The position numbers were made by a program, and so were the translations under genes. From positions 1-64,000 of the forward strand of contig JAFRQT010000010.1 in assembly GCA_017428485.1 (NCBI GenBank): DNA of 64,000 nucleotides, given 5' to 3'. The DNA comes from Bacilli bacterium. GTDB taxonomy: Bacteria; Bacillota_I; Bacilli_A; RF39; UBA660. The notes below the pieces were generated by a model. It was not told where the DNA came from and made no database searches. It saw only the letters and a program-made list of their open reading frames with translations. Shown here piece after piece: positions 1 through 64,000 of the stretch; position 1 is the first letter of the stretch, and every line of letters starts with the position of its first letter.

Positions 1-30
1 ATCCTGAGCCAGGATCAAACTCTCAATAAA
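1..30 (-). rRNA. 16S ribosomal RNA, 5' end only
   Basis: The reverse complement reads GAGAGTTTGATCCTGGCTCA, the universal conserved start of bacterial 16S rRNA (the 27F primer site). Only about the first 30 nt lie in the window; the gene continues off the left edge. The exact mature 5' end cannot be fixed from sequence. Upstream (higher coordinates) is a gene-free stretch with rRNA-type promoters. Confidence 0.93.
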
Positions 31-99
31 AAATTCTTTTATTGATAAAGAATTGATTTCATTTTAATCCTGTCTACAAAACTCATTATTTTACTTAGT

Positions 100-111
100 T
101 TTCAAAGATCA
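100..111 (-). promoter_or_regulatory. boxA-like rRNA antitermination element
   Basis: On the minus strand the leader of the 16S gene reads TGATCTTTGAAAA, close to the boxA consensus (TGCTCTTTGAAAA) bound by NusB/S10 in rRNA antitermination. It lies between the promoters and the 16S start, as expected. Assignment is by motif and position only. Confidence 0.6.
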
Positions 112-152
112 TTTGCAGCCTCAAAAGCCTTATTTTTTGCGGTTGCTCATAT

Positions 153-181
153 AATATATCATTTTCAATTTGCAATGTCAA
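153..181 (-). promoter_or_regulatory. Proximal rRNA promoter
   Basis: Minus-strand TTGACA (176-181), 17-nt spacer and TATATT (153-158): near-perfect housekeeping sigma promoter about 120 nt upstream of the 16S start. It shares its -35, spacing and -10 with the distal promoter at 311-339, giving the tandem P1/P2 layout usual for rRNA operons. Confidence 0.8.
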
Positions 182-310
182 CAACTTTTTTACATTTTTT
201 CAAAAAATTTTACAATTTTTTTATTTTTGGCATTTTTATGCGGTAAAAAAGCATTTTTAACACGAAAATTGTATCATATATTATAGTTTCACTTTTGCAA
301 GTGCCACAAT

Positions 311-339
311 AATATATCACTCATAAAATAAAATGTCAA
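311..339 (-). promoter_or_regulatory. Distal rRNA promoter
   Basis: Minus-strand TTGACA (334-339), 17-nt spacer and TATATT (311-316). A weaker TTGCAA/TATGAT pair with a 16-nt spacer (273-300) lies between this and the proximal promoter. Apart from these promoters, boxA and the 16S start I see nothing else in the gene-free stretch 31-349. Confidence 0.78.
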
Positions 340-349
340 CTATTTTTTC

Positions 350-379
350 GAAAATAAAAAGAAAGTATTTAATACTTCC
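350..379 (-). terminator. Terminator of the DUF402 phosphatase gene
   Basis: Minus strand: stem GGAAGTATT/AATACTTTC (361-379, one G-U pair) followed by a T-rich tract (350-360), about 35 nt after the stop of the DUF402 gene. It also insulates the rRNA promoters downstream. Confidence 0.75.
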
Positions 380-411
380 TATTACTATTATATTTTACTT
401 TTCAAAAATAT

Positions 412-942
412 TTACTTTTTTTGAATAGTTTTAAAAATATTATAATAGTATTCAATTACATTTGAATCAAAAGGAAACTCACCTTGTTTTTTCATCTCTA
501 TTAATGATGATAGTTCTTTCTTAATAATATAGTTAATTTCTTTAGAATACTTCATCAATTTTTTATGATAATTGTATTCATTTCTATCAAGAATTTTAAA
601 AGCTCCATCATTAAAAACTCTTAAATCTAAATCATAATCAATATACTTTATTGTCTTATCTTCAATTATATAAGGGCTAGCTATATTACAATAATAGAAT
701 ATTCCATTGTTTTTAATTTGAGCAATTATATTGAACCATCTGTTCTTATAGAAAAACATTATTGCTGGTTCTTTTGTTTTCCAAGTTCTCCCATCTTGTT
801 TAGTAACTAAAACATTTTCATTTCCAAGAACTATATATTCATCTTGTATATCAAGTATGTAAGCAATCTTCCAAGATTTATGTATCATTCCATTGTGTTT
901 GTAGCAATGAATTACAAGTGCGTCTCCTACTTTTAATTTCAT
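412..942 (-). CDS. DUF402-family nucleoside tri-/diphosphate phosphatase
   Basis: A 176-residue cytoplasmic protein that matches the B. subtilis YgaC/Ntdp type along its whole length: an early HCYKHNG segment, a TKQDGRTWKTKEPAI block near residues 47-61, YYCNIASP and the YIDYDLDLRV core near residues 105-113, then a charged helical C-terminus. Characterised members hydrolyse nucleoside tri- and diphosphates with divalent metal, using the conserved acidic residues of the YDLD region. A longer ORF exists upstream to 1029, but the ATG at 942 has a good ribosome site (AAGAGGTG, 5 nt away), gives the family's usual length and leaves room for the promoter at 1001-1029. It is a single-gene unit ended by the hairpin at 350-379. 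Confidence 0.88.
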   Translation of the reverse strand: MKLKVGDALVIHCYKHNGMIHKSWKIAYILDIQDEYIVLGNENVLVTKQDGRTWKTKEPAIMFFYKNRWFNIIAQIKNNGIFYYCNIASPYIIEDKTIKYIDYDLDLRVFNDGAFKILDRNEYNYHKKLMKYSKEINYIIKKELSSLIEMKKQGEFPFDSNVIEYYYNIFKTIQKK

Positions 943-1000
943 AGGGCACCTCTTTCTAACTATATTGTACCACATATCTTTTTCTTTTACTATTTTTTTT

Positions 1001-1029
1001 ATTATAAGCGTGTAAAGTAAAATAGTCAC
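1001..1029 (-). promoter_or_regulatory. Promoter of the DUF402 gene
   Basis: Minus-strand GTGACT (1024-1029), 17 nt, TATAAT (1001-1006). The -35 lies in the 3' arm of a perfect 10-bp hairpin (1019-1028 with 1038-1047). The remaining bases up to 1170 hold no recognisable feature. Confidence 0.65.
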
Positions 1030-1170
1030 TTTATAAATGACTATTTTGTTTCTTTAATATTTTATATTCTCGAACATGCAGAATAATTACTTTATTATTA
1101 ACAAATTCATTTCATTTTTTTGTACACCATTTTACTTCAATTATTTCTTCAGCTTAAATTTTATATCATA

Positions 1171-1197
1171 AAAAAGATTGAGAAATATCGCAATCTT
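1171..1197 (-). terminator. Terminator of the S41 protease gene
   Basis: Minus strand AAGATTG (1191-1197) pairs with CAATCTT (1174-1180) across a 10-nt loop, followed by a TTTTTTA tract. The stem touches the stop codon of the protease gene. Confidence 0.75.
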
Positions 1198-2434
1198 ATT
1201 TTTGTTCAGCAATAGTTAGTGCCTTATTTAATTGTTCATCTTTATCTTCTATTTCTATATCCGGTTTAATACCTATCTTATTAATTGAGTTACCATTTGG
1301 ACTTAACCAATAAGAAGTTGTATATTTCACCATTGCTCCGCTTGATAATTGTTTTGTTTCTTGTACGCTGCCTTTTCCAAAAGATTTAGTACCTATTATA
1401 ATTGCATTTAAATCTTCTTTTAATGCTAATGCAAGTATCTCTGATGCTGATGCACTATTTCCATTTATTATAACAGCAATTTTATCAAATGATTTATATT
1501 TAGATTTTTTAGAATAATGAGAAGTAATCTTTCCATTCCTATCCTTTAATTTATATATTACTTTTCCTTTATCTAAGAATAAATCAGCAATGTCATTTGC
1601 AATGTTTAGATAACCTCCAGTATTATCTCTAACATCTATTACTAATGATTTTATGTTATTATCATATTTATCTAATGCACTTTGTATTTGAGATAACGTA
1701 CTTGCAGAGAAAGTGTCTATTTCTAAATAACCAACATTTCCATATATCCTTGAAGTGACTGAATCAATTGTTACAAAATCTCTTTTTATTGTTATATCAT
1801 ATTTTTTATTATTTCTTTTATATATTATGTTAAATGATTCTTTGTTACTACCTTTAATATTATTAGCAACATATTCTGGATCCTTATCAGTTAAATCTAC
1901 ACCATCCAATTTAATCAAAATATCTCCAGACTTTAATCCGGCTTTCTCAGCAGGAGAATCAGTAAATACTCTATTAACTATAATTTCACTTTTATCATTA
2001 ATGGTTATTTCTATTCCAACGCCACTATAACTTCCTCCGAGTTGTTCTTGAAGATCATTATTAATGTCTTTTTCAATATATATGCTATATTCATCTTCGA
2101 GCAAACTATACATTCCTTTAATAGCGGCATCAATTAATTCACCTTTGTCTACCTTATCAATGTAACTATCCACAATTTGATTATAAGTATCAATTATTTC
2201 GTTAGAAGTTTTATTTTCAAATACATTATTAAGTGGAGATAATTTATCATAATTTCTAAATACAATTATTCCACTAGCAATACTCACTAAAGCTGTGGTT
2301 ATTAATATAATAATAATCACTTCTGTTAAATTAAACTCTAATGATTTAGTAACTGTACTTTCAGTAACTTCTTCCTTTTTCAAAGTTGTTTTCTTTCTAG
2401 TTGTACTTTTAGCTTCCTCTTTTTCCTTTTTCAA
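1196..2434 (-). CDS. S41-family C-terminal processing protease, membrane-anchored
   Basis: CtpA/CtpB-type periplasm-facing serine protease. Visible parts: a Lys/Glu/Thr-rich cytoplasmic tail, one membrane segment (about residues 40-62), a PDZ domain (about 135-215, SGVGIEI then DSPAEKAGLKSGDILIKLDG) and the S41 core with NSASASEI and SFGKGSVQ. By family alignment the Ser-Lys dyad is S332 and K357, counted from the longer GTG start at 2443. I prefer a TTG start at 2434 because AGGTGA sits 5 nt upstream and the GTG is part of that ribosome site. Known relatives cleave C-termini of secreted or membrane proteins; CtpB acts in the sigma-K sporulation checkpoint. It follows the small acidic gene by 16 nt, probably in one transcript. 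Confidence 0.9.
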   Translation of the reverse strand: MKKEKEEAKSTTRKKTTLKKEEVTESTVTKSLEFNLTEVIIIILITTALVSIASGIIVFRNYDKLSPLNNVFENKTSNEIIDTYNQIVDSYIDKVDKGELIDAAIKGMYSLLEDEYSIYIEKDINNDLQEQLGGSYSGVGIEITINDKSEIIVNRVFTDSPAEKAGLKSGDILIKLDGVDLTDKDPEYVANNIKGSNKESFNIIYKRNNKKYDITIKRDFVTIDSVTSRIYGNVGYLEIDTFSASTLSQIQSALDKYDNNIKSLVIDVRDNTGGYLNIANDIADLFLDKGKVIYKLKDRNGKITSHYSKKSKYKSFDKIAVIINGNSASASEILALALKEDLNAIIIGTKSFGKGSVQETKQLSSGAMVKYTTSYWLSPNGNSINKIGIKPDIEIEDKDEQLNKALTIAEQK

Positions 2435-2450
2435 TATAATCACCTATCTA

Positions 2451-2696
2451 TTATTTTGTTATTGTTTCTTCATTATTATGATAATAATTATATGCCATTT
2501 GATCAAGTTCTTCTTCAGTATATTCTTTACTATCATCAGCATCTACTTCCGAAGATGCAAGTTTCAAATTTTCTGCATCAGCCATTTCTCTTACTTCTTT
2601 AAATTTAGAACGTTTACCTATTTCAATAGCTGTATCCCTATCTAGTCCACCATTAATATCCGCAAGAAGAGATTCATCTAATTCATCATTGTTCAT
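2451..2696 (-). CDS. Small acidic protein with double-glycine-like leader
   Basis: An 81-residue protein with no family I recognise. The start at 2696 has GGAGGG 7 nt upstream; an in-frame ATG five codons earlier overlaps that site. The N-terminus ELDESLLADINGG fits the spacing of double-glycine leaders of bacteriocins and peptide signals (Leu -12, Leu -7, Ile -4, Gly-Gly -2/-1). The rest is hydrophilic and acidic with no cysteine, membrane segment or signal peptide, which is unlike most such peptides. It lies 16 nt upstream of the S41 protease gene. It could equally be an ordinary cytoplasmic acidic protein; no C39-type peptidase-transporter is in the window. Confidence 0.7.
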   Translation of the reverse strand: MNNDELDESLLADINGGLDRDTAIEIGKRSKFKEVREMADAENLKLASSEVDADDSKEYTEEELDQMAYNYYHNNEETITK

Positions 2697-2770
2697 AATT
2701 ATACCCTCCATAATAATTATATCATTTTATTAAAATCAATTAATAGTTTTATTATGACAATTTACGTAAA

Positions 2771-2794
2771 ATAAAAAGGTTGAATAATTCAACC
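2771..2794 (-). terminator. Terminator of the S10-spc-alpha operon
   Basis: Minus strand: AGGTTGAA (2787-2794) and TTCAACCT (2777-2784) form a perfect 8-bp stem with a 2-nt gap, followed by TTTTATTTT. It lies 4 nt beyond the rplQ stop and closes the long ribosomal operon. Confidence 0.85.
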
Positions 2795-2797
2795 TAA

Positions 2798-3142
2798 TTA
2801 TACTAATTCTAGACGAACTATTAAAGCGTCGTCTCCAACTCTTTCTTTTAATTTAATGATTCTAGTATATCCACCTTTTCTGTCTTGATATTTACTAACA
2901 ATTTCACTAAATAATTTTTGAACAAGATTATTATCATTGTTTAAGAAAGCAAGTGCTTTTCTTCTAGATACTAAATCTCCTCTTTTAGCATATGTAATCA
3001 TTTTATCAACAAACTTACGAACTTCTTTAGCTCTTTCTTCTGTTGTTTCAACATATCCATATTCTAAAACGTTTTTAGTTAGTCCAGATAAAATACTTCT
3101 TCTTACGCGAGTTTCTCTATTTAATTTTCTATATAATGCCAT
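2798..3142 (-). CDS. rplQ: 50S ribosomal protein L17
   Basis: A 114-residue L17, the last gene of the ribosomal operon. Family marks are the N-terminal LNRETRVRRSILSGLTKNVLEYG, the basic helix KRGDLVSRRKALAFL and the C-terminal GGYTRIIKLKERVGDDALIVRLEL strand. L17 is a large-subunit protein near the peptide exit tunnel. It starts 9 nt after rpoA, the usual rpoA-rplQ order, and the operon terminator follows at once. Confidence 0.97.
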   Translation of the reverse strand: MALYRKLNRETRVRRSILSGLTKNVLEYGYVETTEERAKEVRKFVDKMITYAKRGDLVSRRKALAFLNNDNNLVQKLFSEIVSKYQDRKGGYTRIIKLKERVGDDALIVRLELV

Positions 3143-3151
3143 TTTATCCTC

Positions 3152-4099
3152 CTAATCCTCATCACGGAACTTAAGTCCCATATCTCTTACTTTATCTAAT
3201 ACTTCTTTTAATGATTTTTTACCAAGATTTCTAATCTTCATCATTTCAGCTTCACTCTTAGCAGTTAAATCTTGTAATGTATGAATTGCATCTCTCTTTA
3301 AGCAATTATATGCTCTTACAGATAAATCTAATTCTTCAATAGGAGTTTCTAATGTCTTTTGAACAGTGTCTTCTTCTTTATCAGCAAGTACACTTTCAAG
3401 ACCACTTAGATTATGTAAATCAGTAATTACTTCAAAGTGATCAATGATTATTTTAGCTGCTCTTGCAACTGCTTCTTCTGGTTTTACTGATCCATTTGTC
3501 CAAACTTCTAAAGTTAATTTATCAAAGTTATCATTTTGTCCTACACGAGCACTTTCAACTTCATAACTAACTCTTTCAATTGGGCTATATATTGAATCAA
3601 TTCCAATTGCTCCAACTACATCTTTAACAGCTACTGCATTTACCTTTCCATCAACATATCCACGACCATTTGATACAGTCATAGTCATATCTAATACTCC
3701 ACCTTTAGAAAGTGTAGCGATTAATAAATCAGGATTGATAATATCTACTTCAGAATTCTTATCGATATCTTTTGCATATACTTCTCCTTCTTTAGTAGCT
3801 TTTAAATGTAATACTTGATCATTTTCACTATGATTTTTTAACACTAATTTCTTTAAGTTAAGAATGATTTCTGTTACGTCTTCTACAATTCCATCAACTT
3901 TTTGAAATTCATGCATTACTCCTTCAATTTTAATATCAGTAATTGCACTACCTTCTAAACTTGATAACATTACTCTTCTAAGAGCATTTCCTATAGTTGT
4001 TCCAAAACCTCTTTCAAGTGGTTCTAAAACAAATTTTCCATAACTATTACTTTCAACATATTCATTTACTTTGTAATCTGGTTTTATAAATTTTAACAT
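3152..4099 (-). CDS. rpoA: RNA polymerase alpha subunit
   Basis: A 315-residue alpha subunit of normal length. The N-terminal assembly domain (about 1-230) holds the LEPLERGFGTTIGNALRRVMLSSLEG motif that dimerises and binds beta; an acidic linker leads to the C-terminal domain (about 250-310, LDLSVRAYNCLKRDAIHTLQDL and RNLGKKSLKEV), which contacts UP elements and activators. It lies between rpsK and rplQ, so RNA polymerase supply is tied to ribosome synthesis. Confidence 0.98.
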   Translation of the reverse strand: MLKFIKPDYKVNEYVESNSYGKFVLEPLERGFGTTIGNALRRVMLSSLEGSAITDIKIEGVMHEFQKVDGIVEDVTEIILNLKKLVLKNHSENDQVLHLKATKEGEVYAKDIDKNSEVDIINPDLLIATLSKGGVLDMTMTVSNGRGYVDGKVNAVAVKDVVGAIGIDSIYSPIERVSYEVESARVGQNDNFDKLTLEVWTNGSVKPEEAVARAAKIIIDHFEVITDLHNLSGLESVLADKEEDTVQKTLETPIEELDLSVRAYNCLKRDAIHTLQDLTAKSEAEMMKIRNLGKKSLKEVLDKVRDMGLKFRDED

Positions 4100-4119
4100 G
4101 GTTTTTTCCCCTTCCTTAA

Positions 4120-4503
4120 CTATACACGTCTTCTCTTAGGTGGTCTGCATCCGTTATGTGGTACTGGTGTTACATCATTAATAGCAGTTATTTCAAGTCC
4201 AGCTGTTTGTAAACTTCTTACTGCAGTTTCACGACCTCCACCAATTCCTTTTACGAAAACTTCTACTTTTCTGATTCCTAAATCATAAGCAGCTTTACCA
4301 GCAGCTTCAGCACTCATTCCAGCAGCAAAAGGAGTTTTCTTTTTACTTCCTTTATATCCAACTGTTCCTGAAGATGCCCAACTAATTACTCCACCATCAT
4401 TATCAGTAATAGTTACGATAGTGTTATTAAATGTAGAGTGAATATGTGCTTGACCTTCAGTGATATCTCTTTTTGCTTTTCTTTTTCTTCTATTATAAGC
4501 CAT
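4120..4503 (-). CDS. rpsK: 30S ribosomal protein S11
   Basis: A 127-residue S11 of the small-subunit platform. Seen: the basic N-terminus [45 protein letters not shown], and the C-terminal [17 protein letters not shown] that contacts 16S rRNA near the E site. It sits 12 nt after rpsM and 20 nt before rpoA. Confidence 0.98.
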
Positions 4504-4515
4504 AAGTTATCCCTC

Positions 4516-4881
4516 CTATTTCTTCTTATTAGCAATAGTCTTACCTTTACCCTTACGAGTTCTAGCATTTCTACTTGTATGTTGTCCTCTTACTGGTAAG
4601 CCTTTTTTATGTCTTGTACCTTGATAAGAATTAATTTCCATCTTAGTCTTAATATTCATTTCAACTTCTCTTTTTAAGTCACCAACTAATACATATTTAT
4701 CAGCTTCAGCTCTTAAACGATTAATTTCTTCAACTGTTAAATTATCTGTTCTAGTATCCTCTGATACTTTAGCATCAGTACATATTTGATGAGCTCTTGA
4801 TGGACCAATTCCATAAATATAAGTAAGTGCTACTACTATCCTTTTATTTTTTGGTAAGTCAATATTTTTAATACGTGCCAT
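4516..4881 (-). CDS. rpsM: 30S ribosomal protein S13
   Basis: A 121-residue S13 of the 30S head, which contacts the P-site tRNA and 50S bridge. Family marks: [13 protein letters not shown] near the start, the helix-hairpin-helix [15 protein letters not shown], and the basic C-terminus [24 protein letters not shown]. It follows rpmJ by 13 nt in the standard alpha-operon order. Confidence 0.98.
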
Positions 4882-4894
4882 ATTTTCCTCCTAC

Positions 4895-5008
4895 TTAACC
4901 TTGTCTTTGTTTATGTTTAGGATTTTCACAAATTACCCAAACTTTTCCGTTTCTTTTAATTATTTTGCATTTGTCGCATATCTTTTTTACTGATGGTCTT
5001 ACTTTCAC
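4895..5008 (-). CDS. rpmJ: 50S ribosomal protein L36
   Basis: A 37-residue L36 with a GTG start: [26 protein letters not shown] then [10 protein letters not shown]. It keeps the zinc ligands C-x2-C, C and H (zinc-binding form). GGAGGG lies 7 nt before the GTG. The order infA-rpmJ-rpsM is the classic one. Confidence 0.96.
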
Positions 5009-5021
5009 TTTAATCCCTCCA

Positions 5022-5243
5022 TTACTTTCTATAAATTATACGCCCACGTGTTAAATCACATATAGGTATTTCCATAAGCACTGTATCACCTGGATAAATA
5101 CGAATCATGTTTAAGCGCATTTTCCCAGAAACGTGAGCTTCTACTATGTGCCCATTTTCAAGTTGTACCTTAAATTTTCCACCAGGTATAACTTCAAGTA
5201 CCTTTCCTTCAAGTTCAATATAACCGTCTTTTTCCTTGGCCAT
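5022..5243 (-). CDS. infA: Translation initiation factor IF-1
   Basis: A 73-residue single OB-fold protein that binds the ribosomal A site during initiation. Sequence features: [46 protein letters not shown], and the C-terminal [10 protein letters not shown]. It lies 3 nt after map; the map-infA-rpmJ order is typical of Bacillota. Confidence 0.97.
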
Positions 5244-5246
5244 TTT

Positions 5247-5996
5247 TCACTCTCCTGTTAATATCTCATAACCATCTTTGGTTACAAGCACTGTATGTTC
5301 GAAATGTGCTGCAATACTTCCATCTTGGGTAACAATTCCCCATTCATCTGGAAGAAGCCACACTTCCTTAGTGCCTAAACTAAACATAGGCTCGATTGCA
5401 AGTACCATACCTGCTTTTAGAATTATTCCTTCACTCTCATGATTACTATAGTTAGGAATATAAGGATCTTCATGAAGTTCACGTCCAACACCATGTCCAG
5501 TCAAACATGTAAACACTCCATAGTGATTCTCTCGAGCTACTCTACCAATTTGAGAGCAAACTTGATTTAGTTTTACACCTTCTTTAATAATTGAGATACC
5601 ATTATATAAAGCTTTTTGTGTATCTGATACAAATTTCTTTACTTTCTTACTAGTTTTACCAACTATATAAGTATATGCAGAATCTGAATAATATCCTTTA
5701 TAGATGGAACCCATATCTACTTTAACGATATCTCCCTCTTTAATGATAGTATCATCAGGGATTCCATGAACAACAACATCATTAATACTAATACATGCAG
5801 TTGCAGGAAACCCTTCATAATCAAGAAACGCTGGGGTAGCGCCATGACTAATTATATAGTCGTACGCAAATTTGTCAATTTCACGAGAAGTAACACCAGG
5901 TTTAATAAAATCTTTTAAACTTGATAATACTCCGTAAGTGATTTTTCCTGATTCCCTTATTAACTCAATTTCTTGCTCTGTTTTAATACTAATCAT
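5247..5996 (-). CDS. map: Methionine aminopeptidase, type I
   Basis: A 249-residue pita-bread-fold metallopeptidase that removes N-terminal Met from nascent proteins. Metal-site context is clear: VHGIPDDTIIKEGDIVKVDMGSIYKGYYSD (the two Asp ligands near D93 and D104), TGHGVGRELHEDP (His ligand), AIEPMFS (Glu) and the final FEHTVLVT with its Glu. No N-terminal zinc finger, as usual for bacterial type Ia. Its start overlaps the adk stop by 8 nt, suggesting coupled translation. Confidence 0.97.
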   Translation of the reverse strand: MISIKTEQEIELIRESGKITYGVLSSLKDFIKPGVTSREIDKFAYDYIISHGATPAFLDYEGFPATACISINDVVVHGIPDDTIIKEGDIVKVDMGSIYKGYYSDSAYTYIVGKTSKKVKKFVSDTQKALYNGISIIKEGVKLNQVCSQIGRVARENHYGVFTCLTGHGVGRELHEDPYIPNYSNHESEGIILKAGMVLAIEPMFSLGTKEVWLLPDEWGIVTQDGSIAAHFEHTVLVTKDGYEILTGE

Positions 5997-6648
5997 TTTT
6001 TTCTTCCTTTATTATTTTCTCTAGTTGATTTAATGTATTTTCAGCAGTTCCACTGCCATCTATTTCAATTAACATTCCTTGGTTTCTATAATATTCAATT
6101 ACTGGAGCACAATTTACTTGATATCTTTCATATCCAGCTTTATAGGCTTCTTCAGTATCATCATTACGAGTTGTAAGTTCAACATTACAATCATCACACA
6201 TGTTTTCAACTTTAGGAGCATTAACTCCAGTTAATTTATTATATGTTTTTTTACATACTGGACAAATTTGTCTTCCAATAGTTCTCTTTAAACCAGTTTC
6301 ATAGTCAACATTTAATAGAACAGCATAATCAATTTTAAGATTCAATTCTTTAGTTATTTCATTAACTGCAATAACTTGTTCCATACGTCTTGGATATCCA
6401 TCTAATATGAAACCTTTTTGAATATCGTCTTTCATTAATCTTTCTTTCATTAATGCATTTGTAATTTTATCATCAACTAGTTCACGTCTTGCTTGAATTT
6501 CTCTTATCATTTGCCCAAGTTCAGTACTTGGATCAACACCTCTTAAAAGTTCACCTGCAGAAATGCACACAAGTCCATATTTTTCATTTAACATAGAAGC
6601 AAGTGTTCCTTTTCCAGCAGCAGGTGGTGCAATTAAAATTAAATTCAT
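5989..6648 (-). CDS. adk: Adenylate kinase, zinc-LID form
   Basis: A 219-residue enzyme for ATP + AMP = 2 ADP. The ATG at 6648 is chosen because the family starts directly with the P-loop strand; 14 extra codons upstream lie inside secY. The LID carries four cysteines (C129, C132, C151, C154), the zinc-binding form common in Gram-positives. DGYPRR (AMP binding) is intact. The P-loop is unusual: APPAAGKGT in place of the common GxPGxGKGT, two Gly to Ala changes with the GKGT part kept. The secY-adk-map order is standard. Confidence 0.96.
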   Translation of the reverse strand: MNLILIAPPAAGKGTLASMLNEKYGLVCISAGELLRGVDPSTELGQMIREIQARRELVDDKITNALMKERLMKDDIQKGFILDGYPRRMEQVIAVNEITKELNLKIDYAVLLNVDYETGLKRTIGRQICPVCKKTYNKLTGVNAPKVENMCDDCNVELTTRNDDTEEAYKAGYERYQVNCAPVIEYYRNQGMLIEIDGSGTAENTLNQLEKIIKEEKND

Positions 6649-6649
6649 A

Positions 6650-7909
6650 TTATCTCCTATTATAATTTCTTGATGCGACAGAACTTTCAAGTTGTTTATA
6701 AGTTTCTAGAATAACACCAACAGCGATTAATATTGAAGTTCCTCCTAATTTTACAGAATCTGGAAGTCCAGTTATTAAAGTAAATATATATGGAAGAGCA
6801 GCAAGTAATGCTATAAATAATGCTCCCATAAATGTTATTCTTGATAAAACTTTTGAAATATAATCTTTGGTTTCTTTTCCAGGTCTAACACCAGGAATAT
6901 ATCCACCATTCTTATTTAAATTCTTTGATAATTCATCAGGGTTAATTGTTAAGAATGTATATATATAAGTAAATGCAATAATTAATACAATAAATAATAT
7001 AAATCCAACTGGTTTAGATGTTGATAAATAATTATTCATGAATGCAAGTACTTTTCCATTTTTAACAAAGTTAGATACTATAGATGGAATACCCATAATA
7101 ACACTTGCGATGATTACTGGCATAACGCTAGCAGAATTCAACTTAAGTGGTAAGAATGTTTGTTGTCCACCATAGCTTCCTGAACTTCTATTAGAATATT
7201 GAATAGGTATTCTTCTTTCAGCATTTTCTACCCAAATAATACCTACAATTATTACTAAGTATAGTAATATAAATATTGCAAATGTAATCCAAGCTACTAA
7301 TGCATTATTAGCATTTGGTATTAATGAAGTGTATGCTGTTTTAAACATACTTGGTAATGAGTTAACAATACCAGCCATAATTATTAAAGATACACCATTT
7401 CCAATTCCTTTATTAGTTATCTCATCACCTAACCATAATAAGAAGGCTGTTCCACCTGCTAAAATTATAGCACTCTTTAAACAAGTAATAAGACTTATTG
7501 TATTTCCTAAAAGCATCATTGGATAGAAGAAACCTTGAATAAATGCAACACTTAAACCTAAATATCTAGTTATTTTTGCAATTTTTCTTCTTCCTTCTTC
7601 ACCTAACTCTTTAAGTTCTTTGAAATATGGAATTATATCCATTTGTAATATTTGAATAACGATTGATGCACTAATATAAGGCATTACCCCTAGTGCAAAT
7701 ATTGAGTATTGTTTAAGTCCTCCACCACTTAATGCATTAAATAAATCTAAATAATCTAATTTATCAATATCACCAAGACGAGATACTATTGTTGGTAGAA
7801 CTATAGAATTACCAAGTGCAAATATAATTAATGCGCCTAAAGTAAATAATACTCTAAATCTTAAATCTTTGTTAGAAGATCTAAATATTTGCTTGAAAGT
7901 AGCAAACAT
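6650..7909 (-). CDS. secY: Protein translocase channel subunit SecY
   Basis: A 419-residue, ten-helix membrane protein forming the Sec protein-conducting channel. Family marks: an N-terminal RFRVLFTLGALIIFALGNSIVLPTI first helix, a GIMPYISASIVIQ-type plug/TM2 region (here LGVMPYISASIVIQILQ), the cytoplasmic RRIPIQYSNR loop and GVRPGKET. Gram-positive length. It starts 2 nt after the rplO stop and is followed by adk. Confidence 0.97.
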   Translation of the reverse strand: MFATFKQIFRSSNKDLRFRVLFTLGALIIFALGNSIVLPTIVSRLGDIDKLDYLDLFNALSGGGLKQYSIFALGVMPYISASIVIQILQMDIIPYFKELKELGEEGRRKIAKITRYLGLSVAFIQGFFYPMMLLGNTISLITCLKSAIILAGGTAFLLWLGDEITNKGIGNGVSLIIMAGIVNSLPSMFKTAYTSLIPNANNALVAWITFAIFILLYLVIIVGIIWVENAERRIPIQYSNRSSGSYGGQQTFLPLKLNSASVMPVIIASVIMGIPSIVSNFVKNGKVLAFMNNYLSTSKPVGFILFIVLIIAFTYIYTFLTINPDELSKNLNKNGGYIPGVRPGKETKDYISKVLSRITFMGALFIALLAALPYIFTLITGLPDSVKLGGTSILIAVGVILETYKQLESSVASRNYNRR

Positions 7910-7910
7910 C

Positions 7911-8354
7911 TTAAATCACCTCCGTAATTCCACCCATTTCCTCTATTTTAGTAATAGCACTATTAGTAAATACATTAGCTTTAACAGTTAATTTCTTTTC
8001 TAATTTACCATTACCTAATACTTTGATTCCACAAAGTTCTTTCTTAACTAGTCCTGTTTCTTTTAATAATTCAGGAGTAACTGTTTCTCCATCTTTAAAT
8101 CTATTTAAATCTGAAACATTAACAATTGAATATCTCTTTGTAAATCTTGCGTTAGAGAAACCACGTCTAGGTAATCTTTTATATAATGGAGTTTGTCCAC
8201 CTTCAAACCAAGGGCTTACTCCTCCACCACTTCTAGCCTTTTGTCCTTTTTCTCCACGTCCAGATGTTTTTCCTAAACCACTACCTGGTCCACGTCCAAC
8301 AACTTTTCTTCTGTGAGTTGATCCTTCAACTTTACTTAATTCATGTAATTTCAT
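7911..8354 (-). CDS. rplO: 50S ribosomal protein L15
   Basis: A 147-residue L15 with the family N-terminus ([20 protein letters not shown], then [23 protein letters not shown]) and [17 protein letters not shown], a basic unfolded extension that threads into 23S rRNA. Its start overlaps the rpsE stop by one base; rpmD (L30), which often sits between these two, is absent. Confidence 0.97.
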
Positions 8355-8869
8355 TAGTTTAGAACCTCCTCTACAGTTTTACCACGTAATTCAGCAGCAT
8401 GTTCAATACTTCTTTGAGAACTTAAAGCTTCGATTGTAGCCTTAGCTGTATTAACTTTTGTATTACTTCCAAGTGACTTAGAAACAACATCTTTAACACC
8501 TGCTAATTCTAAAACGATTCTTGAAGATCCACCAGCAATAATTCCACGTCCTTCTTTAGCTGGTCTAATAAGAACTTTAGCAGCTCCACAAACACCAGTT
8601 ACTTCATGTGAAATTGTTCTACCATCTACTAAATCTACATGTATAATGTTCTTTTCAGCTTCTTTTATTGCCTTGCTAACAGCTACAGGAATTTCTTTAC
8701 TTTTACCAGTACCAATTCCAACTTTACCTTTTCTGTCTCCTACGGCAACAGTAGCTGAGAATCTAAAATTACGTCCACCTTGTGTAACTTTAGTAACTTT
8801 TCCGATAGATATTATTTTATCTTCATAAAGTTTCTTAGGTTCACGAATATTTTTCTTATTTTCGTTCAT
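8354..8869 (-). CDS. rpsE: 30S ribosomal protein S5
   Basis: A 171-residue S5, which shapes the decoding-fidelity region and the mRNA entry. Seen: [46 protein letters not shown] and the C-terminal domain [19 protein letters not shown]. The short charged N-terminal extension ([17 protein letters not shown]) is typical of Bacillota. It lies between rplR and rplO. Confidence 0.97.
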
Positions 8870-8879
8870 AATTTCCTCC

Positions 8880-9233
8880 CTAGAATTCTAGTCCATTTTC
8901 ACGAGCGGCTTCTGCTAAAGCTTTTACACGTCCATGATATAGATATCCACCACGATCAAAAACTACTGTTTTGATTTTAGCTTTTTTTGCTTTTGTTGCA
9001 ATATCTTTTCCTACTGCACTAGCAGCTTCAAGATTATTGTTTTTAAGTTTTAGTTCTAAAGAAGATGAACTTGCTAATGTAACACCTTTAACATCATCTA
9101 TTAATTGTGCATAAATAGCATTGTTACTTCTGAAAACACATAGTCTAGGAGTTTCGTTAGTTCCAGACAATGTTCTTCTGATTTTTTCATGTCTTTTAAC
9201 TCTTGATACATTTTTTGATTCTTTTTTTATCAT
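8880..9233 (-). CDS. rplR: 50S ribosomal protein L18
   Basis: A 117-residue L18, a 5S rRNA-binding protein of the central protuberance. Marks: the basic N-terminus [33 protein letters not shown], and [28 protein letters not shown] at the end. Spacing to rplF (13 nt) and rpsE (10 nt) fits the spc operon. Confidence 0.97.
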
Positions 9234-9246
9234 AATCTTTTACCTC

Positions 9247-9792
9247 CTATGCAGCTTTCTTTCCTTCTTTACGACGGATATGTTCTTCTTTATACTTAAT
9301 ACCTTTACCCTTATATGGTTCTGGTCCTCTTACTTTTCTTATGTTAGCAGCAAATTCAGAAACTGCTTGTTTGTCATATCCACTAATTATTAATTCAGTA
9401 GTAGATTTGTCAGGCATTTCAACTTTAATTCCATTTGGAATTACTAGTTCAACATTATGAGAATATCCAGCAGTGATAACTACTTTATTTCCTTGAACTT
9501 GGAATCTATAACCAACACCGTTGATTTCTAATTCTCTCTTGAAGCCTTCACTTACTCCAACTATCATATTATTAATAACTGAATTTGTAGTACCATGTAA
9601 TTGTTTAGAAGTCTTTAAATCATTCTTTCTAGATACAACTACAGAAGCACCTTCAACTTTTACATCAACACTATCATTCTTAAAATTGAATTCCAATGTC
9701 CCTTTTGGTCCTTTTGTTGTTACTTTGTTTCCTTCAACATTTACTTCTACTCCAGCAGGAATAGTTAATGTTCTATTTCCGATTCTACTCAT
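9247..9792 (-). CDS. rplF: 50S ribosomal protein L6
   Basis: A 181-residue L6 with the family start MSRIGNRTLTIPAGVEV; 13 extra upstream codons overlap rpsH and are not used. It has the two similar beta domains of L6 and the C-terminal KVRGPEPYKGKGIKYKEEHIRRKEGKKA signature. L6 supports the sarcin-ricin/factor-binding region. It starts 7 nt after the rpsH stop. Confidence 0.97.
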   Translation of the reverse strand: MSRIGNRTLTIPAGVEVNVEGNKVTTKGPKGTLEFNFKNDSVDVKVEGASVVVSRKNDLKTSKQLHGTTNSVINNMIVGVSEGFKRELEINGVGYRFQVQGNKVVITAGYSHNVELVIPNGIKVEMPDKSTTELIISGYDKQAVSEFAANIRKVRGPEPYKGKGIKYKEEHIRRKEGKKAA

Positions 9793-9799
9793 AACACAC

Positions 9800-10195
9800 C
9801 TACCATATGTATGCCAAAACTTCTCCGCCAATTTTCTTTGCTCTAGCTTCTTTATCAGTCATTAGACCTTCTGATGTTGAAACTATTGCAATTCCAAGTC
9901 CATTAAGAACTCTTGGCATTTCATCAGCCTTAGCATATACACGTAATCCTGGTTTACTAATTCTCTTAAGACCATTGATTACTCTTTCTTTAGATTTTGA
10001 ATATTTAAGATTTACAACTAGCATTTCGCCAACAGCTAATTTGTTAACATCATATCCAGCAATAAATCCTTCTTTAGTTAAAATATCAGCTATACCCTTT
10101 GTTAATTTAGTTCCAGGTATTTCAACTGTTTTATACTTCATAGCATTAGCATTACGAATTCTTGTAAGCATATCTGCTACAGTGTCATTAACCAT
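9800..10195 (-). CDS. rpsH: 30S ribosomal protein S8
   Basis: A 131-residue S8, a primary 16S rRNA binder and, in E. coli, the spc-operon repressor. Seen: [18 protein letters not shown] at the start, and the C-terminal [31 protein letters not shown] that matches the family end. Upstream, 65 nt separate it from rpsN. Confidence 0.98.
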
Positions 10196-10260
10196 TATAG
10201 GTCCTCCCTTCTTATTAACACCTCTGTTAATGTTTGGTTTATATTTTTATTTTTCACAAA

Positions 10261-10446
10261 TTACCAACTTGATTTTTTAACGCCAGGAATTTGTCCTTTA
10301 TATGCAAGTTCTCTAAAGCAAATACGGCATAGACCAAATTTGCTAAGTACACCATGTGGACGTCCACATCTTGTACATCTAGTATAATTTCTTGTAGAGA
10401 ATTTGCTTCCTCTTTGTTGAGATATAACTTTACTTTTCTTTGCCAT
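10261..10446 (-). CDS. rpsN: 30S ribosomal protein S14, zinc type
   Basis: A 61-residue type Z S14 with the zinc ribbon [20 protein letters not shown] (C-x2-C-x12-C-x2-C) and the C-terminal [11 protein letters not shown]. Most Bacillota carry this zinc form at this spc-operon position between rplE and rpsH; some also have a second, zinc-free copy elsewhere, which this window cannot test. Confidence 0.98.
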
Positions 10447-10460
10447 AAATATTTCCTTTC

Positions 10461-11000
10461 TTACTTTCTAAAAGGTAACCCAAATTCAGTTAGTAAAGCT
10501 AGAGCTTCTTCATTAGTTTTAGCAGTTGTAACAATAACAACATCTAAACCTCTAACTTTAATAACTTGATCGTATTCTACTTCAGGAAATACTAATTGTT
10601 CTCTTATACCAAGAGTATAATTTCCTCTTCCATCAAAACTATTTTTAGATATTCCTCTAAAGTCACGAACTCTTGGAAGTGCAATTGTAATTAATTTATT
10701 TAAGAAGTTATACATATTATCTCCTCTTAAAGTAACTTTACATCCAATTTTATTTCCAGCTCTTAACTTAAATCCTGCAATTGACTTTTTAGCAGTTGTA
10801 ACAATTGGTTTTTGACCAGATAATGCTTCTAAGTCATGAACAGCAGCATCTAAAAACTTTTGATCAGTAGTAGCATCTCCAACGCCCATATTTAAAACTA
10901 TTTTTTCTAGACGTGGAACTTGCATTTTAGTAGTGTAGTTAAACTTTTTAGTTAAATTTGGAACTATTTCTTCTTCATATAATTTTTTTAATGTTTCCAT
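10461..11000 (-). CDS. rplE: 50S ribosomal protein L5
   Basis: A 179-residue L5, which binds 5S rRNA and contacts the P-site tRNA. Family features: N-terminal [47 protein letters not shown], the RVRDFRGIS loop and the end [27 protein letters not shown]. It lies 7 nt after rplX. Confidence 0.98.
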
Positions 11001-11007
11001 AATTCAC

Positions 11008-11358
11008 CTACTTACTTTCTTTAGATTCTTTTTTTGTAGAAGCTTTTTTTGCTTTAACTTCCTTTACTTCTTTTTTAGCTTTAGATTTTTCTTCTTTCTT
11101 AACTTCTTTAGCTTTTACTTTTTCTTCTTTTTTAACTTCTTTAGTTAATACTTTAACATTAGAAATATGGATTGGAGCTTCTACTTCTAGAATTCCACCA
11201 GTTTCATTAGTACGATTTGGTTTAACATGTTTCTTAACAATATTAATTCCATCAATAACTACTTTATTTTCTTTTCTAAATATCTTAAGTATTTTTCCTT
11301 CTTTTCCTTTATTAGTTCCTGTAATAACACGAACATTGTCTCCAACTTTCATCTTCAT
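11008..11358 (-). CDS. rplX: 50S ribosomal protein L24 with Lys/Glu-rich tail
   Basis: L24 initiates 50S assembly. The KOW motif near the start (KVGDNVRVITGTNKGKEGKILKI) and NIVKKHVKPNRTNETGGILEVEAPIHISNV are normal. After about residue 73 the protein carries a repetitive tail of roughly 40 residues made of KE, KAK and KEVK units in place of the usual short C-terminal segment. The tail is probably disordered. ATGs at codons 1 and 3 are both possible starts. Confidence 0.96.
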   Translation of the reverse strand: MKMKVGDNVRVITGTNKGKEGKILKIFRKENKVVIDGINIVKKHVKPNRTNETGGILEVEAPIHISNVKVLTKEVKKEEKVKAKEVKKEEKSKAKKEVKEVKAKKASTKKESKESK

Positions 11359-11368
11359 GTTTACCCTC

Positions 11369-11737
11369 CTATAATACTTCTGGAGCTAGTGAAACAATTT
11401 TCATGTAGTTTTTATCACGAAGTTCACGAGCTACAGGTCCTAGAACACGAGTTCCTACAGGACTATTATCGTCTTTAATTAATACACATGCGTTATCATC
11501 AAATTTGATATGACTTCCGTCACTTCTTCTAACGCCTTCAACTGTTCTTACAATAACAGCTTTAACTACTTTTCCTTTTGGAGTATTTGAACTTGGAATA
11601 GCTTTTTTAACTGTACCAACTACAACATCTCCAATATTACCATATTTAACTTTGCTTCCACCAAGTACTCTGATTACTAAGATTTCACGAGCGCCTGAAT
11701 TGTCAGCAACCTTTAAACGGCTTTCTGGTTGTATCAT
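11369..11737 (-). CDS. rplN: 50S ribosomal protein L14
   Basis: A 122-residue L14 of normal length, part of the 30S-50S bridge and the RsfS-binding face. Seen: [45 protein letters not shown] and the end [19 protein letters not shown]. It is between rpsQ and rplX, 10-18 nt from each. Confidence 0.98.
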
Positions 11738-11755
11738 AACTCTCTCCTTTCTTAA

Positions 11756-12013
11756 TTAAAGAATAACAGCTTCCTCAATGATACTATCTAATACAAAATG
11801 CTTTGTTTTAGATAGAGGACGAGAAGATACAACTTTAACCATATCTCCTACTTTAGCTTTATTCTCTTCATCATGTACTGCGTATTTTTTAGTAGTTTTT
11901 ACATTTTTGTTGTAAAGTGGATGCTTTTTATAAGTTACAACAGCAATTGTAATAGTCTTATTATTAGATGCACTAACAACTCTTCCAACTAATTCTTGTT
12001 TTGCCTTTTCCAT
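11756..12013 (-). CDS. rpsQ: 30S ribosomal protein S17
   Basis: An 85-residue S17, an early 16S rRNA binder with an OB fold. Seen: [42 protein letters not shown] and [19 protein letters not shown]. The start overlaps the rpmC stop by one base. Confidence 0.97.
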
Positions 12014-12228
12014 TATTTAGCTTCCTCCTTACTTTCATTTAATTCTCTTTCTCTAATAACTGTTTTAATTTTAGCAACTTCATGTCTTAATTCTTTAATT
12101 CTATGAGGTTTTTCTAAATTTCCAGTTGATAGAGCAAATTTTAAATTAAATAATTCCTTTTTATTCTCTTCTAATTTCTTATTTAACTCTTGAGTGGTTA
12201 ATTTTCTAATTTCAGTCATTTTTATCAT
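12013..12228 (-). CDS. rpmC: 50S ribosomal protein L29
   Basis: A 71-residue two-helix protein at the peptide exit, part of the docking area for trigger factor and SRP. Seen: [43 protein letters not shown]. The first ATG overlaps the rplP stop (TAATG), indicating coupled translation; an ATG at 12219 gives the more usual family N-terminus. Confidence 0.96.
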
Positions 12229-12650
12229 TATTTAGCCACTTCCTTTGCTACAAATTTTGTTTTAATTGGTAGTTTGTGTCCTGCAAGACGGAAAGCTTCA
12301 CGAGCTATTTCTTCAGTAACATCAGTCATTTCAAACATAATTTTACCTTCTTTAACTACTGCTGCCCATTCTTCAACATTACCTTTTCCACTACCCATAC
12401 GAACTTCAGCAGGTTTCTTAGTTCTTGCTAAGTGTGGGAAAATATTAATAAATACTTTTCCTCTTTTGAAGTTCTTCATATGACGAGTCATAGCAATACG
12501 AGCTGCTTCAATTTGTCTAGCTGTAATGTATGCCCCTTCTTTTGCCATTAATCCGTATTCACCTTGAGTAAGTTCAACATTACCCTTAGCTTTTCCTTCA
12601 TAACTAACTCTATGAGGTTTTCTATATTTAGTTCTCTTTGGAATTAACAT
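12228..12650 (-). CDS. rplP: 50S ribosomal protein L16
   Basis: A 140-residue L16 near the A-site tRNA. Seen: [19 protein letters not shown], the [19 protein letters not shown] block and [18 protein letters not shown] place the start at the ATG at 12650 because GGAGGT lies 7 nt upstream; an ATG two codons earlier is only 1 nt from that site. It overlaps the 3' end of rpsC by 23 nt. Confidence 0.97.
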
Positions 12651-13305
12651 TTTCATTACCTCCGTTCACTTTTTTAGCAGGAAGTATTTCACCTTTGTAA
12701 ATCCATACCTTAACACCAATCTTACCATAAATAGTGTCAGCTTCTTTATGAGCATAATCAATATCAGCTCTTAAAGTGTGTAGAGGTACAGTTCCTTCAG
12801 TATAAGTTTCAGTTCTAGCCATTTCAGCACCAGCTAAACGTCCAGAAACTGCAACCTTAATACCAACGGCTCCTGCTTTCATTGTATTTCTAATTGCTCT
12901 TTTTTGTACTGCTCTAAATGATGCTCTATTTTGAATTTGAAGTGCAATTCCTTCAGCAACTAATGCTGCATTTAAATCTGGATTCTTAACTTCAACTATT
13001 GATAAATAGATTTCTTCACCAGTTAGTTTTTGTAAAGCTTTTTTATGTTTTTCAATATCAGCTCCACCTTTACCAATTACGATACCAGGCTTAGATGTAT
13101 TGATTGTAACATTTGTTCTTTTATTATTTCTTTCGATTACTACAGAAGCAACTGAACATCCTTTTAATTCTTTATCTAAATATTTTCTAATTTTTAAATC
13201 ATTATTTAAAAGTTTAGCAAAATCTTTAGTTGGTGCATACCATTTACTTTCCCAGTCTCTGTTAACACCAATTCTAAGTCCGATTGGACTTACCTTTTGT
13301 CCCAT
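12628..13305 (-). CDS. rpsC: 30S ribosomal protein S3
   Basis: A 225-residue S3 at the mRNA entry tunnel. Seen: [24 protein letters not shown], the KH domain with [15 protein letters not shown], and [43 protein letters not shown]. It ends in a short Asn-rich tail that overlaps rplP. Confidence 0.98.
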
Positions 13306-13307
13306 GT

Positions 13308-13658
13308 TTAGTCCTCCTTCTTTTGCATATTATCTGTAACACATACATAAATATGACTTGTTCTATGATAATTTTTAGCTACTCTTGAGTGAGAAGCAGC
13401 TTTTCTTCTCTTTAAAGTTCTTCCTTCACTAATGTAAGTTTCTTTTATGAATAAATCTTCTTTATTAGCACCAAAGTTATTAACTGCATTAGCTACTGCA
13501 GAATTTAAAACTTTAATGATTAATCTACTTGCTTTTGTATTTGTAGTAAGTAATATTGCTTCAGCTTGAGATACTTTTTTACCTCTGATAAGATCAAGAG
13601 TCATTCTTGCTTTTAATGGTGCAATAGCTGCGCCTTTATGTATACTAAATGTTTCCAT
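13308..13658 (-). CDS. rplV: 50S ribosomal protein L22
   Basis: A 116-residue L22 whose beta hairpin lines the exit tunnel. Seen: [38 protein letters not shown], and the hairpin region [35 protein letters not shown]. Unusually close (2 nt) to rpsC. Confidence 0.97.
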
Positions 13659-13666
13659 AATACCTC

Positions 13667-13936
13667 CTACTTCTTACCGCTTCCAGCATGGCCATTAAAC
13701 TTACGAGTTAAAGCAAATTCTCCAAGTTTATGTCCTACCATATCTTCAGTTACATATACAGGAATAAATTCACGTCCATTATGAACTGCAAATGTATGTC
13801 CTACAAATTCTGGGTAGATTGTAGAACGTCTTGACCAAGTTTTAATTACTTCTTTTTTACCTTTTTCATTTAATTCTTTTACTCTTTTTAATAATCTATT
13901 AAATGTATAAGGTCCTTTTTTCAAACTTCTTGACAT
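13667..13936 (-). CDS. rpsS: 30S ribosomal protein S19
   Basis: An 89-residue S19 of the 30S head. Seen: [63 protein letters not shown] and the C-terminal [10 protein letters not shown]. Normal S19 length and position between rplB and rplV. Confidence 0.98.
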
Positions 13937-13961
13937 TTGTTATTTCACGGTCCTTTCTAAA

Positions 13962-14792
13962 TTATTTCTTACGACGAGTCATGATTAACTTCTCAGATGA
14001 TTTTTTAGTTTTTCTAGTCTTAAGTCCTAGTGCTGGTTTACCCCAAGGAGTCATTGGTTGTGCACGTCCTACTGGAGCTCTACCTTCACCACCACCATGT
14101 GGGTGATCATTAGGGTTCATAACAGAACCACGAACTGTAGGTCTTATTCCCATATGTCTTTTTCTTCCAGCTTTTCCTAAATGTACTAATTCATAATCAG
14201 TATTTCCTACTTCACCAACTGTAGCTCTACAATTAGCTAAAACTTTTCTAGTTTCTCCACTCTTAAGTCTTAAGATAATATATTTACCTTCTTTACCTAA
14301 GATTTGAACACTACTTCCAGCACTACGAGCCATTTTAGCTCCAGCACCTGGGTTTAATTCAACGTTATGAACTAAAGTACCAACTGGAATATTATCAAGT
14401 GGTAATGCATTACCGATTTTAATATCAGCGTTTTCTCCACTTTCAATTTTATCTCCAACTTTTAATCCAAGTGGAGCAATTATATATCTTTTTTCTCCAT
14501 CAGCATAATTAATTAATGCGATGTTAGCACTTCTGTTAGGATCATATTCGATAGAAGCAACAGTTCCTTTAATACCGTCTTTGTTTCTTTTGAAATCAAT
14601 AACACGATATTTACGTCTAACTCCACCACCGATATGACGAACAGTTATTTTACCTTGATTGTTTCTTCCGCCTGTTTTACCATTTTTAACAAGAAGACTT
14701 TTTTCAGGAGTACTTGTAGTGATTTCATCATTAACAAGTGTACTCATTCCTCTTGTTCCAGGAGTAATAGGCTTAAAATTCTTAACTGGCAT
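13962..14792 (-). CDS. rplB: 50S ribosomal protein L2
   Basis: A 276-residue L2, required for subunit joining and peptidyl transfer. Seen: [40 protein letters not shown], and the functional C-terminal loop [23 protein letters not shown] with the conserved His. Ends with a basic tail (KLIMTRRKK). Confidence 0.98.
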
Positions 14793-14802
14793 ATTTAACC
14801 TC

Positions 14803-15066
14803 CTAGTATTCTATAGAAGAGCCTTTTGCAAGTTTTACATATGCTTTTTTATAAGCAGTAGTTAAACCTGTATATCTTCCTACTCTTCTCTTCTTTTGTA
14901 CAGCATTTACTGTATTTACATTAACAACTTTAACATTAAATCTTTTTTCGATTTCGTTTTTAATTTGTGTTTTGTTTGCTTTCTTTGCTACTTTAAATAC
15001 ATATACATCATTTAATTTTAATGCTTCACTTTTTTCAGTGATAACTGGTGCTAAGATAATATCCAT
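14803..15066 (-). CDS. rplW: 50S ribosomal protein L23
   Basis: An 87-residue L23 at the tunnel exit, main contact for trigger factor and SRP. Seen: [49 protein letters not shown]. The start ATG overlaps the rplD stop by one base. Confidence 0.97.
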
Positions 15067-15689
15067 TAGTTAAGCACCTCCTCTAACTTTTTAACTGAAG
15101 CTTCTTCAATAAGTAAGTATTTAGTTGCTACTAAATCTAAAACATTAATTTCTTCTGTACTAAGTACTGCAACGTTTTGATTGTTTCTTGAAGAATAGAA
15201 TAAATTATCATTATCTTCACTATATACAACTAATACTTTTCCATCTAATTTAAGATCCTTTAACATTTGATTAAATGTTTTAGTTTTATTGTTTTCAAGT
15301 GCTAAACTATCAACAACAACTAATTCTTTATCCTTTAATTTAGATGTTAAAGCACTTCTTAATGCTAATCTAGCTTCTTTCTTATTTTGCTTTTTATCAT
15401 ATTTTCTTGGTTTAGGTCCAAATACAATTCCACCACCTGGCCATTGTGGGCTACGTGTAGATCCTTGTCTTGCATTACCTGTACCTTTTTGTTTGTATGG
15501 TTTGCGTCCGCCACCAGATACTTCACTTCTAGTTTTTGTACTAGCAGTTCCTTGTCTTAAAGATGCTTGTGCAAATACTATAGCATCATGCATAACTGGC
15601 TCATTAACTTCGACATTCCATACACTATCTTTTAATGTTAAATCTTTTACTTTTTCTCCTTTAACATTTAATACTTGTGTCTTTGCCAT
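15066..15689 (-). CDS. rplD: 50S ribosomal protein L4
   Basis: A 207-residue L4 with its long tunnel loop (RSEVSGGGRKPYKQKGTGNARQGSTRSPQWPGGGIVFGP). L4 lines the exit tunnel and, in organisms with an L4-responsive leader, represses the S10 operon; the leader at 16857-16985 makes that likely here. It overlaps both neighbours by one base. Confidence 0.97.
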   Translation of the reverse strand: MAKTQVLNVKGEKVKDLTLKDSVWNVEVNEPVMHDAIVFAQASLRQGTASTKTRSEVSGGGRKPYKQKGTGNARQGSTRSPQWPGGGIVFGPKPRKYDKKQNKKEARLALRSALTSKLKDKELVVVDSLALENNKTKTFNQMLKDLKLDGKVLVVYSEDNDNLFYSSRNNQNVAVLSTEEINVLDLVATKYLLIEEASVKKLEEVLN

Positions 15690-16531
15690 TATTCAGAAAC
15701 CTCCTCATTTTCAGTAGTTTCTTCTGCTGCAGGAGTCTCATCAGCAACTTCCTCAGTTGCAACTTCTTCTGTTTCAGTTACTTCTTCATTATTTTCAACT
15801 GCGTCCTCTTCAGAAGTTTCATTTAAAACGACTTCATTTACTTCTTCAGTAGTGCCTTCATTTACTGTTTCTTCATAAGTAACTAATGTAACAGCAGGAG
15901 TTCCCTTACTTCCTTTAACAGCTTCTTTAATAAATACAAATGAATTTTTAGCACCTGGAACATTTCCACTTACTAAAATGTATTTATTTTCAGTGTCAAC
16001 GTCAACAATCATTAAATTTTGAATAGTGATTGTTTCATGACCCATATGTCCTGGTAATTTTTTACCTTTTAAAACTCTCATTGGTCTCATTGTACCAAGT
16101 GAACCTACTCTTCTGTGATAAGTAGATCCATGAGTTTCTGGTCCACGAGATTGGTTCCATCTTTTGATAACACCTTGGAAACCTTTACCTTTTGATGTAC
16201 CAGTTACATCAACAGTATCTCCACTCTTAAATACATCTGCGCTTAATACTTGACCAAGAGTATATTCTTGAGTGTTTACTCCTCTTATTTCTTTTAAGAA
16301 GCGCTTAGGTGATGTATTTGCTTTTTTAGCATGTCCCATTTCTGGTTTGCTTGATGCTTTATCTTTTTTATCAAAAGCACCTACTTGAATTGCATCATAC
16401 CCATCTTTTTCAACTGTCTTTATTTGTGTAACAACATTTGGTTCTACAGATATAACAGTTACAGGTATTAATTTTCCGTCAGTTGAGAAGACTTCAGTCA
16501 TTCCAACTTTACGTCCTAAGATTCCTTTCAT
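15689..16531 (-). CDS. rplC: 50S ribosomal protein L3 with long acidic tail
   Basis: The first 210 or so residues are a normal L3 ([14 protein letters not shown] at the start, [15 protein letters not shown] and [31 protein letters not shown]), which sits by the peptidyl transferase centre and nucleates 50S assembly. After about residue 217 comes an extra tail of about 63 residues built almost wholly of Glu, Thr, Val and Asn, with no basic residue. Bacterial L3 usually ends near residue 210. The tail is in frame, ends at a stop that overlaps the rplD start, and must be translated if rplD is coupled. Confidence 0.96.
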
Positions 16532-16547
16532 TTTTTACTTTCCTTTC

Positions 16548-16856
16548 TTATTTTTTAATTACGATATCTACACCACTTGGTAAATCCAAATGAGCAAGAG
16601 CTTCAATTGTTTCTTTACTTGGGTTAGTAATATCAATTAATCTTTTGTGAGTTCTAATTTCGAATTGTTCACGAGAATCTTTATATTTGTGAACAGCTCT
16701 TAAAATAGTAATCTTTTCGATTTCAGTTGGTAGTGGAACAGGTCCGCTAACAATCCCACCAGTTCTTTTAACTGTCTCAACAATTTTAGCAGCAGCTTGA
16801 TCAACACTTCTGTGATCAAATGATTTAAGTCTGATTCTTACTTTGTCTTTAGACAT
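16548..16856 (-). CDS. rpsJ: 30S ribosomal protein S10
   Basis: A 102-residue S10 ([66 protein letters not shown]). It also acts as NusE in antitermination. The ATG at 16856 with GAAGGAGG upstream is the start; an ORF 11 codons longer only reads through the ribosome site. First gene of the S10-spc-alpha operon, behind a leader of about 130 nt. Confidence 0.98.
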
Positions 16857-16985
16857 ATTAATTCCTCCTTCGCCTATAATTTTTTTCATATAGACTTGCT
16901 AGATGCAAATTACCTGATATGTAATTAAGTTCAATTCAACTTAACCTGGTGTATCAGCAACCTTGCATATCTCCGCCAGTCGTTT
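16857..16985 (-). promoter_or_regulatory. S10-operon leader RNA (probable L4-type autoregulatory leader)
   Basis: From the promoter start site to rpsJ there are about 130 nt. The RNA has GGUUGCUGAUACACC (16948-16962), which I recall as a conserved element of Bacillota S10 leaders, then two hairpins: a palindrome TTAAGTT/AACTTAA (16925-16944) and AATTAC/GTAATT (16907-16925). In E. coli L4 binds the S10 leader and represses the operon; a similar role is inferred here, not shown. Confidence 0.62.
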
Positions 16986-16992
16986 CTATATG

Positions 16993-17021
16993 ATTATATT
17001 CGAAAACACAAAAAAAATCAA
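16993..17021 (-). promoter_or_regulatory. Promoter of the S10-spc-alpha operon
   Basis: Minus-strand TTGATT (17016-17021), 17 nt, TATAAT (16993-16998). The -35 box is inside the stem of the terminator of the upstream gene (17008-17041). Confidence 0.85.
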
Positions 17022-17041
17022 GCATTTTTTCTTGATTTTTT
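17008..17041 (-). terminator. Terminator of the 616-residue membrane protein gene
   Basis: Perfect 11-bp stem (17012-17022 with 17031-17041) and 8-nt loop, ending in a run of T on the minus strand, 10 nt after the stop codon at 17052. The stem also supplies the -35 box for rpsJ. Confidence 0.85.
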
Positions 17042-17051
17042 TAATTTTTTA

Positions 17052-18902
17052 CTAATTTGTTCCAACTACTCCGCCTACGGCATCAAGTGTACCAGTAAAT
17101 GATTCCATTACATTAGATAATTTTGCCGCATCAGCTTGAGACAATTCATTAATATTAACCGCATCAGTAACATTCATGGCTGTGAACATTTTATTTAATT
17201 CAAGCTTGAAACTTCCTGCTAAAGTTAATACTTCTTTATTAATATCTGAAGAATCATATAATACTACGCTAGTATTAATATCAAACAATGTATCAGTTAA
17301 TTCATTTGCTTTCACTGTCAATGCAACTCTAGTAGTTTTTTCACCAGATTTTACTTTAGCATCTATAAATAATTTATTTTCTTTTTTATCTACTGTCATA
17401 TCTATAGTGCCTAAGCCTTCTGAAGCAATATCAATATTCATATCAGTACTACTGTTACGTATTACTATTTTAGAAGCAGAATCCTTTATCTCCATGCTTA
17501 CTAAATTATTGGTAAATGCATCTATGTCTATTACAACATCTATATCGCTAGCAAAATCAAGTTCAGATAGTTCATCTCTCTCACTAATAAGTTCTTCTTT
17601 AACATCCTCAGGTTTTTCATAATCATTTGATAAAACATTTAATGCTCTGCTATCATCTATAATAGCATTCAATGCTGCAGTATGTAATTTTTTATATTCT
17701 TTATAATCTATTTTATATGTCACTTCGACAGTTGGAGTTTTTTTACCATCTATATCCTTCATTAACATTTTTTTAGTTAGATTCTCTTCAGATATATTTT
17801 TTAATACAGCATTCTTTACAATTTCAAACAAATACAAATAATCAGCTGTCATAGTATTTAATTCTTTTTGATCAATAAAGCTACCCATATCTAAAGATTC
17901 ATCTTCTTCCATTTCCATATATACTACTTTAGGAAAAGCATCTTTAAAATCATAATATGTTTTATTGCCAACTGTATACATTGCCATATCAGTTAATTTT
18001 TGATCTTTTAATGTTAATGTTAAATCAGTTTTATTCTTATTATCTTTTAAATCAAGAGCATAATATACTTTTGCACTCAATCCAGAAATATCAGCATATT
18101 CTTTAGCTTCACTTGATACTGAGAAATTACTATCAAATATAAAACTATTAATATCAATATTTCCTTTATCAGAAGTACTATTATTTGCTAGTTTTTTTAC
18201 ATTAGCATATGTATCATTAACTAGTTTATTAATTACATTAACTGGTTTAGTTAACACAAAATAATAATATGCAAATAATCCACCAAGTATTGCTATAACT
18301 AATATAACTATTATTGGCCAAATCTTTCTTTCCTTTTCAACAAATTCATTATTTTGAGCAGAAATATTATTTTCAACAACTTGTTTTGTCTCAACTGTAG
18401 GAGTTGGCTCAACAACAGTTTCTGCAACCGCTGGTGCTTCTTCAACTGCCGTCACAGGTTCTTCAGAAACAACAGGCGCAGCAGAAATAGTCTCATTAGT
18501 ACTACTTACTTCTGGAATATCATTTTTTTCTTCGACAATATCATCCTCTTGAGTGTCTATTTCAACTTCATTTACTTTTGGAATTTCTACTTTAATGTTC
18601 CCCATTTCTGGAACAGTATTTTCAACATTATCTATTGTTGGAATAATTTGCTCATCCATATTATTCATTTTTTGTACTGTTTCTTCTTCATCTCCTAAAT
18701 TTCCTATTTCAGGAAGAGATGCTAAAGCATCTTCATCAAATTTCTCTTCTGAAGTTCCGCTTTCTAAGTCATTAATATCTGGTATTAGATTAACTTTCTC
18801 ACTTTCAGTATCAACAGTATCTGTAGTTAATTGTGTAGATCCTTCTTCAGATATTTCAATAACTTGACTTTTTTCTAATTCATTTTTTTCATCATTGTTC
18901 AC
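17052..18902 (-). CDS. Membrane-anchored protein with acidic cytoplasmic region and large extracellular domain
   Basis: A 616-residue protein of no family I can name. Residues 1-190 are acidic and low-complexity (many Glu, Asp, Val, Pro, Asn), then one membrane helix (about 195-217, WPIIVILVIAILGGLFAYYYFVL), then about 400 residues outside rich in Asp, Lys, Ser and Thr with alternating beta-like stretches. No signal peptide, so the N-terminus should be inside. The architecture resembles Firmicutes stress or cell-wall sensor proteins (TcaA-like), but I see no firm motif. GTG start at 18902 with AGGAAGTAGG upstream. It has its own promoter (18931-18959) and terminator. Confidence 0.85.
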   Translation of the reverse strand: MNNDEKNELEKSQVIEISEEGSTQLTTDTVDTESEKVNLIPDINDLESGTSEEKFDEDALASLPEIGNLGDEEETVQKMNNMDEQIIPTIDNVENTVPEMGNIKVEIPKVNEVEIDTQEDDIVEEKNDIPEVSSTNETISAAPVVSEEPVTAVEEAPAVAETVVEPTPTVETKQVVENNISAQNNEFVEKERKIWPIIVILVIAILGGLFAYYYFVLTKPVNVINKLVNDTYANVKKLANNSTSDKGNIDINSFIFDSNFSVSSEAKEYADISGLSAKVYYALDLKDNKNKTDLTLTLKDQKLTDMAMYTVGNKTYYDFKDAFPKVVYMEMEEDESLDMGSFIDQKELNTMTADYLYLFEIVKNAVLKNISEENLTKKMLMKDIDGKKTPTVEVTYKIDYKEYKKLHTAALNAIIDDSRALNVLSNDYEKPEDVKEELISERDELSELDFASDIDVVIDIDAFTNNLVSMEIKDSASKIVIRNSSTDMNIDIASEGLGTIDMTVDKKENKLFIDAKVKSGEKTTRVALTVKANELTDTLFDINTSVVLYDSSDINKEVLTLAGSFKLELNKMFTAMNVTDAVNINELSQADAAKLSNVMESFTGTLDAVGGVVGTN

Positions 18903-18930
18903 ACTAAAACCTACTTCCTATTACAACAAA

Positions 18931-18959
18931 ATTGTATCAAATTATATATAAAAAGTAAA
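18931..18959 (-). promoter_or_regulatory. Promoter of the 616-residue protein gene
   Basis: Minus-strand TTTACT (18954-18959), 17 nt, TACAAT (18931-18936), directly after the gpmI terminator. Confidence 0.65.
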
Positions 18960-18983
18960 TAAAAAATGCTTATTAAGCATTTT
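18958..18983 (-). terminator. Terminator of gpmI
   Basis: Perfect 10-bp stem AAAATGCTTA (18974-18983, minus) with TAAGCATTTT (18963-18972), followed by TTTTTATTTA. The stem includes the gpmI stop codon at 18973. Confidence 0.85.
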
Positions 18984-20481
18984 CTTTTATTAATAAACTT
19001 TCCCCGGTCATTTCTTTAGGTTTACTTATTTCATACATGTCTATAATAGTAGGTACTACATCTTGTAATGTTCCACTATCTTTTAACTTATAATTAGTAT
19101 TACATATTATAAATGGAACTTTACTATCAGTATGAGTTGTTATTATATTTCCTTCAGCATCTTTCATAAATTCTACATTACCATGATCAGAAGTAATAAC
19201 CAATTCGTAAAAATTTTCTTGGGCTTTTTCTAATATATGCCCAATACATACATCCAAACTTTCTAATCCTCTTACGCAAGCTGGTATATTACCTGTATGT
19301 CCCAAAGCATCAGGATTAGCATAGTTAACTAATATAAAGTCAAAATCATCTTCCATTGCCTTTAATACTGCCTCAGTTATTTCTGTTGCACTCATTTCTG
19401 GTTTCATATCGAACCTAGGAACTTTAGGTGAAGGCACCTGCATTTTATATAAATTTTTATCAAAAATATCTTCTGCTCCATCAAAATAATATGTAATATG
19501 TTGATATTTTTCTGTTTCAGATATTCTCGCTTGTTTAAACTCTAAATCTGCTAAGTACTTACCAAATGTATTTGATATTGTTTCATTAGTGTAGGCAGCA
19601 TCTATATCTTCAGATACACCATATAAACATAAGCATTTTAACGAATTAAATTTTTTAACATTAAACATGTTAAAATCAGGCTGAACAAATGATGAAATTA
19701 ATTCTTTCATAGTTTCTGGCCTATAATTTAAAAATAATACACCATCACCATCTTTTATATAACTACCTTTTGTGATAATGCTTGGATTAATAAATTCATC
19801 AGTAATATTATTTTTATAATGTAAACTTAAACATCTATTGTAATCGGCAAAATAATTTCCAACGTTATACACTAATGTATCATAGGCTTTCTTAACTCTT
19901 TCGTAATTACTATCATGGTCCATAGCATAATATCTTCCACAAATAGTACCAATTGTACCAAGACCCAATTTATTTACTTTTTCCATAAATGAATCAATCA
20001 GTTTTTCTGCTTCCATAGGAAGAGAATCACGACCATCAGTTATAAAATGGAATACCACATTCTTTACTTTTCTTATTTTAGCAAGTGCTAAAGCAGCATA
20101 AAAATGCTCAACACTTGAATTAGAATTTCCACTAGAAATCAAACCTATCATATGAAGAGTACTATTATTATCATTTACATAATCCATTAAATCTAATAAA
20201 GAATCATTTTCAAAAAAAGATTTATCTTTAATCTTATCATTAATTATTGTTAATGGTTGCGGAGTACATCTACCAGCCCCAATAGTCATGTGTCCAACTT
20301 CAGAGTTGCCACATTCTCCTTTTGGTAATCCAACTGCCTCTCCACTTGCTTCAAGGCTTGTCATAGGATACTCAGTCATTATTTTCTTTATGTTAGGAAT
20401 ATTAGACATACTAATAGCATTGCCACTCTCAGTGTCTCTAAGCCCAAATCCATCTAAAATTAATAAAATAATTTTCTTCAT
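18973..20481 (-). CDS. gpmI: 2,3-bisphosphoglycerate-independent phosphoglycerate mutase
   Basis: A 502-residue glycolytic enzyme interconverting 3- and 2-phosphoglycerate, Mn-dependent. Seen: ILLILDGFGLRD with the metal Asp, GNSEVGHMTIGAGR with the phosphoserine Ser, HFITDGRDSLP, RYYAMDHD, SDHGNVEFM and THTDSKVPFI with further metal ligands. Start at the ATG at 20481 (ACAGGAGA upstream); nine codons further upstream are open but have no ribosome site. In Bacillota, gpmI is often next to pgk and gap; here these genes are in the same window but split into separate units. Confidence 0.96.
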   Translation of the reverse strand: MKKIILLILDGFGLRDTESGNAISMSNIPNIKKIMTEYPMTSLEASGEAVGLPKGECGNSEVGHMTIGAGRCTPQPLTIINDKIKDKSFFENDSLLDLMDYVNDNNSTLHMIGLISSGNSNSSVEHFYAALALAKIRKVKNVVFHFITDGRDSLPMEAEKLIDSFMEKVNKLGLGTIGTICGRYYAMDHDSNYERVKKAYDTLVYNVGNYFADYNRCLSLHYKNNITDEFINPSIITKGSYIKDGDGVLFLNYRPETMKELISSFVQPDFNMFNVKKFNSLKCLCLYGVSEDIDAAYTNETISNTFGKYLADLEFKQARISETEKYQHITYYFDGAEDIFDKNLYKMQVPSPKVPRFDMKPEMSATEITEAVLKAMEDDFDFILVNYANPDALGHTGNIPACVRGLESLDVCIGHILEKAQENFYELVITSDHGNVEFMKDAEGNIITTHTDSKVPFIICNTNYKLKDSGTLQDVVPTIIDMYEISKPKEMTGESLLIKENA

Positions 20482-20530
20482 ATTTTTCTCCTGTAAACAT
20501 TTTAACACACATTTATTAAATGTTAAAGTA

Positions 20531-20568
20531 AAACTTGATATGACTAATTTACATTAATCATATCAAGT
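20531..20568 (-). terminator. Terminator of spo0A
   Basis: About 10 bp (ACTTGATATG with CATATCAAGT) across an 18-nt loop that contains the spo0A stop codon; the following minus-strand tract is TTTTACTTT, a weak U-run. Probable rather than certain. Confidence 0.6.
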
Positions 20569-21308
20569 CTTAATTTGTCTGCTATAGTAACAATGAATTC
20601 TGAATTTGTAGGCTTAGCTTTATCTATATCAACACTATGCCCAAATATTTCATCCATCAAATCAATATCCCCTCGAAGCCAAGATACCTCTATGGCATGT
20701 CTTATAGCTCGTTCAACCCTTTGTACAGATGTATTAAATTTAACAGATAAGTCAGGGTATAATTCTTTAGTAATCCCACCAATTAAGCCTGGATTATCAT
20801 ATACCATTAATATGGCACTTCTAATAAATTGGTATCCTTTTATATGAGAAGGTATACCTAATGCATGTAGCAATTTAGTCACTTGTATTTGTATTTCTCT
20901 ACTTTCTAATTCTATAATCTTATCATTATTCTTTTTAAATGTAATTGTTTGTATAATTTTATTTTTTAAATCTTCTAGATCAAAAGGTTTTAAGCAATAA
21001 TATCTTACTCCATATTCACTTACATCTCTAATCGTTTCTTCTTCATTATAAGATGTCATTACTATTACTTTTTTATTTATTTTATTTTCCTTCATATAAG
21101 ATAAAACAGATATACCATCTTTAATTGGCATTATTAAATCAAGCAACATTAAATCAAAATCTATTTTACCTTCCTTTAATATATTAATTGCCTCTTCTCC
21201 ATTAGAAGCACATTTCACTACTTCAATATTATCACTACTACTAAAATACTCTTTAATTAAACCTACTAGTCCTTCATTATCATCTACTACGAATACTTTA
21301 ATTTTCAT
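20544..21308 (-). CDS. spo0A: Sporulation response regulator Spo0A
   Basis: A 254-residue response regulator. Receiver domain (1-120): acidic pocket D9-D10, phosphoacceptor D57 in LMLLDLIMPIKDG, and the switch Thr (MTSYNEE) and Lys (YYCLKPFD). The C-terminal half is the Spo0A DNA-binding domain, with LLHALGIPSHIKGYQFIRSAI and the recognition region SVQRVERAIRHAIEVSWLRGD. Spo0A is the master switch for sporulation and post-exponential change and binds TTTGTCGAA-type boxes. Ribosome site AAAAGGAG. A hybrid kinase with an Hpt domain lies 19 kb away (39953-42262) and is a candidate phosphate donor. Confidence 0.96.
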   Translation of the reverse strand: MKIKVFVVDDNEGLVGLIKEYFSSSDNIEVVKCASNGEEAINILKEGKIDFDLMLLDLIMPIKDGISVLSYMKENKINKKVIVMTSYNEEETIRDVSEYGVRYYCLKPFDLEDLKNKIIQTITFKKNNDKIIELESREIQIQVTKLLHALGIPSHIKGYQFIRSAILMVYDNPGLIGGITKELYPDLSVKFNTSVQRVERAIRHAIEVSWLRGDIDLMDEIFGHSVDIDKAKPTNSEFIVTIADKLRLDMINVN

Positions 21309-21373
21309 ATTTTCTCCTTTTATATAATTATAACTTGATAATTATATATATTTCTACATACATTATTGTAATT

Positions 21374-21407
21374 AATTGTATAAAAATGATATATTTTGTC
21401 GCAAAAT
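21374..21407 (-). promoter_or_regulatory. spo0A promoter region with 0A-box-like palindrome
   Basis: On the minus strand TTGCGA is followed after 18 nt by TACAAT. The -35 lies in a palindrome, ATTTTG-TCG-CAAAAT, that resembles a Spo0A box (TTTTGTCGAAA) with one extra base. Autoregulation is a possibility only; a second -10 like sequence lies closer to the gene. Confidence 0.45.
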
Positions 21408-21409
21408 AA

Positions 21410-21433
21410 AAAGGATTGAATTAACAATCCTTA
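21410..21433 (-). terminator. Terminator of the large fibronectin-repeat gene
   Basis: Minus strand AAGGATTG and CAATCCTT form an 8-bp stem around a 6-8 nt loop, followed by TTTTATTTT; it starts inside the stop codon region at 21431. Confidence 0.8.
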
Positions 21434-24400
21434 TTTACTTTTAATCTTTTTAACAGAACTATATGAACTATATACTTTTGTTGTTCCATTTAATACATAT
21501 GTTCTTACTTTGTAATAGTATGTTTTTCCTTTTGCAGTTGCATTTACATATTCTAATGGATCAGTTTCACTAGTTAATGTAGTTACTAATTTATATCCTT
21601 TTTTCTTCTTTGTACTTCTATATATTTCATATCCAACTGCGCCCTCTTGTTTATTTACACTTACAACCACTTCTTTTGTTATAATGCTTTTTACGCTTGC
21701 TAGTGTTGGAGTTGATGGTACTACCTTCTTACTTACTACTTTTGAATATCCACTACAATAATTATTACTATTACATACTTTTGCTCTAAAGTAATATGTC
21801 TTACCTGGTGTTAAATCTGTCTTTGCATATGTTCCACTTGCTCCAAGTTCTTCCACTACAACATATGTCTTCTTGTCTGTGCTCATTTCTATTACATACT
21901 TTGTTGCACCTTTTACACTTTTTAATTTTACATTTAGTGTTTTATAATCTTTTGCACTCAAACTTATACTTGGTTTATTTGGTGCTGTCTTAACACTCAC
22001 AACTTCACTAAATGGTCCATATACTTTTTTGCTTCCGACTTTTTTATATGCTCTTACCTTAAATTTATATGTTGTATTTGCTTTTAGCTTTTTCTTATTA
22101 TATGTTAGTGTTCCACTCTTTGATATGGTTGTCACTTTCTTACTACCCATATACACTTCATAGCCAGTTACTCCTACTTTATCCCAAGTTAGTTTTACAT
22201 TGTTTGTTCCTACACTTGTAATTTTTAGGTTTTCTACTTTATTTGGTACAGTCTTCCCACTAACTATTGCACTTGTTTTACTACCTTTTTCATTATATGC
22301 AGTTACTTTGTAATAATATGTTTTTCCATATGTAAGGCCTTTATCCACATATTCGTTTGCTACTATATTTGCTATTTCTTTATATTTTCCCTTTTTCTTG
22401 TCGCTTCTTAGTATTTTGAATCCATTTGCATTTGCTACATAGCCCCAACTTAAATTTAATGTGTTTTCATTTCCATTTGCCACTTTTATTGTTGGTGTGG
22501 TTGTTATTGCCGCTGAACCATCTTTAGCTTTTGCTTCATAATGTAATCTTACATCAGGCCCTGAACTTACATATTCTGCCTTTAGATATTTTACATTTGA
22601 TGTAATCTTACCTTCTGCAATATCTTCAGCCATCACATATCCAGACTTTGGTTCAAATATAACCACTAATATATATCTCTTTTTAGAAACAAACTTATCA
22701 GTACTACTTAATACCTTTCCTGTTGCTTCATCTATCCATTTTATTTCTTTTACGGTTACACCTGCAGTTGAAATTTTTATATTTGATGTTTCAGGTGCCG
22801 CCCCTTCTTTAGGTTCAACTACTCCTGTTAATGCTATTGAATTAACTTCAACGTCTTTAGCATCAACATATTCAATATATGTTTTCAATTCAATAGTTTT
22901 ATCACTACTACTTAATGGAGTTGCTGATAATAATGTTGGTGTTATATTTAATACTCCACTACTCATACCCGCAGTTGCTCCTCCACTAATAGTTATTTTA
23001 ATATTGTAAATATCTTTTTCACTTGTCTTAGATGCTTTTACTGTTGCATTACTTATATTTAATGCTTTTTTTACAGCACTTTCTATTGAACTAATTATTA
23101 CACTTTCAGTATTACTTGTTGGTCTTGGTACTTGCATTACTTGTCTTAATCTTAATGCATCTTTTGAAACTGCATATAATACATCATTCTTATATATGCA
23201 TGCATATCCAGCAGCCATAGCAGAACCATAGTCCATACCGCCTGCTCTTTGATCTAGTTTTAATTCAAATCCATCATTATTAGGAATTAAACTATTTAAA
23301 TTAGCACCTTCCATAAATGCACCATAGAACGCTTCATATCTTTCATCATCATTTTTATAATTCAAATAATCATCAATTGTTTTATTTAAATATGATGGAT
23401 ATTCTTTAGAAAAATCTAGTTTATTTAAGAGTGACTTTGCTTTATTTTCTAAAGTACTATCAAAGCCTGGTCTATCATCTTCAAATTCAATTGGGAGAGT
23501 AAATTCAACTCCACAATCTAATCCATCAACTTCATCAGAATATCTGCAATAACTTGTATATTCAAAAGTATCATCCAACTCCCAAAAGAATCCATATCCC
23601 ATTTTTACAGTTATTGTTGAATAATCATCAGAAAAATCCGTTGCATATGTAATATTATCTACATCCTCAAATTCTTCAAACAAATCATAGATTACATTGG
23701 CTGCAAAATCATATAGATATTCTTTATCAATTGTTTTTACTGTTTTGATAGATAATTTTGAGTTCTTAGCTATGATACTATTCTTGATTGATTGTAAATG
23801 TTTTTTAACTGTATCAGCGCTTGTTCTTACTCTAACAATAGCATATCTATTTTGAGTTCCACCATAATTTATCTTTATTAGTGTTGCTCCATCTGCTACT
23901 GCTGTTAATAATCCACTCTGAGATACTTTTACAACAGATGTATCTAATGAAGTCCATACTACATTCTTTGAATAAGAAGTAAAATCAATTTGATGTGTTT
24001 CATTCTCATTTAAATCAAAATTTACATTGTATTCATTGAACACAAATCCAACCTCAGTAACTGCTACGTTATTCTTTTTAAATGTGTATTCATGACCATC
24101 TATTATCATTTTAAAGTCAATATTATATACTAAATTATTTTCACAATTATCATCACTAACACACGCAGTTTGAGTATCTGTCTCATAAGAATAGAAATCT
24201 GGGAATACATATTCAATTAAATTTGCTTCTGTAGCTCCAATATGTCCCCTATAATTATTCCAAGATACATCAGAAGTAAACTTAGTTAAATTTGAAAGTT
24301 TACTGTCGATTACATCTTGTGCTCCACATACTATTTTTGCGTCAAGATGATACCAGTTATCTTCACTATCATTAAATTGAAGATTAACAATAAAAATTCC

Positions 24401-24913
24401 TTTTTTCAATGGTTTTACTTTTAAACCATTAATTTGTACATTAGTGTTTTCTTCACTACTATATCCTTCATATACTTGATCTAATGTTATACTTTTTGCA
24501 TGTAAATTTTTATCTAGATATTTGTATTTAAGTGTTACCTCTTCTCCAACATTAAGGAAGAAAAATTCTTGTTCTAAATATAAACCATAGAATTTAATTG
24601 GTACAGTTGCTTCTCTACCAGAATGATTGCCAGTTCCTTCATCAAAATAGTCAAAATATACTGAGCAATACTCTTCTGTACATTTACCCACACTTGCAGA
24701 AGACATTGGATTTGTAAGTGGCATAAATATGTTATTTATTTCAGTATAAACAGCACTACTCAAGCTACTTCTATCATAATGCGTCATGTCAACTTTGACT
24801 CCATCTTGTATAATTTTGTCAACCACCTCATCAAATGTTTCTGCTTTCGTGCCTATCATAAATGCAAATAAACACATGAACAAAATAAATGCTTTTTTAA
24901 ACGTTTTTTTCAT
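21431..24913 (-). CDS. Very large secreted Ig-like/fibronectin type III protein
   Basis: An 1160-residue secreted protein: signal peptide (FKKAFILFMCLFAFMIGTKA), an N-terminal unknown region, a bacterial Ig-like group 2 domain (about 290-365, VVWTSLDTSVVKVSQSGLLTAVADG), further unknown beta-rich regions (about 370-790), and four C-terminal fibronectin III repeats (about 795-1160) sharing GKTYYYKV/GKTYYFRA-type strands. No sortase motif or C-terminal anchor, so it is either released or held by its own binding; the very basic C-terminus (Tyr/Lys rich) may bind wall polymers. Own promoter and terminator. Adhesion or matrix roles are usual for such modules, but function here is unknown. Confidence 0.88.
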   Translation of the reverse strand: MKKTFKKAFILFMCLFAFMIGTKAETFDEVVDKIIQDGVKVDMTHYDRSSLSSAVYTEINNIFMPLTNPMSSASVGKCTEEYCSVYFDYFDEGTGNHSGREATVPIKFYGLYLEQEFFFLNVGEEVTLKYKYLDKNLHAKSITLDQVYEGYSSEENTNVQINGLKVKPLKKGIFIVNLQFNDSEDNWYHLDAKIVCGAQDVIDSKLSNLTKFTSDVSWNNYRGHIGATEANLIEYVFPDFYSYETDTQTACVSDDNCENNLVYNIDFKMIIDGHEYTFKKNNVAVTEVGFVFNEYNVNFDLNENETHQIDFTSYSKNVVWTSLDTSVVKVSQSGLLTAVADGATLIKINYGGTQNRYAIVRVRTSADTVKKHLQSIKNSIIAKNSKLSIKTVKTIDKEYLYDFAANVIYDLFEEFEDVDNITYATDFSDDYSTITVKMGYGFFWELDDTFEYTSYCRYSDEVDGLDCGVEFTLPIEFEDDRPGFDSTLENKAKSLLNKLDFSKEYPSYLNKTIDDYLNYKNDDERYEAFYGAFMEGANLNSLIPNNDGFELKLDQRAGGMDYGSAMAAGYACIYKNDVLYAVSKDALRLRQVMQVPRPTSNTESVIISSIESAVKKALNISNATVKASKTSEKDIYNIKITISGGATAGMSSGVLNITPTLLSATPLSSSDKTIELKTYIEYVDAKDVEVNSIALTGVVEPKEGAAPETSNIKISTAGVTVKEIKWIDEATGKVLSSTDKFVSKKRYILVVIFEPKSGYVMAEDIAEGKITSNVKYLKAEYVSSGPDVRLHYEAKAKDGSAAITTTPTIKVANGNENTLNLSWGYVANANGFKILRSDKKKGKYKEIANIVANEYVDKGLTYGKTYYYKVTAYNEKGSKTSAIVSGKTVPNKVENLKITSVGTNNVKLTWDKVGVTGYEVYMGSKKVTTISKSGTLTYNKKKLKANTTYKFKVRAYKKVGSKKVYGPFSEVVSVKTAPNKPSISLSAKDYKTLNVKLKSVKGATKYVIEMSTDKKTYVVVEELGASGTYAKTDLTPGKTYYFRAKVCNSNNYCSGYSKVVSKKVVPSTPTLASVKSIITKEVVVSVNKQEGAVGYEIYRSTKKKKGYKLVTTLTSETDPLEYVNATAKGKTYYYKVRTYVLNGTTKVYSSYSSVKKIKSK

Positions 24914-24932
24914 AAATCACTCTCCTATATTA

Positions 24933-24961
24933 ATTATAATATTCTATAACTAATTATGCAA
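24933..24961 (-). promoter_or_regulatory. Promoter of the large fibronectin-repeat gene
   Basis: Minus-strand TTGCAT (24956-24961), 17 nt, TATAAT (24933-24938); the AGGAGAG ribosome site follows directly. Confidence 0.75.
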
Positions 24962-24979
24962 CTGAAAAATATTTTAAAA

Positions 24980-25007
24980 ATTAAAAAGAAAGAGTATATC
25001 TTTCTTT
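24980..25007 (-). terminator. Terminator of pgk
   Basis: Minus strand AAAGAAAGA and TCTTTCTTT pair across a 5-nt loop, then TTAATTTTT. It abuts the pgk stop at 25007 and ends the 26-33 kb cluster transcript. Confidence 0.75.
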
Positions 25008-26155
25008 TACTGTTTATCACCATTTAATCTTTCTAATGTCTTAAATTTCTTACCTTCTAAATATTCTAATGTAGATCCCCCACCAGTAGATATATATTTA
25101 AAAGTTTGTCCAAATTTTTTAGCAGCACTAGTAATATCACCACCTGCTAACATGGTTGTAATATTATTATTATTTAGATATGTCATTAGTTCTTTTGTAC
25201 CATTTTCATATTTTTCATCTTCATACATTCCTAAAGGTCCATTCCAAAGAACAAATTTACTATTATCTAATATTTTTTCATATTCTTTAATAGTTTCTGG
25301 TCCAATATCATATCCAATATCATTTGCTTCTATTTCATTAATTTTCCTTACTCCATTTTGAGTAACTATATCTATAGGTAAATGAATTTTATCGCCATGT
25401 GTATCCAAAAGATTTTTGCAATATTCTAATTTTTCTATACTTACAATGCTTTGACCTACATTTAGATTTTGTGATTTTAAAAATGTAAAACACATTGCTC
25501 CGCCAAGAAGTATTGCATCAGAAGTATTAACCAAATTATCAATTACTCCTAATTTGTCATCAACTTTACTTCCACCTAGTATTAATGTTTTCTTCTCATG
25601 CATTGCTTTATCTAACATTTCCATTTCTTCATCAACTAAGAAACCAGAATATGATGGTAAGAATTTTGATATTCCATATGTAGAAGCATGACATCTATGT
25701 GCACTACCAAAAGCGTCTAATACAAATATATCTGCAAGTCCTGCCCAATATTTAGATAATGCCTCATCACAAGAACTTTCCATTTTTTTAGGATAATCTT
25801 CATATCTTGTATTTTCTACTATTAATATCTCTCCATCTGACATATTATTTATTGTCCCTTCTAGCATATCTCCTCTTGTGATTGGGACAAAATATACTGG
25901 AGCATCAATTAATGTAGATAAATGTTTAGCGACAGGCTCTAAAGTATTCTTATCTTTATCTTCCTGAGATTCAACTCTGCCTAAATGTGATAATAATATT
26001 ACTTTGGCTTTATTATCAACTAGGTACTTAATTGTTTTTAATGCACCTACAATTCTAGTATCATCTTGAATCACATTATTTTTTATAGGTACATTAAAAT
26101 CAACTCTCACTAACACTTTCTTACCATTTACATTTACATTTTTAATGCTTTCCAT
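25007..26155 (-). CDS. pgk: Phosphoglycerate kinase
   Basis: A 382-residue glycolytic kinase (1,3-bisphosphoglycerate + ADP to 3-phosphoglycerate + ATP). Seen: KVLVRVDFNVPIKNN, LLSHLGRVE, DAFGSAHRCHAST, ILGGSKVDDKLGVI, LWNGPLGMYE and the C-terminal GGDITSAAKKFG with STGGGSTLEYLEGK. Slightly shorter than common 390-400 residue forms. It is 9 nt behind the dNMP-kinase-like gene and so likely shares the transcript of the CotH cluster; its usual partner gap is elsewhere (35872). Confidence 0.96.
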   Translation of the reverse strand: MESIKNVNVNGKKVLVRVDFNVPIKNNVIQDDTRIVGALKTIKYLVDNKAKVILLSHLGRVESQEDKDKNTLEPVAKHLSTLIDAPVYFVPITRGDMLEGTINNMSDGEILIVENTRYEDYPKKMESSCDEALSKYWAGLADIFVLDAFGSAHRCHASTYGISKFLPSYSGFLVDEEMEMLDKAMHEKKTLILGGSKVDDKLGVIDNLVNTSDAILLGGAMCFTFLKSQNLNVGQSIVSIEKLEYCKNLLDTHGDKIHLPIDIVTQNGVRKINEIEANDIGYDIGPETIKEYEKILDNSKFVLWNGPLGMYEDEKYENGTKELMTYLNNNNITTMLAGGDITSAAKKFGQTFKYISTGGGSTLEYLEGKKFKTLERLNGDKQ

Positions 26156-26164
26156 TTTTTATAC

Positions 26165-26722
26165 CTACCCTTCTTTATTCATGTATATATTTCTTGCTTT
26201 TTCTTTTAAATCTTCTAATGTTGTGTTAATCACTTCAATATCAAATTTATCATAATCATCTAAATCGATTTCAGTCTTATGCATTTTTTGTTCTGGTGTA
26301 AGGCCATTATCAAAGTTTGGTCGAAATACACGAACTGCGATTAAATTTGGAAAATACTTTCTTAAATCATCTATCTCTTTTTTAAATCTAACATCACTTA
26401 CAATTATTGCATCATAGAAATAACTAAATATCTCAATATCATCTTTTGTTCTATTAATAAACAAATCATCTTTCTTTAATTGCTCACGAATTATATTTGT
26501 ACCAAGTAGTTGTAACAATTCTCTAGGTTTATTTTCTTCACTCAAATCCCACCCAGTCATCTCTCTAGCATAGTATTTAATATATTTAGAAAGCTGAGTG
26601 ATTATTACTTTCTTTCCACTTTCCTCATATGCTTCTTTTAAATAATTAGAAAATGTATCCTTTCCGTGTCTCGCTTTTCCCCCTACTAAATATATTGTGG
26701 GATTTTTAAATTCTGCGTTCAT
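26165..26722 (-). CDS. P-loop deoxynucleoside monophosphate kinase-like protein
   Basis: A 185-residue P-loop protein similar to phage-type dNMP kinases: Walker A GGKARHGKDT, then an acceptor/LID helical part, IVSDVRFKKEIDDLRKYF (the SDxRFxxE block typical of this group) and a short C-terminus. The ATG at 26722 with AGGAGT 5 nt upstream is the start, overlapping no coding bases of the upstream gene. A substrate cannot be set from sequence; dNMP or another small phosphorylated metabolite are possible. It sits between the phosphodiester glycosidase and pgk. Confidence 0.8.
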   Translation of the reverse strand: MNAEFKNPTIYLVGGKARHGKDTFSNYLKEAYEESGKKVIITQLSKYIKYYAREMTGWDLSEENKPRELLQLLGTNIIREQLKKDDLFINRTKDDIEIFSYFYDAIIVSDVRFKKEIDDLRKYFPNLIAVRVFRPNFDNGLTPEQKMHKTEIDLDDYDKFDIEVINTTLEDLKEKARNIYMNKEG

Positions 26723-26730
26723 AATTACTC

Positions 26731-27765
26731 CTATTCTGGTAAAACCATCCAAGCATTTGGCAAATATCTTTCACCGCTATATCCATATCCTACTGGATTA
26801 TTTATAAGTCCACCTTTTCCATCAACTACTGCATAAAGAGCACTGCTTCCTCCACCATCTAAATTGGCCGCATTGTATGCTTTATATTTTTGGAAAACTT
26901 CAGCTAATTCTTTCATTGAAATACCAACTGATTTAGAACTTCTTCCATTAATAGCCATTAAAAGTACTATTCCATCTTGTCTTTGACCTATTGCACTTCT
27001 ATTGGCAATACCCCATCCTCCGTTTCCTTTGAATGATGCCATTTTTCCATTGACTATTAAGAATGGGCCAAACTCTACAGCTCTATCCATTCCATCTGTA
27101 ATAGCCTCTTTTGCACTTTTTTTGGTAAGCATTAAAATGTTATCTTTGGTAAAGCCAATAAGTCCTCCACCTTTATTTATTTTCTTACCAGTTGCATATA
27201 CTTTTCCATTTAATATAGCAGTACCAGTAACTCTATTTTGACCATTTGGATGATATACACCAGATGCATTCATCGCAACAAGTGCATTATTATTTTTAGC
27301 CATAGATGATAGATATTCTCCAGAACCTCCATATTTTTTAGAAAATACTAATTTTAGTTTAGATGGATCATATATAACTACCATCTTTCCATTCCAAGAG
27401 TTACCTTTAATATCTACTACTTTATATATATCATTTCCTTCATCTCTTTTCAAGACCTGTTCCTCATAAATAGATTCATAAGTTCCAGTATCTACATTAG
27501 CATTAAAACTAATTTTAGATGTATCTGTTGGATCTTCAGATTCAATTATTTTATTATTATCAAGGACTTCATCAATCATCTCTTGATTATATAAGACATA
27601 TGCAAAATATCTATGAGTCATAGTTGTCATTGAAGTAGTTACAAACCAATCTCTAAAGAATGAAAAAGGACCATAAGCAACAAAAAAACAAACTATAGCA
27701 AGAATATCAACTATAATTAAGAATATACTAAATTTGCTTTTCTTTTCCTTCTTCTCTTTAATCAT
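26731..27765 (-). CDS. Phosphodiester glycosidase-family membrane-anchored protein
   Basis: A 344-residue protein with an N-terminal signal anchor (about residues 12-32, FLIIVDILAIVCFFVAYGPFSFF) and an outside NAGPA/DUF2233 domain (about 120-344). Marks of the family: ALVAMNASGVYHPNG, AVEFGPFLIVNGK, NRSAIGQRQDG and the catalytic-region NLDGGGSSALY. Relatives hydrolyse phosphodiester-linked sugars; in Gram-positives they are often linked to wall teichoic acid or capsule turnover. Overlaps the upstream gene by 8 nt, so it is in the CotH cluster. The substrate in this organism is inferred, not known. Confidence 0.88.
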   Translation of the reverse strand: MIKEKKEKKSKFSIFLIIVDILAIVCFFVAYGPFSFFRDWFVTTSMTTMTHRYFAYVLYNQEMIDEVLDNNKIIESEDPTDTSKISFNANVDTGTYESIYEEQVLKRDEGNDIYKVVDIKGNSWNGKMVVIYDPSKLKLVFSKKYGGSGEYLSSMAKNNNALVAMNASGVYHPNGQNRVTGTAILNGKVYATGKKINKGGGLIGFTKDNILMLTKKSAKEAITDGMDRAVEFGPFLIVNGKMASFKGNGGWGIANRSAIGQRQDGIVLLMAINGRSSKSVGISMKELAEVFQKYKAYNAANLDGGGSSALYAVVDGKGGLINNPVGYGYSGERYLPNAWMVLPE

Positions 27766-29128
27766 TATTAACTCCTAATTTATATGGACTATCAAGAGTA
27801 CCCTCTCCACTTTCTATAGAAATATCTCCTTTTAAATAGAAAGCAGGTCTAATACCATAGCTTTCAGTTATAAAATCTCCATAAATAATACCATCATTAT
27901 TTATAACATAAATTATTTTATCTTCTTCAATTCCTCTTAATATTGTAAATACATTTTTAACATCACTTATATACATATCTCCTAATGTAAGCATTCCAAT
28001 ATTTAATGATACATTATCAGAATATATGCTAGCATAATCTAAATTATCCAATGATAATTTTCCTATATTCCATTTTGATTTAACAATCAAATCATTGTTT
28101 TTAAGTGATTTATAATATTCATTATTTAAATAATATCCAATAGTATTCTTACTACTTGAATATGAACTACTAGAACTACCAAATTTTTGTAATAATTCAT
28201 TTCCTTCATCATCTTTTAATGATTCAACTGAAGCAACTTTAACATTATCAGAGCTATTATCTATAACTATAAATTTATTATCAGAAAATTCGACAATGTC
28301 TCCAACATATAAATCATTTAATTTGTTTATTTCATTTTCCTCTATTACATAAGGATTTTTTAATGTTCCTTTTCCTTTAATTAAACTAACATCTCCACTA
28401 ATAGTAATTACCGGTCTTACACCAAACATTTTAGTTGTTAATTCAGTACTACTAACTTCTCCACTGGATGTAATATAATAGATATTATTTTCTTCATTTA
28501 AAGTATTTAAGAAGAAATCTTCACCATTATTTAAATATCCACTTTTTCCACCACTTTTAGCATAATCATATAAAGATAATATTCCAAATTTATTATCCAT
28601 ATTTTCTTCGTCACAAGTTATATCAGTAATATCTTTAATAACGTCATCACAAATAGTAGTATTGAATAACAACTCAGAATTATGCAAATTATTCTCAAAC
28701 ACACCACTATTTTTTTCATCAGTAGAATTTAACCATTTGTTAATATATGAAGAATTATATCCTTTTTCAAGTCCAGAATACATATTAGTTAATGATTTTT
28801 CTGACACAGCTTTAATATTATATTCAGAATCAATACTTACAATTCTATACATATTTCCTGAATATAATAAGTAATTATCTTCTATATCACCTATGTATCT
28901 ATAAACTTCTTCATCTTCATCATAAACTAGTCCTTTTGTTAAATCAACATAACTTTGTTTTTTGATTATTACATCTACTAATAGTGTAACTTCTCCGTCA
29001 TTCTTTTTACCATTTTCTTTTAAATAATATTTAACTAGTCTAAAAGAATAAAATCCCACAATAATAAGTAACACTAAAATATTTAGTGTTACTAATACTG
29101 GTCTAATTTTAAGTCTTCTTTTAACCAC
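27758..29128 (-). CDS. Membrane-anchored surface protein with two DUF6273-like modules
   Basis: A 456-residue protein: basic N-terminus, one membrane helix (about 12-32), then an outside region with two copies of a module. Each copy starts with a GD(I)-x-Y/F-I/V strand (YIGDIEDNYLLYSGNMYRIVSI; YVGDIVEFSDNKFIVID) and ends with GVRPVITISGDVSLIKGKGTLKNPY or the matching GIRPAFYLKGDISIESGEGTLDSPY. This repeat is typical of DUF6273-like surface proteins of gut Firmicutes; function unknown. In the middle of the CotH-VTC cluster, 13 nt after the DUF4956 gene. Confidence 0.82.
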   Translation of the reverse strand: MVKRRLKIRPVLVTLNILVLLIIVGFYSFRLVKYYLKENGKKNDGEVTLLVDVIIKKQSYVDLTKGLVYDEDEEVYRYIGDIEDNYLLYSGNMYRIVSIDSEYNIKAVSEKSLTNMYSGLEKGYNSSYINKWLNSTDEKNSGVFENNLHNSELLFNTTICDDVIKDITDITCDEENMDNKFGILSLYDYAKSGGKSGYLNNGEDFFLNTLNEENNIYYITSSGEVSSTELTTKMFGVRPVITISGDVSLIKGKGTLKNPYVIEENEINKLNDLYVGDIVEFSDNKFIVIDNSSDNVKVASVESLKDDEGNELLQKFGSSSSSYSSSKNTIGYYLNNEYYKSLKNNDLIVKSKWNIGKLSLDNLDYASIYSDNVSLNIGMLTLGDMYISDVKNVFTILRGIEEDKIIYVINNDGIIYGDFITESYGIRPAFYLKGDISIESGEGTLDSPYKLGVNND

Positions 29129-29141
29129 TAGTTATATACCT

Positions 29142-29840
29142 CTATTCTCCAAAATCATTTTGATATGCAATTAAACTTGCATTAATTATTCCATCAATAC
29201 TATTAAATTGATCTACTATTTCTGTACTTACAGAACCATTCTTATTATTCTCTTTTAAATCAACTTCTAGTGATAATTCTACTGTATCACCAAATAATGA
29301 TTTACTTCTAATCTTAAATTTTCTTAAGGCTTTTAATTTTTTCATCACATCATCATGTGCATTTCTTTCATATTTTAAAACTAATAAATATCTATTAGAT
29401 ACCTTAAATCCCATTAAATAACTAACAAAATATAAGACTCCAATTCCAAGTGATGCTACTAAAGCAGGAATATAAAGTCCCGCTCCTGCCATAATACCTG
29501 CGGATATTCCCCAAAACATAAATCCAGTATCAACTGGTTCTTTAACAGCTGTTCTAAATCTAACTATAGATAAAGCACCAACCATACCTAAAGAAAGAGA
29601 GATATTAGAACTAATTGTTCTAATTATCATTGCAGTTACCATAGCAAGCATTAATATGCATAGAGAAAATGCCTTTGAATAAACAACACCCGTATATGTT
29701 TTTCTATATACATATATTATGAATATTCCAATGATAAATGCAATTATTAACGAAAATAACATATCCCAAGCGGATACTGTTCCAGTAAAATTGTTTAAAA
29801 CTGATTTTTTAATTGTGTCTACTATACTCATTTTTTTCAC
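29142..29840 (-). CDS. DUF4956 family membrane protein
   Basis: A 232-residue protein with four or so membrane helices in its N-terminal 140 residues (LFSLIIAFIIGIFIIYVY; SLCILMLAMVTAMII; FMFWGISAGIMAGAG; LVASLGIGVLYFVSYL) and a soluble C-terminal domain. The SLGMVGALSIVRFRTAVKEPVDTGFMFWGI block is the DUF4956 signature. Proteins of this family are frequently encoded next to VTC and CotH genes, as here (3 nt after the VTC gene). It may anchor or form a path for the VTC product across the membrane; that role is inference. Confidence 0.9.
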   Translation of the reverse strand: MKKMSIVDTIKKSVLNNFTGTVSAWDMLFSLIIAFIIGIFIIYVYRKTYTGVVYSKAFSLCILMLAMVTAMIIRTISSNISLSLGMVGALSIVRFRTAVKEPVDTGFMFWGISAGIMAGAGLYIPALVASLGIGVLYFVSYLMGFKVSNRYLLVLKYERNAHDDVMKKLKALRKFKIRSKSLFGDTVELSLEVDLKENNKNGSVSTEIVDQFNSIDGIINASLIAYQNDFGE

Positions 29841-29843
29841 TCC

Positions 29844-30533
29844 TTATTTTATACTTCTACATATTGCAAATTTAGATACGGCCTCTCTTGCACTAGGTAT
29901 ATCATTTAATATATTCGCAATATGCAAAGGTAATACTTCATTAAATTTAACTTCTAATACTTGCATACCTGGTTCCAAAACATCAAATCTTGGATACTTT
30001 TTATCAAACAAATCATAATTATATAATCCACTTTGTACATTAGAATCAAATGTTATTCTAACTTCACTAATTGGATAAGTAAATGCAAGTCTATGATATT
30101 CAACAATAATTGATGGAATCAATCCTTTAGTTTTATAGTCATTAATGAACTCAAGTAATAAGCCTTTAGGCTTACTTATTTCATCAATTTTGCCATTTAA
30201 TATTTTACTATAGATATCTTTAGAAATCAATATTTGTTCCTTAGCCGTAAAGTTATTATGTTTCATCTTTTTTTCAAGCCTTATAAATGAGTCATCATCA
30301 TTATACATTCTTATCCTATATTTTTTTCTATAAAGAACTCCATCCATTTTTTCATAATATGAACTTGAATCTCTATCATCAAAATACAAACTCTTTATTA
30401 AATATGATCCATCTTTATAATATGCAAATTTATCTTTATCTAATATCAGTGATAATTTTTGTTTTAAAACTTCTGCTGCTGAATTAGATATTTTAAATTT
30501 TAATTCATGTCTATACTTATATTCTTTTTTCAT
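29844..30533 (-). CDS. VTC-domain polyphosphate polymerase-like protein
   Basis: A 229-residue cytoplasmic protein of the VTC/CYTH-like tunnel fold, the catalytic domain of yeast Vtc4 that makes polyphosphate from ATP. Charged tunnel strands are present: YRHELKFKI, IKSLYFDD, YRKKYRIRMYN, FIRLEKKMK, IIVEYHRLAF, VRITFDSNV and LEVKFNEVLP. It has no membrane segment of its own, unlike yeast Vtc4 complexes. The start overlaps the CotH stop (ATGA), so the two are translationally coupled, and the DUF4956 membrane protein follows at 3 nt. Polyphosphate synthesis is known for the family; activity of this protein is inferred. Confidence 0.9.
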   Translation of the reverse strand: MKKEYKYRHELKFKISNSAAEVLKQKLSLILDKDKFAYYKDGSYLIKSLYFDDRDSSSYYEKMDGVLYRKKYRIRMYNDDDSFIRLEKKMKHNNFTAKEQILISKDIYSKILNGKIDEISKPKGLLLEFINDYKTKGLIPSIIVEYHRLAFTYPISEVRITFDSNVQSGLYNYDLFDKKYPRFDVLEPGMQVLEVKFNEVLPLHIANILNDIPSAREAVSKFAICRSIK

Positions 30534-33445
30534 TTTACATCACCAAAATATTTTTTAGCATCACTACTTGATAAATTAAAGAATGACTTAGCTTGACTTA
30601 CCATATATTTATTTCTATTCTTAGCATAATTTCTTACAAAATTAACATTATTTTCCCATTCTGAATAACTCTTATTCCAACGACTATAATTTCTCTTTAT
30701 TTCATCTTTTCCAATTTCTTCTATTACATCATCTATTTTCTTTAATACATTTTCAGTACTCCATGTATTTTTTAAATTATATGATAGTCTTTCTAAATAT
30801 GTTTTTTTGAATTTAGAACTCTTCATTAAATTTCTAAGTAAAAATGTAGAATATCCCCTACTAGTCATACCAGAAGGACTAGTAGAAAATTGATAATAAT
30901 TTCTATCTACATTATAAAATGCACTATCTAAATCATAGAATATAAATTTCCATTTGCCGCCATCAATTTCAGGATTAGAGAAAAATCTAACATTCACTAT
31001 ATCATTATTAGCCGTCCAAGTTTCTGCTATCCAGAAATCACATATATTTTCTATATCTATTTGTTTAGCGACTTCATCATAATAAGTATTATTACTAAGT
31101 GGATGACTAGATATATATGAAGTTAATTTATAATATTTACTTCTGCTACCACTTTTTAATTGTCCATCTATTCTAAGTAAATCTGTTTTAGTTTTAGATG
31201 CTTCAACGTTATAATGATTAGCTACAAATGTTTCATCAATTTTTTCACGTAAGAAATATATTCCCCAATATTTTCCATTTAAGTACAATACTATTGGCTT
31301 ATACGCTTGAACATCTACGTTAGTATATTCATGTACTAAAGCAGTTCCAACAATATCACGAATCAATGCTTTTTTAGAATAATCTCCCATTTCATCTTGA
31401 GATCCTGTTCTTAAAACTATTGAATCAAATATCGCGCTATCTATATCATCAAATACCTGATAATGTAGTTTACCGTCTCCATATCTTTTTTTAAATTTTA
31501 ATTCATAACTTTTCTTAGCATGTCCTCTTGTAGAACCACCAAATAATTTAAGGCCCGCTCCTATTTCAAAACCATCACCATTTAATTCAAAATATTGAGC
31601 ATAAGCAGGCTTTATGTATCCTTCTACCCAAGCGTGTGAATGAAGTGCACTTAAATCACTTGGATTAATTGCAAGCGACATAACAGGTAAAGTATGATTT
31701 TCATTTACTATATATGAATATGTACTGACTTCACTACTTAATTTACCACTTTCTTTACCCATTATTCTTAAAACAGTAGTCTTCTTAATTGTAAGAGGAC
31801 TACTGTATACGTTTGATGAAGTTGTAGGTTTTGAACCATCTGTTGTGTAATAAATTTGTCCATATCCTTTGAGAGCAACCTCAATAGAATTTTTATTATT
31901 ATATACGCCTGCTTCTACAGATGCCTTTGGTACATATGATACTGCTTCAGTACCACTTCCATTTTTAGCTTCAGGAGTTGGCTTACTAAAGTAATATATT
32001 CCATATGATGTTCCTCTTCCCATTGAATACCCATCTGGAATGTTAGCTAGGAATACTGAATCAACTATATCACTGGATTTTGTTAAATATAAACTTTGGG
32101 TTTCAGATAATTTAAAGTTAGTATGCTTATATTTACTATTTGATAACTTAGTATCTCCAGATGCCATAACTATATAATATTCGCCAGATTTTAATTCAAC
32201 TTTAGGAAGTTTATACATACACATAGTATTATTATTTGTAGTTAAACAATAATCACTTAATGTGACTGTTTTATTACTATTGTTATAAAGTTCAATCCAA
32301 TCATAATAATTACCAGCATTTTGAGGTAAATAACTATAATTATTATTCATAGCTTCATTTATTACTAAATCTTTAGGCATTGATAAATATTTCTTTTGGA
32401 AAGATTTTATTCCATCAACTGTATTATCATATCCTGGTGAAATAGAATTACTTTCAAGATAATTGCCGCCTTGCTTTAACAATGCAATTCCATTTGCAAG
32501 ATTTTTATATTCAACTTTATCTATTACTTGTCCTCTATTATTAGTAAGAACAACTATTCCGTTAGTATTGTTTAATTTAAATGAAGTACTCAATACATCT
32601 TCTTTATCATTAATACCGCTTGTATAGACAACAGCCACTTCACCAGATGATAATCTCATAGATGGGAATTGCCATTTAAATGGAACACTCTCATTATTAG
32701 ATAAACTATAATTTGCTATATCTATTGTTTCATCACTTACATTTTTAATTTCAACATATCCACTATATATATCATTTTCATTTTTAAAATTGCCTTTGTT
32801 ATTAGCAAGTATTTCATTTATAACTATTGTCTTTTTATCACTGGTTACAAGTGATGCTACAAACTCGGTATAACCTTCTTTTGTATTTGCAAATCCAGGT
32901 GTACCAGATGATTGAACAATCCATTTACCACTAACATCTCTTGCCATAACAGTGTTAGATTCTAGTGCAACTGTTTCAACAGCGTCTATTACTTTTCCAT
33001 TTGGTTTAAATAAAGTAACCACTTCTCCACCACTTGATTTTAATTTAAATGGTGTATATAAACCATCTCCATTAGTTCCACTTAAATAAACAATTAAATA
33101 TGATTTAGCTTCAATTGTTACACTAGGAAATACCCATTTAACTTCTTTACTTTCATCACTAAGACCATAATCTTTCAAATTTATGTCTTTATCATTACCA
33201 TTATATATTTCGATATAATCATATAATTTACCATTTGGATCAGTAAATGTTCCTTTATTAGCAGTCATTATTTCATTAATAACTAATTTGGATATGTTTA
33301 CATCTCCTGATTCAAAGTCCTTTTTATCAAGGGTTTTTGAATTTCTGTTAGTTAATAATCCTAATAATAAAAACACTACTATTAATGAAATACAAATAGT
33401 AAAAAAAGGAATATTATTCTTAAATTTTTTTACATTAAACTCCAT
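30530..33445 (-). CDS. CotH-family protein kinase with lamin-tail domains
   Basis: A 971-residue surface protein: N-terminal membrane anchor (about 13-32), three lamin-tail domains (about 52-190, 205-345, 360-490; repeated VINEIMxxNKGxF, YxxYIEIYN and GTPGF motifs), a chitobiase/CHB_HEX-type beta domain (about 510-580, IYYTTDGSKPTTSSNVYSSPLTIKKTTVLRI) and a CotH kinase domain (about 590-900) with FGGSTRGHAKKSYELKFKK, the YLNGKYWGIYFLREKID block and FIFYDLDSAFYN holding the metal-binding Asp. CotH of B. subtilis is a spore-coat protein kinase; many surface versions phosphorylate unknown targets. The gene ends in UGA overlapping the VTC gene start. First gene of the cluster. Confidence 0.92.
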   Translation of the reverse strand: MEFNVKKFKNNIPFFTICISLIVVFLLLGLLTNRNSKTLDKKDFESGDVNISKLVINEIMTANKGTFTDPNGKLYDYIEIYNGNDKDINLKDYGLSDESKEVKWVFPSVTIEAKSYLIVYLSGTNGDGLYTPFKLKSSGGEVVTLFKPNGKVIDAVETVALESNTVMARDVSGKWIVQSSGTPGFANTKEGYTEFVASLVTSDKKTIVINEILANNKGNFKNENDIYSGYVEIKNVSDETIDIANYSLSNNESVPFKWQFPSMRLSSGEVAVVYTSGINDKEDVLSTSFKLNNTNGIVVLTNNRGQVIDKVEYKNLANGIALLKQGGNYLESNSISPGYDNTVDGIKSFQKKYLSMPKDLVINEAMNNNYSYLPQNAGNYYDWIELYNNSNKTVTLSDYCLTTNNNTMCMYKLPKVELKSGEYYIVMASGDTKLSNSKYKHTNFKLSETQSLYLTKSSDIVDSVFLANIPDGYSMGRGTSYGIYYFSKPTPEAKNGSGTEAVSYVPKASVEAGVYNNKNSIEVALKGYGQIYYTTDGSKPTTSSNVYSSPLTIKKTTVLRIMGKESGKLSSEVSTYSYIVNENHTLPVMSLAINPSDLSALHSHAWVEGYIKPAYAQYFELNGDGFEIGAGLKLFGGSTRGHAKKSYELKFKKRYGDGKLHYQVFDDIDSAIFDSIVLRTGSQDEMGDYSKKALIRDIVGTALVHEYTNVDVQAYKPIVLYLNGKYWGIYFLREKIDETFVANHYNVEASKTKTDLLRIDGQLKSGSRSKYYKLTSYISSHPLSNNTYYDEVAKQIDIENICDFWIAETWTANNDIVNVRFFSNPEIDGGKWKFIFYDLDSAFYNVDRNYYQFSTSPSGMTSRGYSTFLLRNLMKSSKFKKTYLERLSYNLKNTWSTENVLKKIDDVIEEIGKDEIKRNYSRWNKSYSEWENNVNFVRNYAKNRNKYMVSQAKSFFNLSSSDAKKYFGDVK

Positions 33446-33487
33446 ATAAAAAACTCCTATTATAATTATACACTAATAGAAGTTTTT
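33446..33487 (-). terminator. Hairpin between the VirB2-like gene and the CotH gene; terminator-like, covers the CotH ribosome site
   Basis: Arms 33474-33487 and 33449-33462 pair over 14 bp (one G-U) with an 11-nt loop, then a T-run. The 3' arm contains AGGAG, the Shine-Dalgarno of the CotH gene, so the same hairpin would terminate transcripts from upstream and mask CotH initiation. A TATAAT is in the loop. Confidence 0.72.
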
Positions 33488-33513
33488 ATACCATAATTAT
33501 TTTTATTTTTTAT

Positions 33514-33915
33514 TTAAAAAATACATGTTGTGTCAAAACCAAATACTGAAGCAATAAGAGTTACCACTGAAGGAAATATTCCAACTCCCAATAGTACTAT
33601 CCCCATTATTACGCATTTTTTCTCAGCCTTCTTAAGTCCATCTGCATCTTTGGAAACAACAGCACCCATAAGTGTAAACATTGCACTTAATATTGCAATT
33701 ATTACTGCTGCTATTCTTAATATTCCGACTGAACCATGTATTATTTTAACTACTGTTGTGCCTAAAACCTTTGAACAAGTTTGTCCTAAAGGACCAAATC
33801 CACCATTTCCAAATCCAAGTTCCTTAAGGTTTAAAGTGTCAGCTAAAACATTGTATGTACTAAAAAACATTAAAATAATTCCAAAAACCATTTTTTTAAT
33901 ATTTTTCATATACAT
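33514..33915 (-). CDS. Small secreted two-helix protein, VirB2/TrbC pilin-like
   Basis: A 133-residue protein: signal peptide (MVFGIILMFFSTYNVLA), a short outside part with GNGGFGPLGQTC, then two hydrophobic helices (SVGILRIAAVIIAILSAMFTLMGAVV; CVIMGIVLLGVGIFPSVVTLIASVFG) separated by a charged DADGLKKAEKK loop, and a final Cys. This helix-loop-helix layout is that of type IV secretion pilins (VirB2/TrbC) and of mobile-element membrane proteins, but no other secretion gene is near. ATG at 33915 or 33909 (the latter better spaced from the AAGGGGG site). Own promoter TTGACT-N17-TATACT (33938-33966). Confidence 0.78.
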   Translation of the reverse strand: MYMKNIKKMVFGIILMFFSTYNVLADTLNLKELGFGNGGFGPLGQTCSKVLGTTVVKIIHGSVGILRIAAVIIAILSAMFTLMGAVVSKDADGLKKAEKKCVIMGIVLLGVGIFPSVVTLIASVFGFDTTCIF

Positions 33916-33937
33916 TTTCCCCCTTTACAGGAGGAGT

Positions 33938-33966
33938 AGTATACCTCAAAAAGTCAACAAAGTCAA
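33938..33966 (-). promoter_or_regulatory. Promoter of the VirB2-like gene
   Basis: Minus-strand TTGACT (33961-33966), 17 nt, TATACT (33938-33943). The predicted start site is about 10-15 nt upstream of the ribosome site. No terminator for glmS is visible before it. Confidence 0.75.
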
Positions 33967-33972
33967 ATTATA

Positions 33973-35772
33973 CTATTCTACCGTAACACTTTTGGAAAGA
34001 TTTCTAGGCTTGTCTATATCACATTTCCTTAATTTAGCAACTTCATATGAAAGCATTTGACATGCTATTATTATTAAAATACTTTGCACAAACTCACTTA
34101 CAAGTGGAACAACTATATCATAATCAGATAAATTTTTATCTATATTTATAGATTCTTTTCTTATAGTAATTATTTTAGCTCCTCTTGCTTTAGCCTCACA
34201 TATATTATTAATTGTCTTTTCACACACAGAAAACTCACTTAATAGTGCTATTACAGGAGTACGCTTAGATATTAAAGCTATTGGGCCATGCTTAAGTTCT
34301 CCTGATGCAAAACACTCACTATGGATATAAGATATTTCTTTTAGTTTTAAACTTGCTTCATAACAAGTATATATATCTATACCTCTTCCTATATAATATA
34401 TATCCTTATTTTTATATATTGAATCAGCTATTATCTTATAATCTTTATTTATTACTTCATCAATGTATTTAGGTAGTTTATTAAAGTCTTCTAATATTCT
34501 AGTTAATTCCTCTCTATTAATAATTTTTCTCTTATACATTACTTTTAATACTAACAAACTACATATATAACTTTGAGAAAAATATCCTTTTGTAGTCGCA
34601 ACGCATATTTCAGGACCAGCTAACATTGGTAATACATATTTTGCTTCTCTTGCCATAGTGGATGATATAACATTGACTATTGCGACAGTATCTATTCCTT
34701 CTTCATTACACATTCTAAGACAAGCAAGTGTATCAGCAGTTTCTCCACTTTGTGATAAAAATACCACAAGTACATTTTTGTCAAAGTAATGATTCATATA
34801 TCTATATTCAGAAGACGCATAACAATTTGCATAAAATTCACCATTAGTACAATATTTATCTATAAAATATTTAGCAACTAAACTTGCATTATATGCGCTT
34901 CCACATCCAACAAAATCTATTCTTTTATATTTATCTAAATCAATTATCAAATCATTAATATTTTCATTGGTAATATATTTACTATATAATTTTCTCGATA
35001 TATCTATCTGCTCATTAATTTCTTTTAGCATGAAATGTTCATAACCATTTTTCATCGCTTCTTCAACATCATAATCAGCCGTTTCTATTTTCTTATAAAT
35101 GATTATTCCATCGTAATAAATATTAAAATTATCACCAATTTCAACTATTTCATTATCATCTAATATTATAAATTCTTTAGTATATGGAAGTAAGGCACAA
35201 ATGTCACTTGCTAGAAAGAATTCCTTATTACCAATTCCAAGTACTAAAGGGGTGTCTTTTTTAATACCATATATTTTATTTTTACCCTCGAACATTATAC
35301 CTAAAGAATAACTTCCTTTAAGCATAGATGTTGCTTTTTCTATTGCCTCTAACTCATTATTTCCATTATAAAATGAATCGATTAGTGCACATATCCTTTC
35401 AGAATCAGTTTCACTTTTAAATTTGTATTTTTTGATTAATAAATCTTCTATTTCTTTATAATTCTCTATTACACCATTGTGTACTAAAACAACATTACCA
35501 ACTCTATGTGGATGAGAATTTTCTTCGCTTACTTTTCCATGTGTTGCCCATCTAGTATGAGCTATACCACAAACAGAATTATCAAAGTCATATCTAGATA
35601 CTTTTTCTTTTAAATTTTCTATTCTTCCAACACACTTAGTAACCCTAATTTTATTATTTTTAATAACAGCTAAACCAGAAGAGTCATACCCTCTATATTC
35701 AAGCATCTGCAAGCATGAAATAAGTACGTCTTTTACATTCCTTTTTCCTTTATAACCAATTATTCCACACAT
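33973..35772 (-). CDS. glmS: Glutamine-fructose-6-phosphate aminotransferase
   Basis: A 599-residue enzyme making glucosamine-6-phosphate from fructose-6-phosphate and glutamine, the first step to peptidoglycan amino sugars. The nucleophile Cys follows the start Met (MCGIIGYKGKRN), so the ATG at 35772 (AAGGAG upstream) is right and the longer ORF is not. N-terminal glutaminase domain (RWATHGKVSEENSHPH), then two SIS domains (SQSGETADTL, ATTKGYFSQS) and the end DIDKPRNLSKSVTVE. No glmS ribozyme: only about 75 nt of AT-rich sequence separate it from the gap terminator. Confidence 0.97.
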   Translation of the reverse strand: MCGIIGYKGKRNVKDVLISCLQMLEYRGYDSSGLAVIKNNKIRVTKCVGRIENLKEKVSRYDFDNSVCGIAHTRWATHGKVSEENSHPHRVGNVVLVHNGVIENYKEIEDLLIKKYKFKSETDSERICALIDSFYNGNNELEAIEKATSMLKGSYSLGIMFEGKNKIYGIKKDTPLVLGIGNKEFFLASDICALLPYTKEFIILDDNEIVEIGDNFNIYYDGIIIYKKIETADYDVEEAMKNGYEHFMLKEINEQIDISRKLYSKYITNENINDLIIDLDKYKRIDFVGCGSAYNASLVAKYFIDKYCTNGEFYANCYASSEYRYMNHYFDKNVLVVFLSQSGETADTLACLRMCNEEGIDTVAIVNVISSTMAREAKYVLPMLAGPEICVATTKGYFSQSYICSLLVLKVMYKRKIINREELTRILEDFNKLPKYIDEVINKDYKIIADSIYKNKDIYYIGRGIDIYTCYEASLKLKEISYIHSECFASGELKHGPIALISKRTPVIALLSEFSVCEKTINNICEAKARGAKIITIRKESINIDKNLSDYDIVVPLVSEFVQSILIIIACQMLSYEVAKLRKCDIDKPRNLSKSVTVE

Positions 35773-35849
35773 ACACTTCTCCTTATACAATAATTATATA
35801 ATAAATTGATATTCAAAAACACATATTAATCAAGTATTTACGTAAACAA

Positions 35850-35875
35850 AAAAAGACTTTATAAAAAAGTCTTAC
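35850..35875 (-). terminator. Terminator of gap
   Basis: Minus strand AAGACTTT and AAAGTCTT stem with a short AT loop, followed by TTTTTTTGTT, directly after the gap stop at 35872. Confidence 0.8.
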
Positions 35876-36867
35876 ATAAATAATTTCATTGTTCTAATCA
35901 TTTGAGCGGTATAACCTACTTCATTATCATACCAAGCAACTACCTTTAATAGAACTTTTCCATCACTTTCAACGACATTTGTTAAAAGTCCATCTACAAT
36001 TGCCCCACACTCTTCTCCAATTATATCGCTACTTACTATTGGATCATCAGTATATTTTAATGTTTTACTTTGATTAGATTTAAACATATTATTAATATCT
36101 TCTTTTGTTGCTTTTTTTGAAAGTTCCAATGTTACATCCACAACAGAACCATCACCAGTTGGTACTCGGAATGCTATTCCATCCAGTTTACCACTTAAAT
36201 GTGGAATTACTTTGCCAATTTGTGATGCTGCTCCTGTGGAAGTTGGAATAATATTTAGTGATGCTGCTCTACCACGACGAGACATAATTCCTTTTTTATG
36301 AGGAATATCTAATATTTCTTGATCATTAGTCATTGCATGAACAGTAGTCATAAATCCTTTTACAATTCCATACTTATCATCTATTAATTTTAATACTGGT
36401 GCCAAACAGTTAGTAGTACAACTAGCAGCACTAATAACTACATCATCTTTTTTAAGAATATTGTCATTAACTCCATATACTATTGTTTTAGCATCATCTT
36501 TAGCAGGTGCACTTATAATTACATGTTTTGCTCCTGCTTGAATATGTGCTTGACACTTTTCTACAGATGTAAACACACCTGTGCATTCAAGTACAATATC
36601 AACTCCTAATTTCTTCCATGGTAATTTAGTAGGATCTGGTTCCGCAAATACCTTTATCTTTCTATTTTTAACAAATAATTCATCATCATCGAAACTAATT
36701 TTACTCTTATTAGTCCTATGAACAGAATCATATTTATATAGGTACGCTAGTTGCAATGGATCAGTTAAATCATTTATTGCAACAACCTCTATATCTTTAT
36801 CATTTTCAAGAAGTCTAAGAGCAGTTCTTCCTATTCTACCAAAACCATTAATAGCTATTTTTAACAT
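35872..36867 (-). CDS. gap: Glyceraldehyde-3-phosphate dehydrogenase
   Basis: A 331-residue glycolytic enzyme (NAD-dependent oxidation of glyceraldehyde-3-phosphate). Rossmann start LKIAINGFGRIGRTALRLL; catalytic Cys in SAASCTTNCLAPVLKLI; TVHAMTNDQEILD with the catalytic His; RRGRAASLNIIPTSTGAA; and WYDNEVGYTAQM. I start it at the second Met (36867), 8 nt from AGGAGG; the first Met (36873) is only 2 nt away. It follows the TGS-kinase gene by 12 nt, in one transcript from the promoter at 38552. Confidence 0.97.
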   Translation of the reverse strand: MLKIAINGFGRIGRTALRLLENDKDIEVVAINDLTDPLQLAYLYKYDSVHRTNKSKISFDDDELFVKNRKIKVFAEPDPTKLPWKKLGVDIVLECTGVFTSVEKCQAHIQAGAKHVIISAPAKDDAKTIVYGVNDNILKKDDVVISAASCTTNCLAPVLKLIDDKYGIVKGFMTTVHAMTNDQEILDIPHKKGIMSRRGRAASLNIIPTSTGAASQIGKVIPHLSGKLDGIAFRVPTGDGSVVDVTLELSKKATKEDINNMFKSNQSKTLKYTDDPIVSSDIIGEECGAIVDGLLTNVVESDGKVLLKVVAWYDNEVGYTAQMIRTMKLFM

Positions 36868-36879
36868 TCTCATTTCCTC

Positions 36880-38520
36880 CTATTCAAAATAACTCTTTCC
36901 AATAAATTCTCTTAATACACTTGTAGTTGGTACATATTCACTTGGTATATTTATAAAGCATTTTAAGAAATTTAATATTCTTATTGCTTCCTCATAATTC
37001 TCAGAATCCTTGCTTATTGTATAAAGAAGTGGTTCTGCATATGTCCTTAAAACACCTATTTCATATGCTAAGGATGTATTAATAATAATATCTGCTTCAC
37101 TTTGATATGGATATACAAAGTTTTCTTCGCTTGCTCTCATACCCATCCAATTATTAAGTGTTACTTCTGGCGAATAACCACGGGTTCTATGATCTCTTAC
37201 CATACGTCTTAATAATCTTAAATCAGTTGTAGATATATGATTATGTCTATCTAATCCAACTGGAGTAAATGGGCTAATATATATCTTTAGTTTATTCTTT
37301 TTATTAATAACTCCATTTATTTTTTCATTTATTGCATGAAGTCCTTCAACAATTAATATTTGGTTATCCTTAAGAGCAATAGGTTTTCTCTTATATTCTT
37401 TCTCCCCAGTAATAAAATTATACGTTGGCATTACTACTTCTTTATTGCTTAATAAACTTTTTAATTGATTACTAAATAGTTTAACATCTATTGCTTCAAC
37501 GCACTCATATTCATAACTTCCATCTGGTTTTCTTGGAGTATCTACTCTATTTACAAAATAATCATCAGTTGAAATAACCAAACTATCTATTCCTTTACTT
37601 CTTAGAAACAATGCAAGTTTTTTAGATGAAGTTGTTTTTCCACTGGAAGAAGGGCCAGATATAAATATTGCCTTAATATTTTTATTCTTTACAACAAGAT
37701 TTGCAACTTTTTCCATATTATCATCATAAAGAATTTCATTTGTACGAATAAAATCTGATATTTTGTCTTCGCAAACCAATTTATTTAAATCGCCTGAATA
37801 TCTAACTCCCAAGTTTTCTAATTTAGCTTCATATGTTTTAAATGCATCTAAAACTTGATCCCTATGTACAAATTTAGGAATGACTCCATTTATAGGGGCA
37901 CATATTACTGCTCCAATAGGTGCTATATATATTAAATCGAATTTCTTCAGCATTTTTGTAGAAGATGGCATAATATAATAAAAGTAATTATATAAATCTG
38001 ATAGTTCATACATTGTAACTGATTCATTAGTTAGATACGTATAGTTCAAACATTTTTCATATTCAGACAAACTTTCATGGTAATCATATGCATCTTTACG
38101 AGATACACTAACATTTTTAAATGGCAGATCAGATGCAATTATTTCTTTCATTCTAGATTTAATTTTATTTATAACATCTTCATCCACACGTTTTTTCATT
38201 TTAATTTCAGTGTAAATAAATTTATCTAGTGAATGCTTTATCTCAACAACAGCATCTTCACCATACAAATCCCTTACAGCCATAATATATACATATTCTA
38301 ATCCTTTTGTGTATATTTTTCTACCTGTTCTATCATTTACAGTTATAAAATTAATGTAAACATCCTCATCTATTTCATAGTCAGCATCAACGGCATTTCC
38401 ATTTACTTTTAATGCTACTACATCATCTTTATTTAACAAATTAATTACTTCTCTTACTGAAGCACCTTTGTCAACATCAAGTACTTCACCGTTTTCAAAT
38501 GTAAGTCTAATCTTGTTCAT
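36880..38520 (-). CDS. TGS-domain nucleoside (uridine-like) kinase
   Basis: A 546-residue protein with an N-terminal TGS domain (residues 1-60, ending FITVNDRTGRKIY), a threonyl-tRNA-synthetase-like second part (about 60-250), and a C-terminal uridine kinase/phosphoribulokinase fold with Walker A GPSSSGKTTSSKKLALFLR, STDDYFVNR, EGLHAINEKI and RDHRTRGYSPEVTLNNW. This architecture is common in Firmicutes as 'nucleoside kinase'; the physiological substrate is not settled. First gene of a two-gene unit with gap. Confidence 0.9.
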   Translation of the reverse strand: MNKIRLTFENGEVLDVDKGASVREVINLLNKDDVVALKVNGNAVDADYEIDEDVYINFITVNDRTGRKIYTKGLEYVYIMAVRDLYGEDAVVEIKHSLDKFIYTEIKMKKRVDEDVINKIKSRMKEIIASDLPFKNVSVSRKDAYDYHESLSEYEKCLNYTYLTNESVTMYELSDLYNYFYYIMPSSTKMLKKFDLIYIAPIGAVICAPINGVIPKFVHRDQVLDAFKTYEAKLENLGVRYSGDLNKLVCEDKISDFIRTNEILYDDNMEKVANLVVKNKNIKAIFISGPSSSGKTTSSKKLALFLRSKGIDSLVISTDDYFVNRVDTPRKPDGSYEYECVEAIDVKLFSNQLKSLLSNKEVVMPTYNFITGEKEYKRKPIALKDNQILIVEGLHAINEKINGVINKKNKLKIYISPFTPVGLDRHNHISTTDLRLLRRMVRDHRTRGYSPEVTLNNWMGMRASEENFVYPYQSEADIIINTSLAYEIGVLRTYAEPLLYTISKDSENYEEAIRILNFLKCFINIPSEYVPTTSVLREFIGKSYFE

Positions 38521-38551
38521 ATATAACCTCTTTATTTCTTATTCTATTAAT

Positions 38552-38580
38552 ATAATACCAAATTATTATTATTTTGTGAA
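38552..38580 (-). promoter_or_regulatory. Promoter of the TGS-kinase-gap unit
   Basis: Minus-strand TTCACA (38575-38580), 17 nt, TATTAT (38552-38557) with an extended TGG before the -10. Confidence 0.72.
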
Positions 38581-38600
38581 TAAAATAAAAATCACTTTAC

Positions 38601-38637
38601 TAAAAAATGCCTAAATATTTTTAATATTTAAGCATTT
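38601..38637 (-). terminator. Terminator of whiA
   Basis: 15-bp stem (38605-38619 with 38623-38637, one G-U) and 3-nt loop, followed by TTTTTTAG. The whiA stop codon (38621) is in the loop region. Confidence 0.82.
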
Positions 38638-39535
38638 CTTTAATTTTTCTAAATCTATGATTAATACAACTCTTAGTAATTGGTTTTTCAGTTTCACTAC
38701 TTATTATTTCAGCAAGTTCTGACATGGAACTCTCAGGATATTTTTCTTTATATATACATATTGTTTTAATCTTATCATCTAATAAATCAAAATCATAGAT
38801 TTCTTTTAGTCTACTAATTAATTCTAACTGCTCACTAGATGAAGCAAGTGACTTGTCAACATTAGCTTGTTCACAATTATTAAGCCTATTAGTCATATTT
38901 TTATGATCTCTATATATTCTTATATCTTCATAATAAAATAATGATTGAGTAGCATTTATCATTTTAATAAAGTCACTAATCTTTTCTGCTTCCTTGATAT
39001 AAACCATATAGTTTTTATCTCTTTTGATTACTTTACTATTAAAATACATTTCATTTAATAAATTATTAATCATATTAGCAGTTTCTTCATTAGAAATAAC
39101 AAATTCAAGATGATATCTACTCGTTTTAGGATCATTTATACTTCCACACATCATAAATGCTCCTCTCAAGTATGCTTGTTTGTCCTTATCTTCATCAATT
39201 AAATAAGAAGGTGGTACAAACTCTCTTATATTATTATTTAGTATTCCCAAATCATTTAATATAAAATCATATTTTTCTCTAACTATTAATAATACTAACT
39301 TATTTTTTCTAAGTGAGTTTACTCCACTAGTATCCATATCTATATCTATGTGATAAGTTTCTTTTATTAATTTATATATTCTTCTAGCAACGCTTATATT
39401 TTCAGAATATATTTCAAATCTATCTTTATATATTTTAACACCGATGTTCATTATAGCAGAAAGTTCTGCCATTTTTTCAGAATCACTATATTCAATACTA
39501 CTAATTTCATTTTTAATATTACTTGTAAATGACAT
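38621..39535 (-). CDS. whiA: DNA-binding protein WhiA
   Basis: A 304-residue WhiA: LAGLIDADG-like N-terminal domain (SFTSNIKNEI, YLRGAFMMCGSINDPKTSRYHLEF) and a C-terminal helix-turn-helix (YPESSMSELAEIISSETEKPITKSCINHRFRKIKEML). In Gram-positives it affects division and, in actinomycetes, sporulation; the common yvcJ-yvcK-whiA arrangement is not kept here. The ATG at 39535 has GGTGGTGA upstream; 17 upstream codons are not part of the family. Confidence 0.94.
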   Translation of the reverse strand: MSFTSNIKNEISSIEYSDSEKMAELSAIMNIGVKIYKDRFEIYSENISVARRIYKLIKETYHIDIDMDTSGVNSLRKNKLVLLIVREKYDFILNDLGILNNNIREFVPPSYLIDEDKDKQAYLRGAFMMCGSINDPKTSRYHLEFVISNEETANMINNLLNEMYFNSKVIKRDKNYMVYIKEAEKISDFIKMINATQSLFYYEDIRIYRDHKNMTNRLNNCEQANVDKSLASSSEQLELISRLKEIYDFDLLDDKIKTICIYKEKYPESSMSELAEIISSETEKPITKSCINHRFRKIKEMLKY

Positions 39536-39557
39536 AACTTCACCACCTAACGCATTT

Positions 39558-39586
39558 AGTATACAAAAAAAAGAGTAGATAATCAA
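39558..39586 (-). promoter_or_regulatory. Promoter of whiA
   Basis: Minus-strand TTGATT (39581-39586), 17 nt, TATACT (39558-39563). The -35 box is the loop and 3' arm of the terminator hairpin of the upstream 100-residue gene. Confidence 0.8.
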
Positions 39587-39598
39587 TTATCTGCTCTT
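39564..39598 (-). terminator. Terminator of the 100-residue gene
   Basis: 13-bp stem (39571-39583 with 39586-39598, one G-U), 2-nt gap, then TTTTTT. Stem includes the stop codon at 39587. Confidence 0.85.
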
Positions 39599-39889
39599 AC
39601 CTTTTGATTCATTCACTTGAGTAACTAGTAAATCATGAGCAAAATCATACAGGCTTTGTTTTTCTCTATCTTGTAAGTCCATCGTTGACCATTCTTTTTC
39701 AAATTGCTTTTGCCATACTTTAAATCTATATTTATATTCAACTTTATCAACTTCTCTTTGATTTCTGGTTTTTCCTCTCAAGTATGCAATTTTTGCACTA
39801 ACTAGTGGAGAAAGTTGAGTATTATTTTTTAAATACTCTAATTCTTCAAGAAAGTTTTCAAATTCCTCATATGTACTAAAATATACCAT
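39587..39889 (-). CDS. Hypothetical 100-residue helical protein
   Basis: I do not recognise the family. ATG at 39889 with TAGGTGA upstream. The protein is soluble, charged and likely all-helical (FENFLEELEYLKNN; RNQREVDKVEYKYRFKVWQKQFEKEW; REKQSLYDFAHDLLVTQVNESKGKSR), without Cys or membrane segments. It sits alone between the HK gene and whiA, with its own terminator. Confidence 0.75.
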   Translation of the reverse strand: MVYFSTYEEFENFLEELEYLKNNTQLSPLVSAKIAYLRGKTRNQREVDKVEYKYRFKVWQKQFEKEWSTMDLQDREKQSLYDFAHDLLVTQVNESKGKSR

Positions 39890-39952
39890 ATTATCACCTA
39901 CCATAATTTTATCAATAAATACTATACTAAATCAACATTTTTCAAAAATACT

Positions 39953-42262
39953 TTACAAATAGTTATTCATTATTTCTTTGTATTTTTCATATTCATTTTT
40001 TAATTCTTCAAAATGTTCTTTTATATAATCATAATCATTTTCTTTGCTTTTCTTTTCATGTTCAAAAGCTATATCAGCAAGACTTGTAAATCCAAGATAT
40101 TTACTATCACTCTTTAATGCATGAACTTCTATCGCATAATTTTCCATATCTTTTTCTCTTAGGAAGATTTCCAATTTTTTCATTCTTTCTAAAGAATCAG
40201 TTTTATATGTTTCAATAGTCATATTATACATTTCCATATCGCCTAGAAGTTCTAACGCGCTATCCATATTAACACCACAAGAAATTAAATAATCTTTATT
40301 TAATTTCTTATTTTCAATTTCCGTATTATTAATTTTGTCCTCCTTAACTGCACTCACAATATCATTTAAATCTACTGTTTTATCAGTTATAACATAAACA
40401 TCTTCTTTTTCCCAATCTACACTTTTTCTAACTGTTTTTCTTTCAAATACTTTATCTAATATCTTTTTAATTTGATCTTTTTTAAATGGCTTGGCAAGAT
40501 AATATTTAAACCCTTCTTTAAGATACTTTTCTTCAGCACCACTTACTGCATCTGCTGTAAGTGCTATAGTTGGCGTGTTAAATGAAGAATCATCTTTTAG
40601 TTTTCTAAATGCAGTTTCTCCATCCATTTTAGGCATCATTATATCCATTAATATTAAATCATATTTTTTATTTTTAACTTTTTCTATTGCTTCCAATCCG
40701 TCATTGGCTTCATCCAAGTCAAAATTGAAATCTTCTAATGCTTTTCTAGCAACTTTTAAGTTAAGCTTATTGTCATCAACAATTAATATATCTTTATGGC
40801 CATAATCAGCATCTTCAATTATTTCAATATCTACATCATTATCATTTACCATTTTATTAATTTTTTGAGGTAAATTAACCATAAATATACTACCTTGTCC
40901 ATATATACTTTGGACATTTATAGTACCATTCATCATTTCAACTAACTTTTTAGTTATAGCAAGTCCAAGTCCAGTTCCCTCAGTTGTTGAATTCTTTTCA
41001 CCAAGTCTTTCAAACTTAGTAAATAATTTATCTATATCCTCTTTCTTTATTCCACGTCCAGTATCTTCAATAGTTATTATTAAAGTACACAAGTCACCTT
41101 TATTAATACACTTTATTCTTAAATTCACTTTTCCACTATCAGTATATTTAATGGCATTAGTTAAAAGATTATTTATAACTGATTTAATATGTTTTTTATC
41201 TCCGATTAATTCATATGGTAAATCATCGCATATATCAACATTCAAATTTATTTCTTTATCTCCAATTCTAGTAGATGCAATATTAATAAGTCCTTCAAGT
41301 TCACTTCTAACATTATATGGTGTCTCAATAATATCTAACCTATCACTTTCAATTTTATTAATATCTAATATGTTACCAACTATATCTAATAAGGCTTGAC
41401 TAGCACTTTGAATATCTTTTGAATCTTCAATTACTTCTTTTGGAACTCTGTCTTGATAAGTACATATATCTTCAGAAAGTCCAACTATTGCATTTAACGG
41501 AGTTCTTATTTCATGAGACATACTACTCAAGAAATCACTTTTAGCATTATTGGCTTTTTCTGCTTGTTCTTTTGCAACATTTAAGTCCTCTATCATTTGT
41601 ATATCAGGATTCTCAATCGTAAAATACATTATATAACATAATATTGCTAAAGCAAAATCATATATTATTATTCCTCTAAATAATATTGTTAATAAATATA
41701 GAATTCCCATAATAGGAAGAATCAAATATATAATCAAATATTTCTTATTCATCTTTTTAATATTGGCTAAGGCTAAAACAAAAGATAGTGCTAAAAATAT
41801 TATTACTATTATATATCCAATATTTATCATGCTACCAGAAATATTTGTTACTAAGCCTATTTTCTCAATATTAATATCTAAAAATCTGGTTTCAAAGAAA
41901 AACAAAATAATAAATCCAATCAAAAAATATTTATAATACTTCTCTCTCTTGGCAGCACTTTCATAACTAATAATTAATGTATATATAAATAATGAAATAA
42001 ATATAGCAGAAAATAATGTAGTTACTATTCTGTTAATTAAAAATATAATACTATAATATTCTGTTAATATTACTATATTATCATAATAAGCACAAAGACA
42101 ATGCGCAGCGGTACTTAAAAGCGACTCTACAAGCGAGAAAATTAAAATTATATTATAGTATTTATTTTCTAGTAAATTTATCTTCTTTTTACTAAAGTAG
42201 ACAAAAAATAGTAGCAAAATAAAAATTGTTGATACAAAAGGTATTTCAAATTCTAATGACAC
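39953..42262 (-). CDS. Hybrid sensor histidine kinase with receiver and Hpt domains
   Basis: A 769-residue membrane kinase: about seven N-terminal helices (1-215) forming a possible 7TM sensor, a short coiled linker, HisKA with [20 protein letters not shown] (H250), HATPase with N-box [21 protein letters not shown] and [16 protein letters not shown], a receiver (about 500-620, [16 protein letters not shown]), and a C-terminal Hpt domain (about 690-769, [14 protein letters not shown]714). All phosphorelay parts His-Asp-His are in one chain, lacking only a final response regulator. GTG start at 42262 with GGGGTGG before it. No regulator gene adjoins; Spo0A (20544) is a candidate partner. Confidence 0.93.
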
Positions 42263-42288
42263 ACTACCACCCCTATCTTACTAAAAGT

Positions 42289-42317
42289 AGTATATCATAT
42301 AGCACTTAAAAATACAA
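42289..42317 (-). promoter_or_regulatory. Promoter of the hybrid kinase gene
   Basis: Minus-strand TTGTAT (42312-42317), 17 nt, TATACT (42289-42294). Confidence 0.6.
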
Positions 42318-42331
42318 TTAATCAACAATTA

Positions 42332-43363
42332 CTATTTATTCCAATTCTGTTTCATATATAATTTTATATCATATTTTTTTTGTTCTTCTCTATCGACTAA
42401 TAATGGTGCTAAAATCCTAATTACATCACCATTTTTTTCATTATAATCAATTTTATCTAAGAAAGAATAAACTTCAGAACTATTATCAACACCTTTTTCA
42501 TGATATGACATTATTTCTTCATCCCAACATTCTGAACTATGCCATGTCACTTCACTATATATTTTTTTTCTTTCTTCCATGTGTTTTTGATGCAAATCTC
42601 CAACTAAATCCTCTCTTTTACATTGAATATTTAAATTATCACTTAGAAATAAAAATTCTTCAGGATCTAAAACAATACCATTTAAACTCCTTGCATCACT
42701 CAAACTTACTCTAGATAAATTAAATCTTAAGCTTGCTATTTCATCTCTTAACTTTATAAGAGCTTCTTTCTTTTCATAACCATTAAAATCTATTGGATCA
42801 GAAGCAGCAATCAAAACAGCGTTGTTATTATGGTCATAATTTGCCACTATAGGTACTACTGGTACATTAGTTTCCTGTGATAAATGATATACTCCAGGAT
42901 ATAAAGGTACACAATTTTGATTCTCTGTATTATTTAGTACCCCTTCTGGAAAAAGTAAAACACTAGAATTATTTTGGAGCACTTTTACCATTTTCTTATA
43001 TGCTTCTTTTCTACTTTCTTTAGATAATTTATTAACATATATCATACCATTTAACCATAGAAAATACATTTCAGGATTATGATCCACTTGATCTGTTGTT
43101 CCAATTAAAGTATAAGTACTTCTATCAACTACAGCCAAATCATTAGCAATATCTCCTGGAAAAGAATGACCAGCAGCAAATATATAATTCTTACCATCTT
43201 CAAGAGTAGGATATGATAATAAAATAGTTTCTTTACCAGTTTTAGATTTAATAATTCTTTTCATCAATGGATGTACTATTCTTCTAATCTTTATTCCTCT
43301 TTCAGTAGTAAATTCATCACAATTCAAATTTTTACTTTTAATGAGTCCAATATTTTTCCACAT
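42332..43363 (-). CDS. PlsC-like lysophospholipid/1-acylglycerol-phosphate acyltransferase
   Basis: A 343-residue member of the PlsC/acyltransferase superfamily. The HX4D motif appears as AGHSFPGDIANDL, and FPEGVLNN, PLYPGVYHLSQETNVPVVPIV are the family blocks II-III. No long membrane helix is obvious, so it may be peripheral. The C-terminal third (about 210-343) is a variable part rich in Asp/Glu and Lys. It could act in phospholipid or lipoteichoic acid precursor synthesis. Stands apart from neighbours by 69 and 169 nt. Confidence 0.82.
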   Translation of the reverse strand: MWKNIGLIKSKNLNCDEFTTERGIKIRRIVHPLMKRIIKSKTGKETILLSYPTLEDGKNYIFAAGHSFPGDIANDLAVVDRSTYTLIGTTDQVDHNPEMYFLWLNGMIYVNKLSKESRKEAYKKMVKVLQNNSSVLLFPEGVLNNTENQNCVPLYPGVYHLSQETNVPVVPIVANYDHNNNAVLIAASDPIDFNGYEKKEALIKLRDEIASLRFNLSRVSLSDARSLNGIVLDPEEFLFLSDNLNIQCKREDLVGDLHQKHMEERKKIYSEVTWHSSECWDEEIMSYHEKGVDNSSEVYSFLDKIDYNEKNGDVIRILAPLLVDREEQKKYDIKLYMKQNWNK

Positions 43364-43532
43364 ATATAATTACCCCATATTTAATATTTTTTTGTCAACG
43401 CATTTATACTATCACAAGACCTTGGTATAAACAAGTAAAAATATAATTATTTCAATTTTTTAGTTGACATTTATTTTAAAACACCATATCAAATTTATCA
43501 TTTATAATAAAAAAGAAGATTTTTTATCTTCT
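43364..43532. other. Intergenic region between the acyltransferase and the M23 gene
   Basis: 169 nt without a gene. It holds the M23 gene terminator at 43508-43534, and on the plus strand TTGACA-N17-TATCAA (43464-43492), a promoter-like pair with no downstream gene. I see no convincing acyltransferase promoter except a weak TATAAA on the minus strand near 43413. Confidence 0.5.
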
Positions 43533-43534
43533 TT
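43508..43534 (-). terminator. Terminator of the M23 gene
   Basis: Minus strand AAAGAAGAT and ATCTTCTTT stem with a 5-nt A/T loop, followed by a T-run; stop codon at 43533 is inside. Confidence 0.82.
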
Positions 43535-44708
43535 AAAATCTACTACTAAATGATTTGCCTTTAGATGGGAAAGTAACAAAATTTCTAGGGTTTACTGAAT
43601 TACTTCCTGTCCATCCATTTCTTATAGTGAAATGAAGATGTGCGCCTGTAGAACATGTATCCCATCCACCGTTTTTTCTAAGTGTGAATCCTCCTCCACC
43701 GCTTTTCCCAACAATAGTGTTTATATTTACTGCTTGTCCTATTTTGACATTTATTGATGCTAAGTGCATATATACGCTTCTATATTGTTTGCCATTAACA
43801 ATGTGATTTATAGTTACAATATTACCACCACATGAACTTTTTGTAGTAATACCACTTACAGTCCCTGCTGCAGAAGCATATACTGGAGTATTTAATGGTA
43901 CTCCTATATCTATTCCGCTATGTATTTCTCTTCCATGCACAGGGCATATTCTATAACCCCATTCACTTGTAATAGTTCCCTTTGTTAGAGGCCTTACAAA
44001 TCCTTTAGCATTAGTACTGCTAATACAAACTACTAAATCAACATCTTCTTTACAACCATTAGCTTTATATATTGATTCATAATATTCAATAGTTTTCTTC
44101 CTAGATTTTATTTCAGCCGCAACATCAGAATGCGCGTCTTCCAAATCTGCCAAACTCACATTATAATTTTTTAATTTCTTATCTAAATCTTTAATACTTG
44201 CTTCAGACTTGGCAATTTTATTTTTTAACTCTACTTGAAGTTTTTTATCTTCTTCAATCAAATTATACATTTCATCAATTAAATCATCATTATATTTAGT
44301 TAATTCTTCAACTACAGCACTTCTATATATAAAATCAGTAAAATCTTTTGCTTCAAAGACATATTCTAAATATATGTTGTCCCCATTAGATACTTGTAAA
44401 AATGAAAGTAATGAGTCTATTTCTTTTTTCTTTTTTTCAATATCTATTTCAAGTTCATCTATCTGTTCTAATAAATCATCTATTTCATCTTCATATCTTT
44501 CTATATCTTTTTCCAAACTGCTTATTTCCTTATTTGCAGACTTAATTTTATTTTGAACATTTTTTTGTTTTTTAACTAATGCTGCTTGATTCGCTTCATC
44601 TTTGGCAAGCTGTGCTTTCAAACTTTTTAATGATTCAGCTTTAATATTACACGTTAAAAAGAATAAACAAAATATAAATAATAATGTTTTATTTATCTTT
44701 TTCATCAT
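43533..44708 (-). CDS. Secreted M23 murein hydrolase with coiled-coil, EnvC-like
   Basis: A 391-residue protein with a signal peptide (INKTLLFIFCLFFLTCNIKAES), a long coiled-coil region (about 28-250) and a C-terminal M23/LytM domain (about 265-370): HSGIDIGVPLNTPVYASAAGTV and GAHLHFTIRNG carry the zinc ligands H and D and the H-x-H. Zinc ligands are present, so unlike EnvC it may itself be active. It overlaps ftsX by 4 nt (ATGA), so FtsEX probably regulates it directly, as with PcsB and CwlO. Confidence 0.92.
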   Translation of the reverse strand: MMKKINKTLLFIFCLFFLTCNIKAESLKSLKAQLAKDEANQAALVKKQKNVQNKIKSANKEISSLEKDIERYEDEIDDLLEQIDELEIDIEKKKKEIDSLLSFLQVSNGDNIYLEYVFEAKDFTDFIYRSAVVEELTKYNDDLIDEMYNLIEEDKKLQVELKNKIAKSEASIKDLDKKLKNYNVSLADLEDAHSDVAAEIKSRKKTIEYYESIYKANGCKEDVDLVVCISSTNAKGFVRPLTKGTITSEWGYRICPVHGREIHSGIDIGVPLNTPVYASAAGTVSGITTKSSCGGNIVTINHIVNGKQYRSVYMHLASINVKIGQAVNINTIVGKSGGGGFTLRKNGGWDTCSTGAHLHFTIRNGWTGSNSVNPRNFVTFPSKGKSFSSRF

Positions 44709-45604
44709 ACTTTTAAATATTTCCTTACAGCTCTATAGCTACCAAAAGCTCCTACTACTATTCCTATACCGAATAAGGCTGCTACTAGAATAAACATAAT
44801 TTCAGATGGCTTGATTAATTTAATAATTGCAGTAAAAACTTGTCCACCTAATCTATCATATAAATAACTATATCCATAACAGCATACAGCTATAGGAATA
44901 AGAGAACCTAAGAATCCAAGAATAACTCCTTCAAAGAAGAATGGTCTTCTAATAAATGAGTTGCTTGCTCCAACTAGTCTTCTAATTTCAATTTCTCTTC
45001 TTCTTGATTGGATTGTAATTTTTATAGTATTACTAATTAAGAATACTGTTACTAAAACTAAGGCACCTACTGCAATATATGAAACTTTTTTAACCATATC
45101 AAATATTTTTACTAATTCTTCTACAGAACCCTCCCCATATTTAACTAGTTCCACTTTATCTAATTTTTCTATATTGTCAGCGGTTTTACCTATTTGTTTA
45201 ATGTCATTTACTTTTATTAAGAATGAATCTTGTAGTGGGTTTGTTTCTTCAGTATATTGTTCCATTATGCTTTTAAAGATTTCAGATTCATCTTGCATTT
45301 CCTTCTTAACATCTTCTTTTGAATTAAACTTAACACTTTTTACATTATCTAAAGTTTTAATTCTAGTTTCTAACACTTCGATATCAGTTGATTCTATTTT
45401 TCTATCTAAAAACACTACAATTGTTAAATCTTTTTCTATTTCAGAAGTAAAATTATTAACATTATATGAAAGTAAGATACTAAAACCTACCATAATAAGT
45501 GTAATAGTTATACATGAAATACTTGCTAAAGATAGTGAGAAGTTTCTAAATACACCTTTAAATGATTCACTTATATTTTTATTTAAAATTCTAAATGCCT
45601 TCAC
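44705..45604 (-). CDS. ftsX: Cell division protein FtsX
   Basis: A 299-residue permease-like component of FtsEX. First helix (SLASISCITITLIMVGFSILL), outside loop (about 45-170), then three helices (VSYIAVGALVLVTVFLISNTI; GVILGFLGSLIPIAVC; IMFILVAALFGIGIVVGAFG), and the cytoplasmic SRRREIEIRRLVGASNSFIRRPF contact for FtsE. Overlaps ftsE by 14 nt and the M23 gene by 4 nt. Ends in UGA, evidence that UGA is a stop here. Confidence 0.96.
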   Translation of the reverse strand: MKAFRILNKNISESFKGVFRNFSLSLASISCITITLIMVGFSILLSYNVNNFTSEIEKDLTIVVFLDRKIESTDIEVLETRIKTLDNVKSVKFNSKEDVKKEMQDESEIFKSIMEQYTEETNPLQDSFLIKVNDIKQIGKTADNIEKLDKVELVKYGEGSVEELVKIFDMVKKVSYIAVGALVLVTVFLISNTIKITIQSRRREIEIRRLVGASNSFIRRPFFFEGVILGFLGSLIPIAVCCYGYSYLYDRLGGQVFTAIIKLIKPSEIMFILVAALFGIGIVVGAFGSYRAVRKYLKV

Positions 45605-46289
45605 TCTTAAATCTTCCTTTCTGACTATCTTTCTTAACTAGTCCCTTATCAATAACAATAACCCTTTTTCTCATTTTGTTAACTATTTCTTTATCATGAG
45701 TTGCCATAATAATAGTTGTTCCTAGTTTTTCATTTATCTCTTCAATAACTTTCATTACTTCCATAGAAGTATCAGCATCTAAGTTACCAGTAGGTTCATC
45801 GCATATAAGAACTTTAGGATTATTCACAATAGCACGAGCAATTGAAACTCTTTGCTGTTCTCCACCAGATAGTTGATCAGGATAACTTCTTAATTTATCT
45901 TTTAACCCTACATTTTCAAGTGCTTTAATAGTTGCTTTTCTTATTTCACTATTTTTATACCCATACATCTCTAAAGCGAAAGCAACATTTTCATATGCTG
46001 TCAATTTAGGAAGTAATTTATAATCTTGAAAAACTATTCCTAGTTTACGTCTCAACTTATATATTTTTCTATTCCTAAGTTTAGCAACGTTAATACCCCC
46101 AACATATACTTCACCCTCAGATGGTTTTTCTTGTCTATATAATAATTTTATTAAAGTTGATTTTCCACTTCCTGAAGCACCCATTATAAAAACAAACTCT
46201 CCTTTAGAAATTTCTAAATCAACACCTGCTAGAGCAGTTACTCCATTTGGATATCTTTTAATAACGTTTTTTAATTCTATTAACTGCAT
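45591..46289 (-). CDS. ftsE: Cell division ATP-binding protein FtsE
   Basis: A 232-residue ABC ATPase of FtsEX. Walker A GASGSGKST, Q-loop, signature LSGGEQQRVSIARAI, Walker B VLICDEPTGNLD and the H-loop ATHDKEIV. The ATG at 46289 (CGGAGGT just upstream) is preferred over a longer in-frame start. ATP hydrolysis would drive the M23 hydrolase through FtsX. A striking inverted repeat lies 26 nt upstream. Confidence 0.96.
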   Translation of the reverse strand: MQLIELKNVIKRYPNGVTALAGVDLEISKGEFVFIMGASGSGKSTLIKLLYRQEKPSEGEVYVGGINVAKLRNRKIYKLRRKLGIVFQDYKLLPKLTAYENVAFALEMYGYKNSEIRKATIKALENVGLKDKLRSYPDQLSGGEQQRVSIARAIVNNPKVLICDEPTGNLDADTSMEVMKVIEEINEKLGTTIIMATHDKEIVNKMRKRVIVIDKGLVKKDSQKGRFKSEGI

Positions 46290-46314
46290 AATACCTCCGT
46301 AAATCAAGTATATA

Positions 46315-46365
46315 CAATATTTATTTGCTACACTATCACATTGTAATTATAGCAAATAAATATTG
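46315..46365 (-). promoter_or_regulatory. 16-bp perfect inverted repeat and promoter upstream of ftsE
   Basis: Arms 46315-46330 and 46350-46365 are exact reverse complements of 16 bp with a 19-nt centre. A TATAAT (46346-46351, minus) straddles one arm and the loop, with a modest -35 (TGGAAA, 46369-46374) 17 nt away. It is not followed by a T-run, so an operator or mRNA 5' structure is more likely than a terminator. Confidence 0.6.
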
Positions 46366-46408
46366 CTTTTTCCATATTGTATTTTATATTTCACATATTT
46401 ATCAAAAT

Positions 46409-46437
46409 TAAAAGCCTACTATAATTTCAAGTAAGCT
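46409..46437 (-). terminator. Terminator of prfB
   Basis: Minus strand AGCTTACT with AGTAGGCT (one G-U) and a 9-10 nt loop, then TTTAATTTTG; stop codon at 46419 is in the loop. Confidence 0.7.
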
Positions 46438-47501
46438 TCTAAAAACTCTTTAATATCTCCATCTAAAACATCGTTAACATTGGATGTTTCAAAATTAGTT
46501 CTAGTATCTTTAACTAATGTATATGGACACATAACATAACTTCTAATGGCACTTCCAAAGTTGACATCCATTACTTCGCCTTTTAAATCTTTGATTTTAT
46601 CATTAAATTCATTTAACTTTAACATATATAACTTATTTCTTAACATGTCCATCGCTATTTCTTTATTCCTAATTTGACTTCTTTCAACTTGGGATGATGT
46701 CACTATTCCGGTTGGAATATGCGTAATTCTAACAGCTGAATCAGTGGTATTTACTCCTTGTCCACCACATCCGGATGACCTATAAACGTCTATTCTTAAA
46801 TCACTTTCTTTAATGTCAACATCCATATTCTTCTTTATTTCAGGTGTCACTAATACAGAAGCAAAAGAAGTATGTCTTCTTGAATTACTGTCAAAAGGGC
46901 TAATTCTAACAAGCCTATGCACACCAGTTTCACCTTTTAAATATCCAAATGGATAATTTCCTTTAACAAGCAAAGTACATCCTTTAATGCCAACTTCTTC
47001 ACCATCTTGACTACTTATCACTTCATACTCATAACCATTTTTTTCAAAAAATCTTTCATACATTCTAAGAATCATATTAGCCCAATCATTACTTTCAGTT
47101 CCACCCGCTCCAGAATGTATTTCAACATATGCATTATTAGAATCAAATTCACCATTTAATAATGCAAATAATTTTAATGACTCCATCTTATCATCGATTG
47201 ACTTAAGTTCATTTTCTATTAAAGAAATGTCTTCATCATCGCTACTTATTTCAAACATTTCTGAAATAGTATTTACTAGAGATTCTATATCATTATATTT
47301 ATTAAAAACATCTTTTAACATTTTAAGTTCACTTAATACATCTTTAGCTTTATTTTGATCATTCCAAAAAGAAGAATCATTCATTATATCTTCTAATTCT
47401 TTAATTCTGCTTTCTTTATTATCTATTTCTAATTTCTTTTTGACATCAACCAGAAAAGATAAATAATCATCAATTTTTCTTTCTATTTCCTTTGTTTCCA
47501 T
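46419..47501 (-). CDS. prfB: Peptide chain release factor 2
   Basis: A 360-residue RF2, which releases at UAA and UGA. Seen: the tripeptide recognition SPFDS, HTSFASV, GGQGVNTTDSAVRITHIPTG with the GGQ loop and the end domain. The frame is open from ATG to stop; there is no in-frame UGA near codon 25, so this gene has lost (or never had) the autoregulatory +1 frameshift. There is no Shine-Dalgarno; an extended -10 (TGTTAAAAT, 47508-47515) puts the start site at the ATG, so the mRNA may be leaderless. Confidence 0.95.
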   Translation of the reverse strand: METKEIERKIDDYLSFLVDVKKKLEIDNKESRIKELEDIMNDSSFWNDQNKAKDVLSELKMLKDVFNKYNDIESLVNTISEMFEISSDDEDISLIENELKSIDDKMESLKLFALLNGEFDSNNAYVEIHSGAGGTESNDWANMILRMYERFFEKNGYEYEVISSQDGEEVGIKGCTLLVKGNYPFGYLKGETGVHRLVRISPFDSNSRRHTSFASVLVTPEIKKNMDVDIKESDLRIDVYRSSGCGGQGVNTTDSAVRITHIPTGIVTSSQVERSQIRNKEIAMDMLRNKLYMLKLNEFNDKIKDLKGEVMDVNFGSAIRSYVMCPYTLVKDTRTNFETSNVNDVLDGDIKEFLEAYLKL

Positions 47502-47525
47502 ACAATTATTTTAACATATAAATAT

Positions 47526-47561
47526 ACAAAAAGAAACGTTAATGGCGAATTAGCGTTTCTT
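47526..47561 (-). terminator. Terminator of the degraded glycine-rich gene
   Basis: 13-bp stem (47531-47543 with 47549-47561, one G-U pair), 5-nt loop, T-run on the minus strand. It remains although the genes upstream are broken, and its foot lies at the prfB promoter. Confidence 0.8.
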
Positions 47562-47577
47562 TTAAATGATTATTAAT

Positions 47578-47727
47578 TTAACAAGCGTTTCGCATTATTA
47601 CAATTCCGCAGCCACCTCTTCCACCAGTTAGTGAGGCTGAGTTACTATTATTACCGCAGCCGCCACCGCCGCCACCAACAGCGTGAATATCGGCGGAGAA
47701 CGGACTATTGACATTAATGTACCAATA
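47578..47727 (-). pseudogene. C-terminal fragment of a glycine-rich surface protein
   Basis: An open frame without start: about 49 codons ending at a TAA. It reads INVNSPFSADIHAVGGGGGG, then a Cys, Asn and Ser-rich stretch, GGRGGCGIVIMR and a short end. Six Gly in a row followed by GGxGGxGIVIxR are typical C-terminal ends of glycine-rich repeat surface or tail-fibre-like proteins. The stretch is locally much richer in G+C than its surroundings. The bulk of the gene is gone. Confidence 0.6.
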
Positions 47728-47896
47728 TTATTTTCTAATATATCGCTCTTAATTAAAACTATTCCTTTATCCTTATCACACACCGTAATAATAGAGTCTC
47801 CAGGTTAATATTGAACATTTCTCTTACTGCTTTAGGTATTACTATTTGCCCTTTTTCTCCAACAGTGCATATTCCAACGTATCTTTCTTTTTTCAT
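47709..47896 (-). pseudogene. Frameshifted AbrB/SpoVT-family regulator
   Basis: ATG at 47896 (AGAGGTG upstream) starts MKKERYVGICTVGEKGQIVI, the AbrB/MazE/SpoVT swapped-hairpin domain, continuing PKAVREMFNI. There the frame breaks: the read frame gives NLETLLLRC and stops, but from about 47804 another frame continues the family sequence (PGDSIITVCDKDKGIVLIKS). One base seems lost between AATATTAA and CCTGGAG. Its 3' end runs into the glycine-rich fragment without its own stop. Confidence 0.72.
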
Positions 47897-47993
47897 GAGC
47901 ACCTCTTTGTCATACTTTTCGCACAAATTGTACAATAAAATACTATTCATATTAATTATGCCTATTAATTAAAATAATTTCAATATTAAAGTT

Positions 47994-48022
47994 TAAAAAA
48001 AACGCTAAATATAGCGTTTTTT
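47994..48022 (-). terminator. Strong symmetric hairpin, possibly a left-over terminator
   Basis: Perfect 11-bp stem AAAAAACGCTA/TAGCGTTTTTT (47997-48007 with 48012-48022), 4-nt loop and a run of eight T on the minus strand. It comes after the terminator of the TtcA-like gene and before the AbrB pseudogene with no gene between, so it may belong to a deleted gene. Together 47526-48022 is a decayed patch. Confidence 0.7.
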
Positions 48023-48076
48023 ATCTTATCTATTAGTTTTACTTTTATTTATTATCTGTTATACTTTTCATACTCG

Positions 48077-48106
48077 CAAAAAAATAAGGCTCTTTTGCCC
48101 TATTTT
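48077..48106 (-). terminator. Terminator of the TtcA-like gene
   Basis: 10-bp stem (48081-48090 with 48097-48106, two G-U pairs), 6-nt loop and a T-run; the stop codon at 48100 is in the stem. Confidence 0.75.
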
Positions 48107-48930
48107 TTATCATATTCTTCAAGAAAACTTCTATATTCCCCGTCTTTTTTAGTACCAAGTACACAATTTAAATTTATATTGTCTAGAGATTTAAATATAT
48201 TATAATCTAAATTTTTATTGTTCTTCATTAGAGTTTGAATTAATTCTTTAATCTCTTTTCTTTTGCTCAATGTTGGATCTACATGGGTAGATTCCTCAGT
48301 AAATTTACATGCACAATTTAGGAATGTTAATTTGTTATATTTTGCCCAAGCTATTATATCTTTTTCTCTTACCAAGTATAATGGTCTTATGAGTTCCAAT
48401 CCTTTGTAGTTATCGCTATGTAGTTTTGGCATCATAGTTTTAATTTCTGATCCATAGAACATTGATAGTAGTGTTGTTTCAATAACATCATTAAAATGAT
48501 GACCTAATACTATTTTATTGCATCCAAGTTCTTCTGCTTTGCTATATAGGAATCCCCTTCTCATTCTTGCACACAAATAACATGGGCTACCTGTATTTAT
48601 ATTTGTTACCACATCAAATATGTCGCTTTCAAACACCTCTATTGGTATATTTAATGTTCTTGAATTTTCTAATATTAGATTAGCATTTTTAACATTATAT
48701 CCTGGGTTCATTACAACATAATGAGCATCAAAATGTATCTTTCCATGCCTTTGTAATTCCTGGATACACTTTGCAAGTAAAAAGGAATCTTTTCCACCAC
48801 TAATACAAACCATTAAATTATCATTTTCTTTTATTAGTTCATATTCATTTATTGCTTTTATGAATTTACTCCATATTTCTTTTCTATATTTTTTAATTAT
48901 ACTTTTTTCAATGTCTTTGTATCTGTCCAT
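48100..48930 (-). CDS. TtcA-family PP-loop tRNA thiolation enzyme
   Basis: A 276-residue PP-loop ATPase. SGGKDSFLLA binds ATP; the internal pair CYLCARMRRG and the Cys in LNCACKF provide candidate iron-sulfur ligands of TtcA-type enzymes, and GHHFNDVIETTLLSMFYG is the family block. TtcA makes 2-thiocytidine 32 in tRNA; relatives of this type in Firmicutes are annotated similarly without proof. The ATG at 48930 lies 7 nt from GAGGTGAT; the GTG upstream is part of that site. Confidence 0.86.
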   Translation of the reverse strand: MDRYKDIEKSIIKKYRKEIWSKFIKAINEYELIKENDNLMVCISGGKDSFLLAKCIQELQRHGKIHFDAHYVVMNPGYNVKNANLILENSRTLNIPIEVFESDIFDVVTNINTGSPCYLCARMRRGFLYSKAEELGCNKIVLGHHFNDVIETTLLSMFYGSEIKTMMPKLHSDNYKGLELIRPLYLVREKDIIAWAKYNKLTFLNCACKFTEESTHVDPTLSKRKEIKELIQTLMKNNKNLDYNIFKSLDNINLNCVLGTKKDGEYRSFLEEYDKK

Positions 48931-48971
48931 AATATTTATCACCTCAAAAGCGATTATATTATATCATTTGC

Positions 48972-49000
48972 AAAATAAAAACTCTATATTTATAGAGTTT
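48972..49000 (-). terminator. Terminator of the coat F gene
   Basis: 10-bp stem AAACTCTATA/TATAGAGTTT (48979-48988 with 48991-49000), 2-nt gap, T-rich tract; contains the stop codon at 48999. Confidence 0.8.
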
Positions 49001-49241
49001 ATTCATCTAAATTATTTATTGTTTGACTAATAACTGCATCATCAACATTATTAATTGTATACCAACCAAATTCTGTCATCTTATCATATGTGTTAGCTTG
49101 ATGCATGATAGTTTCGTCTAATCCTTTTTTTAATAATTTTCGCACATTTTCATTTACGCTTTCTAAAGTTCCGTGAACATATACCTCTACAGTACTTTTT
49201 AAAAGCATTAAATAATTATCCATTAACAATTGATCACTCAT
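48999..49241 (-). CDS. CotF-type spore coat protein
   Basis: An 80-residue coat F domain protein (SDQLLMDNYLMLLKSTVEVYVHGTLESVNENVRKLLKKGLDETIMHQANTYDKMTEFGWYTINNV), almost complete as a domain. CotF-family proteins are found in spore coats and are helical, ferritin-like in pattern. It overlaps its small partner gene by 8 nt. With spo0A this is the best evidence that the lineage makes spores or recently did. Confidence 0.88.
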   Translation of the reverse strand: MSDQLLMDNYLMLLKSTVEVYVHGTLESVNENVRKLLKKGLDETIMHQANTYDKMTEFGWYTINNVDDAVISQTINNLDE

Positions 49242-49425
49242 TTGATTTTTCCTCCAACAAATCCATTAATTCATTTTTTAACTTTTCATGATACTTAATT
49301 TCTTTTTCAAAGAAAGAAATCAATTCTTCATCTTCAAGCATATTAATAGTTTCATCACAGATTGAAATTATATTCTTTTCATGCCCAATCGCATCTTCTA
49401 CATATGATAATTCTTTTTGTGTCAT
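49234..49425 (-). CDS. Small helical partner of the coat F protein
   Basis: A 63-residue acidic helical protein (ELSYVEDAIGHEKNIISICDETINMLEDEELISFFEKEIKYHEKLKNELMDLL) with a ferritin-like H-E pattern, starting at an ATG with GAGGAGG upstream. Such small partners are commonly encoded directly before CotF-type genes in clostridia. The ORFs overlap, so the two are probably made together. Function unknown. Confidence 0.8.
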   Translation of the reverse strand: MTQKELSYVEDAIGHEKNIISICDETINMLEDEELISFFEKEIKYHEKLKNELMDLLEEKSNE

Positions 49426-49483
49426 ATTTCCTCCTCAATATTAATATTTGCAATTATTTAATTATTATTTTGGAAATATTTAA

Positions 49484-49514
49484 CAAAAAAAGATAAGTAA
49501 CTAGTACTTATCTT
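49484..49514 (-). terminator. Terminator of the ABC exporter gene
   Basis: 10-bp stem AAGATAAGTA/TACTTATCTT (49490-49499 with 49505-49514), 5-nt loop, TTTTTTT tract; contains the stop codon at 49513. Confidence 0.85.
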
Positions 49515-51243
49515 ATGAATTTAAAGATTCTGTTTCATATAAATTCTTATATATACTATTATTTAATAATAAATCATTATGTTTTCCACTACCGACAACC
49601 TGTCCATCATCTATCACATATATAATATCTGCATCTATTATGGTTGACAATCTATGGGCAACAATAATAACAGTGTGATCTTTAACGAGTGAATCTATTG
49701 ATTTTTTAATGTACTCCTGAGAATTATTGTCAAGAGCAGAAGTTGCCTCATCGAATAATACAATTTTACTTTTCTTAGCTAATGTTCTTGCAATTGAAAG
49801 TCTTTGTTTCTGACCTCCTGATAAGTTTACTCCGCCTTCTCCTAAAACAGTATTATATTTTTTAGGCAATGCCATGATGTAATCATCCAAATATGCCATT
49901 TTGCAATATTCTCTAACATCCTTCAATTTAATATTCTTATTAATTAACTTAAAGTTTTCTAAAATAGTTCTATTAAAAATAAATGGTTCTTGTCTAATAA
50001 TAGACACTTGCTTTCTAAGTTCATCTTCATCTAAATCTTTAATATTTATTCCATCAATAGTAATACTTCCCTTTTTAGAATCAAATATTCTAGTAAGCAA
50101 ATTAAATATTGTAGATTTTCCTTGACCGGATTTTCCAACAATTGCAATCTTCTTATTAGGCTCAATTGTAAGATTAAAATTCTTTAATAGTGATTTTTCA
50201 TTTGGATAATTAAACTTAATTTTCTTAAATTCAATTTTTCCGATAACATTCTTAAACTTTTTATTACCAAATTCTTCATCTTGATATAATCTATTTTCAA
50301 GAATCTCATTTACCCTTGTTAGTGATACAACTAATTTTTGATACATTTCAGTCAAATCATTAATCTCATCAATTAAATACATAAATTTATATACATAATA
50401 TGTTATTGATATAAAATATGCAAGAGTAACATATGACTTGAACAATAAAATCACACAGGTTGCGAACACTGTTGCTTCAAGCAATGATCTAATTATTTTA
50501 ATAAGTGTTTTATATTTTGTATAGATATCTGTTTCTTCAACAGATTTATTAAATATCATTTTGATAATGTCTCTTACATTATCAATTAAATTATTCTTAA
50601 CACCAAGTGTTTTAATTTCTCTTATTCCTCTTATGGATTCATTAACTAAAGAAGCGAATTTATCTTGTTCCTTTCTACGCTCCTTGTGTAATTTAATAAC
50701 TTTTGGATTAAATCTCTTAATAACTAAATAAAGTAACACCATAAAGAATATTATTTCTATGCCAATAATATATGAATTAATAAATATATAAATTAGTATT
50801 ACAATAGCTCCAATTAAGGAAGAAATGGTTTGTATTATTCTTCCAAATATAAAACTTAATGAATCTGCATCTGAAGTAATTCTATTGATAATTTCACCAG
50901 ATGAAGTCTTTTCAAATGCATAAGCAGGTAAATTAATTGCTTTTTGATATGTATTAAAGCTTAATTTTCTAGATATTTTATTCTCTACTTTCTGTAACAT
51001 AGCATAGCTTTTCATATATAACCATGCATCAATAACAATATTTATAGATAAATATATTCCTAGATACGTTAATGCTTTCTTAATGTCCAACTTGGTAGCT
51101 GATTCAACCACCATACCATTTAAATAACCTCCCATTGTATTAGCAATTTCGGTTATAAGAATTATAATACCTGCGATTATAATTTTAATTCTATCTTCTT
51201 TAATAAATTTCCATAGAGGCTTAAATTCTTTTAAATTTTTCAT
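49513..51243 (-). CDS. ABC exporter (fused permease and ATPase)
   Basis: A 576-residue half-transporter of the MsbA/BmrA/LmrA type. Six helices in residues 1-310, then the nucleotide-binding domain with Walker A GKSGQGKST, Q-loop IRQEPFIFN, signature NLSGGQKQRLSIARTLA, Walker B IVLFDEATSALD and H-loop VAHRLSTI. It has no C39 peptidase domain, so it does not look like a bacteriocin processing transporter. Works as a homodimer if alone; no second half is adjacent. It lies downstream of a small ORF and terminator (51255-51378). Confidence 0.93.
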   Translation of the reverse strand: MKNLKEFKPLWKFIKEDRIKIIIAGIIILITEIANTMGGYLNGMVVESATKLDIKKALTYLGIYLSINIVIDAWLYMKSYAMLQKVENKISRKLSFNTYQKAINLPAYAFEKTSSGEIINRITSDADSLSFIFGRIIQTISSLIGAIVILIYIFINSYIIGIEIIFFMVLLYLVIKRFNPKVIKLHKERRKEQDKFASLVNESIRGIREIKTLGVKNNLIDNVRDIIKMIFNKSVEETDIYTKYKTLIKIIRSLLEATVFATCVILLFKSYVTLAYFISITYYVYKFMYLIDEINDLTEMYQKLVVSLTRVNEILENRLYQDEEFGNKKFKNVIGKIEFKKIKFNYPNEKSLLKNFNLTIEPNKKIAIVGKSGQGKSTIFNLLTRIFDSKKGSITIDGINIKDLDEDELRKQVSIIRQEPFIFNRTILENFKLINKNIKLKDVREYCKMAYLDDYIMALPKKYNTVLGEGGVNLSGGQKQRLSIARTLAKKSKIVLFDEATSALDNNSQEYIKKSIDSLVKDHTVIIVAHRLSTIIDADIIYVIDDGQVVGSGKHNDLLLNNSIYKNLYETESLNS

Positions 51244-51254
51244 AAATCGCCTCC

Positions 51255-51285
51255 AAATAAAAAGCCTACATAGTAGGCATTAAAA
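51255..51285 (-). terminator. Attenuator-type terminator before the ABC exporter
   Basis: Perfect 6-bp stem GCCTAC/GTAGGC (51264-51269 with 51273-51278) and 3-nt loop, then TTTTTATTT on the minus strand. It lies in the 5' leader, about 15 nt upstream of the exporter start. The mid-ORF segment 51332-51339 is an exact complement of 51270-51277 and can compete for the 5' arm. Confidence 0.78.
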
Positions 51286-51291
51286 AGTTAT

Positions 51292-51378
51292 TTAGAAAGT
51301 TGGGAAAAAGATAAGTTCCCTTCTTTCATTTCCTACTATAAAACACTCATTATAATTTTTTGAATTTAATAATATCAT
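51292..51378 (-). CDS. 28-residue leader peptide of the ABC exporter
   Basis: A short ORF of 28 codons (starts MILLNSKNYNECFIVG, ends in a Phe-rich IFFPTF) with an AAGGAG ribosome site 9 nt upstream, 27 nt from the predicted transcript start. It precedes the terminator at 51255-51285. The 3' end of the ORF (51301-51313) can pair with its own ribosome-site/start region (51373-51386) over 13 bp with one bulged base. Layout matches ribosome-mediated attenuators of multidrug exporters such as bmrB-bmrCD. Translation is inferred. Confidence 0.65.
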   Translation of the reverse strand: MILLNSKNYNECFIVGNERRELIFFPTF

Positions 51379-51411
51379 TTTTCCCACTCCTTTCTCTTTA
51401 AATTCACCATT

Positions 51412-51440
51412 AGTCTAGCATAAGTGAAAGCGTATGTCAA
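51412..51440 (-). promoter_or_regulatory. Promoter of the ABC exporter leader
   Basis: Minus-strand TTGACA (51435-51440), 17 nt, TAGACT (51412-51417). Start site near 51405, giving a leader of about 160 nt before the exporter. Confidence 0.82.
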
Positions 51441-51461
51441 CCATATATAGTTAACATCCAC

Positions 51462-51489
51462 TTGATATTTTTATAATTAATGATATAAT
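51462..51489 (+). promoter_or_regulatory. Promoter of the SipW-like gene
   Basis: Plus-strand TTGATA (51462-51467), 16 nt, TATAAT (51484-51489), facing away from the ABC leader promoter. Confidence 0.75.
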
Positions 51490-51509
51490 ATTTCGAAAAA
51501 GGAAGAAGT

Positions 51510-52001
51510 ATGAAAAAAATAATTAAGTTTTTTACAATTGCTTTATCAATATTAATTGGAGTAATTGCATTGTTAGAGATTTATAGTAGAATTTATATTA
51601 AATTTAATAAATCAGACTTTGCATATCTTATGAACTATACTTCATTTCAAATAAATGAAAATATGTCTTTAGAATATAATATTAATGATAGATTAATATT
51701 AGAAAAAAAAGAAAATTACAATATTGGTGATACTATCTTATTCAAGTACTTTGATACATATAAAATTGTTGAAATTAATGATAGATATTCTCGTTATTAT
51801 GATGCTCTCGATGAATCAAATAATGATTATTTAGTTAGCAGTGATCAAATAGTTGGAAAAGTAGTTACTAATTTCAGTAAATCCTATGATTTATATAGTA
51901 CTTTAGCTACACCTAATATTGTAGTTCTATTTATTATTTTATTAATCTCATATATATATTTTGACAATAAAGATGTTAAATATTCAAAGGATGAGTATTA
52001 G
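51510..52001 (+). CDS. SipW-like signal peptidase homologue, probably inactive
   Basis: A 163-residue membrane protein: helix at 5-27, outside beta domain (about 30-130), C-terminal helix (about 133-152) and a charged tail. It can be laid on SipW/archaeal-type signal peptidase [30 protein letters not shown] stands for the SMEPTINVGDxVIV block, YKIVEIND for the HRIVEI block, and [13 protein letters not shown] for the conserved end. The catalytic Ser before Met is Asn and the His is Tyr, so it should be catalytically dead. Ribosome site GGAAGAAG. Its last 26 bp overlap the convergent glyA gene. Confidence 0.75.
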
Positions 52002-53193
52002 TTATTACTAATACTTCTTTTTTACATTCTTTTAATACTTTTTCATCTTCATAATTATTTAATGCTCTAATTATTATTTGAGCTACTTTTCTGAAATCTT
52101 CATCTGTAAGCCCTCTAGTTGTCATAGCCGCAGTACCTATTCTAATTCCACTTGCAATGCTAGGTTTTTCTGTTTCATTTGGAATAGTGTTTTTATTTAC
52201 TGTAATGCATATCTTATCAAGCGTTGTTTCTGCCACTATACCAGTAATTCCAAAACTACTTTTGACATCAACAAGCATTAAATGATTATCTGTACCGCCT
52301 GATATTATTCTCACATTATTTTTGATAAATTCATCAGCCATTGCGGCAGTATTTTTTATTATGTTTTTTGCATACGTTTTAAAGTTAGGCTGTAGTGCCT
52401 CATAAAAACATTGTGCTTTGGCAGCAATTACATGCATTAAAGGCCCACCTTGAATTCCAGGAAAAATTGTTTTATTGATTTTCTTTATCATTTCTTCATC
52501 ATTTGTAAGAATTAATCCGCCCCTAGGGCCTCTTAAAGTTTTGTGAGTTGTTGATGTTACAACGTCAGCGTAATCGCATGGATTCATATGAACCCCGCCA
52601 GCAACTAATCCTGCGATGTGAGCCATATCCACCATCAAATATGCTCCGCACTTATCGGCTATTTCCCTAAACTTTTTAAAATCTATACTTCTACTATAAG
52701 CACTTCCACCCGCAATAATCATTTTTGGCTTCTCTTTTAATGCTAATTCTAATATTGAATTATAATCTAATACTTCATTTTTCAATTCATATGAGACTAT
52801 TTCATAATCTTTTCCGCTAAAATTGACACTGCTTCCATGAGTTAAATGTCCTCCTTCAGAAAGAGACATGCCCATTACTTTATCACCTTTTTCTAATAAT
52901 GCTCTATATACTGCCATATTAGCAGAGCTACCACTATGTGGTTGAACGTTTGCATATTTAACATTAAATAATTTGCATGCATATTCAATAGCCTTATTTT
53001 CAAAAATATCTATGTATTCGCATCCACCATAGTATCTTTTGCCAGGATAACCTTCAGCATATTTATTGGTAAGAATGCTGCCTTGTAATTTCAAAACATC
53101 TTTAGAGACATAATTTTCACTTGCTATTAACTCAATATTATTTTTTTGTCTTCTCTTTTCTAATTGAAGAGCTTTCCTTAATTCTTTATCCAT
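51976..53193 (-). CDS. glyA: Serine hydroxymethyltransferase
   Basis: A 405-residue PLP enzyme: serine + tetrahydrofolate to glycine + methylene-tetrahydrofolate. Seen: [58 protein letters not shown] and the PLP lysine in [14 protein letters not shown], plus the end region [17 protein letters not shown] with AGGTGAT upstream and promoter at 53213. The 3' end overlaps the SipW-like gene. Confidence 0.97.
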
Positions 53194-53212
53194 TTTACAT
53201 CACCTAATAAAA

Positions 53213-53241
53213 ATTATACCAAAAAAATAATATAACTTAAA
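53213..53241 (-). promoter_or_regulatory. Promoter of glyA
   Basis: Minus-strand TATAAT (53213-53218) with an extended TGG; the poor -35 (TTTAAG, 53236-53241) lies 17 nt away inside the terminator of the previous gene. Confidence 0.65.
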
Positions 53242-53255
53242 TGTTATATTATTTT
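53221..53255 (-). terminator. Terminator of the LppM-like lipoprotein gene
   Basis: Perfect 13-bp stem (53224-53236 with 53243-53255), 6-nt loop, T-run; contains the stop codon at 53254. Confidence 0.87.
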
Positions 53256-54363
53256 ATTCTATATTAATTACATCTGGGACTTTTTCTTCATCACTTGCAT
53301 TATCAGATTGCATTATATTTTCATCTGTTTCTTTTAAATCGTTTTCTTCTTCATTGCTACTCATGAAGACAGGTTTACTTTCTATATTACTTCTTTTTTT
53401 ATCTTTCAATTTAACAATCAAGTAGATGAATACAACTATTATTGCAATTACTAAAGCTCCGAAACCAATTACCATCAAATAACTTATACCATTTGAAAGT
53501 TCAAAAGAGAAAATAATGTCATTTGATTTGCTTTGATCAAAAGTCCATGTTAACGTTTCTCCACTGCCGCTTACTACTTCAGCGTTATTATTAATAGATT
53601 TATGTGGTAATTTAACTATAAATTTTATGCCTGATGTATCAGTTTTATCTTTTTTATCATCTTTTGTTAATTTAACAACATCAGAAACATCTAAATCCTT
53701 TAATTGAATTGACTTTTGTTCTTTACTATAGCTATACAATTTATTGCTCGCTGTTATTTTGGTGACAGCACTATCTTTGCTTATAGTTATTTCATATTTA
53801 ACATCATCATCTATCTTAAGTTCATTTTTTTCACTTGAATATACTTTTTCAGTTTTAGATTTGTTAAATTCATTTAATCCATTATTAAGTATTTCCTTTA
53901 CTATATCAAGAAAATCATCCTCTGTTTGCTTATCCATTTCATTATTAACAAATCTCATTATTACATTATTATCAATTGTAAAATTTGCCGTGTATATATT
54001 TTTAAAAAATGATTTTTCCACTTTGAACAAATACTTCTCATTAAAATCTGATTCAAAGTATTTTGAAATATCAACCTTTATTATATCCTCAGTAGATATA
54101 TCATCAATATTATTATATTTTTTAGTAATTTTGTATCCATTATAGCCAGATTCAGTTAACCTCTGAATCTTAATACCCCTGTTTGTATATTGAGACATAT
54201 TATTTAAATATGGTGTTTCATTAAAATTATCATCAACAATAATTTTAGCGTCTAAATCAATGCTTCTATCAGAGTTAACAGTTAAAGTTGTCTCTGATTT
54301 ATAGCATCCAGTTAGCATAAATAATAATACAAATATAATTAAATATGATTTAATCTTCTTCAT
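53254..54363 (-). CDS. LppM-like lipoprotein with C-terminal membrane helix
   Basis: A 369-residue protein with a lipoprotein signal (YLIIFVLLFMLTGC, lipid Cys 20), a beta-rich outside region (TTLTVNSDRSIDLDAKIIVDD at its start), a membrane helix (about 300-322, YLMVIGFGALVIAIIVVFIYLIV) and an acidic cytoplasmic tail. The combination fits the LppM family; the N-terminal lipid anchor and C-terminal helix hold both ends in the membrane. Function unknown. Confidence 0.82.
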   Translation of the reverse strand: MKKIKSYLIIFVLLFMLTGCYKSETTLTVNSDRSIDLDAKIIVDDNFNETPYLNNMSQYTNRGIKIQRLTESGYNGYKITKKYNNIDDISTEDIIKVDISKYFESDFNEKYLFKVEKSFFKNIYTANFTIDNNVIMRFVNNEMDKQTEDDFLDIVKEILNNGLNEFNKSKTEKVYSSEKNELKIDDDVKYEITISKDSAVTKITASNKLYSYSKEQKSIQLKDLDVSDVVKLTKDDKKDKTDTSGIKFIVKLPHKSINNNAEVVSGSGETLTWTFDQSKSNDIIFSFELSNGISYLMVIGFGALVIAIIVVFIYLIVKLKDKKRSNIESKPVFMSSNEEENDLKETDENIMQSDNASDEEKVPDVINIE

Positions 54364-54442
54364 AATAATGCCCTTCTATATCCTATATTTATATATCTAT
54401 TAATAGTATATCACATTATTATAATTTTTAAAGATTTTTAAT

Positions 54443-54474
54443 TAAAAACATTTATGTATCACATAAATGCTTTT
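54443..54474 (-). terminator. Terminator of the 145-residue gene
   Basis: Minus strand AAGCATTTATG with CATAAATGTTT, loop of 5 nt, then TTAATTAAAA; contains the stop at 54459. The run of T is short. Confidence 0.7.
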
Positions 54475-54896
54475 AATTTTTCTACTTCATTTTCTTGAAA
54501 TTTAACAAAGTTTTTAGCAAATTTAATTACTTTTTTATCAGCACGCATTTTATAGCTACTTACCTTAGCAGTAATAATATTAATACCCATGGTTATTCCT
54601 TCAACTAGCATTTGTGCAAGAGCAGGATCACTATTATCCAGAATAGTCTCCATCATTATTCCCATATTGCTGCTGATTTTAGCCATTAAAGATGATTTCT
54701 TAGGCTCTACATCATATTCTGATAGTAATTTCTCACTTTTCTTAATATACCTTTCATATTCCTTTATTTCTTCTTCTAAAATATATTTAATCTTGTTTTC
54801 TTTTTTCTTTATTTTTGTAAGTAAAGTAGTTATTGTATATGAACCCATTTCAGCAGTTTCATAAATATGTGTTAGCAATTCAGCATTTTCATTCAT
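54459..54896 (-). CDS. Hypothetical helical-bundle protein
   Basis: 145 residues, all-helical prediction (NAELLTHIYETAEMGSYTITTLLTKIKKKENKIKYILEEEIKEYERYIKKSEKLLSEY), a conserved-looking central MGIMMETILDNSDPALAQMLVEGITMGINIITAKVSSYK, and a basic C-terminus. No signal peptide, no Cys. Similar four-helix proteins are common in clostridia and sometimes called DUF2383/ferritin-like, but I cannot identify metal ligands. GGTGA ribosome site upstream. Confidence 0.75.
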   Translation of the reverse strand: MNENAELLTHIYETAEMGSYTITTLLTKIKKKENKIKYILEEEIKEYERYIKKSEKLLSEYDVEPKKSSLMAKISSNMGIMMETILDNSDPALAQMLVEGITMGINIITAKVSSYKMRADKKVIKFAKNFVKFQENEVEKLKAFM

Positions 54897-54988
54897 TTCT
54901 ATTCACCAATATTATTATCTGTATTATTTCTAAAATTATACATTTTTTTATCTTTAATAATTAACTATATTGTGATAAACTTTAAATT

Positions 54989-56167
54989 ATGAAAAAAGCA
55001 TTAGTGATAATTATATTATTATTTATATTTACTGGATGTGATAAGTTTACAGATGACGTTCCAGTTGTAAAGGAAACCTTTATTCTAGAAACAAATCAAA
55101 ATGTGCAATTTGAATATGCATCCGATGCATATCTATTTGATTTGATTAATTCTACAGATGAAGTGGAAATAGAAAATATTAAACTAGATACTATGTCATT
55201 AGGAGAGCATATTATTAAGTTCAATTTTTCCAATCGAGGGAATAAATATGAACAAGAAATAAAATATATAGTTGTAGACACAACAAAACCATTACTATTG
55301 ATAAGTTCATCTTACAGTGTTGAAAAAGGTAAAGAAGTAAATTTAGTCAATAAAGCAATATGTGCTGACAATCATGACAAAAGACCTAATTGTTATATAG
55401 AAGGAACATATGATTTTAACAAAGTTGGGACGTACAATTTAAAATATCATGCAGTGGATACATCTGGAAATTCCACAACAAAAGAATTTAAACTAAAGGT
55501 TATAAAACCAGCAAAGAAGAAAGAAACACAAAGCAAGCCAAAATATAAAATAGAAGATTTAATTTCAAAGCATAAAAGTGACAAGACCATGGTGGGTATT
55601 GATGTATCATCTTGGCAAGGAGATGTCGATTATCAAAAAGTAAAAGAAGCTGGAGTCGAATTTGTAATAATTAGATTAGGTTTTGGTCATAACAAAAAGG
55701 GAGAACTTGTTCTTGACAGCAAGTTCACAAATAATATAAAAAAGGCAAAAGAAGCTGGATTATTAGTAGGTATATATTTTTATAGTTATGCTAATACAAT
55801 AGAAAAAGTAAAAGAGCAAGTAAACTATATCATGGATAATTTAAACAATGAATCACTTGATCTACCAATTGCATTTGATTGGGAAGATTGGGGAAGTTTT
55901 AATACTTATAATATGAGTTTAACTGACATAAGAATAATTGCTAAGACGTTTATTGATGAGGTAGAGAAAAGAGGCTATAAAGGCGCTCTTTACAGTAGCA
56001 AATATTATTTAGAGCAAATATGGGGAATAGATAAATATAATACATGGCTTGCCCATTATACAAATGAAACTAGTTATAAAGGTAAATACTTTATGTGGCA
56101 ATTGTCAAATAGAGGTAAAGTTGCAGGAATAAATGGAGATGTAGATTTCGACATTCTATACAAATAA
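54989..56167 (+). CDS. GH25 lysozyme-like lipoprotein
   Basis: A 392-residue lipoprotein (lipobox FTGC, Cys 17) with an outside region holding an Ig-like domain (about 90-170, LLISSSYSVEKGKEVNLVNKAICADN, GTYNLKYHAVDTSGNSTTKEF) and a C-terminal GH25 domain (about 203-392). Catalytic residues: Asp in VGIDVSSWQG and the Asp-x-Glu in IAFDWEDW; further WLAHYT, YFMWQLS and DVDFDILY. It should cut the glycan backbone of peptidoglycan. No Shine-Dalgarno in front; -10-like TATATT (54966-54971) is very close to the ATG, so a short or absent leader is likely. Confidence 0.92.
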   Translation: MKKALVIIILLFIFTGCDKFTDDVPVVKETFILETNQNVQFEYASDAYLFDLINSTDEVEIENIKLDTMSLGEHIIKFNFSNRGNKYEQEIKYIVVDTTKPLLLISSSYSVEKGKEVNLVNKAICADNHDKRPNCYIEGTYDFNKVGTYNLKYHAVDTSGNSTTKEFKLKVIKPAKKKETQSKPKYKIEDLISKHKSDKTMVGIDVSSWQGDVDYQKVKEAGVEFVIIRLGFGHNKKGELVLDSKFTNNIKKAKEAGLLVGIYFYSYANTIEKVKEQVNYIMDNLNNESLDLPIAFDWEDWGSFNTYNMSLTDIRIIAKTFIDEVEKRGYKGALYSSKYYLEQIWGIDKYNTWLAHYTNETSYKGKYFMWQLSNRGKVAGINGDVDFDILYK

Positions 56168-56199
56168 AATACACATTATTTAAAAATAATGTGTATTTT
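56166..56199. terminator. Bidirectional terminator between GH25 and pyrophosphatase genes
   Basis: Perfect 15-bp stem (56166-56180 with 56185-56199), 4-nt loop, A-run on one side and T-run on the other. Serves both converging genes. Confidence 0.9.
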
Positions 56200-56200
56200 T

Positions 56201-57829
56201 TTAATTAATTTCTTTTTCTATAACATCCATTATATATGGAGCAATCTGTACTTTACGAGAGAGAATATTATGAAGTTCAATTCCCTCATGCACTTCGGTC
56301 AAATTAAATGCTTCTTTTATAACATCTTCTCCATCCGTATTATATAGACAGTAAGATATATTATTAAACATATCTATTACAAACAAAGTTAATACTCTAT
56401 ATCCACTTAAATTTGCAACCTCATTTAAATATTTAATCATTTCTTCTTTATTTATTAATTCATAATCAGAAGTTAATATTTGTCCAATGCCAAACATAAC
56501 TTTATCTACTTTATATGATTTAAAATCTTTATATAATAATTCTTTATTAGTAAGCCCTTTTATGCTCATTCCTTGTTTTAGCATCTTAGTTCCATATGTT
56601 TTCATATTTATTCCAGCTAGTTTGCATAAACTATTAAGTGCTTCTTTGTCTCTCTGTGTAGTTGTAGGAGAAGTTAATAATAAAGTGTCCGAAATAATAG
56701 CAGAAGCCATTATCCCAGCAATACTTTTAGGAATTGCAATATTATTCTCAACATACATATTATAAATAATTGTATTTACACTTCCTACTTGAGCGTTTCT
56801 GAAGTTAATTGGTTTTTTAGTAATTATATCACCAATATTATGATGGTCTATTACTTCAAGTATTTCTGCTTCATCAAGTCCGTCTACACTTTGAGAATAA
56901 TTATTATGATCTACCAATATCACTTTTTTCTTACTAACATTATTGCAATCTGTTAAAGTAAGTAATCCAGTGCAATTTCCATTCTTATTTAATATTGGAT
57001 AATTTGTGTGTTTTAATTTCTTGCTTTCTTCCATAAAATATGATAAATAATCAACATCTTTAAAAGTATTAATTTCCTCTTTTCTAATAATATTATTAAC
57101 ATAATTAGAAAGTGACATTAATTTACCAACTTCATATGCAGAATGAGATGTTGTAATTATATTAATATTATTTTCAAATGCAAGATCAAATAGTTTTTTA
57201 CTTAGTTTATTATTAGAAACTAATACTATTAATTTAACCTTGGATTTAATAGCATATTCTATAATTTTAATATTATCTTCTACAATTAATATAAATGAAT
57301 TATCAAGCTTAACATCCTTCATAAACGTATCTTTAGCGTAAGTTGTATCTAATACTTTACCATTTATTTCTTTATCAAACTTTAATACTTTTTCTCCATT
57401 TAAAACTCTTAAAATGTTCCCATATGATGTATTAATTGCATTATAATTACCCAGTATCATTTCTTTAGCAATTTCTTTTAATGAAACATATCCAAAATAT
57501 TTATTCTTTCCCTCAACAACAGGAAGACCTGTAAGTGAATATTTATTCAAAAAGTCAAATGCATCTTTTATAGATACATTTTTATCTATAAAACAATTCT
57601 TATGATAGTTAACATCCTTAATTTGTAATTTTACATCACTTAAAAGATAAGGCTCTTTAATATTAAAAGTCTTAAGAACATATTTTGTTTCTTCATTAAT
57701 ACTCCCAAGTATTGCGGGAATAGTATTTAATCCTAGTTTATTTTTTAAATATGAAAGACTTATCGCAGCACAAACACTATCTGTATCTGGATTTTTATGA
57801 CCAAATATATATGTTAAATTTCCTTTCAC
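56201..57829 (-). CDS. Putative Mn-dependent inorganic pyrophosphatase with CBS and DRTGG domains
   Basis: A 542-residue family II pyrophosphatase (PPi to 2 Pi). DHH-type N-domain (YIFGHKNPDTDSVCAA), a CBS pair (about 75-130 and again around 270-305) enclosing a DRTGG region (NILRVLNGEKVLKF to KSKVKLIVLVSN), then IDHHNIGD and a DHHA2 C-domain (VGSVNTIIYNMY, SPTTTQRDKEAL). CBS domains in such enzymes bind adenine nucleotides and regulate activity. I choose GTG at 57829 after GGGTGAT; a GTG at 57838 lies in the ribosome site. Confidence 0.92.
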   Translation of the reverse strand: MKGNLTYIFGHKNPDTDSVCAAISLSYLKNKLGLNTIPAILGSINEETKYVLKTFNIKEPYLLSDVKLQIKDVNYHKNCFIDKNVSIKDAFDFLNKYSLTGLPVVEGKNKYFGYVSLKEIAKEMILGNYNAINTSYGNILRVLNGEKVLKFDKEINGKVLDTTYAKDTFMKDVKLDNSFILIVEDNIKIIEYAIKSKVKLIVLVSNNKLSKKLFDLAFENNINIITTSHSAYEVGKLMSLSNYVNNIIRKEEINTFKDVDYLSYFMEESKKLKHTNYPILNKNGNCTGLLTLTDCNNVSKKKVILVDHNNYSQSVDGLDEAEILEVIDHHNIGDIITKKPINFRNAQVGSVNTIIYNMYVENNIAIPKSIAGIMASAIISDTLLLTSPTTTQRDKEALNSLCKLAGINMKTYGTKMLKQGMSIKGLTNKELLYKDFKSYKVDKVMFGIGQILTSDYELINKEEMIKYLNEVANLSGYRVLTLFVIDMFNNISYCLYNTDGEDVIKEAFNLTEVHEGIELHNILSRKVQIAPYIMDVIEKEIN

Positions 57830-57883
57830 ATTTATCACCCATTATTCTTTATTAATGATACCATTTTTAAGCATAAAAATAAA

Positions 57884-57906
57884 GAGTGTTTAAATAACAC
57901 TCATTT
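57884..57906 (-). terminator. Terminator of the DUF362-DUF1653 operon
   Basis: Minus strand GAGTGTT and AACACTC with a 5-nt loop and a T-rich tract; includes the stop at 57901. Confidence 0.8.
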
Positions 57907-58140
57907 TATTCCATTCTTCAAATATTGAAATCTATATTTTTGTTTAATGTCCGGATATTTTTTATGGTCAACCTCACTTAAAAAATCATCTTTTTTTCTT
58001 ATCCACACCTCACAATTTCCATATAACGCCCTATAGATAACAAGTTCTTCTAATGTTTCACAATCTTTTCCAGTTCCAATAACAATATATAAATTTCCTT
58101 TAAAATGTCTATATATTCCATTAATTTTTAATTTATTCAT
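57901..58140 (-). CDS. DUF1653 domain protein
   Basis: A 79-residue DUF1653 protein: [51 protein letters not shown]. Small beta-barrel type fold, cytoplasmic; role unknown though widely conserved. Last gene of a three-gene unit, 20 nt behind the 272-residue gene. Confidence 0.88.
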
Positions 58141-58160
58141 AAATATTTATTCTCCGAATA

Positions 58161-58979
58161 CTATAGTTGATGAGGAGTAAATCCATTTGCCATATCAGTT
58201 AAGTTTTGATAGTCATCTTGTGATCTTCTAGCAAGTGCTTCAGCTGTAATATTATTTCTTCTAATCGAATCTATAAACCTATCAACATCTTGCAATCTAT
58301 TTTTTATTTGATCCAATAATTTCTTGTTCTTTTTTATACCAGCCCCAATAATAACAATATATCCATCAACATATTTAAAGAAAAGTCTAACTCCATCACC
58401 TTTCTTCTCCCATGTGTTTTTAAAATCTTTTCCTATTAGTTTTCTTTCTTTCCTTTTATCACTATAGTGTTTCCCATCTCTTAAATCACATATTAATTTG
58501 TCAAACATAGAAAATGTAACTTCGTGGGCACCTTTTGATAGTATATCGGATAAATCACTTTGTACCTCTGAAACGTCACCATTACGTAAAAATAAAACTT
58601 GACTCTTTTTAAAGGCTTCAAACTCTTCTTGTTCTTCCTGGCGTTCTTTTAAATAACCATCGAATGCTTGTTTTCTTGCTATAATTCCCTCTTTCCATTT
58701 TTTTGTATATTCTTTATCTAATTCAGATCCTTCTTCTTTTGCTATCTTGCAGTATTTTTCCACTTCATCTGATAGTTCACCTATAATATTGATAACCTTA
58801 ACTATAACAGCATCTACATTTTCAAAATTGAATAACATTTCCATTTGTTGCTCAAATAGTTCATCGCTTGAACCATTTTCTGGATCAAATAAAAATCTAA
58901 TAAATGTATCTGTGTAATCTCTTACAATATCTTCTGCACTATATTCATCTTGTGATTTAGTATAATAATTTTCTTTCAT
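58161..58979 (-). CDS. Unrecognised 272-residue protein with RelE-like C-terminal half
   Basis: The N-terminal 130 residues are acidic and helical (FLFDPENGSSDELFEQQMEMLFNFENVDAVIVKVINIIG; a long coiled-coil near 85-135). The C-terminal part (about 155-250; FSMFDKLICDLRDGKHYSDKRKERKLIG, GDGVRLFFKYVDGYIVIIGAGIKKNKKLLDQIKNRLQ) has the basic, RLFFKY-then-IVIIG pattern seen in RelE/ParE-fold toxins, but lacks any antitoxin gene next to it. It lies 10 nt behind the DUF362 gene. Function cannot be assigned. Confidence 0.75.
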   Translation of the reverse strand: MKENYYTKSQDEYSAEDIVRDYTDTFIRFLFDPENGSSDELFEQQMEMLFNFENVDAVIVKVINIIGELSDEVEKYCKIAKEEGSELDKEYTKKWKEGIIARKQAFDGYLKERQEEQEEFEAFKKSQVLFLRNGDVSEVQSDLSDILSKGAHEVTFSMFDKLICDLRDGKHYSDKRKERKLIGKDFKNTWEKKGDGVRLFFKYVDGYIVIIGAGIKKNKKLLDQIKNRLQDVDRFIDSIRRNNITAEALARRSQDDYQNLTDMANGFTPHQL

Positions 58980-58989
58980 TTTTTATCCC

Positions 58990-59877
58990 CTATAACTCTA
59001 TTAATTCATACTCTGTTGTTCCTAGTCCAAGGCTTTCTGAATACTCTGTTATATGTCTTCCCATTCTTGAATCAATTCTTTCTTGTAGTGATGGTGCTCC
59101 AGGATCTTTACTGTTCCATATCATATCTATAAATGCCTGGTCATTTGCTACTGGATCAAGTGAACCAATAATGCCAATATCTTCCATTACAGGATCTCCT
59201 TGATGTGCATCACAATCACAATCTAATGATATTGCATTCATAACCGTTATATATACAATTGGTTTATTATTTTCCTTTAAATAATCACTTACTGCAGTAG
59301 CGGCTTCCGCCATAGATTCTATGAAATCTTTTTGTTCATATTTGCAAGTCCAACATTCATCAGGATCTTCAGTTTGACCACATGAATGAATATATGCTTT
59401 CCCATTACGTGAAGCTATACCTATTGATTGGTTCTTAAGATTTGCTCCGAATCCTCCCATCATATGTCCTTTTCCATGTGCTAAATTAAGAATAGAATCA
59501 TATTTTTTAAATCCTTCACCTATAATGTCATATTTTAAATGTTTCCCTTTATGAACGGGTATTTTAAATTCTCCTATTCCATCCATTATTTCAACGCCAT
59601 TACCCATGTCTACAAATCCATGGTCTTTAGCGACCTGCATATGTTCAACTGCATCATTTCTTGCTCCATCATATGCAGTATTGCATTCAATAATTGTTCC
59701 GTTTAACTTATTAACTAATGACCCGATTAAATCTGCTTTTAAATATCCTTTTGCTCCTTTTTCACCAGTTGATACTTTAATACCAATATTTCCAGTTAAT
59801 TTAACACCTAAAGCTTCATAAATATTAATAAGACTTTCTGGCGTAATTTCTTTTGTAAAATAAACTTTTGATTTCAT
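58990..59877 (-). CDS. DUF362 domain protein
   Basis: A 295-residue DUF362 protein. KVYFTKEITPESL at the start, then GIKVSTGEKGAKGYLKADLIGSLVNKL, ECNTAYDGARNDAVEH and LAHGKGHMMGGFGANLKN, the conserved DUF362 core; HSCGQTEDPDECWTCKYEQKDF and DCDCDAHQGDP contain clustered Cys and His that could bind metal. Members with ferredoxin domains are redox-linked; this one lacks a classic 4Fe-4S pair. First gene of the operon; its divergent neighbour is the HD protein. Confidence 0.85.
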   Translation of the reverse strand: MKSKVYFTKEITPESLINIYEALGVKLTGNIGIKVSTGEKGAKGYLKADLIGSLVNKLNGTIIECNTAYDGARNDAVEHMQVAKDHGFVDMGNGVEIMDGIGEFKIPVHKGKHLKYDIIGEGFKKYDSILNLAHGKGHMMGGFGANLKNQSIGIASRNGKAYIHSCGQTEDPDECWTCKYEQKDFIESMAEAATAVSDYLKENNKPIVYITVMNAISLDCDCDAHQGDPVMEDIGIIGSLDPVANDQAFIDMIWNSKDPGAPSLQERIDSRMGRHITEYSESLGLGTTEYELIEL

Positions 59878-59901
59878 ATATCCTCCTTTACATAGTATAT
59901 C

Positions 59902-59930
59902 ATATTTATATTAAAAATCGCAAAAATTTG
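59902..59930 (-). promoter_or_regulatory. Probable promoter of the DUF362 operon
   Basis: Minus-strand TTGCGA followed after 18 nt by TATACT, then GGAGGAT. The -35 is the same as the one I see before spo0A, also with an 18-nt spacer. Divergent TATACT for the plus-strand HD gene lies at 59932-59937. Confidence 0.5.
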
Positions 59931-59955
59931 ATATACTTATATAGAAGGTGATTAT

Positions 59956-60411
59956 GTGAAACTAGATGAAGAATACTTATCATACGTTAAAGAAATATTA
60001 GATTCAGAAGAATTTCAAAAAAGAAAAAATTTTGAACATCACGAAAACGAATCAGTATATGAACATTCTTTAAAAGTTTCATATGATTCATATTTATACG
60101 CCAAGAAGCATAATTTAAATGTAAGGGATATTAGTATAGGAGGACTACTTCACGATTTTTACTACAAACCATGGAAAGATAATACAGAAAAGAAACCACT
60201 TTTTAAAAAACACGGCTTTGTGCATGCCAAAGAAGCACTAGAAAACTCATGCAAAAACTTTCCAGATTTAATGAATGATAGAGTTAAAGATATTATTTCT
60301 AAGCACATGTTTCCACTAAACATTAAATTTCCCAAATATAAAGAAAGTTGGGTTGTAACAATGATGGATAAAAAGAATTCATTAAGTGTGCTTAAACATC
60401 CATCAGCATAG
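59956..60411 (+). CDS. HD-domain phosphohydrolase-like protein
   Basis: A 151-residue HD protein: NESVYEHSLKVSYDSYLYAK (first His), GGLLHDFYYKPW (HD pair), KHGFVHAKEAL (His) and SWVVTMMDKKN (final Asp). Metal ligands H...HD...D are all there, so hydrolysis of a nucleotide or phosphoester is likely. GTG start with GAAGGTGAT. 46 nt before the permease gene and likely in one transcript with it and murD. Confidence 0.85.
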   Translation: MKLDEEYLSYVKEILDSEEFQKRKNFEHHENESVYEHSLKVSYDSYLYAKKHNLNVRDISIGGLLHDFYYKPWKDNTEKKPLFKKHGFVHAKEALENSCKNFPDLMNDRVKDIISKHMFPLNIKFPKYKESWVVTMMDKKNSLSVLKHPSA

Positions 60412-60457
60412 CCTAGCTACCTGGGTTTAAAAAAGAAAAAGAAAAGAGACAAAAAAA

Positions 60458-61132
60458 ATGACTAACATAAAAATATTATTCTTATTATTTATAACATATT
60501 CGATAATTGGATGGATAATGGAAATGATAGTTACAGTTATTAGAAATAAAGAAATTGTAAATAGAGGATTTTTAATCGGACCATATTGTCCAATATATGG
60601 AACATGTTCTATTGCAATGATTCTTTTATTAAGTAAAGTAACTAATTCGATTCTATTATTCATATTGTCAATAATCATATGTAGCGTTGGAGAATATATA
60701 ACAAGTTATTTAATGGAAAAATTATTCAAAGCAAGATGGTGGGATTACTCACATAAAAAATTTAATTTAAATGGTAGAATTTGTTTGCAAAATTGTTTAG
60801 CTTTTGGGGTACTTGGATTCATAATGATTAAATTTGTAAATACTTTTTTTGTAAATATATATAGTTCATTCAGCATTTCAACATTAAATATACTATTTTA
60901 TATTTTATTAGTTATATTTATTACTGATCTAATTATTTCATTCAATGTAGTAATTAAAATAAAAAATATGTCATTAAAGTATGTTAATTTAGACAATACA
61001 AAAGAAATAACCAATAAAATAAAATCAATAATATCAGAAAAAGTATTGAATCGAAGGCTATTTAAAGCATTCCCTTATTTAAGTAAATCTATAAAAGATA
61101 AAATAAAATTATTAATTAAAAGAAAGAAGTAG
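60458..61132 (+). CDS. CmpB-type putative ABC transporter permease
   Basis: A 224-residue membrane protein of the PF06541 (ABC_trans_CmpB) family: helices near 5-25, 45-68, 72-92, 105-125 and 140-162; signatures FLLFITYSIIGWIMEMIV, NRGFLIGPYCPIYG, GEYITSYLMEKLFKARWWDYSHKKFNLNGRICLQNCLAFG. The charged C-terminus is cytoplasmic. No ATPase is near, and family function is unproven. 7 nt before murD. Confidence 0.88.
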   Translation: MTNIKILFLLFITYSIIGWIMEMIVTVIRNKEIVNRGFLIGPYCPIYGTCSIAMILLLSKVTNSILLFILSIIICSVGEYITSYLMEKLFKARWWDYSHKKFNLNGRICLQNCLAFGVLGFIMIKFVNTFFVNIYSSFSISTLNILFYILLVIFITDLIISFNVVIKIKNMSLKYVNLDNTKEITNKIKSIISEKVLNRRLFKAFPYLSKSIKDKIKLLIKRKK

Positions 61133-61139
61133 ATGTAAA

Positions 61140-62483
61140 ATGTTTGAAAACAAAAAAGTATTTATTTTAGGAATGGCAAGAAGCGGTTATTGGGCAGCAA
61201 AACAACTAATAAAAAGAAATAATACAATTGTGCTTAATGATAAAAATGAAAATCAAGACAAAGACAGAGTAAAAGAGTTAGAAGATTTAGGGGTTAAAGT
61301 GGTTCTTGGAGATCATCCAGATGATATATTAGATGAATCATTTGATTACATTATTAAAAACCCTGGAGTTCACTTTGACCATAAATATCTACTATATGCT
61401 GAAAAGCATAACATAAAAGTAATTAACGAAATCGAGATGGCGTATCATTTCTTACCAAATGGAGTTAAGTTAATCGCAATAACAGGTACTAACGGAAAAA
61501 CTACGACCACAACATTAACATATGAAATATTGAAAAGTGCATTTAAAGAAAAAGTACATTTAGCTGGTAATATAGGCTTTCCATTATGTGAAGTAATAGA
61601 TAATATCAAAGAAAATGACTACTTAGTTATGGAAATTGGAGTTCCTCAATTACATGACTTTTATGACTTTAATCCATATATTTCAGTTTTAACTAACATA
61701 TTTGAAGCACACTTAGATATGTTTAAAACACGTGAGTATTATAATGAAAATAAACTAAGAATTTTTATGAATCACACTAAAGAAAATATCGCAATTATTA
61801 ATAGAGGAAATGATGATGCTTATAGAATTACAAAAGATATTAAGAGCACTAAAAAATATTTCTCATCAAAAGAAATAATTGATGGATGCTATCTAAAAAA
61901 TGATGCAATATACTATTATGATGAAAAAATAATTGATACAAAAGACATTAAGCTACAAGGAGTACATAATTATGAAAATATAATGTGTGCTATTATGGTA
62001 GCAAAAGAATTAAATATATCAAATGATAGTATAATTAATGTATTAAAAGAATTTAGTGGTGTTGAACATAGAATAGAATATGTTAAAACTATTAATGGAG
62101 TTGATTATTATAATGATTCAAAAGCAACTAATGTTACTTCAACTCAAATAGCTTTATCAGCTTTCAAAAGACCAACAATTCTACTTCTTGGTGGATTAGA
62201 TAGAGGACATTCATTCGAAGGATTAAAAGAATATATGAAAAATGTAAAACTAGTATGTTCCTTTGGCCAAACTAATGAAAGAATAAATGAATTTTGTAAA
62301 AGCATAAATATCCCATGCATAGTTTCAACAACGTTAAAAGAAGCATTAGAAAATGCATATGATAATGCTGTTAATAAAGATGTTGTATTATTAAGCCCTG
62401 CATGTGCTTCATGGGATCAATACAAATGCTTTGAAGATAGAGGAAGCGAATTTAAAGAAATAGTAAAAAATATGGTTAAATAA
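61140..62483 (+). CDS. murD: UDP-N-acetylmuramoyl-L-alanine:D-glutamate ligase
   Basis: A 447-residue Mur ligase adding D-Glu to UDP-MurNAc-L-Ala. N-domain FENKKVFILGMARSGYWAAK, P-loop ITGTNGKTTTTTLTYEIL, LTNIFEAHLDMF, HNYENIMCAIMVA, GVEHRIEYVKTINGVDYYNDSKATN and the C-domain LLGGLDRGHSF and LLSPACASWDQYKCFEDRG. Normal length. Unusual setting, not in the dcw cluster. Confirms the organism makes peptidoglycan. Confidence 0.97.
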   Translation: MFENKKVFILGMARSGYWAAKQLIKRNNTIVLNDKNENQDKDRVKELEDLGVKVVLGDHPDDILDESFDYIIKNPGVHFDHKYLLYAEKHNIKVINEIEMAYHFLPNGVKLIAITGTNGKTTTTTLTYEILKSAFKEKVHLAGNIGFPLCEVIDNIKENDYLVMEIGVPQLHDFYDFNPYISVLTNIFEAHLDMFKTREYYNENKLRIFMNHTKENIAIINRGNDDAYRITKDIKSTKKYFSSKEIIDGCYLKNDAIYYYDEKIIDTKDIKLQGVHNYENIMCAIMVAKELNISNDSIINVLKEFSGVEHRIEYVKTINGVDYYNDSKATNVTSTQIALSAFKRPTILLLGGLDRGHSFEGLKEYMKNVKLVCSFGQTNERINEFCKSINIPCIVSTTLKEALENAYDNAVNKDVVLLSPACASWDQYKCFEDRGSEFKEIVKNMVK

Positions 62484-62496
62484 TTAACCATATTTT
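62467..62496. terminator. Bidirectional terminator between murD and NERD genes
   Basis: Perfect 13-bp stem (62467-62479 with 62484-62496), 4-nt loop. Both stop codons (murD 62481, NERD gene 62495) lie within it. Confidence 0.88.
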
Positions 62497-63442
62497 ATTT
62501 GTTTATAATATCTAAAATTTCTTTACCATACTTTTTAATCTTAATAGCAGATATTCCATATACTTTATCAAGTTCTTTTTCATTGACTGGTTTTTTTAAT
62601 ACCAAATCATTTAATGTCTTATCATTAAATATATAGTATGGTTTATATTTTAACTTTTTAGCTTTATTGTATCTGTATTTCTTTAATTTGTTTGATAATA
62701 TAGCATCTAAATTAAATATATTACTATCAATATCAGCAACTGTTTCATTCACCTCATCATGTACTTCTTCATTTATATTAAGTGATAGTAACTTATCAGC
62801 AAATTCTTTAATTTCTTTTTCATTATCACCAATATTATGAGACTTTCTTTCTTCTCTTTTTAAATATTCTACTATTTTATCAATTCTGATTATTTTATTC
62901 TTTAAAATAGAGTCTTTATTCTTGAACTTAATTTGAGAACTATCATTAACTACTATTACAGCACCTCTATAATAACTATTAAATTGATAATTAGTTAACA
63001 GTTTACCAATAAATCCTTTTTGATCATAAGCATACTCTTTAATAATATCTAAGTGTCTATTTAATTGAGTTATTGGACTATAAATACTTGTTATTACTTT
63101 ATCATGTTCTCTATAAAAATTATCATCTTCATCAATAATAATATTTCCATAATAATTCTTGCATTCAAATACATAACAATTTTTGCTTGTTATTACTATA
63201 TAATCTATTTGTGCTTTATAATCTTTATATACTATATTCAAATCATGTAATATATACATTGGAATATGACTATTTTTAAGTTCGTATAATATTTTGTTTT
63301 CCCCTTTTAAACCATATTCAAACTTCTTTATATCATTTTCTATGAAGAATCTTTCTTCTTTACTTGCATATTTTAATTTAACTTTTAAACTTTCAATCTT
63401 ATTTTCTAAAGTTTTACCATTATAATATACTACTGTTTCCAT
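62495..63442 (-). CDS. NERD-HRDC domain protein
   Basis: A 315-residue protein: helical N-terminus, a NERD (nuclease-related) domain (about 48-165; GLKGENKILYELKNSHIPMYILHD, AQIDYIVITSKNCYVFECKNYYGNI, which carries the D/ExK nuclease-like core D-ExK), a linker, and a C-terminal HRDC-type helical domain (about 265-315, LNDLVLKKPVNEKELDKVYGISAIKIKKYGKEIL). Probable DNA-processing role; partner helicase not seen. It lies 10 nt behind the TPR gene. Confidence 0.9.
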   Translation of the reverse strand: METVVYYNGKTLENKIESLKVKLKYASKEERFFIENDIKKFEYGLKGENKILYELKNSHIPMYILHDLNIVYKDYKAQIDYIVITSKNCYVFECKNYYGNIIIDEDDNFYREHDKVITSIYSPITQLNRHLDIIKEYAYDQKGFIGKLLTNYQFNSYYRGAVIVVNDSSQIKFKNKDSILKNKIIRIDKIVEYLKREERKSHNIGDNEKEIKEFADKLLSLNINEEVHDEVNETVADIDSNIFNLDAILSNKLKKYRYNKAKKLKYKPYYIFNDKTLNDLVLKKPVNEKELDKVYGISAIKIKKYGKEILDIINK

Positions 63443-63452
63443 TTTTCCCTCT

Positions 63453-64000
63453 TTATTTCTTTATTCCTGATTTTAAATAGTACTCACAAGCTTTTTTACT
63501 ATCCCTTTTAATATTAACACAAATATTACCATTTTCATAATAATATTTTGCTAAATTATAATAAGCATAATTATTTCTTTCATTAATTGGGCATTCTATT
63601 GCCTTATTATAGTACATAAATGCTATATCAAATTTGGATTGTTTTCTATAATATTCCCCCATTTTATTAAGAGCCCAACTTTCATTCATATCAGCACTTA
63701 TTTTGTAATATTTATATGCATTTTCAATATCACCATCTTTTTCATAAATACTCCCCAAATTATTAAATGCATATACATATCCATATTCACTAGAAATAAT
63801 AAAACTTTCTTTAGCTTTCTCTATATCGATAATACCTTCTGGATTAATACCTTTTAAATAACATAAACCAAGAGTATTGTATCCTGCAGCACTATTAAGT
63901 TCAATTGATTTATTTAAATATTTCCACATTACATTTATGTCCATCTTAACTTTATTAGTAATCATTAAATTAGCAACCATCCAACACGCTTTAGGATGAT
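63453..64000 (-). CDS. Sel1/TPR repeat protein, 5' end beyond the window
   Basis: At least 180 codons of tandem helical repeats: NSAAGYNTLGLCYLKGINPEGIIDIEKAKESF, GYVYAFNNLGSIYEKDGDIENAYKYYKISAD, WALNKMGEYYRKQSKFDIAFMYYNKAIE, NYAYYNLAKYYYENG. An ATG exists at 63980, but the frame stays open to the window edge (HPKACW before it), without a ribosome site at that ATG, so the gene most likely starts outside. Sel1 repeats mediate protein contacts; the role here is open. Confidence 0.8.
   Translation of the reverse strand, partial: HPKACWMVANLMITNKVKMDINVMWKYLNKSIELNSAAGYNTLGLCYLKGINPEGIIDIEKAKESFIISSEYGYVYAFNNLGSIYEKDGDIENAYKYYKISADMNESWALNKMGEYYRKQSKFDIAFMYYNKAIECPINERNNYAYYNLAKYYYENGNICVNIKRDSKKACEYYLKSGIKK

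Follow-up and report, generated by a model that had tools for sequence, protein, structure and literature searches.

On the minus strand of the window (the whole 64,000-nt stretch of DNA analyzed here), the leader of a gene for a probable drug-exporting ABC half-transporter is very probably a transcription attenuator that senses the ribosome, judging from its sequence and from those of its relatives. It contains a small ORF whose own Shine-Dalgarno (SD) sequence and start, segment A, can pair with its last codons, segment A'. In the OFF state, this A:A' anti-antiterminator would hamper a second pairing, B:B', so that an intrinsic terminator would form and transcription would end before the exporter. 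In the ON state, a ribosome halted on the start codon or shortly beyond it would cover A or, alternatively, one stalled on the last codons would cover A'. B would then pair with B' once B' had been transcribed, no terminator would form, and RNA polymerase would read into the exporter gene. By comparing leaders, we show the anatomy, order, and spacing of these elements and the conservation of the ORF, the SD, A:A', B:B', and the terminator. We infer that the leader ORF is translated and that drugs stall ribosomes on it. The stalling signal would be a drug that targets the ribosome, most likely at initiation or during early elongation, and the exporter presumably removes such compounds.

Anatomy of the exporter leader

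Along the RNA, the elements follow one another in the order D, A (SD and start), D', B (about codons 13-16), A' (ORF end), and B' with C (the terminator arms). Their positions in the window are as follows.

51435-51440 (-): -35 hexamer TTGACA; a TTGAC-type hexamer stands at the same place in most relatives
51412-51417 (-): -10 hexamer TAGACT with TG in front (extended -10), read from the sequence
51398-51406 (-): D, the predicted RNA 5' end, (T)GAATTTAA, which pairs with D'
51385-51394 (-): SD of the leader ORF, GAAAGGAGTG, near-invariant among relatives
51378-51386 (-): A, UGGGAAAAA, from SD to start, 5' arm of the anti-antiterminator, supported by folding and covariation
51292-51378 (-): leader ORF of 28 codons plus TAA, MILLNSKNYNECFIVGNERRELIFFPTF; an ORF is present in all collected leaders
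51361-51369 (-): D', TTAAATTCA, codons 4-7 of the leader ORF, which pairs with D
51332-51339 (-): B, ATAGTAGG, codons 14-16, 5' arm of the antiterminator, which pairs with B'
51301-51309 (-): A', TTTTTCCCA, ORF end, 3' arm of the anti-antiterminator, which pairs with A
51270-51277 (-): B', CCTACTAT, 5' arm and loop of the terminator and 3' arm of the antiterminator, complement of B
51259-51278 (-): intrinsic terminator GCCTACTATGTAGGC plus TTTTT, with a stem at 51278-51264 (-6.9 kcal/mol)
51250-51254 (-): SD of the exporter gene, GGAGG, just past the terminator T tract, read from the sequence
49513-51243 (-): ABC half-exporter gene, 576 aa, ABC_membrane and ABC_tran domains, ATG at 51243; the gene predicted to be controlled

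A first-pass annotation of this DNA had proposed a consensus promoter, a 28-codon ORF with a good ribosome site, an intrinsic terminator before the exporter, and an exact 8-nt complementarity between ORF and terminator, and all four are present. The sigma-70-type promoter (51440-51412, minus strand) has a 17-nt spacer, and its spacing predicts a transcription start near 51405. B (51339-51332) is the exact reverse complement of B' (51277-51270). The annotation had also paired the end of the ORF with its start; this pairing forms the core of the minimum-energy fold of the window leader and covaries in relatives. Its own core joins 51386-51378 (UGGGAAAAA) to 51309-51301 (UUUUUCCCA), with extensions GAAAG/CUUUC and GAU/AUC, the helix being prolonged by CTTTC at 51299-51295 with GAAAG at 51394-51390. 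A third pairing, D:D', which the annotation did not contain, is also present. Lying at the RNA 5' end, it is probably the first hairpin, and our guess would be that it pauses RNA polymerase or delays A:A'.

Both A:A' and B:B' were found together in 1 of 55 candidates with an SD and a small ORF across the 64-kb window (candidates were tallied per SD motif match), and that one is the leader ORF. Between 50500 and 52500 there is one terminator-like site, with 0.3 expected. The folding energy of the window leader alone is weakly unusual (z -1.5), and the strength of the case lies in comparison among relatives rather than in single-leader folding energy.

Two further features lie upstream. An imperfect operator-like palindrome, TGTTAACTATATATGGTTGACA, spans the -35 hexamer (51435-51456, minus strand), and versions of it stand before many exporter leaders, among them TGTCAACTAAAAATAGTTGACA in L003 (10 of 10 matching positions) and those of L011 and L129. 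Its recurrence suggests an additional repressor layer. A divergent gene for a 163-aa protein (51510-52001, plus strand) has likely membrane segments at both ends, as judged by eye; it resembles a signal peptidase by eye only, and a Pfam search up to E 1 gave no match.

Conservation and covariation among relatives

The first-pass annotation had let its reading depend on conservation in near relatives, and we find the leader conserved. Exporter homologs are present in 60 of 60 relatives searched, and the same layout preceded 11 of the first 14 orthologs examined. A search of 291 genomes yielded 40 leaders before orthologous ABC exporters in a single family of uncultured gut Bacilli. The exporters behind them are about 40-95% identical, the distant ones sharing about 42-45% protein identity. 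The ORF, SD, and A:A' recur across the roughly 40 exporter leaders, and B:B' with the terminator is conserved, with compensatory changes, in 28 of 36 dereplicated leaders. A typical leader has the 5' end GAATTTRAAGA and the SD AAAGGAGTG, and its ORF of about 21-41 codons is followed by a terminator ahead of the gene. No leader of the exporter set lacks the SD, the start codon, or the ORF. The layout is missing from many exporter relatives, and a recognized terminator is missing in some leaders (for example L005, L070, and L080).

Six leaders, with the window's own excluded, were used to build a covariance model, which retrieved the window leader at E 8.5e-5. In a class-wide sample, the same model found nothing convincing outside the family. 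Its single outside match (E 0.009) is no better than chance, and within the sample searched the exporter-type leader therefore seems restricted to the family. A looser family pattern search, allowing three mismatches, returned mostly chance matches. L146 proved to be a false leader in the exporter set, and we rejected one covariance-model match, L163 (G261:C6, near 31230), which sits among small peptide genes. Two adjoining small ORFs at that locus have GG-type leaders (MLNTKADGLSAGVIAAIAAG... and MLKITGGGS...) and look like bacteriocin precursors.

Some loci depart from the common plan. L035/L148 (G012:C2:43806) is well preserved (E 4.7e-13) with an altered terminator; no exporter gene was found behind it, and it is apparently an orphan left after exporter loss. 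In L005, L174, L177, and L196, A:A' is present, no terminator is recognized, and the gene starts 19-27 nt past the ORF; these may be a variant of the switch that acts on translation. Close to one exporter locus, L080:3239-3321 matches the skipping-rope RNA family (RF02924). No leader has an Rfam match at gathering score.

To measure covariation, we counted pairings on anchored leader pieces rather than on a whole-leader alignment; in a MAFFT alignment of entire leaders, A' and B are scattered owing to the varying leader lengths. Since the anchors were picked from the best helix, which biases them toward paired cells, the shuffled and slid controls matter. Across the 29 distinct leaders anchored in this way, standard pairs make up 93.1% of A:A' cells, compared to 75.7% after shuffling, and 8 of 10 pairs show changes on both sides. 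The covariation score is 0.595 versus 0.259 for shuffled leaders, and none of 500 shuffles reached any of these measures. Sliding the partner by 1-3 columns abolished the signal, every other register being worse. Against dinucleotide shuffles A:A' has a z of 18.1, and 0 of 20,000 leader permutations did as well.

B:B' behaves similarly. Its score is 20.3 with a leader's own terminator arm and 15.1 with the arms of other leaders (0 of 20,000 permutations), with a z of 15.6 against dinucleotide-shuffled ORFs. The two arms change together, reading ATAGTAGG/CCTACTAT in the window, AGTGGCTAT/ATAGTCACT in L009, GTGATAATGAC/GTCATTATCAT in L013, and TTTAGTGGTTTT/AAAACCACTAAA in L118. D:D' is weaker, at z 6.2 against dinucleotide shuffles and 436 of 20000 permutations (about 0.02). 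By these comparisons, the predicted antiterminator B:B', exclusive with the terminator, is kept by covariation. The conserved layout and compensatory changes also support the earlier proposal that mutually exclusive pairings mediate attenuation by the ribosome.

Ribosome position as the predicted signal

The A' anchor falls in frames 0, 2, and 1 of the ORF in 13, 13, and 9 leaders, respectively, and one A' RNA element is translated as FSH, FSL, or ILT in different leaders. With every frame used to read A', selection appears to act on the RNA pairing and not on the peptide. Across the exporter leaders, we found no conserved peptide motif, including arrest motifs such as RLR or IFVI, and inspection of the same set revealed no run of regulatory codons. 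Close relatives share the peptide ending NERRELIFFP[TS]F. The sequence comparison argues that the signal is ribosome position rather than recognition of a nascent peptide.

We simulated co-transcriptional folding on RNA ending at B', the moment of decision, with a ribosome footprint set by the P-site codon. Without a ribosome, the window RNA gave P(A:A') 0.81 and P(B:B') 0.13. A ribosome at codons 1-5 raised P(B:B') to 0.65-0.73, one at codons 8-20 left it at 0-0.15, and one on the last codons or stop gave 0.71-0.94. Averaged over 28 leaders, P(B:B') was 0.51 without a ribosome, 0.81 with one at codon 1, 0.01 with one at codon 14, and 0.71 with one three codons before the stop. The ribosome-free state is OFF in the window but ambiguous in many leaders. 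From these simulated effects of ribosome position, the expected inducers would be drugs that stall ribosomes on the start codon or close to it. When the complete terminator was folded at equilibrium, it was often still favored under a start-codon ribosome (0.96 in the window). As the terminator usually wins at full equilibrium, the switch would have to be kinetic; kinetic switching is usual for attenuators.

Other signals have to be weighed against a drug that stalls initiating ribosomes. The leader could be a general sensor of slowed translation, responding to starvation, ppGpp, or ribosome defects, with drugs as one trigger among several. Without a conserved peptide motif, any stall near the start would serve, and defects in ribosome assembly likewise induce vmlR of Bacillus subtilis, which also responds to (p)ppGpp (PMC9226507). 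The repeated link with resistance-type genes, described below, suggests instead that drugs are the selected signal, and we hold a general sensor to be possible, if rather unlikely. Stalling might also take place on the last codons (FFPTF-stop) rather than at initiation, through the nascent peptide or context-specific drug action. A ribosome near the stop would expose B and cover A', as in the simulations, and close relatives do have an ending in common; however, the three frames used to read A' make the C-terminal residues vary among leaders, and a common ending in near relatives can reflect common descent. This version is less probable again, and we consider it unlikely.

A classical attenuator sensing one amino acid through regulatory codons would have the same trp- or his-type layout of ORF, antiterminator, and terminator, but the leader peptides are unrelated and lack a common run of a regulatory codon, A' shifts among three frames, and the downstream genes encode exporters and drug-modifying enzyme types rather than biosynthesis; we give it very little credence. 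The same small weight falls to a ligand-binding riboswitch, or a protein-binding leader that happens to hold an ORF. Riboswitches too have mutually exclusive folds, but no leader matches an Rfam family, and the sequence that is kept is that of the ribosome binding site itself, with SD, start codon, and ORF in every leader of the exporter set. Finally, the modest single-sequence z-score of -1.5 would be expected of chance complementarity in A+T-rich DNA beside an ordinary upstream terminator. Covariation and permutation tests among leaders contradict this, as does the uniqueness of the pairing combination within the window, and we regard it as extremely improbable. We continue to favor a ribosome-sensing attenuator with drug stalling near the start codon as its signal.

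Related leaders and known attenuators

The same design also stands before other genes. The pattern GAAAGGAGTGTGATTAA occurs in 31 of the 291 family genomes and led us to further leaders of the same plan. One type, MKNLQVINNAELITTPNL, precedes a cytidine deaminase fused to an N-terminal domain, and a protein with an AAC(6')-like domain is encoded behind a leader of this first type. Stand-alone deaminases have short leaders of the same plan, in which we found no terminator. The deaminases score better against cytidine deaminase than against blasticidin-S deaminase, so their role against drugs is only suggested. Leaders of the "...NSGLIALxL" kind precede a P-loop kinase-like gene and APH-family genes, including an APH(2'')-like gene (E 3e-63), as well as operons with an ABC-F protein (E 2.7e-90). 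In a scan of 84,980 genomes, the second leader type of this wider family appeared only in uncultured gut MAG records, mostly titled Bacilli or Bacillales. Sister leaders L168, L170, L184, L198, L202, and L217 lie before resistance-type operons of uncultured gut Bacilli, which hold deaminase fusions and GNAT/AAC(6')-like, ABC-F, and kinase-like genes.

That unrelated genes have this leader in common suggests reuse of an inducible module. In its widest form, this would mean that modular attenuators with self-closing upstream ORFs (uORFs) have spread within one gut Bacilli family and drive a regulon of unrelated resistance-type genes, a proposal that we judge about evenly balanced. If true, the regulon would comprise an ABC exporter, a cytidine-type deaminase, APH, AAC(6'), and ABC-F. 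Under this modular proposal, the last ORF codons would act as an anti-SD that closes the ORF's own start, so that initiating ribosomes, or ones stalled early, would be sensed whatever the peptide sequence. Because the RNA pairing is conserved and the peptide is not, the sensor should follow ribosome position rather than one drug-specific arrest motif. The leader would then allow drug-inducible genes of resistance type to be recognized from sequence in a large gut lineage that is mostly uncultured, and it would predict which uncharacterized genes in these genomes answer translation inhibitors.

A literature search limited to open-licence papers found no published description of the leader. Naville and Gautheret predicted attenuators before ABC transporter operons of bacilli and lactobacilli (PMC2965389); these ABC-leaders are computational clusters from cultured Firmicutes, and the leader described here is not known to be among them. 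By analogy, our leader fits the general kind of ribosome-mediated attenuators represented by vmlR and bmrB. The first-pass annotation had likened it to bmrB-bmrCD, which holds for the general kind; the nearer mechanistic match is vmlR (PMC9226507). In that leader, an anti-antiterminator lies at the uORF start, and stalling at initiation induces. The vmlR uORF has three codons in a bulge of stem-loop SL-1, its SD lies in a single strand before it, and peptide variants are all functional (PMC9226507). Both leaders combine a short uORF with an SD, an anti-antiterminator involving the uORF start, an antiterminator, and an intrinsic terminator. Instead of a tripeptide, however, the leader described here has an ORF of 28 codons (about 15-40 across leaders), its SD pairs with the ORF's own 3' end, the middle of the ORF is the antiterminator arm, and the controlled gene is an ABC exporter rather than an ABC-F protein.

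bmrB-bmrCD is induced by lincomycin, erythromycin, and chloramphenicol, and its ORF is longer, with all three hairpins confined to the 3' part (nt 60-162) and the start outside the switch (PMC4191407). It shares with our leader a leader ORF (translated in bmrB), the terminator, antiterminator, and anti-antiterminator, and control of an ABC exporter, which in bmrCD is multidrug. Here, A is at the SD and the terminator is past the stop, so the hairpins are not all within the 3' part of the ORF, and a half-exporter gene takes the place of the two-gene heterodimer. In hflXr/rli80 of Listeria, which is ribosome-dependent, a small ORF likewise spans the anti-antiterminator, but its 14-aa peptide has an RLR arrest motif (PMC6310831), whereas none is conserved here. 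The toiL uORF of Escherichia coli is also encompassed by a hairpin, which start-codon stalling by tetracycline or retapamulin opens, and several drug classes are sensed; it acts on topAI translation and Rho termination (PMC12121999) rather than on an intrinsic terminator. tlrB (PMC6851288) is also among the closest known systems. The arrangement keeps the leader out of the bmrB and vmlR families in any strict sense: its ORF pairs back onto its own SD, and the antiterminator arm is formed by the middle of that ORF. A leader ORF that closes on itself, reused before unrelated genes, appears to be a new form of this general kind.
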